This document shows, piece by piece, positions 1 through 46,171 of a stretch of DNA of 46,171 nt; positions within the stretch are counted from its first letter, which is position 1; each line of letters begins with the position of its first letter. Made by a program: the position numbers and the translations under genes. Location of the stretch: NCBI GenBank assembly GCA_016873775.1, contig VGWC01000012.1, forward strand, positions 1 to 46,171, in the 5' to 3' direction. The DNA is from Ignavibacteria bacterium. Lineage in GTDB: Bacteria; Bacteroidota; Ignavibacteria; UBA10030; F1-140-MAGs086. The notes under the pieces are model-generated. The model made no database searches and had not been told where the DNA came from. It saw nothing but the letters and a program-made list of their open reading frames with translations.

Positions 1-1157
1 TTCGCATCAAAGGACGTTCGACTCCGATGCGTAATGTTGTGTTGCTCGGAATTGGCGCAGTCGTTTCCAATCTCATCGGAACAACCGGCGCATCAATGCT
101 CCTCATTCGTCCGTACATTCGCTCGAACAAATATCGCATCAGCGGATTTCACATTGTCTTTTTTATTTTTATCGTCAGCAATATTGGCGGCGCATTAACT
201 CCGATTGGTGACCCGCCGTTGTTTCTCGGTTATTTGAAAGGCATTCCATTTTTCTGGGTGTTGGAAAATGTGTACCTCGAATGGCTTCTTACAATCGGAT
301 TGGTGCTTTCTGTTTTTTTTGTTTTTGATTATATATCATTCAAAAAATTACCTGACAGAATGGAACATGAAATAGAGGCAATAGAAGAAGAAGCGGAAAT
401 AACGGGAATGCATAACATACTTTTTCTTGTTGTCATTCTTGGTTCGGTCTTTATTCAAAAACCAATGTTTGTTCGTGAGTTGCTGATGGTTGCGGCGGCT
501 GTAGGTTCTTATTTCACAACGAGAAAAGAGATTCACGAAAAGAATGATTTTAATTTTCTCCCGATAAAAGAAGTAGCATTATTATTCATTGGAATTTTTG
601 CAACGATGATTCCCGCATTGCAATGGTTGGAAGTAAATGCGCCGCAAATCGGCATACAAACCGCTGGACAGTTTTATTGGGGTACAGGAATTTTATCATC
701 GTTTCTTGATAATGCGCCGACATACCTAAACTTTCTTTCAGCAGCCATTGGATTATTCGTAAGTCAAGATATTGTTCTGAGCGTTCAGCAACTGATTACA
801 ACTCATGGAGCGGGGATAATGACGCTTTCGGGAGAACATTCGGAAGAAATTCGCAACACGTTTTATACGTTAATGAAATATCACGGTGACCTTGTTGCAA
901 CGGGAAATGTACCGCTTGCCGATATACAAACCGCTTACCTTATCGGAAATTACAATATCTATATCAAAGCAATTTCGCTCGGTGCTGTATTTTTCGGAGC
1001 GTGTACTTATATCGGTAACGGACCAAACTTTATGGTAAAATCCATCGCTGACCAATCGGGAGTTCATACGCCGCATTTTCTTGAATACGTTTATAAATAT
1101 TCGCTTCCAATTTTGATTCCAATTTTTGCATTAGTGTGGTTGTTGTTTATTGTGTAG
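1..1157 (+). CDS. NhaD-type Na+/H+ antiporter, 5' truncated by window
   Basis: Integral membrane ion transporter of the ArsB/NhaD (ion transporter) superfamily, expected to exchange sodium for protons at the inner membrane. The reading frame is open from base 3 with no stop, and the residues before the first Met (27) still look like family sequence, so the true start lies outside the window. Counting from that Met, the visible motifs are GTTGAS (18-23), TPIGDPP (58-64), SSFLDNAPTY (224-233) and YIGNGPNFMVKS (328-339). These are the substrate-path loops typical of NhaD-like antiporters. Several hydrophobic helices separate them, and an acidic cytosolic loop lies near residues 105-127. The C-terminus looks complete. 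The antiporter family is secure; the ion specificity is inferred. Confidence 0.8.
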   Translation, partial: RIKGRSTPMRNVVLLGIGAVVSNLIGTTGASMLLIRPYIRSNKYRISGFHIVFFIFIVSNIGGALTPIGDPPLFLGYLKGIPFFWVLENVYLEWLLTIGLVLSVFFVFDYISFKKLPDRMEHEIEAIEEEAEITGMHNILFLVVILGSVFIQKPMFVRELLMVAAAVGSYFTTRKEIHEKNDFNFLPIKEVALLFIGIFATMIPALQWLEVNAPQIGIQTAGQFYWGTGILSSFLDNAPTYLNFLSAAIGLFVSQDIVLSVQQLITTHGAGIMTLSGEHSEEIRNTFYTLMKYHGDLVATGNVPLADIQTAYLIGNYNIYIKAISLGAVFFGACTYIGNGPNFMVKSIADQSGVHTPHFLEYVYKYSLPILIPIFALVWLLFIV

Positions 1158-1181
1158 GGAAATTACTTCGTAAGAAAAAAT

Positions 1182-1190
1182 TATATTTAC
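1182..1190 (+). promoter_or_regulatory. Possible fossil -10 element (TATATTTAC)
   Basis: TATATTTAC followed by TCCCG matches the -10 boxes seen before the tRNA cluster, rpsL and rpoD in this window. It lies 10 bases before the ATG of the decayed nucleotidyltransferase gene. No TTTG is found at the expected distance upstream, so the promoter is probably weak or dead. Confidence 0.35.
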
Positions 1191-1199
1191 TCCCGAAAT

Positions 1200-1358
1200 A
1201 TGAAAACAAATATTCCACTCACATTTTCAAACGAGAAACTTTACCAACTTTGTCAGTAATTTCACATTCGTAAACTTGCATTGTTCGGTTCAGTCCTTCA
1301 AAAAGATTTTCGAGACGACGTTATATCTTCATCGTTAGTAATGTATGCGAAAGAGTGA
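1200..1358 (+). pseudogene. Remnant of MntA-like nucleotidyltransferase (antitoxin of HepT)
   Basis: An ATG at 1200 opens a frame whose translation begins MKTNIPLTFSNEKLYQLCQ and then meets an in-frame TAA (1257-1259). It continues as FHIRKLALFGSVLQKDFRDD, the start of a minimal nucleotidyltransferase domain with its Gly-Ser motif. The central part with the catalytic Asp residues is missing. The frame jumps directly to ISSSLVMYAKE and a stop, which looks like the family's C-terminal end. A direct explanation is deletion between two FRDD-like stretches. The gene therefore has a nonsense codon and an internal deletion and is dead. It overlaps the HepT remnant that starts at 1345, as in intact MntA/HepT operons. 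Identification is from recalled family patterns, not a search. Confidence 0.6.
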
Positions 1359-1455
1359 TTTCATCCGCTTTCGGTATATGCTTGATGCGGCGAAGGAAGC
1401 AATTTCATTTGCTCAATGAAAACATCTTGATGACTTTGATGAAGATAGAATGCAC
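1345..1455 (+). pseudogene. Remnant of HepT-like toxin (HEPN ribonuclease/DUF86)
   Basis: The frame from ATG 1345 reads MRKSDFIRFRYMLDAAKEAI and then SFAQ, a TGA stop and KHLDDFDEDRM. This is the first helix pair of HepT/DUF86 HEPN toxins, which commonly begin M-R-x-x-D-x-x-R-x-x-x-M-L-D-A. The catalytic R-x4-6-H region and the rest of the protein are absent. After about residue 37 the sequence runs in the same frame into unrelated STAS-like sequence. The ATG overlaps the 3' end of the nucleotidyltransferase remnant, the arrangement expected of a HepT/MntA toxin-antitoxin operon. It is inactive. Confidence 0.55.
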
Positions 1456-1635
1456 ACGATTTGCGACGTGCTTCATTCATCGAAGAAAAAACAATGCGCG
1501 TTGTTGATTGCAGAAATTCCCGCACAACCCGTTAACGCATATACACAATCGTGATTGTTCGATGAAATCGGCGAGGAAAATATTCTTGGTTCGATTGATG
1601 AAGCGTTGCAAAGAGCGAAAGAAATTGTGGGATAA
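1456..1635 (+). pseudogene. Remnant of SulP-type transporter C-terminus (STAS domain end)
   Basis: In frame with the HepT remnant, the translation continues ICDVLHSSKKKQCALLIAEI and PAQPVNAYTQS, then a TGA (1552-1554), then LFDEIGEENILGSIDEALQR and AKEIVG with a TAA at 1633-1635. The pattern L-x-E/G-x-x-x-Q-P, then L-x-D-x-I-G-E-E-N-I, then I-D-E-A-L-x-R-A matches the last 50-60 residues of STAS domains that end SulP anion transporters. The transporter part is gone. The shared frame with HepT suggests a deletion that fused two unrelated gene ends. The assignment rests on remembered family sequence. Confidence 0.5.
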
Positions 1636-1646
1636 CAATCAATTAC

Positions 1647-3539
1647 CTACTTCATTACTGCTTTCAATCGTTCTTTCAGAGCAAGCAGTTCCCGCTTCCC
1701 CGGTTGAAATTGCAACGCTTCGTTCACCATTGGTATTGCGTTTTCGAAATCCTGTTTTCGGTAACAATACATTGCCTGATTGAAGTAACTTCGCGCATAT
1801 AAATCCCAAATCAGTTCTTCCATTTTCCCGCTTGTAGCCGCTTTCCGAACAGTAAATTTTATTGGTAAAATTTTCGGATGCGGTTCATCTTCGCGCAATA
1901 ACCGAAATGCTAATCCCGAAGGAATACGCTGAAATCCCTGCGTGTACTCCGCCTCAATTTCGGGAGTTACATACACGGGACGTTCATTACGATTTTTAGA
2001 AATGAAACTGGAAATCAATGCACGAAATGCTCCTTCAATCGTTTGATAATGGTACGGAAGATTGTGTTCGAACTTATCCAATTCAACAAGAAACGCATCA
2101 ATTTCTTTTTGTGAACGTTCAACGAGCCAAGGATAATGGCGCTTCAATTGAAGAAAATACCACGAGCGGCGAAGCAATTCTTTATCTATGACAACAACAT
2201 CCGTTCTCCAATGTTCAATGGTTTGAAAATAATACGAAGCGGAAACAAAATAATCCCATTGATACGAAATAATGATTGCGTTGGAATCGAGCGACGCAAA
2301 CATATTTTTCGTGTAATCTTCGACAAGAAAATTTTCGCTTTTGTTCGTTTGAGAGTAATGAAACGGAAGCGGAAGCAAACATATCAAGATGAACGCAAGA
2401 GAAAGTTTTCGGTTTTCTTTTTCCTGTTTTCTTCTTGAAGAAAAACGTTCGAGCAGAAACTGCACCCCAAATGCGCTCCAAATTGCAACGGTGAAATATG
2501 CAAGCAAGAAATATGAATCTATATCGTGTATATCGTAGTTGATAGAGTATAGGATACAAAAGACAAATAGTAATGAAGTGAACAACAGCGCGCGTTTGTT
2601 TTTTCGCAAGGACAGAATTCCCAGCAATGCAAACACAACGGCAACGTATGCAAATTCCTTTGGCGCACGCGAGAGAAAATAATTGAATTGTTGTTTTGCA
2701 ACTTCTGCGGAAGAAAAAAACCACACGCTGAATTGTTTCCCGCGCACGTGCCAGAAAAATCGTTCGAGTGTTTCCGGATTTCCCCAATCGAATAACGGTT
2801 GCTGGAGCGAACGGATGAGCAAATAGGCATACACGGAAAGTCCGATAAGAAATGGAAGAGCGAGTTGTACAATTATTTTCCAACTTTGTTTTCCCGCTCC
2901 AAATGTTGCAAAAAAAAGATACAGAAACGCGGGAGCAAGCAATATCGTAGTGAGATGATTCGTAAAACTTAATCCGAGAATGAAAGCGAAAATGGAGAAG
3001 TGAATCGTAAATCGTGATTCGTGATTCGGAAATGATTGCCGAACGCTTATTGCTTTCGAGAACAATAACAGCAGAAGAGAAAGAAACAAACAATGGAGCG
3101 AATACACTTCGATAGCAACCGCTTGCGACCAAAATGTTTCAGAAAAAGCGAGAAGGAGCGTTCCGCAAATGGCAGAAATATAATGAGCGAATTGCGGTTT
3201 CTTGTCTGCAACATGAGATGTGAAAAAAACTAAAAACTTAAAAAAGAAAAATAGACTTGATGAACAGAGTAACGCTGAGAAAAGATTGAGTTTGAAAATA
3301 GTCGAAATGCCGAAAGGAATTTTTGAAACAAAGTAGCCCAACAATGTGAAAAGCGGGTATCCCGTTGGGTGAGCAATTCCGAGCGTTGATGCCACGGTTG
3401 CAAGTTCGCCAGCGTCAATGAAGGAAACGGTTCGCGAAGCAGTGAAAACATAGATAATGAATGAAAAAAAAGAAATTGCAAAAGCGAAAAAGTTTTCTTT
3501 TTTCACAAGAAAAGGTTTTTTATTGGTGAAGTTGTTCAT
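1647..3539 (-). CDS. DUF2723 membrane protein (TMEM260-like, putative glycosyltransferase)
   Basis: Polytopic membrane protein of 630 residues in the DUF2723 family, related to GT-C type glycosyltransferases; the animal homologue TMEM260 is reported to be an O-mannosyltransferase. The first membrane segment (about residues 17-33) is followed by SFIDAGELATVAS (39-51) and GIAHPTGYPLF (54-64). This is the family's luminal loop with the acidic pair D42/E45 and H58. About ten hydrophobic segments fill the first 400 residues, then a soluble part, then a TPR-like helical repeat near the end (about residues 585-620). A TATATTTG box on this strand (3560-3567) lies 20 bases upstream of the ATG, with no clear TTTG. 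A second family member is at 40065-42911. The substrate is unknown. Confidence 0.8.
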   Translation of the reverse strand: MNNFTNKKPFLVKKENFFAFAISFFSFIIYVFTASRTVSFIDAGELATVASTLGIAHPTGYPLFTLLGYFVSKIPFGISTIFKLNLFSALLCSSSLFFFFKFLVFFTSHVADKKPQFAHYISAICGTLLLAFSETFWSQAVAIEVYSLHCLFLSLLLLLFSKAISVRQSFPNHESRFTIHFSIFAFILGLSFTNHLTTILLAPAFLYLFFATFGAGKQSWKIIVQLALPFLIGLSVYAYLLIRSLQQPLFDWGNPETLERFFWHVRGKQFSVWFFSSAEVAKQQFNYFLSRAPKEFAYVAVVFALLGILSLRKNKRALLFTSLLFVFCILYSINYDIHDIDSYFLLAYFTVAIWSAFGVQFLLERFSSRRKQEKENRKLSLAFILICLLPLPFHYSQTNKSENFLVEDYTKNMFASLDSNAIIISYQWDYFVSASYYFQTIEHWRTDVVVIDKELLRRSWYFLQLKRHYPWLVERSQKEIDAFLVELDKFEHNLPYHYQTIEGAFRALISSFISKNRNERPVYVTPEIEAEYTQGFQRIPSGLAFRLLREDEPHPKILPIKFTVRKAATSGKMEELIWDLYARSYFNQAMYCYRKQDFENAIPMVNEALQFQPGKRELLALKERLKAVMK

Positions 3540-3559
3540 AGATTTTCAAAAAAACGAAG

Positions 3560-3567
3560 CAAATATA
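3560..3567 (-). promoter_or_regulatory. Putative -10 box of the DUF2723 gene
   Basis: On the minus strand TATATTTG followed by CTTCG is a full match to the TAnnTTTG element of Bacteroidota-type promoters. Transcription would start around 3553, giving a leader of about 14 bases before the ATG at 3539. The upstream TTTG element is not obvious. Confidence 0.45.
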
Positions 3568-3648
3568 AGAGTTTTGAAAATGGTGAAGCAGAAAAAAAAC
3601 TGTAAAGCACACAAAATGGAAGAGGCGAAATAAATCCTAAAAAAAATT

Positions 3649-3679
3649 TTGTCATAACAAGGCGCATATATATATTTAC
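3649..3679 (+). promoter_or_regulatory. Putative rpoD promoter (TTG, 19 bases, TATATTTAC)
   Basis: TTTTG ending at 3651 is followed after 19 bases by TATATTTAC (3671-3679) and CCGC. This agrees in spacing and sequence with the promoters before the tRNA cluster and rpsL. A start near 3686 would give the sigma-factor mRNA a leader of about 120 bases. Confidence 0.55.
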
Positions 3680-3716
3680 CCGCTTTTTTATCAACATACG
3701 AAAAAATTTTCCGTTC

Positions 3717-3738
3717 CCTCGTGAAACAATTCACGAGG
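3717..3738 (+). promoter_or_regulatory. Perfect 9-bp stem-loop in the rpoD leader
   Basis: CCTCGTGAA, loop ACAA, then TTCACGAGG form a perfect 9-bp inverted repeat between the predicted promoter and the ATG at 3805. No run of T follows, so it is not a standard terminator. It could be an mRNA leader structure or an operator. It also swallows a GTG (3721) that would otherwise be an in-frame upstream start. Confidence 0.5.
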
Positions 3739-3804
3739 ATTCTTTGTTTAGAAGCGGCGAAACACAGAAGAACAACGTACTACTCATTCATTTCTCAAAA
3801 AAAT

Positions 3805-4668
3805 ATGACCGGATCAAAATTATATTCTAACGGCGAACTTCAATCCCTCGATAGATATTTACAAGAAATAGGGAAAGTCGAATTAATCGGGGCAGAAGAT
3901 GAAATTGAACTCGCGAAACGAATTAAAAAAGGTGGCTCCGATGGTCAAAATGCACTTGAAAAACTATGCAAAGCAAACTTACGATTTGTTGTAAGTGTTG
4001 CGAAACAATATCAAAACCAGGGGCTTGCACTTGGAGATTTAATCAACGAAGGAAATCTGGGATTAATCAAAGCCGCAAAACGTTTTGACGAAACGCGCGG
4101 TTTTAAGTTCATTTCATACGCTGTTTGGTGGATACGTCAATCCATATTGCAGGCGCTTGCAGAACAATCACGCATTGTTCGTTTGCCCTTAAATCGTGTA
4201 GGCGCATTGAATAAAATCGGGAAAGCATTCAGCGCATTGGAGCAAGAATATGAACGCGAGCCGAGCGCGAGTGAAATTGCAAACGAACTCGAAATGTCGT
4301 TATATGAAGTTGCAGATACTCTGAAAATTTCCGGGCGCCACTTATCAATGGATGCTCCTTTTTCTCAAGGAGATGATAATCGTTTACTGGACGTTATTCA
4401 AGATGACCGCGCCCCACGCCCCGACCATATTTTGATCAAAGAATCGTTGAGCAAAGAAATCGAACAATCGTTGCTTTCACTGACTGATAGAGAGGCGGAA
4501 GTGTTGCGTTTATATTTCGGTTTGGGACGCGAACATCCACTCACGTTGGAAGAAATCGGCGATAAATTTAAATTGACGCGTGAACGTGTTCGTCAGATTA
4601 AAGAGAAAGCAATTCGTCGTTTACGTCATACTAATCGCAGTAAAACATTGCGGACATATCTTGGCTAA
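3805..4668 (+). CDS. rpoD: Primary sigma factor, RpoD/SigA type without region 1.1
   Basis: Sigma-70 family factor of 287 residues that directs RNA polymerase to housekeeping promoters. Region 1.2 is at the start ([15 protein letters not shown]), followed by region 2 with [20 protein letters not shown] and the melting/-10 helix [13 protein letters not shown], and region 3 around [16 protein letters not shown]. Region 4 contains [16 protein letters not shown] and the helix-turn-helix [20 protein letters not shown]. The long acidic region 1.1 is absent, as is usual for the main sigma factor of Bacteroidota and Chlorobiota. An in-frame GTG at 3721 would add 28 residues that do not look like the family and lies inside a hairpin, so ATG 3805 is preferred. 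It has only an A-rich upstream stretch and no clear Shine-Dalgarno site. Confidence 0.9.
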
Positions 4669-4710
4669 ATTGTTGCAAATGCGAATTCTCGCTTCGATGT
4701 AATTTTATAT

Positions 4711-4757
4711 AAAAAGCCTCTTTCCGATGATTTGCGGGATTGGGGCTTTTCTGTTTT
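4711..4757 (+). terminator. Terminator after rpoD
   Basis: AAAAAGCC (4711-4718) and GGCTTTT (4744-4750) close an imperfect G/C-containing hairpin and are followed by CTGTTTTTG. The A run on the other side could also make it work in reverse. Confidence 0.55.
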
Positions 4758-4778
4758 TGTAATTAAGCCGCTTTTTTT

Positions 4779-5486
4779 TTGAAACAATATTTTCCGAATC
4801 TCTGGAAGGGATTTGCTGTGTGCATTATTGTTGCGCTTTTATGTGGATGCAGCAGTTCATTGCAACGTTTTACTTCTTCAAAGAAACCAACGGAAAAAAA
4901 GGATGAACGCAAACGACGATTTGCTTCGCCGATTCGCGAAGAAGTTGAGAAGGATGATAAAAAAATAGATGTTGAGAATGTCAAAACACGTTTTTCTTCA
5001 AGTAGAAAAAATGAGAATGCACGTCAACGGGAAACAATAACAGAAAACACTCGAGTTGCAAACGACAATACTTCGAAAGCAAGAGAACATACGAACAGCA
5101 GGGAATACTTGCAGAGTAAACGAGAACAAGTAATGGAAGAGATTCTCTTGATGATTGGAGTACCGTATGAGTTTGGCGGCGACGATGAAGGCGGAATAGA
5201 TTGTTCTGCATTCACTCGAAGAATATACCAGAATGCATTGTTGATGACGTTGCCGCGCACTTCCGATGAGCAAATGCGTGAAGGAAAAACAATACATCAG
5301 ATGAATCTGCAGTTTGGCGATCTTGTTTTTTTTAATACCAACGGAACAGTTCCCTCGCACGTTGGTATCTTTCTCGAAGATGATTTGTTTGCGCATGCGA
5401 GCGAGTCGTTTGGCGTTACTATCTCGTCGTTGCAAAGTTCGTATTATAAATCCCGTTATGTGGGAGCGAGGAGAATTTTTCAATAA
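4779..5486 (+). CDS. NlpC/P60 family lipoprotein, putative cell-wall endopeptidase
   Basis: Lipoprotein of 235 residues. The hydrophobic N-terminus ends in the lipobox LCGC with lipid-accepting Cys24. A long charged linker (about residues 30-115, rich in Lys, Arg, Glu, Ser) leads to a C-terminal NlpC/P60 domain. The catalytic triad is visible as Cys142 in IDCSAF, His194 in SHVGIF and His206 in FAHAS. Such enzymes cut gamma-D-glutamyl-meso-diaminopimelate bonds in peptidoglycan. The linker would let the domain reach from the membrane anchor to the wall. The start is TTG at 4779: a TAA precedes it in frame at 4764, no ATG lies between, and later starts would lose the signal peptide. def follows after 14 bases. 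Confidence 0.85.
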   Translation: MKQYFPNLWKGFAVCIIVALLCGCSSSLQRFTSSKKPTEKKDERKRRFASPIREEVEKDDKKIDVENVKTRFSSSRKNENARQRETITENTRVANDNTSKAREHTNSREYLQSKREQVMEEILLMIGVPYEFGGDDEGGIDCSAFTRRIYQNALLMTLPRTSDEQMREGKTIHQMNLQFGDLVFFNTNGTVPSHVGIFLEDDLFAHASESFGVTISSLQSSYYKSRYVGARRIFQ

Positions 5487-5500
5487 CAAAGTTTTTTTAT

Positions 5501-6073
5501 ATGGCATTACTACCTATTTATACATACGGCACAAACATTCTGCGAAAGAAAGCAAAGCCGATAGATGAAATTACGGATGAAGTAATTACGCTTGTACGCA
5601 ATATGTTTGAAACGATGCATAACGCTTCTGGAGTTGGTCTTGCCGCAAATCAAGTAGGAGTTTTACAACGTGTGTTAGTTGTTGATATTTCTGAAATGGA
5701 GGGATATGAAAACGAACAACCGCTTGTAATGATAAATCCGGAAATTATGTTCCGTGAAGGAAACTGCGCAATTGAAGAAGGATGTTTAAGCATTCCCGGA
5801 ATTCGAGGAAACATTACTCGGTCGGAAACAATTACCGTAACGTATTTGGACTTAAACGGAAAAGAAAAAATATTGAAAACCGACGGAATGATTGCTCGTG
5901 TTGTTCTTCACGAAATTGACCATCTCAACGGAGTACTTTTTATAGATTTATTGGAAAGAGAACACTTTCAAAAATTGTTTTCTACTTTAAAAAATATCGA
6001 GCGCGGAGAAATGGAAACCGAGTATCCTATAGTAACAGCGCGAGTATTGAAACAGAAAAAAGTAGCAGTATAG
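5501..6073 (+). CDS. def: Peptide deformylase
   Basis: Metalloenzyme of 190 residues that removes the formyl group from the N-terminal Met of nascent proteins. The three family motifs are present: GVGLAANQ (44-51), EEGCLSIPG (92-100, metal ligand Cys95) and HEIDH (137-141, two His ligands and the catalytic Glu). It is separated by 2 bases from fmt, which adds the formyl group to initiator tRNA, so one mRNA probably encodes both halves of the formylation cycle. The product that finishes N-terminal processing, Map, is encoded later in the window. Confidence 0.96.
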   Translation: MALLPIYTYGTNILRKKAKPIDEITDEVITLVRNMFETMHNASGVGLAANQVGVLQRVLVVDISEMEGYENEQPLVMINPEIMFREGNCAIEEGCLSIPGIRGNITRSETITVTYLDLNGKEKILKTDGMIARVVLHEIDHLNGVLFIDLLEREHFQKLFSTLKNIERGEMETEYPIVTARVLKQKKVAV

Positions 6074-6075
6074 CA

Positions 6076-7005
6076 ATGCGTATTATATTTATGGGAACTG
6101 CGGAATTTGCTGTTCCGTCGCTTTCAATATTGTATGAACATCACCACGAAATATGCGCTGTTGTTACAGTTCCTGATAAACCCCAGGGAAGAGGGTTGAT
6201 GATGCAGAGTTCACCGATAAAAGAATTTGCAGTGAAACATCAACTTCCGTTGTTGCAACCAATGCAATTAAAAGATGAGAGACTTTGTTCACATATCCGA
6301 GAATTGGCGCCGGATCTAATTGTTGTCGTTGCATTTCGCATATTGCCGAAAGAAGTTTTTACAATTCCCCGATTTGGTTCGATAAACCTGCATGCTTCAC
6401 TATTACCCCAATACCGAGGAGCAGCGCCGATCAATTGGGCAATCATCAATGGCGAAACAGAAACAGGTGTATCAACATTTTTTCTTCAAGAAAAAGTTGA
6501 TACGGGAAACATCATTTTGCGCGCACGAGTAGCAATTTCGGAAAATCAAACGGCAGGCGAATTACACGATGTACTTGCAGATACGGGAGCAGAACTTGTT
6601 TTACATTCTGTCCAATTAATCGAAGGTAACAAAGTTCGTATACAGCAACAAGAAAATAGCGTTATCTCATATGCGCCGAAAATATTCAGAAGTGATTGTA
6701 AAATAAATTGGGAAAAAAGTGTAAAAGAAATTCACAATTTTATTCGAGGATTATCTCCGACACCATGTGCATTCACAACATTCGAAGGAACCACAATTAA
6801 AATATATGAAAGTAAAATAATTTCCAACGAAAGAATGCCGTCCGCAAACAATGGGACGATAATTGATATACAAAACAGATTAGCGGTTGCTGCTAACGAC
6901 GGTGTGTTGGAATTGATGACATTACAAAGAGAAGGGAAAAAGAAACTAAATGCATCAGATTTTTTACGTGGAATGCCAATACGATGTGGTGAAAAATTTG
7001 AATAA
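6076..7005 (+). CDS. fmt: Methionyl-tRNA formyltransferase
   Basis: Transfers a formyl group from 10-formyltetrahydrofolate to Met-tRNA(fMet). The 309-residue length is normal. The N-terminal Rossmann-like domain carries the hydrolase signature with Asn104, His106 (INLHASLLPQYRG) and Asp142 (VDTG), equivalent to the catalytic trio of the E. coli enzyme. The C-terminal tRNA-binding barrel follows from about residue 205. The ATG at 6076 lies 2 bases after the def stop codon. Confidence 0.96.
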   Translation: MRIIFMGTAEFAVPSLSILYEHHHEICAVVTVPDKPQGRGLMMQSSPIKEFAVKHQLPLLQPMQLKDERLCSHIRELAPDLIVVVAFRILPKEVFTIPRFGSINLHASLLPQYRGAAPINWAIINGETETGVSTFFLQEKVDTGNIILRARVAISENQTAGELHDVLADTGAELVLHSVQLIEGNKVRIQQQENSVISYAPKIFRSDCKINWEKSVKEIHNFIRGLSPTPCAFTTFEGTTIKIYESKIISNERMPSANNGTIIDIQNRLAVAANDGVLELMTLQREGKKKLNASDFLRGMPIRCGEKFE

Positions 7006-7018
7006 AGTTTTTTCATTT
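6990..7018 (+). terminator. Weak A/T-rich terminator candidate after fmt
   Basis: TGAAAAA (6990-6996) can pair with TTTTTCA (7009-7015), followed by TTTT. The stem has almost no G/C and overlaps the fmt stop, so it is a weak candidate. Confidence 0.25.
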
Positions 7019-7023
7019 TGAGT

Positions 7024-7050
7024 TTGCAAAAAGAAATAAATTCGTATATT
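7024..7050 (+). promoter_or_regulatory. Putative promoter of the tRNA-rpmG-secE-nusG operon
   Basis: TTTG ending at 7026 is followed after 18 bases by TATATT (7045-7050) and CACGCCC. The same layout and the same CGCCC just downstream occur before rpsL (19126-19155). It precedes the first tRNA by about 100 bases and is the only good promoter candidate in this gap. Confidence 0.55.
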
Positions 7051-7150
7051 CACGCCCTTTTATTATTTATCCCATCGAATATCGAACCAAAAAAAAATAG
7101 GATAGTACTTGTTTTTATTTAATAAAATAACATTAGCACAGCATTTTTTT

Positions 7151-7223
7151 GCTGGCGTAGCTCAGTTGGTAGAGCAGCTGACTTGTAATCAGCAGGTCAC
7201 CAGTTCAAGTCTGGTCGCCAGCT
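7151..7223 (+). tRNA. tRNA-Thr (TGT)
   Basis: The acceptor stem GCTGGCG pairs with CGCCAGC. The anticodon loop CTTGTAA gives anticodon TGT, and the T loop is TTCAAGT. CCA is not encoded. It is the first gene of the tRNA run that leads into rpmG, secE and nusG. Confidence 0.95.
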
Positions 7224-7232
7224 CTAAGTTTT

Positions 7233-7316
7233 GGGTAGGTAGCAAAGCGGTCAAATGCAACAGACTGTAAATCTGTCGACCATGCGTCTTCGAAGGTTCG
7301 ATTCCTTCCCTGCCCA
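7233..7316 (+). tRNA. tRNA-Tyr (GTA)
   Basis: The acceptor GGGTAGG pairs with CCTGCCC. The anticodon stem-loop CAGACTGTAAATCTG gives GTA. The long variable arm (around 7276-7293) is the class II form expected of bacterial tRNA-Tyr. CCA is not encoded. Confidence 0.95.
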
Positions 7317-7376
7317 CGTTAAAAAAAAGAATTATTTTTCATAAAAATGAGAAGTGAATTTTGAAAAGGAAAGAAT

Positions 7377-7449
7377 GCGGGAGTAACTCAGTTGGTAGAG
7401 TCACAGCCTTCCAAGCTGTTGGTCGCGGGTCCGAGTCCCGTCTCCCGCT
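7377..7449 (+). tRNA. tRNA-Gly (TCC)
   Basis: The acceptor GCGGGAG pairs with CTCCCGC. The anticodon arm CAGCCTTCCAAGCTG gives TCC. D and T arms are regular and CCA is not encoded. Confidence 0.95.
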
Positions 7450-7473
7450 CATAATAAAATGAGCAACAACTTT

Positions 7474-7546
<73 letters not shown>

Positions 7547-7614
7547 CATACAAATTATTTTTTTACACAAAAAAATTCATTCAAAAAAATAACTGAATTT
7601 TTTTTCAAAATGAT

Positions 7615-7764
7615 ATGCGCGAAATAATAACATTAGAATGTACGCAATGCAAGCGTCGCAATTATACAAACACCAAAAATAAGCGAAAACAATCGGGAAG
7701 AGTTGAATACAAGAAGTATTGTCAATGGTGTGATAAACGCGTTTTGCATAAAGAAACAAAATAA
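7615..7764 (+). CDS. rpmG: 50S ribosomal protein L33 (zinc form)
   Basis: Small ribosomal protein of 49 residues between tRNA-Thr and tRNA-Trp. The start [17 protein letters not shown] and the end [15 protein letters not shown] are typical of L33. Cys9/Cys12 and Cys36/Cys39 form the two CxxC pairs of the zinc-binding form. The position just before tRNA-Trp and secE is common in bacteria. The ATG at 7615 is chosen because the protein then begins as family members do. Confidence 0.93.
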
Positions 7765-7779
7765 TATAAAAGTTTGGAT

Positions 7780-7855
7780 ACGTCAGTGGCTCAATTGGTA
7801 GAGCAGCGGTCTCCAAAACCGCAGGTTGGGGGTTCGAGTCCCTCCTGACGTGCCA
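7780..7855 (+). tRNA. tRNA-Trp (CCA)
   Basis: The acceptor ACGTCAG pairs with CTGACGT, with discriminator G at 7852. The anticodon arm GCGGTCTCCAAAACCGC gives CCA. Bases 7853-7855 encode the terminal CCA, unlike the other tRNAs in the window. secE follows after about 20 bases. Confidence 0.95.
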
Positions 7856-7875
7856 TTAATTTGATTTTTACAAAG

Positions 7876-8058
7876 ATGAAAGACAAAATTCAAGCATTTA
7901 CCGCCGAGATTGTAAAAGAACTTGGTAAAGTAACGTGGCCGACAAAAGACGAATTAAAAGATTCGACAATGATTGTTGCATCTGTATGCAGTGTTCTTGC
8001 GTTGTTTATATTTTTAGTGGACAATTTGTTGAGCCTTATTGTTAAATATCTCTATTAG
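7876..8058 (+). CDS. secE: Preprotein translocase subunit SecE
   Basis: Single-span SecE of 60 residues, part of the SecYEG channel. The amphipathic N-terminus with ELGKVTWPTKDELKDST is the conserved cytosolic segment, followed by one hydrophobic helix (about 32-55). ATG 7876 gives the normal short bacterial form; an in-frame TTG at 7861 would add only five residues. nusG begins 2 bases after the stop. The partner gene secY is at 32906. Confidence 0.94.
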   Translation: MKDKIQAFTAEIVKELGKVTWPTKDELKDSTMIVASVCSVLALFIFLVDNLLSLIVKYLY

Positions 8059-8060
8059 AA

Positions 8061-8627
8061 ATGAGTGAAGCGCTAAAAATAGTTTCAACGGATACACCTG
8101 CGCGGTGGTTTGTTCTTCATTGCGTAACCGGAACCGAAGGGAAAGTGAAACAACAAATTGAAAAACGCAGGGAATCAGAAGGATTTGAAGAACGCGTGCT
8201 TAGTGTTGAAGTTCCAAAGGAAAAAGTTTTTGAAATTTTTGAAGGAAAAAAACGCAGTAAAGAGAAAACGTATCTTCCGGGATATATCCTCGTTCAACTT
8301 CGGATGGACCAAAAAGTGCGAGAGTTTATTATGCAAACTCCTGGCGTATTAAATTTTGTTGGCGATAAAAATAAACCGATTCCTCTCCGTAACGACGAAG
8401 TAAAACGTTTTCTCGGCAAATTGGAAACGGATGGAGACCAAGAATCATCTTCTACACAATACCACGTAGGATTAGCAGTAAAAGTTATAGATGGTCCATT
8501 CAGCAATTTTATGGGAACCGTACAAGAGACAAACACAGAAAAGATGCGACTCAAAGTTATCGTGAGTATTTTCGGAAGAAAAACTCCGGTCGAGTTAGAT
8601 TTTGCACAAGTCGAAGAAATTAAATAA
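8061..8627 (+). CDS. nusG: Transcription termination/antitermination factor NusG
   Basis: Protein of 188 residues with an N-terminal NGN domain (from about ARWFVLHCVTGTEGKVKQQI, residues 14-33, to residue 115) that binds RNA polymerase. The C-terminal KOW domain (about 133-188) contains VIDGPFSNFMGTV and contacts Rho or ribosomal protein S10. The usual phenylalanine- and glycine-containing segment LPGYILVQLRMD is present. It sits in the standard secE-nusG-rplK order and is 22 bases from rplK. Confidence 0.95.
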   Translation: MSEALKIVSTDTPARWFVLHCVTGTEGKVKQQIEKRRESEGFEERVLSVEVPKEKVFEIFEGKKRSKEKTYLPGYILVQLRMDQKVREFIMQTPGVLNFVGDKNKPIPLRNDEVKRFLGKLETDGDQESSSTQYHVGLAVKVIDGPFSNFMGTVQETNTEKMRLKVIVSIFGRKTPVELDFAQVEEIK

Positions 8628-8649
8628 CAGTTAAAAATATTTTTTACCG

Positions 8650-9069
8650 ATGAAGAAAATTACTGGTTATATAAAGTTACAAATTCCCGCAGGCGGTGCT
8701 ACCCCTGCACCACCGGTTGGTCCTGCGTTGGGACAAAAGGGGGTCAATATTATGGAGTTTTGCAAACAATTTAATGCAAAAACTCAATCTCAACAGGGAC
8801 TCACAATTCCCGTTGTTATTACAGTGTACTCCGATAAATCGTTCACATTTATTACGAAGACACCACCGGCGGCAGTGCTAATAATCAAATCGCTCGGAAT
8901 ACCTAAGGGCTCCGGCGAACCAAACAGAACGAAAGTAGGGATGCTGACGCAGAAACAAGTACGCGAAATTGCAGAACTGAAATTGCCTGATTTAAATGCA
9001 CTCGAAATTGAATCAGCAATGCAAATGATAAAAGGTACCGCTCGAAGTATGGGCGTAACTGTTGAATAA
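8650..9069 (+). CDS. rplK: 50S ribosomal protein L11
   Basis: L11 forms the base of the factor-binding stalk on 23S rRNA. The 139 residues are collinear with the family: Pro-rich N-terminal domain ([20 protein letters not shown]), then the rRNA-binding C-terminal domain ending [12 protein letters not shown]. It is followed by rplA after 33 bases, the usual L11-L1 pair. Confidence 0.97.
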
Positions 9070-9102
9070 TAATTTCAAATTTTACTCTTTACAATTATCG
9101 CA

Positions 9103-9801
9103 ATGAAACACTCAAAACGATACAATACAATTGCAAAAAAAGTGGATGCAAAAAAATTACTCACGCTATCCGAAGCAGTGAATAAAGTAAAAGAAACGGC
9201 AACTGCAAAGTTTACTGAATCGGTAGATGTAGCAATTCGTCTCGGCGTTGACCCGAAAAAAGCAGACCAAGCGATACGAAGCACGGTTTCTTTACCCCAC
9301 GGGATTGGAAAAACTGTTCGTGTTCTCGTCGTAGCAAAATCCCCGCTTGACCAAGAAGCGAAGGAAGCGGGAGCAGACTACGCGGGCTATCAGGAATATC
9401 TGGAAAAACTGCAATCGGGATGGAGTGATATTGATGTCATTATTGCGTCTCCGGATGTTATGGGCGAATTAGGAAAGTTGGGAAAAATATTAGGACCTCG
9501 TGGTTTAATGCCGAATCCGAAAAGCGGAACCGTTACACCGCAGGTTGCAAAAGCAGTTAAAGAAGTAAAAGCAGGGAAAATCGAATTTCGCGTTGATAAA
9601 GCAGGGGTTGTTCACGCAATGATTGGAAAAGCAAACTTCGACGCGTTGAAATTAGAAGAAAATATTTCTGCATTTCTTTCAACAATTATTCGATTGAAGC
9701 CATCTACGGTAAAAGGACAATACGTCAAAAGCATTTTTCTTTCGAGCACAATGGGACCAAGCGTGCAAATAGACCGAAACTCTGTAGAGGCATTGCATTA
9801 A
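9103..9801 (+). CDS. rplA: 50S ribosomal protein L1
   Basis: L1 of 232 residues, the mobile protein at the ribosomal E-site side, and in many bacteria a translational repressor of the L11-L1 mRNA. The conserved stretch LGKILGPRGLMPNPKSGTVT is present near residues 125-145. The N-terminus (MKHSKRYNTIAKKVDAKKLL) and the C-terminus are complete. A 136-base gap with possible leader structure separates it from rplJ. Confidence 0.97.
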   Translation: MKHSKRYNTIAKKVDAKKLLTLSEAVNKVKETATAKFTESVDVAIRLGVDPKKADQAIRSTVSLPHGIGKTVRVLVVAKSPLDQEAKEAGADYAGYQEYLEKLQSGWSDIDVIIASPDVMGELGKLGKILGPRGLMPNPKSGTVTPQVAKAVKEVKAGKIEFRVDKAGVVHAMIGKANFDALKLEENISAFLSTIIRLKPSTVKGQYVKSIFLSSTMGPSVQIDRNSVEALH

Positions 9802-9815
9802 CAAGTTGGAATGAA

Positions 9816-9901
9816 CGTTTAATACTCACGAAAGAGAATACAAAAGTTTTACGCACTCTCAACAATTAATCAATCACCGTTTAATGTTCACTTTCGAGTG
9901 A
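9816..9901 (+). promoter_or_regulatory. Possible L10 leader structure upstream of rplJ
   Basis: The gap between rplA and rplJ contains two near-identical 14-base stretches, CGTTTAATACTCAC (9816-9829) and CGTTTAATGTTCAC (9878-9891). It also has a TCACT-TTCG-AGTGA hairpin (9888-9901). CACGAAAG in the first stretch can pair with CTTTCGAGTG in the second, leaving one bulged base. Binding of L10-(L12)n to a structured leader at this place controls rplJL in several bacteria, so this is a candidate site. The fold is by eye. Confidence 0.35.
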
Positions 9902-9937
9902 TGCTTCTCATTAGACGAAATTACAAACAAAACAAGA

Positions 9938-10432
9938 ATGAATCGTTCAGAAAAAGCACAAATCGTATCAAGTCTTACTGAACATTTGCAGCAAGCCCAA
10001 AGCGTATTTTTTACGGACTTTAGCAGAATCACGGTAGAAGAAATCAACACTCTTCGTCGCGATTTCTTTAGAGAAGGCGTTTCGTACGTTGTCGTAAAAA
10101 ACACTCTTGTCGCAAGAGCGCTGGAGACGACTTCCTATTCTGATGCACTGAAACCGAAACTTGTTGGACCGACGGCGCTTGCGTTGGGAATAAAAGACCC
10201 AATCGCGCCGGCACGAATTCTCAAAAAATTTATTGAGAAAACCAATAAACTTTCAGTAAAAGCATGCATCTTTGAGAACCAGGTATTTGATGGAAAACAA
10301 TTTGAAAAAATTGCCGCATTGCCATCACGTCCCGAGTTAATAGCATCTATCTTGGGAAGTCTCAACAGTCCGATTGCAAATATCGTGTATGTACTAGATG
10401 CGTTGGAAAAAAAACTTCAACCTGCATCGTAA
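9938..10432 (+). CDS. rplJ: 50S ribosomal protein L10
   Basis: L10 of 164 residues anchors the L7/L12 dimers to the ribosome. The N-terminus (MNRSEKAQIVSSLTEHLQQA), the FTDFSRITVEEINTLRRDF segment and the rRNA-binding middle are typical. The C-terminal helix (from about residue 140) that carries L7/L12 is present. rplL follows after 45 bases. The long leader before it may be the autogenous control site. Confidence 0.96.
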   Translation: MNRSEKAQIVSSLTEHLQQAQSVFFTDFSRITVEEINTLRRDFFREGVSYVVVKNTLVARALETTSYSDALKPKLVGPTALALGIKDPIAPARILKKFIEKTNKLSVKACIFENQVFDGKQFEKIAALPSRPELIASILGSLNSPIANIVYVLDALEKKLQPAS

Positions 10433-10477
10433 TTTCATTTCATTTAACAATATTATTTTTTAAGGAAAATTATTTTT

Positions 10478-10852
10478 ATGTCAGTCGTAGTCGAAATAGT
10501 TGAAAAAATTGAGAAGCTTTCATTACTCGAGATTGTAGAATTAAAAAAAGCACTCGAAGAAAAATTTGGTGTGAGCGCGGCAGCACCCGTTATGGTTGCC
10601 GGAGGCGCAGCAGCAGGAGCCGCTCCCGCGGTAGAAGAGCAAACGGAATTTACCGTTATCTTAAAAGCGGCAGGAGCCAATAAAATCGGCGTAATCAAAG
10701 TCGTTCGAGAAATTACTGGTCTTGGCTTAAAAGAAGCAAAAGATTTGGTAGATGGCGCACCGAAAAATGTGAAAGAAGGAGCCAGCAAAGATGAAGCGGA
10801 AAAACTGAAGAAGCAACTGGAAGAAGCCGGCGCTCAAGTAGAAGTCAAGTAA
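10478..10852 (+). CDS. rplL: 50S ribosomal protein L7/L12
   Basis: Stalk protein of 124 residues. An N-terminal dimerisation helix pair (about 1-35) is followed by an Ala/Gly-rich hinge ([16 protein letters not shown]). The conserved C-terminal domain with [20 protein letters not shown] and [11 protein letters not shown] recruits translation factors. Four or more copies per ribosome are usual, which may be why an attenuator follows before rpoB. Confidence 0.97.
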
Positions 10853-10874
10853 TTATTTCTCGATTTCGTATGTT

Positions 10875-10914
10875 TGGTGGCTGCTGCAACAGCGGCGGCC
10901 ATCTTTTTGTTTTA
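10875..10914 (+). terminator. Attenuator-like hairpin between rplL and rpoB
   Basis: TGGTGGCTGCTG (10875-10886), loop CAA, then CAGCGGCGGCCA (10890-10901) pair over 12 positions with one mismatch and two G-T pairs. TCTTTTTGTTTT follows. This is a G/C-rich intrinsic terminator shape. Partial termination at this place lowers rpoBC relative to rplJL in E. coli; the same role here is inference. Confidence 0.65.
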
Positions 10915-11009
10915 CAATATTTTGAAAACATCTTCATTGCATCCTGATTCATTTATATTGAATCGGATATCTTTTTAAAAACAAATTCATTCAATCACAT
11001 TAAGGAATT

Positions 11010-14789
<3,780 letters not shown>

Positions 14790-14835
14790 TTATCCCTTGT
14801 ATTTTTTTCATCGAACAAGTAACAAAGGTTAAAGA

Positions 14836-17800
14836 ATGGTTTACGGATTAGCAGATATAAAACCAAAGCAACTCAAGAAATCTTTTTCGTGTATTTCCAT
14901 CGTTATGGCATCTCCTGATACGATTCTGGATTGGTCGCGCGGAGAAGTTACAAAACCCGAAACGGTGAACTATCGCACGTTTCGTCCGGAAAAAGACGGA
15001 TTATTTTGTGAAAAAATATTCGGTCCTACGCGCGATTGGGAATGTCATTGCGGAAAATATAAACGTATCCGTTACAAAGGCATCGTTTGCGACCGTTGCG
15101 GAGTAGAAGTAACGCAAAAACAAGTTCGACGCGAGCGTATGGGACATATTTCTCTTGCAGTTCCTGTTGTTCATATTTGGTTTTTCAAATCTCTTTCGTG
15201 CAAGATTGGTCAACTGCTTGGCATTAGCACAAAGGATTTGGAAAAAATTGTCTACTACGAAAGTTTCGTTGTTGTGCAACCGGGATTATCGGGATTACGT
15301 CAATTGGATTTACTTTCTGAAGAACAATATCTCGAAGTTCTGGAATCGCTTCCTGCAGGAAATCAAGAATTGGACGACGAAGACTCTAGAAAATTTATTG
15401 CGTTGATGGGAGGTCCATCTGTACGTGAATTATTGAAACGCATTGATGTCGAAGAAACCTATCATAGACTTCGTGAACAGGTAAAAGTGGAAACTTCGCA
15501 ACAGAAAAAATTAGAAGCATTGAAACGATTACGCGTGCTTGGAGCATTTCGCATGCGTGAAGATGGACGCCCGAACAAACCTGAATGGATGGTTATGGAT
15601 GCAATTCCTGTTATTCCTCCCGAACTACGACCGTTGGTGCCTCTTGAAGGTGGTCGTTTTGCAACCTCGGATTTGAATGATTTGTATCGCCGAGTTATTA
15701 TTCGGAATAATCGGCTTCATCGTTTGGTAGAAATAAAAGCGCCGGAAGTTATACTTCGTAACGAAAAAAGAATGTTGCAGGAGTCTGTTGATTCTTTGTT
15801 CGATAATTCGAGAAAAGCAACGGCGGTAAAGACAGAAAATAATCGCGCGCTCAAATCGCTTTCTGATATATTAAAAGGAAAGCAAGGACGATTTCGACAA
15901 AACTTACTTGGGAAGCGTGTTGATTATTCTGGTCGTTCGGTTATTGTTGTTGGTCCCGAAATGAAATTGCACGAATGTGGATTGCCGAAAGAAATGGCGC
16001 TGGAATTGTTTCAGCCGTTGGTTATTCGAAGACTCATTGAACGCGGAATTACCAAAACAGTGAAAGGTGCAAAAAAAATATTGATACGCAAAGGTTCGGA
16101 AGTATGGGAAATTTTAGAAAATGTCATTGACGGACATCCAGTATTATTGAACAGAGCGCCAACGTTGCACCGATTAGGAATACAAGCATTTCAGCCGGTG
16201 CTTGTAGAAGGAAAAGCAATTAAGATACATCCGATGGTTTGCACTGCATTCAATGCAGATTTTGATGGCGACCAGATGGCTGTGCATGTTCCGTTGTCGT
16301 TTGATGCGCAGTTGGAGGCGCGTGTGTTGATGCTTTCTAGTCATAATATTTTAAACCCGCAAAATGGGCAACCGATAGTTTATCCGACGCAAGACCAAGT
16401 ACTTGGTTTGTATTATTTAACAAAATCGAAGAAAGGGGATAAAGGCGAAGGAAAAATTTTCTCTTCTCCCTATGAAGTAATTATTGCGTATAGTTACAAA
16501 GAAATCGGATTGCATGCGCGGATAAAAGTACGGTTCCGAAATGAGTTAATTGAAACAACGACTGGGCGCGTAATTTTTAATCAAATTGTTCCGAAAGAAC
16601 TTGGATTTATCAACGAATTGCTTAACAAAAGCAGACTTATACAGATCGTTTCGACGGTGTATCGTCGCTGTGGAAATGTTCGTACTGCTGAATTTCTTGA
16701 CCAATTGAAAGCAACTGGATTTTCATTTGCGACGCAAGGAGGTTTATCGGTAAGTATTGGTGATGTTGTTGTTCCGAAAGAAAAAGAAGACATTATTTCG
16801 AAAGCGGAAAAAGATATATATAAAATCGAAGACCAGTATTTGAACGGATTTATTACTGACGGAGAGCGATATAATAAAGTAATTGATGTATGGAGTAGAA
16901 CTACTGCAAAAATTGCAGAGCGATTGTTTGAAACATTGCAACATTCGAAAGATGGGTTCAATTCGCTTTATATGATGGTAGATTCCGGCGCTCGTGGTTC
17001 AAAAGAACAAGTTCGACAACTTGCGGGAATGCGAGGATTGATGCATAAACCACAGAAAAGTATGTCTGGTTCTGCCGGAGAATTGATTGAGAATCCTATC
17101 ATTGCAAGTTTTCGCGAAGGATTAACAGTGTTGGAATACTTTATATCAACGCACGGAGCGCGAAAAGGGCTTGCTGATACCGCATTGAAAACAGCAGATG
17201 CAGGATATTTGACGCGACGACTTGTGGATGTTGCGCAAGATGCTGTTGTTGGTGAAGAAGATTGCGGCTCAATTTTTGGGATTGTTATCAGCGCATTGAA
17301 AGAAGGAGAAGATATTAAGGAACCGCTTTCCGAACGAATTCTTGGTCGTGTAGCCGTACACGATGTGAAGGATCCCATCACAGGAAAATTGATTGTCAAA
17401 GCGGGCGAATTGATAACTGAAGAGGAAGCCGCACAGGTAAGCGAAACGGCAATAGAGTCTGTAGAGATACGAACAGTGCTTACGTGTCAACTACGACGAG
17501 GCATTTGTGCAAAATGTTATGGAAGAAGTCTTGCAACATTGAAGTTAGTTGAACCGGGAGAAGCAGTAGGAATTATTGCGGCACAGTCAATAGGTGAACC
17601 CGGAACGCAATTAACGCTCCGGACATTTCACACAGGAGGGACGGCAAGTTTAATTGCGGAACAATCGAATATTGTTTCAAAGTTTGATGGGAAAATTAAA
17701 TTTGATGGAGTTAAAGTAATTCAACTTGAAGACGATGGAGCAAAGAAGCAAATTGTTTCAGGAAGAGGCGGAATTATACAAGTATTGGATTCCGACCATA

Positions 17801-19122
17801 AAGTTCTTGCAAAATATGATGTTCCGTATGGCGCATTATTGGTTATCAAAGATGGACAAGAGATAAAGAAAAGCGCATTATTATATGAATGGGATCCGTA
17901 CAATGCAGTAATCATCAGCGACCATTCTGGAATTGTGCAATACGAAGGACTTATAGATGGAGTAACGTACCGGGAAGAACCTGATGAGCAAACCGGGCAT
18001 ATTCAAAAAGTAGTAATCGAATCTCGCGATTATACAATTACGCCAACTCTTATAGTAACGGATAAGAAGGGCGAAAAATTAGGTAATTATATTCTTCCTG
18101 TACGCGCGCATATAATAGTTGACACAAAAAGCACGGTGCACGCTGGTCAAATATTAGCAAAAATACCGAGAAATATTGGAAAGACACGCGATATTACAGG
18201 AGGTCTTCCACGAGTTACAGAATTATTCGAAGCTCGCAGCAGAGCGGATGCAGCAGTGGTGGCGGAAATAAGTGGTATTGTAAAATTTGGAAAACAAATT
18301 CGTGGTTCGCGAGAAGTAACTATTGTGAGTCTTGACAAAAAAGACGAAAGACATTACACAGTTCCGTTGCGCGAACATATACTTGTTCAGGACGGAGATG
18401 TCGTACGCGCAGGCGAGCGACTTACTGACGGTTCGGTAAATCCTCATGATATACTTCGCATTAAAGGAGTAAATGCAGTTCAAGAATATTTGGTGAATGA
18501 GATTCAGGAAGTATATAGAATGCAAGGTGTGAAGATAAATGATAAACACATAGAAGTAATTGTTCGTCAAATGATGCAGCGCGTAAAAATAACCGACCCC
18601 GGAGATACAAAATTTCTTGAGGGAGATTATGTTAACAAATCGGATTTTAACGAAGAGAACGAACAAGTTTCTCGGATGGTAATCGTTAAGCATAAAGGTG
18701 ATTCTAAACTTAAAGAAGGTCAACTTGTTTTGAGGAAGAAAATTCGTGAACACAATACTGATTTGAAAAAGAAAGAGAAAAAAATAATCGAGTACAGTGA
18801 AACGCGCCCCGCTTCATCGGAGCCTGTGTTGTTAGGTATAACTCAAGCAGCATTAACAACAGATAGTTTTATATCCGCCGCAAGTTTTCAGGAAACCACA
18901 AAAGTACTTGCTGAAGCTTCTATTGAGGCAAAAGTAGATTATTTGCGCGGATTGAAGGAGAATGTTGTTGTTGGGCGTTTAATACCTGCCGGTACCGGGT
19001 TAAGATCGTTCAAAGATATCATTGTTGTTCCAGTAGATTCACGACCGGATTTCTATGAAGAGTCAATGCGATTGAAAGAAGAAAAAATAATCGTAGAAAC
19101 ACGAGAACCATTTTTGAAATAA
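14836..19122 (+). CDS. rpoC: RNA polymerase beta' subunit
   Basis: Largest polymerase subunit, 1428 residues, holding the active-site magnesium through NADFDGD (473-479). The N-terminal zinc ribbon has Cys70, Cys72, Cys85 and Cys88. The second zinc site lies around [15 protein letters not shown]. The bridge/trigger region follows from the [16 protein letters not shown] motif. The C-terminal part includes [11 protein letters not shown] 14836 precedes the conserved [15 protein letters not shown] segment by 23 residues and starts with [16 protein letters not shown], as in relatives. A new promoter lies right after the stop, so the str operon may be expressed separately. Confidence 0.97.
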
Positions 19123-19125
19123 AGT

Positions 19126-19155
19126 TTGGTAGTAAACTATTAATTTGTATATTTG
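19126..19155 (+). promoter_or_regulatory. Putative promoter of the str operon (rpsL)
   Basis: TTTG ending at 19128 and TATATTTG (19148-19155) are separated by 19 bases and followed by CGCCC. This is the best match in the window to the Bacteroidota-type promoter (TTTG / TAnnTTTG). The predicted start near 19162 leaves a leader of about 48 bases before rpsL. Confidence 0.65.
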
Positions 19156-19209
19156 CGCCCTAAATTTTCAAACTATTACATAAAGTTAATCCATACTCGG
19201 AGATAAAGA

Positions 19210-19590
19210 GTGCCTACGATCAATCAATTAGTACGCTTAGGGCGCACTAAACAAAAATATAAGAGTAAAGCGCCGGCTCTAGAAAATTCTCCTCAAAAAC
19301 GAGGCGTATGTACGCGTGTTTATACCACAACTCCCAAAAAACCAAATTCTGCTCTTCGCAAAGTTGCGCGTGTTCGAATTTCAAACGGACGAGAGGTAAC
19401 AGCATATATTCCAGGTGAAGGACATAACTTACAGGAACATTCCATTGTGATGATTCGAGGAGGACGTGTCAAAGATTTGGCTGGCATTCGATACCATATT
19501 ATTCGCGGAACGCTTGATACTCAAGGAGTTCAAGACCGAAAGCAATCGCGTTCATTGTATGGTGCAAAAAAACCTAAAAAACAAGGATAG
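19210..19590 (+). CDS. rpsL: 30S ribosomal protein S12
   Basis: S12 of 126 residues at the decoding centre. [12 protein letters not shown] around Lys43/Lys44 is wild type, and Asp89 in VKDL, the usual methylthio site, is present. The next residue is Ala91 where most bacteria have Pro. The start is GTG at 19210, preceded by CGGAG (19198-19202) at a good distance; the next residues [11 protein letters not shown] are the normal N-terminus. rpsG begins 2 bases after the stop. Confidence 0.97.
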
Positions 19591-19592
19591 TA

Positions 19593-20060
19593 ATGAGAAA
19601 AAAAAGAGCGCAAAAACGACCAATTCTTCCAGATCCAAAATTTAATGACGTCCAAGTTGCAAGATTTATCAACAATGTTTTGCGACAAGGGAAAAAGCAT
19701 ATTGCACAAGGAATAGTCTATGGAGCGATGGAAAGAATCGAAAAACAGACTTCTCAGAGTGCGTTAGATATTTTTAGGAAAGCAATTGAAAATTCACGTC
19801 CATTGTTAGAAGTGCGAGCTAGAAGAGTTGGCGGCGCAACGTATCAAGTTCCTACAGAAGTTCGGCCGGATCGTTCCGAAGCTCTTGCAATGCGTTGGTT
19901 AATTGGTTATGCTAAGGAAAGAAAGGACAAATCAATGGCTCTACGACTTGCCTCAGAATTAATTGCCGCTTCGAATAAAGAAGGGGCATCCGTAAAAAAA
20001 CGAGAAGACGTTCATAAAATGGCGGAAGCAAACAAAGCATTTGCTCATTTCCGGTGGTAA
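19593..20060 (+). CDS. rpsG: 30S ribosomal protein S7
   Basis: S7 of 155 residues nucleates the 30S head and contacts E-site tRNA. Typical blocks are [39 protein letters not shown] and [16 protein letters not shown]. The C-terminus [14 protein letters not shown] is complete. It is in the standard rpsL-rpsG-fusA order. Confidence 0.97.
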
Positions 20061-20106
20061 TAATAGTAATTCATTCTTAATAGAATATAGAAACAGGAAA
20101 TTTTTT

Positions 20107-22203
20107 GTGGCTCGAAGTCATCCGTTAGAACGCGTTCGAAATATTGGTATAATGGCGCATATTGATGCGGGAAAAACCACTACCACCGAGCGAATATTAT
20201 TTTATACCGGCGTATTACATCGTTTAGGAGAAGTCCATGACGGTACGGCTACAATGGATTGGATGGAGCAGGAAAAGGAACGTGGTATTACAATAACAAG
20301 TGCTGCGACAACTTGTTTCTGGAGTAATCACAGGATAAATATTATTGACACGCCTGGACATGTGGATTTCACTGCGGAAGTAGAGCGTTCGTTGAGAGTG
20401 TTAGATGGTGCGGTTGCGTTGTTTTGTTCGGTTGGAGGAGTAGAACCACAATCAGAAACAGTTTGGCGGCAAGCAGATAAATATGGAGTTCCGCGAGTAG
20501 CATTTGTCAATAAAATGGATCGTGTTGGGGCGGATTTCTTTCATGTGGTAGAAATGATGAAAGAACGTTTGGGGGCAAATGCTGTGCCGGTAAATATTCC
20601 GGTAGGCGAGGGCGATATTTTTTCTGGAATTGTTGACCTCATCACAATGAAAGCAAGAATATTCAACGAAACATCTCTTGGAACAACATTTGAGGATATT
20701 GATATTCCTCGAGATATGGAAGAAGCGGCAAGAAAATATCGAATCCAACTTCTTGAATCTGTTTCAAGCGAAGATGATACATTGCTTGAAAAATATTTGG
20801 ATGGAAAAGAAATTACTCCAAGAGAAATTCGAGATGTGTTAAGACGAGCGTGCTTAAAAGTAAGTATTATTCCTGTTTTTTGTGGTTCGTCGTTTAAAAA
20901 CAAAGGCGTGCAAAATCTTCTTGATGGGATTATAGATTTTCTTCCTTGTCCTTTAGATATCGGCGAAGTAAAAGGTCATCATCCTCATCGTCACGACCAT
21001 GTAATTCGAAAAATTTCCGACAGCGAAAAATTTGCTGCGCTTGCATTTAAGATTATGACCGACCAATATGTGGGCAAATTAACATTCATTAGAGTGTACT
21101 CGGGAGTATTAAAAGCAGGGTCGTATATTTACAATTCCGTCAGTGAACGAAAAGAGAGAATTGGGCGAATATTGCGAATGCATGCAAATCATAGAGAAGA
21201 TGTTGAAGAAATTTATGCCGGAGAAATTGCAGCGGTAATTGGGTTAAAATCCACGCGAACAGGAGATACGTTAACGTATGAAAGCGACCCCATAATACTT
21301 GAGCGAATGGAATTTCCCGAACCGGTTATTTCTGTTGCTATTGAGCCAAAAACAAAAGCAGACCAAGAAAAGTTATCTGAAGCGCTTTCAAAACTATCTG
21401 ATGAAGACCCAACGTTTCGTGTTTCTTCTGACCAGGAAACGCGACAAACTATTATCAGTGGAATGGGTGAGTTGCATTTGGAAATACTTGTAGATAGAAT
21501 GAAACGAGAATTCAACGTTCAAGCGAACGTTGGAAGACCACAAGTTGCATATCGGGAAACAATCAAGAAAAAAATTACACACGTCTATAAACACGTTAAA
21601 CAATCAGGTGGACGTGGACAATTTGCGCATGTAGAAATCGAAGTTGAGCCGAACGAAAAAGGGAAAGGATTTGAATTTATAGACGACATAAAAGGTGGAG
21701 TTATTCCAAGAGAATATATTCCTGCTGTAGAAGAAGGAATTGAAGAACAACTTCGAAATGGAATTCTTGCTGGTTATCCCGTAGTAGATATAAAAGCACG
21801 TTTATATTACGGCTCCTATCACGAAGTTGATTCCGACGAAATGTCATTTAAGATTGCAGGTTCAATGTGTGCAAGAGAGGCGGGTAGAAAAGCCAATCCT
21901 GTTATTCTTGAGCCGTATATGTCCGTTGAAGTGGTAACGCCTGAAGAATATCTTGGCGATGTGCTTGGCGACCTCAATTCACGAAGAGGTTTAATTGAGG
22001 GAATGACATTGCGAAAAGATGCGCAGGTGGTAAAAGCACTTGTTCCGCTTGCCGAAATGTTTGGATACGCAACTCGACTTCGTTCAATGTCGCAAGGGCG
22101 CGCAATATTTACAATGCAACTCTCGCATTATGCAGAAACACCTAAAAGTGTTTCGGATGAAATTATTGAAAAAATAACCGGCGGAAAAGCACAAGCCGCA
22201 TAA
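20107..22203 (+). CDS. fusA: Translation elongation factor G
   Basis: Ribosomal translocase GTPase of 698 residues. The P-loop AHIDAGKT (17-24), the switch II DTPGH and the NKMD specificity motif are present, followed by domains II-V. The start is GTG 20107: AGGA (20095-20098) lies 8 bases upstream and the protein then begins [20 protein letters not shown] like its relatives. The frame is open further upstream to a TTG at 20041, but that would overlap rpsG and add unrelated sequence. tuf follows after 55 bases. Confidence 0.96.
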
Positions 22204-22258
22204 CAAGTTTTCTTATTGATTTTATTCACTATTTTTTCCAAATTAAGGAGTAATCATT

Positions 22259-23470
22259 ATGGCAAAAGAGAAATTTGACCGTAGTAAACCACACGTTAAT
22301 ATAGGAACCATTGGTCACGTTGACCATGGAAAAACAACATTAACAGCCGCTATCACAATGGTACTGGCAAAAAAAGGACTTTCGCAGGTTCGTACGTTTG
22401 ATAGTATTGACAATGCACCGGAAGAACGAGAGCGCGGCATTACCATTGCAACCGCTCACGTTGAATATTCGACTGCAAACCGTCATTACGCACACGTTGA
22501 TTGTCCTGGGCACGCAGATTATATTAAGAATATGATTACCGGCGCAGCACAAATGGATGGTGCAGTGCTTGTTGTTGCTGCGACAGATGGTCCAATGCCT
22601 CAAACGCGCGAACATATTCTTCTCGCACGTCAAGTTGGTGTACCAAGAGTTGTTGTATTTATGAATAAATGTGACGCTGTCGACGACTCTGAGTTGTTAG
22701 ACTTGGTAGAACTTGAACTTCGCGACTTGTTAAAGAAATATGAATTTCCTGGAGATGAAATTCCTATTATTCGAGGTTCGGCGTTGAAAGCGATGGAAGG
22801 TGCATTAAAACCTGATGCAAAAATGGATGATCCCGCTTTTAAATGTATTGAAGAACTAATGAATGCAGTAGATTCATACGTTCCGATCCCAAAACGAGAC
22901 GTGGACAAGCCGTTTTTGATGCCTATTGAAGATGTGTTTTCTATTACAGGACGCGGAACCGTTGGGACGGGACGTGTAGAGCGTGGACACGCAAAAGTTG
23001 GAGACGAAGTCGAAGTTATTGGTCTTGGAGCCCATAAAAAAACAGTTGTAACTGGCGCAGAAATGTTTCGTAAAGAATTAGACGAGGTACGCGCTGGCGA
23101 CAATGCAGGATTGTTGTTACGCGGTGTTGAAAAAACGGACTTGGAACGAGGAATGGTCGTTGCGAAACCCGGCTCGATTACACCACATAAAAAATTTAAT
23201 GCTCAGGTGTACGTTTTGAAAAAAGAAGAAGGTGGACGACATACGCCGTTTTTCAACGGGTACCGTCCTCAGTTTTATTTCAGAACAACTGATGTTACGG
23301 GTGTGATTCAGATGCCTGCAGGCGTGGAAATGATTATGCCCGGTGACAATGTTGATAATCTTACTTGCGAACTGATAACAACGATTGCAATGGAAGAAGG
23401 ATTGCGATTTGCGGTTCGTGAAGGAGGACGCACTATTGGCGCAGGTGTTGTATCAAAGATTATTGAATAA
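22259..23470 (+). CDS. tuf: Translation elongation factor Tu
   Basis: EF-Tu of 403 residues delivers aminoacyl-tRNA to the ribosome. The GTPase motifs GHVDHGKT (19-26), DCPGHADY and NKCD are present, followed by the two beta-barrel domains. It is preceded by a strong AAGGAG Shine-Dalgarno site, one of the clearest in the window. It is about ten residues longer than E. coli EF-Tu, with the extra length near [20 protein letters not shown]. Only one copy is in the window. Confidence 0.97.
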
Positions 23471-23487
23471 CAAACGAAGCACGTTTC

Positions 23488-23793
23488 ATGAGCGGTCAAA
23501 AAATTCGAATCAAGTTAAAATCGTTCGACCATCATTTAATTGATAAATCTGCAGAAAAGATTATCAAAACAGTGAAGTCGACGGGAGCGGTTGTTGCGGG
23601 ACCAATCCCGCTTCCAACGAAACGAACGGTTTACACAGTATTACGTTCACCGCATGTTGATAAGAAATCGCGCGAACAGTTTGAAACGAGAATTCATAAA
23701 AGAGTTATTGACATTCTCGGTTCTTCAAACAAAACGGTTGATGCGCTTACCAAACTTGATTTGCCCGCTGGTGTCGAAGTAGAAATTAAATAG
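23488..23793 (+). CDS. rpsJ: 30S ribosomal protein S10
   Basis: S10 of 101 residues, a 30S head protein that also serves as NusE in antitermination together with NusG. It carries [19 protein letters not shown] at the start and [20 protein letters not shown] in the loop. It begins 17 bases after tuf, so the S10 cluster is joined to the str operon. Confidence 0.97.
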
Positions 23794-23812
23794 TTATGCT
23801 CATATTCAACCA

Positions 23813-24439
23813 ATGAATGGAATATTAGGAAAAAAATTAGGTATGATGCGTTTCTTCACAGAAAACGGAGAAGCGTTTCCCTGTACTGTAATTGAAGCAG
23901 GCCCTTGTCGTGTTGTTCAGGTAAAGACAATTGATACCGATGGATACAATGCCGTACAGCTTGGTTTCATTGACAAACTTGAACGCTTGGTGAACAAACC
24001 AATGGCTGGTCATTTTCGAAAAGCAGGAATAATGCCCGCGAGAAAATTAAAAGAATTTCGAGAAGAAAATGTATCTGAAGTAAAAGCGGGAATGGAAGTC
24101 AACGTTAGTGAAATCGTATCTGTCGGCGACTATGTAAAAATAGTTGGAACATCAAAAGGGCGTGGATTTCAAGGGGTTGTAAAACGTCATCATTTTGGCG
24201 GAGGAAAAAAAACACACGGTCAGAGCGACCGCGTGCGCGCTCCAGGTTCAATAGGTTCGTCATCGTATCCTTCTCGAGTATTTAAAGGAATGAGAATGGC
24301 AGGAAGAATGGGTAGCGAACGCGTTTCAGTAAAGAACTTAAAAGTCATTAAGGTTATACCTGAATCGAATATATTATTTGTGCATGGTTCAGTTCCCGGG
24401 CACATCAATAGTTACGTAGAAATTTATAAAGCGAAGTAA
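23813..24439 (+). CDS. rplC: 50S ribosomal protein L3
   Basis: L3 of 208 residues, an early assembly protein near the peptidyl-transferase centre. The start MNGILGKKLGMMRFF and the central GTSKGRGFQGVVKRHHFGGG and RAPGSIGSSSYPSRVFKG loops are typical. It is separated by one base from rplD. Confidence 0.97.
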   Translation: MNGILGKKLGMMRFFTENGEAFPCTVIEAGPCRVVQVKTIDTDGYNAVQLGFIDKLERLVNKPMAGHFRKAGIMPARKLKEFREENVSEVKAGMEVNVSEIVSVGDYVKIVGTSKGRGFQGVVKRHHFGGGKKTHGQSDRVRAPGSIGSSSYPSRVFKGMRMAGRMGSERVSVKNLKVIKVIPESNILFVHGSVPGHINSYVEIYKAK

Positions 24440-24440
24440 A

Positions 24441-25079
24441 ATGGAACTTGAAGTGTATAAAAAAAACGGTTCGCCGAGCGGAGAAAAAATATCGCTTTCG
24501 CCGGAAGTATTTGAAATTGAGCCGCATCAGCACGCAATGTATGAAGCGGTAAAATCATTTCTTGCAAATCAACGACAAGGAACGAATAAAACAAAAACTC
24601 GCGGTGAGGTTGCCGGCTCTGGAAAGAAATTGTGGAAACAAAAACATACTGGTCGCGCGCGAATGGGCTCGGCACGTTCTCCGCTTTGGAAAGGTGGCGG
24701 AACAATTTTTGGACCGCAGCCAAGAGATTATCGGTTCGACCTCCCGAAAAAAATCAAGCGACTTGCAAGAAAATCTGCGCTCAGTTATATGGCAAAAAAT
24801 TCCAGCATAAAAATCATTGAAGATTTTACGTTTGAAGAACCGAAAACCAGGCAAATGGCGGATGTGCTTAAAGCGTTGAACATTGACGGAAAGAAAACGC
24901 TCTTGCTAACACAATCCGCTGATAATAATATTCTTCGCGCAGGAAGGAATATCCCGTCGTTGCAAATTCTTGAAGCCCGAAAAGCATCAACGTACGAAAT
25001 ATTGAAATGTGAAATAGTTTTGTTTCAACAAAGCGCTATTGCTGCAATTGAGCAATCATTCGGAGGGAGTGAACAATGA
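24441..25079 (+). CDS. rplD: 50S ribosomal protein L4
   Basis: L4 of 212 residues with the long exit-tunnel loop KLWKQKHTGRARMGSARSP (about 54-72). In E. coli L4 also represses the S10 operon; a leader for that is not visible here because no gap exists upstream of rpsJ. The stop overlaps the rplW start by four bases (ATGA at 25076-25079), suggesting translational coupling. Confidence 0.96.
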   Translation: MELEVYKKNGSPSGEKISLSPEVFEIEPHQHAMYEAVKSFLANQRQGTNKTKTRGEVAGSGKKLWKQKHTGRARMGSARSPLWKGGGTIFGPQPRDYRFDLPKKIKRLARKSALSYMAKNSSIKIIEDFTFEEPKTRQMADVLKALNIDGKKTLLLTQSADNNILRAGRNIPSLQILEARKASTYEILKCEIVLFQQSAIAAIEQSFGGSEQ

Positions 25080-25366
25080 TTGGAATTTTGCATCGTCCCA
25101 TTGTTACAGAAAAAATGACGCGTATGGGAGAAAAGGGACAGTACGCATTTGAAGTGGATCTCCACGCAAATAAAATAGAAATAAAGCGTGCTATAGAAAA
25201 AAAATTTAACGTGAACGTAGAAAGTGTTCGCACAATGTCAGTAAAAGGAAAAACGAAATCACAGATGACCAAGCGTGGTCGTTTTGTTGGTAAAACACGA
25301 CATTGGAAAAAAGCAAATATCACCTTGAAAAAAGGTGACAAAATAGAATTCTTCGAAAATATCTAA
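25076..25366 (+). CDS. rplW: 50S ribosomal protein L23
   Basis: L23 of 96 residues at the tunnel exit, docking site for trigger factor and SRP. The N-terminal [14 protein letters not shown] and the [13 protein letters not shown] loop are family features. Its ATG is inside the rplD stop (ATGA). Confidence 0.96.
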
Positions 25367-25379
25367 GGAACTATATCCG

Positions 25380-26177
25380 ATGGGAATTCGACAGTTAAAG
25401 CCAAATACACCCGGAACGCGGCATGCAATATTGCCTACATTTGATGAGATAACAAAATCGTATCCCGAAAAATCTCTCATCAAAATTCTTCCCAGCACTG
25501 GGGGGCGAAACAATAATGGACATATTACCTCACGACATCGTGGCGGACGTCATAAACGGTTTTATCGTATTATAGATTTTAAAAGAGAAAAGCGTGGCGT
25601 TGCGGCAAAGGTTACTGCTATTGAATATGACCCAAATCGTAATGCACGTATTGCTTTACTTCTTTATGCTGATGGCGCGCGAGCATATATACTTGCCCCA
25701 GATGGATTAAAAACAGATGCGGAAGTTTTTGCTGGTCCGGATGCAGACATAAAAGTTGGCAACGCTCTTCCACTTTCAAAAATTCCGGTTGGAACATTTG
25801 TTCATAACATTGAACTAAAGCCGGGAAAAGGCGGACAACTCGCACGAAGCGCGGGAACATCAGCGCAATTGATTGCAAAAGAGAATGAAAAAATTCAGAT
25901 TAAACTTCCTTCCGGACGAGTTGTAACAGTTTCGGAAAATTGTTATGCAACGGTTGGAATTGTAGGAAATCTTGACCACTTCAATATCAGTTATGGAAAA
26001 GCTGGAAGAATACGATGGTTGGGAATTCGCCCGCAATCGCGAGGAGTAGTGCAGAATCCCGTTGACCATCCACACGGTGGAGGTGAAGGAAAATCACCGC
26101 AAGGCAATCCTCACCCGGTTTCGCCTTGGGGCTGGAAAACCAAAGGTTATAAAACTGTACGAAAGAAAAATAAATAA
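25380..26177 (+). CDS. rplB: 50S ribosomal protein L2
   Basis: L2 of 265 residues, needed for subunit joining and peptidyl transfer. The conserved [19 protein letters not shown] and the C-terminal [15 protein letters not shown] containing the essential His are present. It is about ten residues shorter than E. coli L2, mainly in the middle. Confidence 0.97.
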
Positions 26178-26227
26178 TAATTCGTTGTTTAGTTTTTTGA
26201 GAAGAAACAAATAGTTTGTAGAAAAAA

Positions 26228-26509
26228 ATGTCTCGTTCAATTAAAAAAGGTCCGTTTGTAGACCCAAAGTTAGAAAAAAAAGTTAAAGCGATTTCCGGCG
26301 GGCAAAAAAAAGTTATCAAAACGTGGTCTCGCGCATCAACGATTACGCCGGATTTTATTGGGCATACGTTTGCAATTCACAATGGCAATAAATTTATCCC
26401 CGTGTATATTCACGAAGGAATGGTAGGTCATAAACTTGGTGAATTTGCACCAACTCGTATCTTTCGCGGGCATCCGGGAATGAAAAGTGAAGCGACAACG
26501 AAAGCATAA
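26228..26509 (+). CDS. rpsS: 30S ribosomal protein S19
   Basis: S19 of 93 residues in the 30S head. It starts [15 protein letters not shown] and contains [20 protein letters not shown], both typical. It is followed by rplV after 10 bases. Confidence 0.97.
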
Positions 26510-26519
26510 GAGAAATTCA

Positions 26520-26882
26520 ATGGAAGCACGCGCAATTAAACGATATACAAATTCTTCGCCTCGAAAAATGATGCTGATTGTAGATATGATTCGAGGAAAA
26601 AATGTTGAAGAAGCATTAACAATGCTCCATTTTTCAACAAAGCATGCTTCAAAAGTATGCGAAAAAACACTTCGTTCTGCGGTGTCAAATTTACAACAGA
26701 AAGAAGAAAAAACACGTATTTCTTCAGAACAATTATATGTAAAAGAAGCATATGTGAATCAGGCGCCAACGCTGAGGCGTATTCTTCCCGCGCCGATGGG
26801 AAGAGCGTTTCGCATCCGCAAACGTTCGCATCACTTAACATTGGTTGTTGCCGATATTCAGTCAAAGAAAGGTAAAAAATAA
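26520..26882 (+). CDS. rplV: 50S ribosomal protein L22
   Basis: L22 of 120 residues lining the exit tunnel. The start is ATG 26520, giving MEARAIKRYTNSSPRKMMLI; the frame is open upstream to 26487, but that part overlaps rpsS and is not L22-like. The tunnel hairpin RRILPAPMGRAFRIRKR is present. Confidence 0.95.
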   Translation: MEARAIKRYTNSSPRKMMLIVDMIRGKNVEEALTMLHFSTKHASKVCEKTLRSAVSNLQQKEEKTRISSEQLYVKEAYVNQAPTLRRILPAPMGRAFRIRKRSHHLTLVVADIQSKKGKK

Positions 26883-26919
26883 ATATGTTACATTATACTT
26901 TTTCTACCGAGGAGTAACA

Positions 26920-27567
26920 TTGGGTCAAAAAACACATCCGATTGGTTTTCGCCTTGGAGGAATTCGTTCATGGGATTCGAATTGGTATTCGAGTAAGAAA
27001 GAATTTTCTCATCAATTACAGGAAGATTTGAATCTTCGAAAATATGTTTTTAACCGTTTGAAGAAAGCGGGTGTTGGGCGAGTACTTATCGAACGGAAAG
27101 CGAAACGCCTTGAGGTTACAATTTTTACTTCGCGACCAGGAATAGTTATCGGAAGAAGTGGAAAAGACATCCAGTTGTTAGAAGGGGAACTATGCAAAAT
27201 TTCAAACAAAGAAATAAAAGTTTTAATCCAAGAAATTAAACGTCCAGAGTTGGATGCGACATTAGTGGGAGAACAAATTGCACAACAAATTGAAGGTCGT
27301 GTAACGGTTCGTCGCGCGATGAAAGGCGCAATGATGGCGGCAATGCGAATGGGGGCGATGGGAATACGCGTGATGTGTTCCGGTCGTTTGGGGGGAGCAG
27401 AAATTGCGCGCGCTGAACAATACAAGGAGGGACGAATTCCGTTGGGGACGTTGCGTTCCGATATAGATTTTTATCGCGCAACCGCAAATACGGTTTATGG
27501 AGCAATCGGCGTGAAAGTGTGGATTTGTCGCGGAGATATTTTGGAAGTAAAACGAGATACCAATTGA
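26920..27567 (+). CDS. rpsC: 30S ribosomal protein S3
   Basis: S3 of 215 residues at the mRNA entry channel. The start is TTG 26920, 5 bases after a strong GAGGAG (26909-26914); it gives (M)GQKTHPIGFRLGGIRSW, the normal N-terminus. The longer open frame from 26845 overlaps rplV. The KH domain motif VIGRSGKDIQLLE and the C-terminal GVKVWICRGDIL are present. Confidence 0.95.
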   Translation: MGQKTHPIGFRLGGIRSWDSNWYSSKKEFSHQLQEDLNLRKYVFNRLKKAGVGRVLIERKAKRLEVTIFTSRPGIVIGRSGKDIQLLEGELCKISNKEIKVLIQEIKRPELDATLVGEQIAQQIEGRVTVRRAMKGAMMAAMRMGAMGIRVMCSGRLGGAEIARAEQYKEGRIPLGTLRSDIDFYRATANTVYGAIGVKVWICRGDILEVKRDTN

Positions 27568-27579
27568 TTTTTAGCAACA

Positions 27580-27993
27580 ATGTTAGCACCGAAAAGAGTT
27601 AAATACCGAAAAGAACAACGGGGAAGAATGAAGGGAATTGCTACGCGAGGAGCGTACCTTTCCTTTGGTGATTATGGTTTAAAGGCAATGCAACCAGGAT
27701 GGATAACGCAGCGGCAAATAGAAGCGTGTCGTGTTACTCTCAGTAGAATGATGAAGCGTGAGGGAAAACTCTGGATTCGTATTTTTCCATCAAAACCTGT
27801 TTCCAAAAAACCTGCGGAAACGCGTATGGGAAGCGGAAAGGGAATCGTAGAATTTTGGGTTGCCTCTGTTGAGCCGGGAAGAATTTTATTTGAACTCGGC
27901 GGAGTAACGCGCGAAATAGCAGAAGAAGCGTTTAAGAATGCATCGCATAAACTTCCAATAAGAACAAAAGTTGTATCTCGAATCGGTTTGTAA
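27580..27993 (+). CDS. rplP: 50S ribosomal protein L16
   Basis: L16 of 137 residues near the A site. It begins [19 protein letters not shown] and contains [20 protein letters not shown], as in the family. The gene order rpsC-rplP-rpmC-rpsQ is standard. Confidence 0.97.
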
Positions 27994-28005
27994 AATAATA
28001 AAAAA

Positions 28006-28212
28006 ATGAAGCCATTGGAAATTCGACAAATGTCGGAAAAAGAATTAACGGAGCGAATTCGTAGCGAAGAAGAAATGCTTGCACAGTTAAAATTTCGACT
28101 TGCTACACACCAATTAGAGAGTCCGATAAAAGTCCGCGTAGTGCGTCGCGATATTGCGCGTATGAAAACCATTCTTCGCGAACGCCAACGTGCACAACAG
28201 AATAAGAAATAA
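28006..28212 (+). CDS. rpmC: 50S ribosomal protein L29
   Basis: Small helical protein of 68 residues at the tunnel exit. MKPLEIRQMSEKELTERI at the start and VRVVRRDIARMKTILRER at the end mark L29. Confidence 0.95.
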   Translation: MKPLEIRQMSEKELTERIRSEEEMLAQLKFRLATHQLESPIKVRVVRRDIARMKTILRERQRAQQNKK

Positions 28213-28221
28213 GCATATACG

Positions 28222-28491
28222 ATGCAAGAAGTTCAACCAAAACGAAAATTACGTAAATTAAGAACGGGCGTTGTTGTAAGCGACGTCAACGAAAAAACTA
28301 TTGTTGTAAAAATAGAACGTCAAGTGCCACATCCGATTTACCGAAAGTATCAGAAAAAGACTACCAAATTTATGGCGCACGACGAAAAGAACGATGCTCA
28401 TATAGGAGATACGGTAACAATTATGGAAACTCGTCCCCTCAGCGCGCGGAAACGATGGCGATTGGTAGAAATTGTTAAACGTGCAAAATAA
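28222..28491 (+). CDS. rpsQ: 30S ribosomal protein S17
   Basis: S17 of 89 residues, an early 16S rRNA binder. It shows [39 protein letters not shown] and the usual C-terminal VEIVKRAK. Confidence 0.96.
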
Positions 28492-28506
28492 TCAAGAAAG
28501 TGTACG

Positions 28507-28875
28507 ATGATTCAAGAAGAAACAAATTTAGTAGTCGCAGATAATTCTGGGGCCAAAAAAGTACGGTGTATTCGTATTCTTGGTGGTCATGAAAGACGAT
28601 ATGCAGGAGTTGGTGATGTTATCGTTGTTTCTGTAAAAAGTGCGATTCCCGGAGCAGAAGTTAAAAAAGGAGAAGTGCATAAAGCGGTTGTTGTGCGAAC
28701 GACAAAAGAAACGAAACGAAAAGACGGTTCATTTATACGATTCGATGACAACGCGGCGGTGATTCTGAACGCGCAAGGAGAACCTCGAGGAACGAGAATA
28801 TTCGGGCCGGTTGCACGTGAGTTGCGTGATAGACAGTATATGAAAATTATTTCTTTAGCACCAGAAGTTTTGTAA
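28507..28875 (+). CDS. rplN: 50S ribosomal protein L14
   Basis: L14 of 122 residues at the subunit interface. [20 protein letters not shown] at the start and [20 protein letters not shown] at the end are near-invariant blocks. It begins the spc part of the cluster. Confidence 0.97.
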
Positions 28876-28885
28876 TTAAAGACCG

Positions 28886-29209
28886 ATGAAAGTTCATAAA
28901 AACGATACAGTAGTTATTGTTGCGGGAAATGACCGAGGGAAAACCGGGCGCATTCTCAAGGTGTTCCGAGATGATTCACGTGTCATTGTTGAAGGAGTGA
29001 AAGTTATAACGCGCCATTCGCGAAAAACTCAGAAAAATCCTCAAGGTGGAAGAACGCAACGTGAAGGTCCTATACATGTTTCCAATGTGATGGTTGTTTG
29101 TCCAAAATGTAACCAACCATCGAGACTTGGAAGAAAGCAAGTTTCGGATGTTACAACAGGACGCAAAACAATGATGCGTGTTTGCAAAAGTTGTGAAGAA
29201 ATGTTTTAA
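28886..29209 (+). CDS. rplX: 50S ribosomal protein L24 with zinc-type cysteine pairs
   Basis: L24 of 107 residues initiates 50S assembly. The N-terminal KOW motif includes [20 protein letters not shown]. The C-terminal part has two CxxC pairs, Cys72/Cys75 and Cys100/Cys103, which can bind zinc, as in many bacteria but not E. coli. Confidence 0.96.
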
Positions 29210-29226
29210 ACAGAGACAAGAAAACA

Positions 29227-29871
29227 ATGGCGAAAGAAAAAACACAACCGAAAGAAAAATCAAAAGTAGCAACGAAGGATGCGCCGGAAGAAACAATTCC
29301 GCCGCGCTTGAAACTATTATGGAAAGATACTATCGTTTCTGCTTTGATGAAGAGATTTGAATTTCATAATATTATGCAGGTTCCGAAGTTAGAACGGATT
29401 GCGTTGAATGTTGGCATTGGTAAAGCGATGCAGCAAGACGCCAAAATTCTCGAAGTTGTTACCAAAGAATTAGAACAAATTGTCGGGCAAAAACCGGTCG
29501 TAACGAAAGCCAAAAAATCTATTTCTAACTTCAAACTTAGAGAAGGCATGCCCGTTGGAGTGCGCGTAACCTTGCGTGGAGCGCGAATGTATGAATTTCT
29601 TGACAGGTTTATTAATATTGCAATACCACGAATCAGAGATTTTCGCGGATTATCTGATAAATCGTTTGATGGACGAGGAAACTATACAACAGCAGTGAAA
29701 GAACAAGTAGTATTTCCGGAAATAGATGTTGATAAAGTAACGAAATTATTTGGAATGGATATCACAATAGTAACAACGGCACGCACAGATGAAGAATCGT
29801 ATGAATTGTTAAAAGCGTTTGGAATGCCGTTTGTAAAGCGTCAACAAATCATTGAAGCAAAGACAGCATAA
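29227..29871 (+). CDS. rplE: 50S ribosomal protein L5 with N-terminal extension
   Basis: L5 of 214 residues binds 5S rRNA. The core begins near residue 25 ([20 protein letters not shown]) and has [20 protein letters not shown] and the C-terminal [20 protein letters not shown]. The first 25 residues are a Lys/Glu-rich tail not found in the usual 180-residue L5. The ATG 29227 follows the AAGAAAAC context; a later start would remove the tail but no ATG fits before the conserved part. Confidence 0.95.
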
Positions 29872-29894
29872 CACGAGAAAGGAAACGTATATTT

Positions 29895-30080
29895 ATGGCG
29901 CGATTAGCAATGCGGGAAAAAGCAAAAAAAACACCACGATTCCAAGTTCGCAAACACAACAGATGCAGTATGTGCGGAAGACCGCGTTCGTATATAAGAA
30001 GATTTGGTATTTGTCGCTTATGTTTTCGCCATCTTGCATTAGAGGGAAAAATTCCAGGCATTCAAAAAGCCAGTTGGTAA
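29895..30080 (+). CDS. rpsN: 30S ribosomal protein S14, zinc-binding type
   Basis: S14 of 61 residues, the short zinc (C+) form, with Cys24/Cys27 and Cys40/Cys43. It ends in the standard [11 protein letters not shown]. It occupies the normal rplE-rpsN-rpsH slot. Confidence 0.96.
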
Positions 30081-30123
30081 TTTTTTCATAACCACGGAGA
30101 AGTTTTGATTTTTAAGATTAAGT

Positions 30124-30516
30124 ATGCATTCTGACCCAATAGCAGATTATTTAACGAGAGTACGAAATGCGTTACGCGCAGGACGAAAAGTTGTTGATAT
30201 TCCATCTTCAAATGTAAAGCGTTCTATATCCGACGTGCTCATGAAGCAAAAATTTATTGATAGTTACGAAGTTATCAACGATACTTCAAAAAAAACTATT
30301 CGAATTAAGTTAAAGTATTTTGAAGGACAATCGGTTATTTCTGGATTGCGCAGAATCAGCAAACCCGGACTTCGAATTTACAGTTCATCAGACGAATTGC
30401 CCCGCGTAATGAATGGCTTAGGCATTTCTATTGTTTCCACTTCAAAAGGCGTGCTGTCCGATAAAGATGCGCGAGCAATTGGAGTCGGCGGCGAAGTGTT
30501 GTGCTACATTTGGTAA
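30124..30516 (+). CDS. rpsH: 30S ribosomal protein S8
   Basis: S8 of 130 residues organises the 16S central domain and in E. coli represses the spc operon. It starts MHSDPIADYLTRVRNALRAG and ends with STSKGVLSDKDARAIGVGGE and a short tail, both typical. Confidence 0.97.
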   Translation: MHSDPIADYLTRVRNALRAGRKVVDIPSSNVKRSISDVLMKQKFIDSYEVINDTSKKTIRIKLKYFEGQSVISGLRRISKPGLRIYSSSDELPRVMNGLGISIVSTSKGVLSDKDARAIGVGGEVLCYIW

Positions 30517-30539
30517 CTAAATTGAATCAGTAAAAGAAT

Positions 30540-31088
30540 ATGTCTCGTATAGGTCGAAAACCGATAGCAATTCCATCGGGTGTTGAGATAAAAAAAACAG
30601 GAACCTTGCTTTCCGTCAAAGGTCCAAAAGGAACGCTTTCTGCGAATGTACACATGTCGGTCAATGTAGAACAAAACAAGAATGAGTTATTTTGTACGGT
30701 TTCGGAAACGACAAAATTTGTTAAAGCGTTGCATGGATTATGGCGAGCCAATCTCAATAATATGATACTTGGTGTAACCAATGGGCATGAAAAAAAATTG
30801 GAAATCATTGGCGTTGGATATAAAGCGGAAATCCTAGGAAAACGCATACGACTTTTGTTAGGTTTTTCGCACCCGATATTACTTTCGGTACCGGATGGAA
30901 TTACTATTAAAACACCGACACCAACTTCTATCGTTATCAATGGTGCAGATAAAACATTGGTTGGTCAAGTAGCGGCAAAAATACGTTCGTTTCGTCCGCC
31001 AGAACCATATAAAGGAAAAGGCGTTCGTTATGCGGGTGAATACGTTCGTAAGAAAGCAGGAAAAGCAGCGGCAACCGCAGGAAAGTAA
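30540..31088 (+). CDS. rplF: 50S ribosomal protein L6
   Basis: L6 of 182 residues near the factor-binding site. [17 protein letters not shown] at the start and [20 protein letters not shown] near the C-terminus are conserved. Confidence 0.97.
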
Positions 31089-31114
31089 TTTTTGAAGAAT
31101 ATTTTTTTAGTAGT

Positions 31115-31483
31115 ATGATTATCAAAAGCCGCAGTATTGCGAGACGAAAAATTCAAGTGCGTGTTCGAAAGAAAATTTCCGGAACGTCAGAGCGACCAAG
31201 ATTATGTGTCTATCGAAGTTTGCTACATATCTATGCGCAAATAATAGATGATACTATGGGAAATACGCTTTGCTCAACGTCAACTCTTTCTCCATCGCTT
31301 TCGGAACAATTGAAAGAAGTCAAAGGAAAGATGAACATATCCAAGATAGTTGGAAAAGAAATTGCACGAGTTGCATTGGAAAAAAACATCACACGCGTTG
31401 TGTTTGACCGAAGTGGATATTTATTCCACGGGAATATAAAATCGCTTGCTGATGGCGCGCGCGAAGGTGGATTGAAGTTTTAA
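31115..31483 (+). CDS. rplR: 50S ribosomal protein L18
   Basis: L18 of 122 residues, a 5S rRNA binder. It has [20 protein letters not shown] at the start and [20 protein letters not shown] near the end. Unusually the next gene is not rpsE but a tRNA-Gln, 50 bases downstream. Confidence 0.96.
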
Positions 31484-31533
31484 AATACGCATAACAAGTT
31501 GAGAATACAATCTCCGCGAAAGTATGTTGTCGT

Positions 31534-31604
31534 TGCCGAGTCGTCTAATGGCAGGACACCGGCCTTTGGAGCCGTTTGTGGAGGTTCGAATCCTCCCTCG
31601 GCAG
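31534..31604 (+). tRNA. tRNA-Gln (TTG) inside the spc operon
   Basis: The acceptor TGCCGAG pairs with CTCGGCA. The D arm is GTCT...GGAC, the anticodon loop CTTTGGA gives TTG, and the T arm is GGAGG-TTCGAAT-CCTCC. The U1-A72 pair and G73 are identity elements for glutaminyl-tRNA synthetase. The anticodon stem has one C-T mismatch at its outer pair. CCA is not fully encoded. It lies between rplR and rpsE on the same strand, so it must be cut out of the ribosomal-protein transcript or have its own promoter. Confidence 0.9.
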
Positions 31605-31650
31605 CATAAGAATATTATTTTCAAATAACTCTTTAAAAAGAAAAACAACA

Positions 31651-32211
31651 TTGTTACGAATAAAAGCAAATGAACTGAATTTGAGAGACCGTTTAGTTCA
31701 CGTTGGACGAACGACGAAAGTAGTCAAAGGTGGCAAACGTATGGGATTTAGTGCTATTGTAGTTGTTGGCGACGGCAATGGGCACATTGGCGTTGGTCTT
31801 GGGAAGGCGCGCGAAGTAAGTAATGCAATCGCAAAAGGAAATGAAGATGCGAGAAAAAATATTGTAAAAGTACATATTCTCAAAGGCACTGTTCCTCATA
31901 CAGTCATTGGGAAATATGGTGCGGCGCGAGTGATGTTGAAGCCGGCATCACCGGGAACGGGAATTATTGCAGGGGGCGGAGTTCGCGCAGTTGTTGAATC
32001 TGCCGGCATTAAAGATATACTTACGAAATCCGTAGGCGTTTCTCAAAATCCTCACAATATTGTAAAAGCAACTTTAAATGCATTAATGACGTGTGTTGAC
32101 CCGTTGACTGTTTCTCAGCGCCGTGGGATTTCGTTGAAAGAATTGTTTGGAACAATACGAAAACCAAATATTGAAACTGCGCTTGAAGCGGAAGAAACAA
32201 CGGTAAATTAA
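31651..32211 (+). CDS. rpsE: 30S ribosomal protein S5
   Basis: S5 of 186 residues, important for decoding accuracy and mRNA unwinding. The conserved core has [37 protein letters not shown] and [20 protein letters not shown]. The open frame runs back to 31576 inside the tRNA, which is not plausible. The first reasonable start is TTG 31651, giving (M)[18 protein letters not shown]; the nearby ATG is out of frame. No clear Shine-Dalgarno site is seen, so the exact start is moderately sure. Confidence 0.9.
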
Positions 32212-32221
32212 GTGTACAATT

Positions 32222-32410
32222 ATGTCGGAAAAGAAAATTAAAATTACACAAACTAAAAGTATTGCAGATACGTTGGATAACCACAAACGCACTATTATTG
32301 CACTTGGTTTAGGTCGCCCAAACTACTCAGTGATTAAAAACGATACTCCCCAAATACGTGGAATGGTAAAGAGAGTAAGTTACTTAGTGAGAGTTGAAGA
32401 AGTAGCATAG
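32222..32410 (+). CDS. rpmD: 50S ribosomal protein L30
   Basis: L30 of 62 residues. KKIKITQTKSIADTLDNHKR and IRGMVKRVSYLVRVEEV match the small bacterial L30. It lies in the normal rpsE-rpmD-rplO order. Confidence 0.95.
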   Translation: MSEKKIKITQTKSIADTLDNHKRTIIALGLGRPNYSVIKNDTPQIRGMVKRVSYLVRVEEVA

Positions 32411-32434
32411 GTAATATTTCTAAAAGATTTTTAT

Positions 32435-32899
32435 ATGTCAAATATTTTAAGCAATCTACGCCCGGCTAAAGGTGCGATAAAAAAACGTAAGCGAATTGGG
32501 CGAGGACAAGGAAGCGGTCACGGTGGAACATCAACACGCGGGCATAAAGGACAGCATTCAACAACTGGCGGGAAAAAACTGAAAGCGTGGTTTGAAGGCG
32601 GTCAGATGCCGTTGGTACGTCGTATTCCGAAGTTTGGTTTCAATAATCCGTTTCGAGTCGAATACCAAATCGTCAATGTTTCGCGGTTAGAAGAATTATC
32701 GGATGCTGGAAAATTTTCGGATGGAAACGTAACGCCGGAAATTCTTTTTGCAACAGGTGCGGTTGCGAAAAGAACGACGCCGATAAAAATTCTTGGCGAT
32801 GGCGATTTGAAAACAAAACTTACTGTTTCTGCCAACGCATTCAGTAAGTCAGCAAAAGAAAAAATTATCGCAGCAGGCGGAACGATAACAGAGATATAA
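32435..32899 (+). CDS. rplO: 50S ribosomal protein L15
   Basis: L15 of 154 residues, a late assembly protein. The glycine-rich N-terminal tail KRIGRGQGSGHGGTSTRGHK and FEGGQMPLVRRIPKFGF are conserved. secY follows after 6 bases. Confidence 0.97.
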   Translation: MSNILSNLRPAKGAIKKRKRIGRGQGSGHGGTSTRGHKGQHSTTGGKKLKAWFEGGQMPLVRRIPKFGFNNPFRVEYQIVNVSRLEELSDAGKFSDGNVTPEILFATGAVAKRTTPIKILGDGDLKTKLTVSANAFSKSAKEKIIAAGGTITEI

Positions 32900-32905
32900 T
32901 TTCCA

Positions 32906-34258
32906 ATGGCAACGCAATTACGAGAAAGTTTTCGGAATATTTTTAAGATTGAAGAATTACGGATTCGAATTCTTTATACGCTTTTTATTCTATTTATCGT
33001 TCGAGTTGGTGCGCATATAACACTTCCGGGAATTGATACAACAATACTTGAAAAAGCGGTTGCCCAAAGCCGTAGTTCAAATACGCTTTTTGGTTTATAT
33101 GATTTATTTGTCGGAGGCGCATTTTCCAACGCCGCAATTTTTGCGTTGGGAATAATGCCGTATATCAGTTCTTCCATTGTTATTCAGTTACTTGGCGCAG
33201 TGTTTCCGTACTTCCAAAAACTATCGAAAGAAGGTGGAGAAGAAGGAAGAAATAAACTCAATCAGTATACGCGCTATGGAACGGTGCTCATTTCTCTGAT
33301 GCAGGGATGGGGTGTAAGTCAATATTTGTTAAGTTTGCACTCAGATGGGCAAACGATCATTGCCGACGGAACAAGTGAATTCGTGTTCGTAGTCAGTACG
33401 GTTATCGTGCTTACTGCTTCAACAATTTTTATTATGTGGTTAGGAGAACGCGTAACGGAACGGGGTATTGGTAACGGTATATCATTGATAATTTTTGTCG
33501 GAATAATAGCGCAGTTTCCGATTTCATTATGGGAAGAATTTCAACTTGTTGCCACTGGAAATCGAGGACTTATTGTCGAAATGATAATTCTTGTGTTGAT
33601 GTTTTTTATTATTGCCGGTGTCGTAATGGTTACGCAAGGAACACGAAGAATTCCCGTGCAATATGCAAAACGTGTTGTTGGGAAAAGAATGTACGGAGGC
33701 GTAACACAGTATATTCCGATGAAAGTAATAGCCGCAGGAGTAATGCCGATTATTTTTGCACAAGCGATTATGTTTATCCCATCAACGGTGTTCACATTTT
33801 TCCCCGATTCCGATAGTGCATTTATGCAAACACTGCAGTCGCATTTTTCCTATACATCATTTACGTATTCGTTTATTTATGCAGTATTGATTGTCTTCTT
33901 TACGTATTTTTATACGGCGGTAATTTTCAACCCGAAAGATGTTGCAGATAATATGCAAAAACAAGGCGGATTTATTCCTGGGATTCGTCCGGGCAAACAT
34001 ACATCGGATTTTATTGACGGCGTACTGACCAAAATTACACTTCCCGGTTCAATTTTTCTTGCCATCATCGCCATTCTTCCAGCATTTATGGTACGCTTTG
34101 GAGTAAGTAGCAATTTTGCAAGTTTCTTCGGCGGAACAAGTTTGCTTATTATTGTTGGCGTTGCATTAGATACGCTGCAGCAAATAGAGTCGCACTTATT
34201 GATGCGTCATTATGATGGTTTTATGAAAGGCGGAAAGATTCGCGGAAGACGTGGATAA
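32906..34258 (+). CDS. secY: Preprotein translocase subunit SecY
   Basis: Pore subunit of the Sec translocon, 450 residues with ten membrane helices. Conserved stretches include RVGAHITLPGID, FALGIMPYISSSIVIQLL, GERVTERGIGNGISLIIF and the cytosolic loop FIPGIRPGKHTSDFIDGVLT. It pairs with SecE encoded at 7876. adk, which follows secY in many bacteria, is absent; map follows directly. Confidence 0.97.
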   Translation: MATQLRESFRNIFKIEELRIRILYTLFILFIVRVGAHITLPGIDTTILEKAVAQSRSSNTLFGLYDLFVGGAFSNAAIFALGIMPYISSSIVIQLLGAVFPYFQKLSKEGGEEGRNKLNQYTRYGTVLISLMQGWGVSQYLLSLHSDGQTIIADGTSEFVFVVSTVIVLTASTIFIMWLGERVTERGIGNGISLIIFVGIIAQFPISLWEEFQLVATGNRGLIVEMIILVLMFFIIAGVVMVTQGTRRIPVQYAKRVVGKRMYGGVTQYIPMKVIAAGVMPIIFAQAIMFIPSTVFTFFPDSDSAFMQTLQSHFSYTSFTYSFIYAVLIVFFTYFYTAVIFNPKDVADNMQKQGGFIPGIRPGKHTSDFIDGVLTKITLPGSIFLAIIAILPAFMVRFGVSSNFASFFGGTSLLIIVGVALDTLQQIESHLLMRHYDGFMKGGKIRGRRG

Positions 34259-34270
34259 TGAGGAGGGTGT

Positions 34271-35038
34271 ATGGGGAAAATCATCCTCAAGACACAGCGC
34301 GAAATTGAATTAATGCGCGAAAGCGGAAGGATTGTTTCTGCGGCGTTGCGATTGTTAGAAGGATTTATTAAACCGGGAGTTACAACAAAAGAATTGGATG
34401 TCATTGCTGACGATTTTATTTCTTCCGAAGGTGGAATTCCGATTTTCAAAGGATATACAAAGGGTGGAAAAGGAAGATTCCCGGCAAGCATTTGCACATC
34501 GGTTGATGATGTCGTAGTTCACGGAATCCCTTCTTCGCATCGCAGACTTCAGGAAGGAGAAATTGTATCGCTTGATGTCGGAGTAATAAAAAACGGATAT
34601 GTTGCTGATGGTGCGTGGACTTTTGCAGTAGGTTCAATTTCTCCGGAGAAAGAACGTTTGATGCGTATTACGCAAGAAGCGCTCTTTGTTGGAATAGAAA
34701 AAGCAATTGCGTATAAACAACTTCACGATATATCTTCTGCTGTGCAACAGTATGTAGAAAACAATGGTTATTCAGTCGTTCGGGATTTAGTTGGACACGG
34801 AGTCGGTCGCACGCTCCACGAAGACCCGCCGGTTCCTAATTTTGGAAAACAAGGTGAAGGTCCGAAAATGCATGTAGGGATGACGATAGCAATTGAACCT
34901 ATGGTCAACAGTGGAAGTCCTAAAGTTTATACTGACGGCGATGGTTGGTCGGTTCGGACGGAAGACGGATTGCCATCAGCGCACTTTGAACATACGGTTG
35001 CAATAACAAACGGGCAACCAGATATTTTAACTTTATAA
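34271..35038 (+). CDS. map: Type I methionine aminopeptidase
   Basis: Removes the N-terminal Met after deformylation. The 255-residue protein keeps all five metal ligands: Asp102, Asp113, His176, Glu209 and Glu240; the substrate-binding His84 is in VVHGIP. A strong AGGAGG lies upstream of the ATG. Together with def and fmt earlier in the window it covers the whole N-terminal Met maturation pathway. Confidence 0.97.
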
Positions 35039-35051
35039 AAAATATTGCGTT

Positions 35052-35270
35052 ATGGGAAAGCAAGGTCCTATCCGAATGGATGGAGTTATCAAAGACACAC
35101 TACCCAATGCTTCATTCAACGTTGAACTGGAAAATGGACATATCGTACACGTACATATTTCCGGAAAAATGCGAATGAATTACATTAAAATCCTTGTCGG
35201 CGATAAAGTAACAGTAGAATTATCGCCGTACGATTTAACACGCGGAAGAATTATCTACCGATATAAATAA
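35052..35270 (+). CDS. infA: Translation initiation factor IF-1
   Basis: OB-fold protein of 72 residues that blocks the A site during initiation. [40 protein letters not shown] and [15 protein letters not shown] are the family's blocks. The gene sits in the usual map-infA-rpmJ order. Confidence 0.96.
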
Positions 35271-35281
35271 ACATAAACGTT

Positions 35282-35395
35282 ATGAAAGTTCGTTCATCTG
35301 TAAAAAAAATTTGCGAAAATTGCAAAATCATTCGACGTAATGGAGTTGTGCGTGTCATTTGTAAAAATCCCAAACACAAACAACGTCAAGGATAA
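35282..35395 (+). CDS. rpmJ: 50S ribosomal protein L36 (zinc form)
   Basis: The smallest ribosomal protein, 37 residues, starting [19 protein letters not shown] and ending KHKQRQG. Cys11, Cys14, Cys27 and His32 form the zinc site. It lies between infA and rpsM as in most bacteria. Confidence 0.95.
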
Positions 35396-35425
35396 TTTTT
35401 TCATTTTAATAAGCAACAGTAAACA

Positions 35426-35809
35426 ATGGCTCGTATTGCAGGAGTAGATTTACCTAAAAATAAACGTTCGATAGTCGGTTTAACCTATATCTATGGAATA
35501 AGCACATCAAGCGCAAAGAAAATTCTTGCCGCCGCCGGTGTTCCGGAATCAACAAAAATCGGCGAACTGGATGATAAACAGATAACCAAAATTCGTCAAA
35601 TCATCACCGGTGAATACAAGGTTGAAGGAGCATTACGCAGCGAAGCGCAGATGCGCATCAAGCGTTTGATGGATATTAATACCTATCGCGGATTACGACA
35701 TCGCAAAGGATTACCCGTGCGCGGACAACGAACACGCACGAACTCCCGCACACGCAAAGGAAAGCGAAAAACAGTTGCTGGCAAAAAGAAAGCATTAGCG
35801 AAGAAATAA
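35426..35809 (+). CDS. rpsM: 30S ribosomal protein S13
   Basis: S13 of 127 residues in the 30S head. [40 protein letters not shown] and the basic C-terminal tail are typical. It opens the alpha-operon part rpsM-rpsK-rpsD-rpoA-rplQ. Confidence 0.97.
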
Positions 35810-35840
35810 TTTTTAATCTGAAGTTTTATAGTATCTACAC

Positions 35841-36224
35841 ATGTCCACGGTAACAAAAAAGAAAAAGAAAACTCTTGCGGATGTGAATGGCAAAGTTTTT
35901 GTTAAAGCCACATTCAATAATGTTCACGTAACCATTACGGATATTTACGGTAATGTTGTAAGTTGGTCCACTGCGGGAAGAAACGGCTTTAAAGGTTCAC
36001 GGAAAAATACACCGTATGCAGCGCAAGTTTCTGCAGAAGCCGCCGCAAAAGAAGCATTCGATGCAGGGCTTCGGAAAGTAGAAGTGTATGTTAAAGGACC
36101 AGGTTCTGGAAGGGAAGCGGCGATTCGTTCTATGTTCACTGCGGGTTTGGAGATAACGCAAATTCGGGATATTACGCCAATGCCTCACAACGGTTGTCGT
36201 CCGCCGAAAAAGAGACGAGTATAA
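35841..36224 (+). CDS. rpsK: 30S ribosomal protein S11
   Basis: S11 of 127 residues on the 30S platform. [33 protein letters not shown] and the C-terminal [18 protein letters not shown] are near-invariant. Confidence 0.97.
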
Positions 36225-36272
36225 TTTTTTTCTAACGATTTGAAATAAGTTTTTTTTTGACAACATTCATTT

Positions 36273-36905
36273 ATGGCAAGATATACTGACCCTTGTTGCA
36301 GATTGTGCCGCAGAGAGAACCAAAAGTTATTCTTAAAAGGTACACGATGCTTTACAGAAAAATGTCCCGTTGACCGTCGAGGAGTTCCTCCGGGACAACA
36401 TGCATTGGAACGAAAGCGGGCAAAAGTTTCTGAATATGGAGTTCAACTTCGAGAGAAACAGAAGATTCGTACGTTCTATGGTATATTGGAACGACAGTTT
36501 CAAAACTATTTTGACAAAGCCCAACGTAAAACTGGACGCACAGGAGAAACTCTTATTCAACTTCTTGAAAGCCGATTTGATAACGTTGTCTATCGTTTAG
36601 GTTTTGCTCCATCACGGAAAGCGGCTCGACAATTAATAGTTCACGGACATTTTTTATTGAATAACAAAAAAGCCGATATTCCCTCTATTCTCTTGCGTCC
36701 GGGAGATGAAGTTCAAGTTCGGGATAAAAGTAAAAAAATGGAATTTATCCACGAATCAATGAAACGGATGAAAGAAAATATATTGATGCCGTGGCTCAAT
36801 TTGGATAAAGGCGCGATGCGGGGAACATTTCTCAATCATCCTCAACGCGCAGACGTTCCTTTGAATGCAAACGAACAACTTGTCGTTGAATTGTATTCGA
36901 AGTAG
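36273..36905 (+). CDS. rpsD: 30S ribosomal protein S4, zinc-binding type
   Basis: S4 of 210 residues starts 16S assembly and in E. coli represses the alpha operon. The N-terminus holds a cysteine cluster (Cys9, Cys12, Cys26, Cys31) of the zinc-binding C+ form. The S4 RNA-binding domain around RLGFAPSRKAARQLIVHGHF is intact. Confidence 0.97.
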   Translation: MARYTDPCCRLCRRENQKLFLKGTRCFTEKCPVDRRGVPPGQHALERKRAKVSEYGVQLREKQKIRTFYGILERQFQNYFDKAQRKTGRTGETLIQLLESRFDNVVYRLGFAPSRKAARQLIVHGHFLLNNKKADIPSILLRPGDEVQVRDKSKKMEFIHESMKRMKENILMPWLNLDKGAMRGTFLNHPQRADVPLNANEQLVVELYSK

Positions 36906-36947
36906 AAATATTACATAGGGTTTTTCTTTTACAACTAACATTTTCTT

Positions 36948-37940
36948 ATGGCAACAATTTCAGTTCAAATGCCAACAAAAATCGAAGAAGACGAAAGCGT
37001 CAAGTCTCCGACGTTTGGCAGATTTATCCTTCAACCGTTAGAAAAAGGTTTTGGCGTAACGGTAGGAAATGCATTTCGCCGAGTCATCCTTTCATCGCTT
37101 CCCGGGCAAGCGTTCACATCCATTCGCATTGAAGGCATACAACACGAATTTTCTACTCTTCCCGGAGTTGCTGAAGATATCAGTGAATTGATCCTGAATT
37201 TCAAACAAGTGCGGATGAAACTGAATGACAAAAAACTCAGCCGCATCGAACTCAATTTCAAAGGCAAACGCGAAGTAAAAGCCGCCGACATTGCAGAATT
37301 ATATCCCGATTTAGAAATACTCAATCCAGAACTGCATATTGCTTCGTTGACAACAAACGCTGCGCATTTGTTCGCAGAACTTACGATTGGTCGCGGGCGA
37401 GGTTACGTTTCGTCAGATGAACAAAAAATTCCCGACGCTCCGGTTGGCACTATTACGATGGATTCCATCTATACACCGATAAAAAATGTGCATTATACAA
37501 TAGAAGCCACACGCGTAGGACAACAAACCGACTTTGAAAAATTATTGCTCAAAATTGAAACGGATGGTTCTATTACACCGGAAGAATCAGTAATAACCGC
37601 AGGGAAAATTTTACGTGACCATATTCAGTTGTTTATTGCTCTCAGCGGCGAAAAAGAACCTGAGACCGTTACTGTCGAAGAACTTTCCGAGCATACTCGC
37701 GTCAAAAAAATACTCATGACTCCTATTGACGAAATACTACTCTCCGTACGGTCGCGCAATTGTTTGCAAGCGGCAAATATCAGAACCATTGGCGAGTTGG
37801 TTTCGCGCGATGAAGGAGAATTGCTCAACGTCCGAAATTTCGGAAGAAAATCGTTAAGCGAACTTTCCGATATTGTTACTGGGTTTGGACTGAGTTTTGG
37901 AATGGATGTGGAAAAATATCTTCACGAAACAAAAGAATAA
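36948..37940 (+). CDS. rpoA: RNA polymerase alpha subunit
   Basis: Alpha subunit of 330 residues. The N-terminal domain (about 1-235) has FILQPLEKGFGVTVGNAFRR and the assembly motifs. The C-terminal domain (about 260-325), with SRNCLQAANIRTIGELV and LLNVRNFGRKSLSEL, can bind UP elements and activators. With rpoB, rpoC and rpoD, the window encodes every holoenzyme subunit except omega. Confidence 0.97.
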   Translation: MATISVQMPTKIEEDESVKSPTFGRFILQPLEKGFGVTVGNAFRRVILSSLPGQAFTSIRIEGIQHEFSTLPGVAEDISELILNFKQVRMKLNDKKLSRIELNFKGKREVKAADIAELYPDLEILNPELHIASLTTNAAHLFAELTIGRGRGYVSSDEQKIPDAPVGTITMDSIYTPIKNVHYTIEATRVGQQTDFEKLLLKIETDGSITPEESVITAGKILRDHIQLFIALSGEKEPETVTVEELSEHTRVKKILMTPIDEILLSVRSRNCLQAANIRTIGELVSRDEGELLNVRNFGRKSLSELSDIVTGFGLSFGMDVEKYLHETKE

Positions 37941-37976
37941 TTGTAGAACTCTTTTTTATACCTATCGAAGAATTGT

Positions 37977-38432
37977 ATGCGTCATAGAAAATCCGGAAGG
38001 AAACTAAAACGAACCTCGAGCCATCGCAAAGCGTTATTATGCGCGCTCGCAACCGCATTATTCCGGAGTAAACGTATTCGGACAACCGTTGCAAAAGCGA
38101 AAGAAGCGCGAATGTTTGTTGAACCGATGATTACTCGCGCGAAAAATGCTGTTGCAACCGAAACTGCAGAATCAAAAAACGTTCACGCTCGTCGCGAGGT
38201 TTTCCGTTTCATTAAAGATCGAGATGTTGTTCTCGAACTGTTTAATGTCATTGCTCCGAAAGTTGCCAATCGCGCGGGAGGATATACACGTGTCGTCAAA
38301 CTTGGACAGCGGTACGGTGATGCTGCCGAAGTTGCAATTCTTGAATTAGTTGATTTCAGCACAGAGCAAAAGTTTGCTGCACCTAAAAAAGCGGCAAAGA
38401 AAAAAGAAATATCTGCGCCAAACGCGGATTAG
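37977..38432 (+). CDS. rplQ: 50S ribosomal protein L17
   Basis: L17 of 151 residues near the tunnel exit. MRHRKSGRKLKRTSSHRKAL and the GGYTRVVKLGQRYGDAAEVA block identify it. The C-terminus carries a Lys/Ala-rich tail of about 25 residues, longer than the E. coli protein but common in this group. It is the last gene of the block and is followed by a strong terminator. Confidence 0.97.
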   Translation: MRHRKSGRKLKRTSSHRKALLCALATALFRSKRIRTTVAKAKEARMFVEPMITRAKNAVATETAESKNVHARREVFRFIKDRDVVLELFNVIAPKVANRAGGYTRVVKLGQRYGDAAEVAILELVDFSTEQKFAAPKKAAKKKEISAPNAD

Positions 38433-38461
38433 TATAACATTTTAATTCCCTCTGTACCAAT

Positions 38462-38496
38462 AGAGTCAGTCGTTAGATTGACTCTTTTGCTTTTTG
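38462..38496 (+). terminator. Intrinsic terminator after rplQ
   Basis: AGAGTCAGTC (38462-38471), loop GTTA, then GATTGACTCT (38476-38485) form a 10-bp stem with one G-T pair, followed by TTTGCTTTTTG. This closes the ribosomal-protein block. Confidence 0.85.
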
Positions 38497-38500
38497 TAAG

Positions 38501-38597
38501 AAACCTGCCTGTTGTTAGTAAAGTAGGTTTTTCTCTTTCGCCTACTTTATCAGCAAAAGTTTCTTCGTTTCACCGTAAGACAAAATTCCGTTTTGTC
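38501..38597. other. Hairpin-rich intergenic stretch
   Basis: Three inverted repeats follow the rplQ terminator. AAACCTGC (38501-38508) can pair with GTAGGTTT (38523-38530). AAAGTAGG (38520-38527) can instead pair with CCTACTTT (38541-38548). GACAAAA (38579-38585) pairs with TTTTGTC (38591-38597). The first two are mutually exclusive. They may be backup terminators or mobile-repeat debris; no gene is seen on the plus strand between 38433 and 38936. Confidence 0.4.
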
Positions 38598-38636
38598 CAC
38601 CATTTCACTGAATAATTTCCACGGAATTTCCAAATA

Positions 38637-38777
38637 TTATTGATACGCTCCTCCTACTCCGACAAGTTCTTCCAATGCGCGAAATGCATCAAGAGCCTTT
38701 TCAGGATTGTTTGCAATAACATTTCTCAAATGTCGAATCCATGCCCGCAATCGTTCCTCTTCTGAAATTGTTGTCAT
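38637..38777 (-). CDS. Doubtful small ORF, 46 residues, possibly a gene remnant
   Basis: The minus strand encodes MTTISEEERLRAWIRHLRNV followed by IANNPEKALDAFRALEELVG and VGGAYQ. The composition is that of a real helical protein. The frame stays open upstream for about 78 bases to 38855, with protein-like sequence (EFFGKGGGTV just before the Met) but no start codon. It may therefore be the C-terminal remnant of a longer gene rather than a complete small gene. I do not recognise the family. Confidence 0.35.
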   Translation of the reverse strand: MTTISEEERLRAWIRHLRNVIANNPEKALDAFRALEELVGVGGAYQ

Positions 38778-38905
38778 TACAGTTCCGCCGCCTTTTCCAA
38801 AAAATTCTGTGGAATCCCCGCTTACGAATAATTTTTTTGCCTCTGTAAAAAAATCTTAGGGAAAAAAAGTAGGAAGTTTTCGCTTCAATTCTAAAGTAAA
38901 CAAAA

Positions 38906-38938
38906 AAACCTTCAAGGTTTTCAAAACATTGAAGGTTT
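38906..38938 (-). terminator. Terminator of the glycosyltransferase operon
   Basis: AAACCTTCAA (38906-38915) and TTGAAGGTTT (38929-38938) are perfectly complementary over 10 bases. On the minus strand the stem is followed by a T run (the complement of A at 38902-38908). It directly overlaps the stop codon of the minus-strand glycosyltransferase. Confidence 0.75.
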
Positions 38939-40046
38939 ATGTTTTCCTACTCATCGCAGATTCGAGCGTTTCGATTACGGCATCGGCGGAATGTTCCCAG
39001 TTAAATTTCTTTGCCCATTGAAGCGCGTTCATTTCAAATCGCAAGCGTAGGGTCTCGTTTTTTAACACGAGAAAAATTTTTTCAGCAAGTTGCCTAATGT
39101 TTCCATAATCGAATAGGAATCCTGTTTCGTTATCCATTACGGATTCGCGAAGTCCCTGCACATTGCTTGCAACGCATACTGTTCCGCACGCATTCGCTTC
39201 GATAACCGTAAGTCCCCATCCCTCTTTCGCCGATGGCTGAACGACGAGGTGCATCGTTTGCAGGAGTTCTACTTTTTTTTCTTCGGAAACAAATCCACTG
39301 AAATGCACGGAGTTTTCGAGTTGCAGTTCGTGAACAATTTTTTCCAGTTCTGGTTTGTAATCGCCGTCGCCGACAATGAGAAATTCTGCTTCGTGGATTT
39401 CTTTTTTTACTATGGCAAATGCGCGAATGGCGTGTTCAATGCTTTTATATTTTTTTAATCGTCCGAGGAATCCAATGCGTGGGGTTTTTAATTTTGCAAT
39501 TCCGGTTTGTTTGAATTTTGAATGGTCAACGCAATTATAGGCAAACGAAAAATTTCTGCGGGAAAACCCGAGATGTTCCATTTCCTTTGCCGTGCTTTCA
39601 GAGACAACCATCATCGGAGTATTGTTATATACTGGAAGAAGAAGTTTTTCGGATAAGGAAACGTAGGATGCGGCGAGGAAATGAGTTTCAAGAAAAATGC
39701 TGTTCCCGAAAAGATGGTGAACGATTCCGACAATCGGTTCTTTCACGAAGAGTGGAGTGTAGAACGGAATTTTGTTAATGTCGTCAACGACAACATCAAA
39801 TTTTTTTTGGAATATTTTTTTGTAAAAAACGGGAACAGCAAAGTTGAAAAGATTTCTGTTCCCGCGTCGGATGATTGTTATGTCGTCAATAACTTCTTCG
39901 CGCGGCGCATTTTCAAACGAAGAACAAAATAGCGTAACGCGATGGTTTCGTTTTGCAACACGGGAAAATATTTCGTGAAGATGTACTTCTGCTCCTCCGC
40001 CGAGCGGATTGCGGATATCTTGCCAGTTTAAAATAAGAATGTTCAA
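38937..40046 (-). CDS. GT4-family glycosyltransferase
   Basis: Cytosolic or membrane-associated glycosyltransferase of 369 residues with the GT-B fold. The N-terminal domain starts MNILILNWQDIRNPLGGGAE with the GGGAE loop seen in GT4 enzymes. The C-terminal domain has IGFLGRLKKYKSIEHAIRAF, LIVGDGDYKPELE and the nucleotide-sugar motif EGWGLTVIE (Glu275 and Glu283, the E-x7-E pair). It retains the sugar from a nucleotide donor on transfer. It lies 18 bases downstream of a DUF2723 gene on the same strand, so the two probably act in one glycoconjugate pathway. Donor and acceptor are unknown. Confidence 0.88.
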   Translation of the reverse strand: MNILILNWQDIRNPLGGGAEVHLHEIFSRVAKRNHRVTLFCSSFENAPREEVIDDITIIRRGNRNLFNFAVPVFYKKIFQKKFDVVVDDINKIPFYTPLFVKEPIVGIVHHLFGNSIFLETHFLAASYVSLSEKLLLPVYNNTPMMVVSESTAKEMEHLGFSRRNFSFAYNCVDHSKFKQTGIAKLKTPRIGFLGRLKKYKSIEHAIRAFAIVKKEIHEAEFLIVGDGDYKPELEKIVHELQLENSVHFSGFVSEEKKVELLQTMHLVVQPSAKEGWGLTVIEANACGTVCVASNVQGLRESVMDNETGFLFDYGNIRQLAEKIFLVLKNETLRLRFEMNALQWAKKFNWEHSADAVIETLESAMSRKT

Positions 40047-40064
40047 ACAACGAAGAAGCGAGAA

Positions 40065-42911
40065 TTATTTTAGCGAATCGTTTTGATTGCCGGATGCGAT
40101 ACGCTTTTCGAGAGATTGGATTTGTGCATCTATTCCTTTGTCGTTTGGTCGTTTCGTTTTCAAATCGTTGAGTACGTTGAGCGCTTTTTTCCATTCGCTT
40201 TTTTCGATGTAAATATCGAGGAGAAATCTATAGGGACTGTAGTATCCGGTAAGTTCGCCTTCGTTGTTGTCAATCAAGCGAAGACATTCGGTCTCGAGCG
40301 CGTTGGCGTATTCTTCTGCGCGTTTTGCATTTCCTACGCGTTGGAAGAATAAACGCACGTCTCCCATAATTCGCCAATCCATCGGTATAACAGCGCGCGG
40401 TATGACTTTTTCCATTCGTTCCAATACTTCGTTTGCTTTTACGTTATCGTTTTTTGTTTGCGAATATTCGATGGCAAGCCGAAGAAATGCTGTGCGGTAA
40501 TTTTGTAACATTCTCCGCGCATTTTCGTCGAAGATAACTTTCGGATTATCTAAGTTTCTGAAAAGATATCCGAATTGTTGTGTCTTGGACATTGGGATAT
40601 CGTTCATAATTTGTTTTGATAAAATTTCCGTATCTATTCCTTCGTCTTCGTTGGGAATTTTCATTGGTTTCAATTCCCATCCTAACCCTTGATACCATAA
40701 ATAATTATCAAGTCCGATTTTGCTATCGGGAGAACAGGTAACGGCAAAATGAACAGGACGTTGCCAGTTGTTCGAGCGAATGATTTCGTAAATCATAATA
40801 TCTTGAATGCGAATGGCTTTTATTTCTCCCGCATCCATTGTTGGTTCCATCGTGAACGTCAATTTTCCTCTATTGATAAGGGCTAAATCTTCTGTACGTA
40901 ATTGAAATCCTTCGAGTTCTTGATATTTGTCGAACACCTGTTTTGTAATCGGAATACTCATTTCACGCGTTTCCCAACGAATCGGCTGAAGTTGCGTTAT
41001 TTCTTCGTCGGTGAAAGAAATCGGAACGGTTTGCGCGCCATGCGGAGTGTTATGTTTCAATTGTTTGATGTACCAATCGGTATTGACTAAACTGAGATTG
41101 ACGATACGCACATCTCTTCGCACGCCTTCGACATCCTGCAAATACCATAACGGAAATGTATCATTGTCACCGTTGGTGAAAAGGATTGCGTTTGGTTTGC
41201 ACGATTGCAACATATTGTACGAATGGTCCCACGCCACAAAATTTCCCGAACGATTATTTTGCTGGTAATTCATCCGCGCTAAATTGACAGGAACAGTAAC
41301 AAATCCTAAAACAATAGCGGCGATAGCGATTGATGGATTCAGCGATTCCCGTTTCAGCATAGTCGTTAGCGTATCAATAATTCCGACAAGAGCAACAGAA
41401 ATCCATAATGCAAACACCATAAATGCGCTGGTATAAAAATAATCACGTTCGCGCGGTTGCGGTTGTTGTTGGTTTTGATACAAAGCAAGAATAACACCTG
41501 TTATTAAAAACAGCGCAAATAACGTTGTTGCCATTTTCCACTCTTTTCGGAAATGAAAGTACATTCCGAACAAACCGAGAAAGATAGGAATGCCAAATGT
41601 CATATCCCATCGAATGCCGGAATCTTGAACATCATTCGCGCGCCCGATAAAATTCCATTGCAAATAACGATTATACATGTGGTCAATCTGATATCGCCAC
41701 ATAAAATCTCTATCCGATTCATAGTTTGTGTAAATTCCTTGATGCTGCGGTTCGGGACTCCAACGGCGAGGTGAAAGTTTCGGTTGGTCGCCGTATTGTT
41801 CGCGGCTGATATACCGAACAAGTCCAGAAAAATCGCTGGGGTCATTTTCATTCATCGGCATATTGGGAACATTAGCACGAATGATGACAAGTGAATACGT
41901 GGAATATCCAATAACGATGAGTAAGAAGGAAACGGAAGCAATATGGAGAATTTTATTTTTTGATTTCTGCGAAGAGAGAACGCCGAAAATCGCAAGAATG
42001 ATGAAGAGAAACGGAAGCGCTTTTCCAAATGCGCCAGCAGTATCGCCGCCCAACATTTTTGGAAATCCCTGAATGATAACTGAATAGACGACGATAAAAA
42101 TTCCAAGTGAAAAACCAAGCAAAAGGAGCAATTTCGTGTGCGTGATATGATAGGCAAGGAAAAACAACATCAACACCATAAGTGCAACCGAGAACCATCC
42201 TGCGGCTTCCGTTGCACCAAGGAAAATCATTACTCCTTGACTTGCGAGAGCAAAAAATCCGGCAATTTTTCCGACACGTTCATCATCTCCGGGAATGGTG
42301 GTTTTCCTAAAGAAGTATATAAAAATTACTCCAAATAACATCAGCAACGCGCCTAAATGAACGCCGATGGATAAACCGATAACATACGCGATGAGAAACA
42401 AATATTTTTCGTTGCGGGGCTCGTCTGCTCGTTCGTACCAACGCAGCATTAACCAGAAAACTACGGAAACAAATAACATTCCCGTTCCGTACACTTCCGC
42501 TTCTACGGCATTAAACCAGAATGAAAACGAAAACGCAAGCGCCAATGCCCCTATTGCGGAAGAAGAATATACCACAACTTTATCGAGCCACGTTTCCGGT
42601 TTTCCACGAAAGAACGAAATTATTTTTACTGCACAGAGATACGTAAGCATTACCGAAATCGCGCTCGCAAATGCAGAAACCGCGTGCATACGAACAGCAA
42701 GGTCTGCTGATGTTGGAATCATTGAAGCAATGCGTAATATAAGAAGAAACAACGGAGAGCCGGGAGGATGAGGAACTTGTAACAAATATCCTGCGGCGCA
42801 AAATTCTCCGACATCCCAAAACATAACGGTGGGAGAAAGCGTAATGGAATACATCGCTAAGGAAATGAGAAAAACGAAAAATGCGATACTACGATTGAGA
42901 TATTGATGCAC
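40065..42911 (-). CDS. DUF2723 membrane protein with C-terminal TPR region
   Basis: Large member (948 residues) of the same family as the protein at 1647-3539. The first luminal loop has TVMFWDVGEFCAAGYLLQVP (28-47), with Asp33 and Glu36, then HPPGSPLF (48-55). About a dozen hydrophobic segments reach to about residue 540. The soluble part that follows contains a conserved FTNGDNDTFPLWYLQDVEG segment. The last 170 residues form TPR-like helical repeats. The first family member ends in only one such repeat. It is probably co-transcribed with the GT4 gene. A putative glycosyl transfer role is from family knowledge, not shown here. Confidence 0.85.
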   Translation of the reverse strand: MHQYLNRSIAFFVFLISLAMYSITLSPTVMFWDVGEFCAAGYLLQVPHPPGSPLFLLILRIASMIPTSADLAVRMHAVSAFASAISVMLTYLCAVKIISFFRGKPETWLDKVVVYSSSAIGALALAFSFSFWFNAVEAEVYGTGMLFVSVVFWLMLRWYERADEPRNEKYLFLIAYVIGLSIGVHLGALLMLFGVIFIYFFRKTTIPGDDERVGKIAGFFALASQGVMIFLGATEAAGWFSVALMVLMLFFLAYHITHTKLLLLLGFSLGIFIVVYSVIIQGFPKMLGGDTAGAFGKALPFLFIILAIFGVLSSQKSKNKILHIASVSFLLIVIGYSTYSLVIIRANVPNMPMNENDPSDFSGLVRYISREQYGDQPKLSPRRWSPEPQHQGIYTNYESDRDFMWRYQIDHMYNRYLQWNFIGRANDVQDSGIRWDMTFGIPIFLGLFGMYFHFRKEWKMATTLFALFLITGVILALYQNQQQPQPRERDYFYTSAFMVFALWISVALVGIIDTLTTMLKRESLNPSIAIAAIVLGFVTVPVNLARMNYQQNNRSGNFVAWDHSYNMLQSCKPNAILFTNGDNDTFPLWYLQDVEGVRRDVRIVNLSLVNTDWYIKQLKHNTPHGAQTVPISFTDEEITQLQPIRWETREMSIPITKQVFDKYQELEGFQLRTEDLALINRGKLTFTMEPTMDAGEIKAIRIQDIMIYEIIRSNNWQRPVHFAVTCSPDSKIGLDNYLWYQGLGWELKPMKIPNEDEGIDTEILSKQIMNDIPMSKTQQFGYLFRNLDNPKVIFDENARRMLQNYRTAFLRLAIEYSQTKNDNVKANEVLERMEKVIPRAVIPMDWRIMGDVRLFFQRVGNAKRAEEYANALETECLRLIDNNEGELTGYYSPYRFLLDIYIEKSEWKKALNVLNDLKTKRPNDKGIDAQIQSLEKRIASGNQNDSLK

Positions 42912-42953
42912 GATAAACTTCTGATTGCTGATATAAAATTTTGAAAAAGTGCG

Positions 42954-42985
42954 TTAAATATAAAGAATGATAGGAGTTTCAGAAA
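42954..42985 (-). promoter_or_regulatory. Putative promoter of the DUF2723-GT4 operon
   Basis: On the minus strand TTTC (42982-42985), a 19-base spacer and TATATTTAA (42954-42962) precede ACGC, close to the window's other promoters apart from TTTC for TTTG. The predicted start near 42947 leaves about 36 bases before the ATG at 42911. Confidence 0.45.
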
Positions 42986-43063
42986 GGAATGAAAAAATAT
43001 TATTTTTTCATGCTATAACAACGTTTAGTTTAAAAAAATTTCAAGTTCTACAAGAATTTTCTC

Positions 43064-43095
43064 TTGTTCCTTCACATTCCTTTCTGTATTTTCAC
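43064..43095 (+). promoter_or_regulatory. Possible promoter of the MFS transporter gene
   Basis: TTG (43064-43066), 20 bases, then TATTTTCAC (43087-43095) resemble the tRNA-cluster promoter (TATATTCAC). The distance to the ATG at 43129 fits a short leader. The match is partial. Confidence 0.35.
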
Positions 43096-43128
43096 ATCGC
43101 TTTTTTTCAAAAAAATATATACAGCAAT

Positions 43129-44373
43129 ATGAACTTACAACAACTTCGCAACGGATTTCATTCAACGTTTTGGGTCGCCAACGGAATGGAACTTTTTGAA
43201 CGTCTTGCTTTTTACGGCTCGAAAGCTGTTCTAACCGTTTATCTTGCTAACAAAGTCGGCTTAGGTCCGCAAGTTGCCGCTTCACTTGCAGGAATTTTTT
43301 CCGGCGTGCTTTATTCGCTTCCTATTGTTGCAGGAACGTTTGTTGACCGCTATGGATTTCGCAAAAGTTTAATGGCATGTTTTGCAATATTTTGCGTCGG
43401 ATATTTTGCAATAGGGTTAGCAGGAATGGAATATGGGCAAAGTATTGTAAACGCGGTGGGAAAAACACCATACGTTATTTTCGTTTTACTGCTCACTGCG
43501 ATTGGCGGTTCGCTTATTAAACCGTGTATTGTCGGTACAGTTGCGAAAACTACAACGCCGGATTCCAAATCGCTCGGTTATTCGATTTATTATATGCTTG
43601 TGAACATTGGCGGCGCAATAGGACCAATTATTGCGCTTCAAGTGCGGGAAAGTTTAGGAATTGAATTTGTTCTTGTAATGTCGTCGTTCGTTTCTGCGCT
43701 TAATTTACTCGGCACGTATTTGTTTTTCAAAGAACCGCCAAAAGCAACTGATGAAAAACCGACAACATCTCTCGGAGAAGTTTTCAAAAATATGTTAATG
43801 GTTTTTACGAACGGAAAATTTATTTTGTTCCTCGTTATCTTTTCCGGTTTCTGGATAATGTTCTGGCAAATATTTTATTCCTTCCCGTTTTTTGTAACGG
43901 AAATTTTAAAGTTTCCGCAGTTTGAAATTCTCGAAACCGTTGATGCATGGACAATTATTTTGCTCAGCGTTCCGCTTACAGCATTTGCGAAACGACTTTC
44001 TCCGATTGTCGGAATGACGCTCGGTTTTGCAATTGCAAGTTTTTCGTGGCTGCTGCTTGCCTTTGCGCCCACTATTCCGTTTGCAATTGCTGCGATGGTT
44101 TTATTTGCAATCGGCGAAGCAACACAAGCGCCGCGCTTTTACGAATACGTTGCCGACCTCGCCCCGAAAGAACAAGTAGGAACGTATATGGGATTTGCAT
44201 TTCTTCCTGTTGCGATTGGTTCGTTTGTTGCGGGACCGCTTGCCGGTTGGCTTGTTGCAAATTACATTCAAGGTTCACACAACCCTGCAATGGCGTGGTA
44301 TATTTTATCGGGAATTGGTTTTGGCTCAACGGCATTGATGGTGTTGTATAATGCGATGGTTGCGAAAAAATAG
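43129..44373 (+). CDS. Major facilitator transporter, POT/PTR2-like
   Basis: Inner-membrane transporter of 414 residues with about twelve hydrophobic helices. The start FWVANGMELFERLAFYGSKA resembles the E-x-x-E-R-x-x-x-Y-G motif of proton-dependent oligopeptide transporters. Loop 2-3 is AGTFVDRYGFRKSLMA, the MFS signature. IGGSLIKPCIVGTVA in helix 4 also fits POT members. ATG 43129 is chosen; the frame is open 54 codons further upstream, but that sequence is not membrane-transporter-like and would overlap the promoter region. The substrate (peptide or other) cannot be told. The Cas12f gene begins 52 bases downstream on the same strand. Confidence 0.8.
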   Translation: MNLQQLRNGFHSTFWVANGMELFERLAFYGSKAVLTVYLANKVGLGPQVAASLAGIFSGVLYSLPIVAGTFVDRYGFRKSLMACFAIFCVGYFAIGLAGMEYGQSIVNAVGKTPYVIFVLLLTAIGGSLIKPCIVGTVAKTTTPDSKSLGYSIYYMLVNIGGAIGPIIALQVRESLGIEFVLVMSSFVSALNLLGTYLFFKEPPKATDEKPTTSLGEVFKNMLMVFTNGKFILFLVIFSGFWIMFWQIFYSFPFFVTEILKFPQFEILETVDAWTIILLSVPLTAFAKRLSPIVGMTLGFAIASFSWLLLAFAPTIPFAIAAMVLFAIGEATQAPRFYEYVADLAPKEQVGTYMGFAFLPVAIGSFVAGPLAGWLVANYIQGSHNPAMAWYILSGIGFGSTALMVLYNAMVAKK

Positions 44374-44425
44374 ATTTGGGATTTGCGATGCGAGATATGA
44401 GATTCGAGGAATGTAGTGAGGTGAT

Positions 44426-45844
44426 ATGGTAATTACTCGAAAAATAGAATTGTGGATTGCAGAAGAAGATAAAACCAAGAGAAATGAAACCTGGGATTTT
44501 CTTCGCATGCTTGATAAAGAAATCTTCCGTGCGGCAAACGTTGTTGTGAACAATCAATACTTCAATGATTTTTATGAAGAGCGAATAATCCAGCAAGATG
44601 AAAAAATCGGTGATGTAAGTAAAAAAATACGCTTGCTATATTCTAAACTTCGCAAAGCTAACGATGAAGAACAGCAATCTCTCCAAAACGAAATTGAGAT
44701 ATTGAAAGAACAAAAGAAAGAATCACAAACGCGTGTTCGTTCCGAGTTTTACAAAACAAGCAAACAAAACACAACATACCAGATTCTTACAAAACAATTT
44801 CCTGAAATTCCCTCTGATATTTTAACGTGTCTTAACAATCAAATTTATAGTGTCATTGGAAAAGAGAAGAAAGAAGTTTTGCAAGGGAAACGTTCTATTC
44901 GTTCGTACAGAAAAGGAATGCCGATTCCGTTTCGTTTTGCACAACATCCACGATTAGAATTTTTTGAAAACGAATATTACTTACGTTGGCTGAATAACAT
45001 TTCGTTCGTTCTTCGCTTTGGACGCGACAAAAGCAACAATAGAGCAATTCTCGAAAAAATTTTTTCCAAAGAATACAAACTGTGCGATTCTTCGATACAG
45101 ATTGACGACAGAAAAATTTTTTTGCTACTCGTTGTTGATATTCCGAAAAGCGAACACAACCTGAACAAAGAACTTTCCGTCGGCGTGGATTTAGGATTGA
45201 ACGTTCCTGCGTATTGCGCATTGTCCGAAGGATTTGCGCGGCTCGCCATTGGACACAAAGATGATTTTGTGCGTGTGCGGCAACAAATGCAACGACGAAG
45301 AAAAGCGTTACAAAAATCGCTCGTGCTTACTTCGGGAGGAAAAGGAAGAACAAGGAAGTTGAAAGCACTTGATGCTTTGGGAGAAAAAGAACGGCATTTT
45401 GTGCGAACGTATAATCACACCGTAGCAAAACGCATTGTCGAGTTTGCAGAAAAGTATAATGCCGGAGTAATTACAATGGAACTTCTCGAAGGATATGGCA
45501 AAGACGAAAACGGAAAATCGCGTAAAGGAGATTTTGTGTTGCGCAACTGGTCGTATTTTGAATTGCAAACATTACTCAAAGACAAAGCGGGAAGAAAAGG
45601 AATGGACGTTGTATTTATTGACCCGTACCATACAAGCCAAACGTGCGCTCTGTGCGGACATTACGAAATCGGACAACGCGAAACACAAGCAAATTTTATT
45701 TGTAAAAATCCCGTATGCAAAAACTTTGACGAAAAAGTAAACGCAGATTACAATGCTGCGCTGAACATAGCACGGAGCAAAAAATTTGTAGCAAAAAAAG
45801 AAGAATGTGAATATTTCAAACTTCATAAAGAAACTCGTTCTTGA
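44426..45844 (+). CDS. cas12f: Cas12f-type miniature CRISPR nuclease (type V-F)
   Basis: RNA-guided DNA nuclease of 472 residues, in the size range of Cas12f1 proteins (about 400-700). The RuvC triad is intact: Asp255 in VGVDLGLNVPAYCAL, Glu352 in VITMELLEGYG and Asp441 in NADYNAALNIAR. The target-nucleic-acid-binding zinc ribbon between RuvC II and III has Cys407/Cys410 and Cys426/Cys431. The N-terminal half (WED/REC-like) includes GKRSIRSYRKGMPIPF (154-169) and IFSKEYKLCDSSIQIDDRK (212-230), both with close counterparts at the same places in AsCas12f1. Residues 55-108 form a charged predicted coiled coil. GAGGTGAT precedes the ATG. A tracrRNA candidate and a CRISPR array follow on the same strand, which argues against a plain TnpB transposon protein. 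No adaptation genes are in view. Family assignment is by remembered sequence pattern. Confidence 0.85.
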   Translation: MVITRKIELWIAEEDKTKRNETWDFLRMLDKEIFRAANVVVNNQYFNDFYEERIIQQDEKIGDVSKKIRLLYSKLRKANDEEQQSLQNEIEILKEQKKESQTRVRSEFYKTSKQNTTYQILTKQFPEIPSDILTCLNNQIYSVIGKEKKEVLQGKRSIRSYRKGMPIPFRFAQHPRLEFFENEYYLRWLNNISFVLRFGRDKSNNRAILEKIFSKEYKLCDSSIQIDDRKIFLLLVVDIPKSEHNLNKELSVGVDLGLNVPAYCALSEGFARLAIGHKDDFVRVRQQMQRRRKALQKSLVLTSGGKGRTRKLKALDALGEKERHFVRTYNHTVAKRIVEFAEKYNAGVITMELLEGYGKDENGKSRKGDFVLRNWSYFELQTLLKDKAGRKGMDVVFIDPYHTSQTCALCGHYEIGQRETQANFICKNPVCKNFDEKVNADYNAALNIARSKKFVAKKEECEYFKLHKETRS

Positions 45845-45849
45845 TTTGC

Positions 45850-45858
45850 TATATTAAC
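45850..45858 (+). promoter_or_regulatory. Possible -10 box for the tracrRNA
   Basis: TATATTAAC followed by CGCGC starts 6 bases after the cas12f stop and resembles TATATTTAC-CCGC of the rpoD promoter. No TTTG lies at the proper distance upstream. It would start an RNA near 45865. Confidence 0.3.
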
Positions 45859-45884
45859 CGCGCAAAATTTTTTAAATAATAAAT

Positions 45885-46042
45885 TTTCTATCCTTAAAAA
45901 TCAGGATAGCGGCACGGGTGGTTTCAGATTGTCGCCGATATGACATTCACACAAGCGTTTGTAAACAGTTGTGTCATCCGAAGTGTGAGAGAAGAAATTC
46001 TACTCATCAATTCCAAACAAATAACATTTTGTGAGCATTTTT
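45885..46042 (+). ncRNA. Candidate tracrRNA of the Cas12f system (ends approximate)
   Basis: Noncoding stretch between cas12f and the array with four ordered elements. First, a hairpin CTATCCT (45888-45894)/AGGATAG (45903-45909). Second, a stem GCGGC (45909-45913)/GTCGC (45931-45935) whose loop holds GTTTCA (45921-45926), complementary to TGAAAC at the 3' end of the repeat. Third, a longer stem ATGACA (45940-45945)/TGTCAT (45972-45977). Fourth, the anti-repeat TTCC (46011-46014) plus CAAATAAC (46018-46025), complementary to repeat positions 25-28 and 14-21. TTTTT at 46038-46042 could end the RNA. This order (loop for a pseudoknot, stem, anti-repeat) is the one known for Cas12f1 tracrRNA. AACTTCC at 46061-46067 also matches the repeat's complement and is an alternative anti-repeat piece. 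Folding was done by eye. Confidence 0.7.
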
Positions 46043-46094
46043 CTTGATGAAAACGTGTGGAACTTCCAGACTGTATTGGATATAGAGAAAATAG

Positions 46095-46171
46095 GTTGTA
46101 AGCAACAGTTATTTGCTAGGAAGTTGAAACAGATTTCTAAACAATCTCCTTGAAGTATCGTTGTAAGCAAC
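46095..46171 (+). CRISPR. Start of a CRISPR array (repeat, spacer, partial repeat)
   Basis: The first repeat is 46095-46130, 36 bases, starting GTTGTAAGCAAC and ending AGGAAGTTGAAAC. A 29-base spacer follows (46131-46159). The sequence GTTGTAAGCAAC then returns exactly at 46160-46171, where the window ends. Repeat length, spacing of 65 bases and the GAAAC end fit a type V array, with crRNA read in the same direction as cas12f. Only one complete repeat is visible, so the repeat's 3' boundary rests on its typical ending and on the pairing with the tracrRNA candidate. Confidence 0.8.

What the first reader, a model, noticed from the sequence alone, without database searches (positions are those of the whole stretch)
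44426..46171. Compact type V-F CRISPR locus (Cas12f, tracrRNA, array) in an FCB-group chromosome
A 472-residue nuclease with an intact RuvC triad (Asp255, Glu352, Asp441) and zinc ribbon is followed on the same strand by a structured noncoding stretch and then a CRISPR array. The Cas12f1 proteins I know best come from archaea of the DPANN group and from Firmicutes; one from this bacterial group, with its own guide RNA, would be new to me. This is the strongest candidate for an undescribed system in the window.
Basis: partly seen in the sequence, partly recalled or inferred. Interest (0 to 1): 0.88.

Follow-up and report, generated by a model that had tools for sequence, protein, structure and literature searches.

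The report
Compact Cas12f CRISPR locus, cut short
The end of this bacterial contig carries a small CRISPR nuclease (Cas12f) with its guide-RNA gene and the first repeat-spacer unit of its array; it is a genuine but distant new member of a family already known from the same phylum, and the contig stops before the array can be read.

Summary
The finding is real in kind but not new in kind. ORF 44426-45844 (472 aa) is a nuclease-intact Cas12f of the V-F1 (V-U3) group. Evidence: PADLOC Cas12f 370 bits; best solved relative Al3Cas12f from Alistipes, E 1.5e-102; AlphaFold model Z 27.8 to Al3Cas12f against 18.9 for the best TnpB; D255/E352/D441 and the zinc cysteines present. Downstream, a covariance model built only from relatives' tracrRNA cores finds one match in the whole window, 45915-46014 (E 7e-5). 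It is followed by an anti-repeat, a 36-nt repeat (46095-46130), a 29-nt spacer and the first 12 nt of a second repeat. The contig then ends, so the 'array' is one full repeat plus a third of another. No continuation contig and no Cas1 were found in the 97.7%-complete genome. Particular here: no relative over about 46% identity, a host outside class Bacteroidia (inferred), a 49-nt insert in the tracrRNA apical loop, and no other clear Cas12f among 391 sampled genomes of its class.

The parts
44426..45844 (+). cas12f gene, 472 aa, RuvC triad D255/E352/D441, zinc ribbon (TNB) residues 377-448
   Evidence: ORF; PADLOC Cas12f 4e-111; PDB Al3Cas12f 1.5e-102; triad; AlphaFold and structure comparison
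45844..45880 (+). putative promoter element of the tracrRNA: ATTTGCTATATTAACCGCGCAAAATTTTTTAAATAAT, nearly the same as the sequence just upstream of a tRNA-Val gene elsewhere in the genome
   Evidence: alignment; tRNA-Val location; CCGCGCAAAATTTTTT occurs exactly only at these two places in the genome. Promoter function is inferred
45915..46014 (+). tracrRNA core: helix 1 (45915-45919 with 45976-45980), helix 2 (45984-45989 with 46003-46008)
   Evidence: covariance model R1 built from 18 relatives without the window: 25.8 bits, E 2.8e-6 in 1.9 kb, E 6.9e-5 and the only match in the whole window
45927..45975 (+). 49-nt insert in the apical loop of tracrRNA helix 1, predicted to form two hairpins; two Phycisphaerae relatives (L045, L055) also carry an insert here
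46007..46037 (+). anti-repeat, directly after tracrRNA helix 2; includes CAAATAAC (46018-46025), which pairs with GTTATTTG of the repeat
   Evidence: duplex -18.9 kcal/mol; reached by 0.05% of shuffles of the anti-repeat and 0.45% of shuffles of the repeat; same position in relatives
46095..46130 (+). CRISPR repeat 1, GTTGTAAGCAACAGTTATTTGCTAGGAAGTTGAAAC (36 nt)
   Evidence: 36-nt repeats with 65-66-nt period next to relatives' cas12f genes
46131..46159 (+). spacer 1 (29 nt); no exact match of its first 21 nt in IMG/VR, no convincing match in phage records
46160..46171 (+). first 12 nt of repeat 2, cut by the contig end

Best explanation
A chromosomal type V-F1 CRISPR-Cas locus in the minimal order cas12f - tracrRNA - array, without its own adaptation genes. 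Most likely the array transcript pairs with the tracrRNA anti-repeat; a Cas12f dimer binds the tracrRNA:crRNA and uses the roughly 20-nt guide to find double-stranded DNA next to a 5' PAM (T- or C-rich, not determined), then cuts both strands with one RuvC site to defend against mobile DNA. Shown here: nuclease family, intact catalytic residues, tracrRNA core, anti-repeat/repeat complementarity, one full repeat-spacer unit. Inferred from characterised relatives: dimerisation, PAM, cleavage, defence role, transcription from a stable-RNA-like promoter.
For: PADLOC Cas12f/Cas12u3 at 370/366 bits over the whole length, where a TnpB from the same order scores 49/51 bits on the same models. phmmer: Al3Cas12f 347 bits, CnCas12f 273 bits. 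Structure comparison: Al3Cas12f Z 27.8, best TnpB Z 18.9. The tree places it among Cas12f, apart from two TnpB outgroup rows by a 100/99 branch. tracrRNA core found by a model built without the window; that model also finds the core beside cas12f in held-out loci, and its two helices covary. Anti-repeat directly after the core as in relatives. 65-nt repeat period as in relatives. Activity of relatives: PMC13186708, PMC7229846.
Against: Only 1.33 repeats are readable. No Cas1 in the genome, so the array may be static. No protospacer was found. Anti-repeat pairing is not significant when the whole 250-nt intergenic stretch is allowed as target (19.5% of shuffles); only the position-specific test is. 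Nothing was tested biochemically.
Confidence: 0.9

Rival explanations
1. A TnpB of an IS200/IS605 or IS607 element with an omega RNA; the 'repeats' are chance.
For: NCBIfam guided_TnpB scores 173 bits, over its cut-off; Cas12f and TnpB are related; the sequence beyond the contig end is unknown.
Against: Cas12f models score about 370 bits; fold and sequence nearest to Al3Cas12f and CnCas12f; the tree separates it from two TnpB rows; tracrRNA core and anti-repeat present; upstream neighbour is an MFS transporter, no TnpA seen; single copy in the genome.
Confidence: 0.03
2. A fixed single-guide system: nuclease-intact Cas12f with one guide and no real array, as the related loci L012/L014 seem to have, used for regulation or maintenance rather than adaptive defence.
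For: The nearest proteins in the tree (L012/L014, support 93/67) have no array; no Cas1; only one full repeat visible.
Against: The window has a classical 36-nt repeat, a separate anti-repeat and a second repeat start at 65 nt; L012/L014 have a short hairpin there instead.
Confidence: 0.05
3. A degenerate remnant: the array or gene no longer works.
For: No adaptation genes; no other clear Cas12f among 391 sampled genomes of the class.
Against: ORF full length, triad and zinc cysteines intact; tracrRNA and anti-repeat intact.
Confidence: 0.07

Closest known systems
Al3Cas12f (Alistipes sp., PDB 9NZO/9NZR; PMC13186708)
   Same: Full-length homology (42% identity over 451 aligned residues), intact RuvC and zinc ribbon, long REC helices, tracrRNA between gene and array, 65-66-nt repeat period in its clade.
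   Different: Gut Bacteroidales clade; the window protein falls outside that clade (branch support 99/98); repeat sequence differs; the window's tracrRNA has an extra 49-nt loop insert.
CnCas12f1 (Clostridium novyi, PDB 8HR5)
   Same: Same V-F1/V-U3 family, 38% identity over 449 residues.
   Different: Bacillota clade; PAM of the window enzyme unknown.
Array-less Cas12f loci in Arcicella / Cytophagales MAGs (L012, L014)
   Same: 44-45% identical protein with intact triad; same tracrRNA core.
   Different: No CRISPR array downstream; a short hairpin where the anti-repeat would be.
dCas12f of Flavobacteria (PDB 9N9C; L059-L091, L005-L011)
   Same: About 26-32% identity and the same tracrRNA core.
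   Different: C-terminus truncated, no TNB, the catalytic glutamate and usually the first aspartate lost; the window enzyme is nuclease-intact.
TnpB (ISDra2; PMC8612924)
   Same: RuvC/TNB core, RNA-guided nuclease ancestry.
   Different: Guide comes from the transposon right end, not from a CRISPR array; lower profile and structure scores.

Membership tests
Type V-F CRISPR-Cas (Cas12f1, V-U3) | Compact (400-700 aa) effector matching Cas12f profiles over its whole length, better than TnpB | tested here: met
Type V-F CRISPR-Cas (Cas12f1, V-U3) | Intact tri-split RuvC (D, E, D) and zinc ribbon | tested here: met
   D255, E352, D441, C407, C410, C426, C431
Type V-F CRISPR-Cas (Cas12f1, V-U3) | tracrRNA encoded beside the gene, with an anti-repeat | tested here: met
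   expression not tested
Type V-F CRISPR-Cas (Cas12f1, V-U3) | CRISPR array with several repeats and unique spacers | tested here: inconclusive
   one full repeat, one spacer, 12 nt of a second repeat; contig ends
Type V-F CRISPR-Cas (Cas12f1, V-U3) | Phylogenetic placement with Cas12f, not TnpB | tested here: met
   a 100/99 branch separates two TnpB rows; one long-branch TnpB row (L136) fell with L045, and the tool warns that long rows are placed unsurely; the exact position within Cas12f is weakly supported
Type V-F CRISPR-Cas (Cas12f1, V-U3) | Asymmetric dimer, PAM-dependent dsDNA cleavage | not testable with these tools
   known for relatives (PMC13186708, PMC7229846)
IS200/IS605 TnpB | Transposon end and omega RNA immediately downstream, TnpA partner | tested here: inconclusive
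   no transposase beside the gene on the upstream side; the side beyond 46171 is not available
dCas12f (RNA-guided transcription) | Loss of RuvC catalytic residues and of the TNB domain | tested here: not met
   all present in the window protein

The most novel reading that the evidence does not exclude
The window enzyme and the array-less Arcicella/Cytophagales enzymes form one lineage in which CRISPR-encoded dual guides gave way to fixed single guide RNAs while the nuclease stayed intact, which would make it a living neighbour of the kind of transition that also produced the nuclease-dead dCas12f transcription regulators.
Probability: 0.12. Interest if true: 0.55.

Novelty: new member of a known kind. 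Interest (0 to 1): 0.3.

Why it matters
It adds a deep, nuclease-intact branch (at most about 46% identity to any relative found) to the Cas12f family, from a host group in which Cas12f is rare, with an enlarged natural guide RNA. That is useful for mining compact editors and for mapping how CRISPR Cas12f, array-less Cas12f and dCas12f relate. It does not change what is known about type V-F systems.

Tried and rejected
Repeat register: I first read the repeat as ending in GTTGTAAGCAAC; the two upstream 24-mers do not match. Reading it as starting with GTTGT, as in relatives L103/L045/L055, gives a clean 36-nt repeat and 29-nt spacer. Whole-intergenic duplex test: not significant; the position-specific test was used instead and is reported with that caveat. 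Simple motif match to relatives' core (GTCCGAAGGGKGAGG, 3 mismatches): expected 0.54 by chance, useless alone; replaced by the covariance model. Rfam: no family reached E 1. Single-sequence scans of genome and viral contigs found nothing; only the three-sequence profile did. Continuation of the array in other contigs: none. A third GTTGTAAGCAAC on contig C27 lies in unrelated sequence and is taken as chance. Protospacer: none in IMG/VR (21-nt exact); an 18-nt phage match at E 0.6 is not evidence. Exact repeat in viral contigs: none. The first quick tree had wrong-frame rows and was rebuilt. The exact host class could not be named, because the genome collection is unnamed. Three searches for a paper on dCas12f and sigma factors found none in the library.

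Full report
What is there. The window is the whole of contig C12 of a 2.54-Mb, 157-contig genome (97.7% complete), and its right end is the contig end. The contig is ordinary chromosome: it holds rpoB and tRNA genes. The last genes are an MFS transporter (42967-44373) and, 52 nt later, a 472-aa ORF (44426-45844).

The protein. PADLOC's Cas12f and Cas12u3 models match over the full length at 370 and 366 bits. NCBIfam's broad guided-TnpB model also passes its cut-off at 173 bits, as expected for a Cas12f. A TnpB from the same order scores only 49 and 51 bits on the two top Cas12f models. Among solved structures the best are Al3Cas12f (E 1.5e-102), CnCas12f (2.7e-80), RhCas12f (2.5e-65) and the nuclease-dead dCas12f (6.6e-48). 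D255, E352 and D441 are invariant against Al3Cas12f and CnCas12f and in 22 Cas12f sequences, and the zinc cysteines are present. An AlphaFold model (mean pLDDT 87) is nearest to Al3Cas12f (Z 27.8, 414 residues, rmsd 4.0), with the best TnpB at Z 18.9. A tree of 56 proteins puts the window in the Cas12f part, outside the Bacteroidales (Al3) and Bacillota (Cn) clades. Its join with two Cytophagales proteins is weak (93/67). One long-branch TnpB row (L136) was placed beside L045 in that tree; the tool itself warns that such placements are unsure. No relative exceeds about 46% identity.

The guide RNA. Relatives have a conserved tracrRNA core just after the gene: a GGGC...GCCC hairpin, then a GAG...CUC helix. 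In 18 relatives these two helices pair in 92% of cells, with changes on both sides at 7 of 11 pairs; slid controls reach at most 53%. A covariance model of that core, built without the window, gives exactly one match in the window: 45915-46014, 25.8 bits, E 6.9e-5 (2.8e-6 when only the last 1.9 kb is searched). As a calibration, it also finds the core beside the gene in most of the held-out loci searched. The window's version has a 49-nt insert in the first hairpin's loop; Phycisphaerae loci L045 and L055 have an insert in the same place. Directly after helix 2 comes an anti-repeat (46007-46037) that pairs with most of the repeat (-18.9 kcal/mol). Relatives L033, L037, L041, L045, L055 and others have theirs in the same place. 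Shuffling gives 0.05-0.45% for that stretch, but about 20% when the whole 250-nt intergenic region may pair, so this evidence is moderate.

The array. The repeat is GTTGTAAGCAACAGTTATTTGCTAGGAAGTTGAAAC (46095-46130). A 29-nt spacer and the first 12 nt of a second repeat follow, then the contig ends. A 12-nt exact match at 55-75-nt spacing was reached in 0 of 2000 shuffles. Relatives have 36-nt repeats with a 65-66-nt period. The rest of the array is not in the assembly. No Cas1 was found in the genome; PMC7229846 notes that only some V-F loci carry an adaptation module.

How it probably works. By family knowledge (PMC7229846, PMC13186708): crRNA pairs with tracrRNA, a Cas12f dimer binds the duplex, finds a PAM-flanked target and cuts both DNA strands. 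None of this was tested for this enzyme. The sequence just before the tracrRNA nearly repeats the stretch upstream of a tRNA-Val gene in the same genome, which suggests a stable-RNA promoter (inference).

Is it new? It is not: Al3Cas12f from Alistipes (Bacteroidota) is published with activity in human cells and cryo-EM structures (PMC13186708). The GTDB scan returns 27 Bacteroidota loci (L012, L014, L015, L018-L041) with nuclease-type Cas12f, many with tracrRNA and arrays, including the isolate Phocaeicola coprocola DSM 17136. In the window's phylum the other seven matches among 395 sampled genomes are all truncated, dCas12f-like proteins. Since some of these sit inside the Weeksellaceae clade of the tree yet share only the phylum with the window's genome, the host is most likely a Bacteroidota (GTDB sense) outside class Bacteroidia; this is inferred. 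In its own class, 391 genomes gave no other clear Cas12f (best other match 70 bits). So this is a new, deep member of a known kind. Interest is modest.

Noticed in passing
L012 6001-7600 and L014 6001-7600: Near-identical nuclease-intact Cas12f in an Arcicella and a Cytophagales MAG, with the tracrRNA core but no CRISPR array; a short hairpin sits where the anti-repeat would be, followed by a conserved inverted repeat (AAGATTTTACC...GGTAAATCTT). Possibly natural single guide RNAs.
   Followed up: partly
L005-L011, L059-L091: Truncated, catalytically dead dCas12f proteins; all six of these loci that were searched (L005-L008, L059, L061) have the same tracrRNA-like core beside the gene.
   Followed up: partly
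window 45844-45880: Element CCGCGCAAAATTTTTT shared exactly only with the stretch before a tRNA-Val gene on contig C9: a likely stable-RNA promoter of this organism.
   Followed up: partly
L043 5618-7665: Neomarinimicrobiota cas12f flanked by at least five copies of the tracrRNA-like core, one of them upstream; no exact-repeat array detected.
   Followed up: no
L047 7060-7108 and 7600-7648: Two tracrRNA-core matches downstream of one cas12f gene in a Butyrivibrio MAG.
   Followed up: no
L016 7156-7794, L017 136-475, L116-L118 7493-7703: cas12f beside arrays with 28-29-nt repeats and 61-nt period, which look like type I-E repeats rather than 36-nt type V-F repeats; a shared or borrowed array is possible.
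   Followed up: no

What the first reader, a model, noticed from the sequence alone, without database searches (positions are those of the whole stretch)
45885..46130. tracrRNA candidate with two separate pairings to the repeat, as in Cas12f1 guides
CAAATAAC (46018-46025) pairs with repeat positions 14-21 and TTCC (46011-46014) with positions 25-28. Independently, GTTTCA in a hairpin loop (45921-45926) pairs with TGAAAC at the repeat end. In the Un1Cas12f1 guide, the loop of an upstream tracrRNA hairpin also pairs with the crRNA next to the spacer. Finding both elements in the same order with unrelated sequence supports a true, diverged Cas12f guide.
Basis: partly seen in the sequence, partly recalled or inferred. 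Interest (0 to 1): 0.8.

Follow-up and report, generated by a model that had tools for sequence, protein, structure and literature searches.

The report
Diverged Cas12f guide RNA, two crRNA pairings
The DNA between a small CRISPR nuclease gene (Cas12f) and its CRISPR array encodes the nuclease's helper RNA, which grips the guide RNA at two separate places exactly as in known Cas12f systems; it is a sound new example with one unusual extra RNA insert, not a new kind of system.

Summary
Window 44426-45844 encodes a 472-aa Cas12f with intact RuvC D/E/D residues. The contig ends inside its CRISPR array (one full 36-nt repeat, one 29-nt spacer, 12 nt of the next repeat). The intergenic region encodes the tracrRNA. 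In the window alone the two pairings are weak evidence (both by chance: about 0.9% of shuffles), but relatives make the case. A hairpin chosen without looking at the repeat carries a loop complementary to the last six bases of that locus's own repeat. Nineteen repeat-end classes give a summed match of 89 against 53.7 +/- 4.0 when permuted (0 of 100,000). The second anti-repeat passes a similar swap test (0 of 20,000). A covariance model built without the window finds 45913-46030 (33.4 bits).

One correction: the likely conserved stem is CGGGTG 45915-45920 / CATCCG 45975-45980, not a hairpin starting near 45909. It holds GTTTCA as its first six loop bases, followed by a 48-nt structured insert where most relatives have none. 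The published Un1Cas12f1 structure has the same Stem 3 loop (AR:R 1) and 3' AR:R 2. New member of a known kind; the loop insert is a modest variation.

The parts
44426..45844 (+). cas12f gene, 472 aa, RuvC D255/E352/D441 and zinc-ribbon cysteines C407/C410/C426/C431 present
   Evidence: PADLOC Cas12f PDLC01699 E 3.9e-111; best solved relatives 9nzo/9nzr, Cas12f effector, E 1.5e-102; residues aligned
45885..46030 (+). predicted tracrRNA (ends not measured)
   Evidence: covariance model R1 built without the window matches 45913-46030, 33.4 bits; position between cas12f and array as in relatives
45888..45909 (+). 7-bp hairpin CTATCCT/AGGATAG, in the place of Stem 2
   Evidence: unconstrained co-fold; not tested by covariation
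45915..45920 (+). Stem 3, 5' arm CGGGTG
   Evidence: homologous stem in relatives, 100% of cells paired with 5 of 6 pairs changed on both sides; aligned in the window; minimum-energy fold
45921..45926 (+). AR1: GTTTCA, first six loop bases of Stem 3, pairs with the last six repeat bases
   Evidence: same register in relatives; permutation 0 of 100,000
45927..45974 (+). 48-nt insert in the Stem 3 loop, predicted as two hairpins
   Evidence: fold; most relatives have none, but L031, L038/L048 and L044/L092 have 3'-side loop inserts
45975..45980 (+). Stem 3, 3' arm CATCCG
45985..46007 (+). Stem 4: GTGAG(AGAA-GAAA-TTCT)A-CTCAT with the bulged A conserved before CTC
   Evidence: TGAG/CTCA core in relatives; fold
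46011..46025 (+). AR2: TTCC and CAAATAAC, pairing with repeat 25-28 and 14-21
   Evidence: swap test 0 of 20,000; co-fold pairs 46018-46025 with 14-21 and 46008-46014 with 25-32
46095..46130 (+). first CRISPR repeat GTTGTAAGCAACAGTTATTTGCTAGGAAGTTGAAAC
   Evidence: first 12 bases recur 65 nt downstream; 65-67-nt periods are usual in relatives
46131..46159 (+). spacer, 29 nt
   Evidence: no exact match in viral contigs
46160..46171 (+). start of the second repeat, cut by the contig end
   Evidence: window is the whole contig G000:C12

Best explanation
45885-46030 encodes the tracrRNA of a type V-F Cas12f effector. Transcribed in the same direction as cas12f and the array, it folds into a Stem 2-like hairpin, Stem 3 (45915-45920/45975-45980) and Stem 4 (45985-46007). 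It binds the crRNA twice: its 3' end (TTCC...CAAATAAC) pairs with the middle of the repeat (AR:R 2), and the first six loop bases of Stem 3 (GTTTCA) pair with the last six repeat bases next to the spacer (AR:R 1), a pseudoknot that positions the guide. A Cas12f dimer holding this RNA then finds and cuts DNA matching the spacer. The conserved pairings are shown by comparison; transcription, processing, complex formation and cleavage are inferred from the family. The 48-nt loop insert probably forms an extra arm beside AR:R 1.
For: Effector identity; catalytic residues. Gene-tracrRNA-array order in relatives. Hairpin chosen blind to the repeat has a loop matching its own repeat end (sum 89 versus 53.7 +/- 4.0, 0 of 100,000). 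Fixed register: 93 of 114 cells paired over 19 distinct loop/end combinations versus 67.0 +/- 3.9 (0 of 50,000). AR2 swap test: -496 versus -357 +/- 15.6 (0 of 20,000), window pair rank 2 of 29 both ways. Stem 3 and Stem 4 covariation: 99.6% of cells paired, 36 double-change cells versus 10.3 +/- 2.3, slid controls 27-54% paired. Model without the window: 33.4 bits at 45913-46030 with filters off, and the only hit in the whole window with default filters, E 0.005. Unconstrained fold leaves exactly 45921-45926 unpaired between helices. Binding of own repeat -13.0 versus -4.7 +/- 2.2 for shuffled repeats (2 of 500) and 0 of 53 other repeats as strong. Same layout in the Un1Cas12f1 structure (PMC8053092).
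Against: No RNA data. No close relative (best identity about 46%), so the window's own insert and AR2 have no covariation of their own. Default-filter search gave only E 0.005 and missed the upper stem; the whole-genome search with the model returned nothing. No clear sigma-70 promoter. Only one complete repeat is assembled. Some relatives pair poorly at AR1 (L113, L103, L105, L088). The stems in relatives were chosen for good pairing, which favours. The co-fold extends AR2 into repeat 29-32, overlapping two bases of R1. The swap tests treat clusters as independent, which related sequences are not fully.
Confidence: 0.94

Rival explanations
1. Same tracrRNA, but the loop is presented by the upstream hairpin CGGCAC 45910-45915 / GTCGCCG 45931-45937 (implied by the reader's limit 45909), with the 45941-45977 hairpin separate.
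For: A fair local hairpin; fold with it enforced is only 1.8 kcal/mol worse.
Against: It lacks the position relative to GAAG-TGAG seen in the relatives; the model aligns CGGGTG/CATCCG, which keeps the G-U at the fourth pair common in relatives. The unconstrained fold prefers it too.
Confidence: 0.08
2. The region is a chance set of short complements between an AT-rich spacer and the repeat; the real tracrRNA is elsewhere or absent.
For: Each match alone is not rare (6.6-15.8% of shuffles), and a further unrelated 7-base match exists.
Against: Both matches lie at the places fixed by relatives; model match 33.4 bits; swap and permutation tests.
Confidence: 0.02
3. The system is TnpB-like, an omegaRNA of a transposon-type nuclease rather than a CRISPR guide.
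For: NCBIfam calls the protein a guided_TnpB (173 bits) and the nearest kin L005/L007 lack an array in the fetched flank and carry a fused guide-like RNA.
Against: Cas12f profile scores 370 bits; a repeat-spacer-repeat start with the usual 65-nt period is present; closest solved chains are Cas12f effectors (PMC13186708).
Confidence: 0.03

Closest known systems
Un1Cas12f1 (Cas14a1) guide RNA (PMC8053092)
   Same: Order Stem 2, Stem 3 with six-base loop forming AR:R 1 with the crRNA, Stem 4, 3' AR:R 2
   Different: Here the Stem 3 loop carries a further 48 nt; Stem 4 is short (GAAA-capped)
Al3Cas12f (9nzo/9nzr assigned to it by inference; PMC13186708) and Bacteroidales Cas12f relatives
   Same: 43% identical effector; tracrRNA between gene and array; in the fetched Bacteroidales loci loop GTTGGA pairs with repeat end TCCAAC in most cases
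   Different: Repeat end TGAAAC instead of TCCAAC; loop insert
Cas12f of Saprospiraceae L029 and viral contig L087
   Same: Identical pairing letters GTTTCA/TGAAAC and the same hairpin place
   Different: Plain six-base loop; 38-39% protein identity
Cas12f of Phycisphaerae L038/L048
   Same: Insert on the 3' side of AR1 in the Stem 3 loop
   Different: Insert shorter and unrelated; loop/end GTTGTG/CACAAC

Membership tests
Type V-F Cas12f effector | Cas12f protein profile match over the whole length | tested here: met
   PADLOC PDLC01699 370 bits, residues 1-458; PDB Cas12f hits
Type V-F Cas12f effector | Intact RuvC D/E/D and zinc ribbon | tested here: met
   D255, E352, D441, C407, C410, C426, C431
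Type V-F Cas12f effector | Adjacent CRISPR array | tested here: met
   one repeat, one spacer and 12 nt of the next repeat, then contig end; number of units not determinable
Cas12f1-type tracrRNA | AR:R 2, 3' anti-repeat to the middle of the repeat | tested here: met
Cas12f1-type tracrRNA | AR:R 1, Stem 3 loop to the repeat end beside the spacer | tested here: met
   layout from PMC8053092
Cas12f1-type tracrRNA | Stem 3 loop of exactly six bases (usual, not defining) | tested here: not met
   loop is 54 nt (6 + 48); AR1 occupies the first six; other relatives also have inserts. A usual rather than a defining feature, so membership is not affected.
Cas12f1-type tracrRNA | Transcribed, bound by the effector, needed for cleavage | not testable with these tools
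   needs RNA sequencing and biochemistry
Type V-F CRISPR-Cas locus | Adaptation genes (often absent, not defining) | tested here: not met
   no Cas1 (PF01867) in the 97.7% complete genome; cas2 not searched. Absence is not disqualifying.

The most novel reading that the evidence does not exclude
The 48-nt two-hairpin insert in the AR1 loop is a functional module, for example an added protein contact or a switch that gates AR:R 1 pairing; comparable loop inserts arose several times in Cas12f tracrRNAs, always 3' of AR1.
Probability: 0.2. Interest if true: 0.45.

Novelty: new member of a known kind. Interest (0 to 1): 0.3.

Why it matters
It gives a diverged small Cas12f with a defined guide RNA, and a comparative rule that can be reused: in this family the Stem 3 loop mirrors the last six bases of the repeat, so tracrRNAs and repeat orientation can be predicted from sequence. 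The recurrent loop inserts show where the guide tolerates extra RNA, which is relevant to guide engineering.

Tried and rejected
Search for other copies of the repeat or the continuation of the array in the own genome: none. Protospacer for the single spacer in viral contigs: none exact. Relatives in 99 kin genomes: no Cas12f at E 1e-30. Close-relative scan of viral contigs with the single protein: none; with an alignment: 37. Rfam: only tRNAs in the window. 30-nt similarity of 45862-45891 to another contig: lies inside an ORF, AT-rich, taken as chance. Promoter scan: uninformative. Fold of the isolated 250 nt: z only -1.68, so stability alone is no evidence. Literature search for the Un1 scaffold letters: none held; the structural description was found instead.

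Full report
What is there. Its last gene, at 44426-45844, encodes a 472-aa protein that matches Cas12f profiles over its whole length (PADLOC 370 bits) and the solved Cas12f chains 9nzo/9nzr at E 1.5e-102, with the RuvC D/E/D and zinc-ribbon residues present. A 36-nt repeat follows at 46095-46130, then a 29-nt spacer and 12 nt of the next repeat, where the contig ends. The repeat occurs nowhere else in the assembly, Cas1 was not found, and 99 kin genomes lack the gene at E 1e-30.

The observation. Every stated pairing is real at the stated place. In the window alone the evidence is modest: shuffles give an 8-base complement in 6.6%, GTTTCA in 15.8%, and both in 0.9%.

Relatives decide it. An alignment-based scan gave 80 loci from genomes and 37 from viral contigs; many carry an array shortly downstream of the gene. 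In the intergenic parts I picked, without using the repeat, the best hairpin just before an NGAG...CTC motif. In most loci its loop is the complement of the end of that locus's own repeat: GTTGGA/TCCAAC in most Bacteroidales, GTTTCA/TGAAAC in L029, L087 and the window, TCTCA/TGAGA in L006, GTTGTA/TACAAC in L096, GTTTGA/TCAAAC in L050, GTTGTG/CACAAC in L038 and L048, and others. Over 19 repeat-end clusters the summed match is 89 against 53.7 +/- 4.0 when loops and repeats are permuted, never reached in 100,000 trials. In a fixed register 93 of 114 cells pair over 19 distinct loop/end combinations, against 67.0 +/- 3.9. The second pairing, to the middle of the repeat, passes a swap test as well. 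Stem 3 and Stem 4 covary: 99.6% of cells paired, 36 double changes against 10.3 expected, and slid partners fall to 27-54%.

The window fits without having been used. A covariance model built from 21 relatives aligns 45913-46030 at 33.4 bits with filters off. With default filters over the whole window the same place is the only hit, but truncated and weak (E 0.005), probably because of the long loop. The alignment gives Stem 3 as CGGGTG 45915-45920 with CATCCG 45975-45980, keeping the G-U at the fourth pair that is common in relatives. The first six loop bases are GTTTCA, in the same register as in relatives. The unconstrained fold and the co-fold with the repeat both give this stem, leave exactly those six bases free, and the co-fold forms the AR2 duplex.

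What is unusual. Between GTTTCA and the 3' arm lie 48 nt, predicted as two hairpins. Most relatives have a plain six-base loop, but L031, L038/L048 and L044/L092 also carry inserts, always 3' of the pairing bases. On a protein tree the insert label needs four changes, three of them forced by well-supported branches, so inserts are probably recurrent.

How it works. By the published Un1Cas12f1 structure, the Stem 3 loop pairs with the crRNA repeat (AR:R 1) and positions the guide, Stem 4 sits between the two Cas12f copies, and the 3' end forms AR:R 2 (PMC8053092). Two-duplex pairing of this sort is known from Cas12b, Cas12f1, Cas12g and Cas12l (PMC11246509). The Al3Cas12f work took its tracrRNAs from the same intergenic place (PMC13186708). 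The window is a new, diverged member. What is shown: sequence pairings, their conservation, protein family. What is inferred: transcription, processing, dimer binding, DNA cleavage, and any role of the insert.

Noticed in passing
L005:4429-4499 and L007:4430-4502: The nearest Cas12f relatives (Cytophagales, 45-46% identity, RuvC residues intact) show no CRISPR array in the fetched flank; the complement TAGAAC of their Stem 3 loop GTTCTA lies about 65 nt downstream in the same intergenic RNA, as in a natural single guide. Neighbouring ORFs look plasmid- or mobilisation-related by eye.
   Followed up: partly
L036:2616-2687, 4088-4168, 4277-4346, 4419-4499, 4613-4686: Five stand-alone copies of the tracrRNA core around one Cas12f-like gene in a Neomarinimicrobiota genome, without a recognisable array.
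   Followed up: no
L009, L109, L085, L113: Cas12f relatives beside arrays with short GC-rich repeats resembling type I-E repeats; in L009 and L109 the Stem 3 loop still matches the repeat end (GGCCCA/TGGGTC, GGTCC/GGACC).
   Followed up: partly
L085:2681-2754 and 4272-4345: Near-identical tracrRNA cores on both sides of one Cas12f gene.
   Followed up: no
window 7151-7852: Cluster of five tRNA genes, with a sixth at 31534-31604 overlapping the start of a listed ORF.
   Followed up: no
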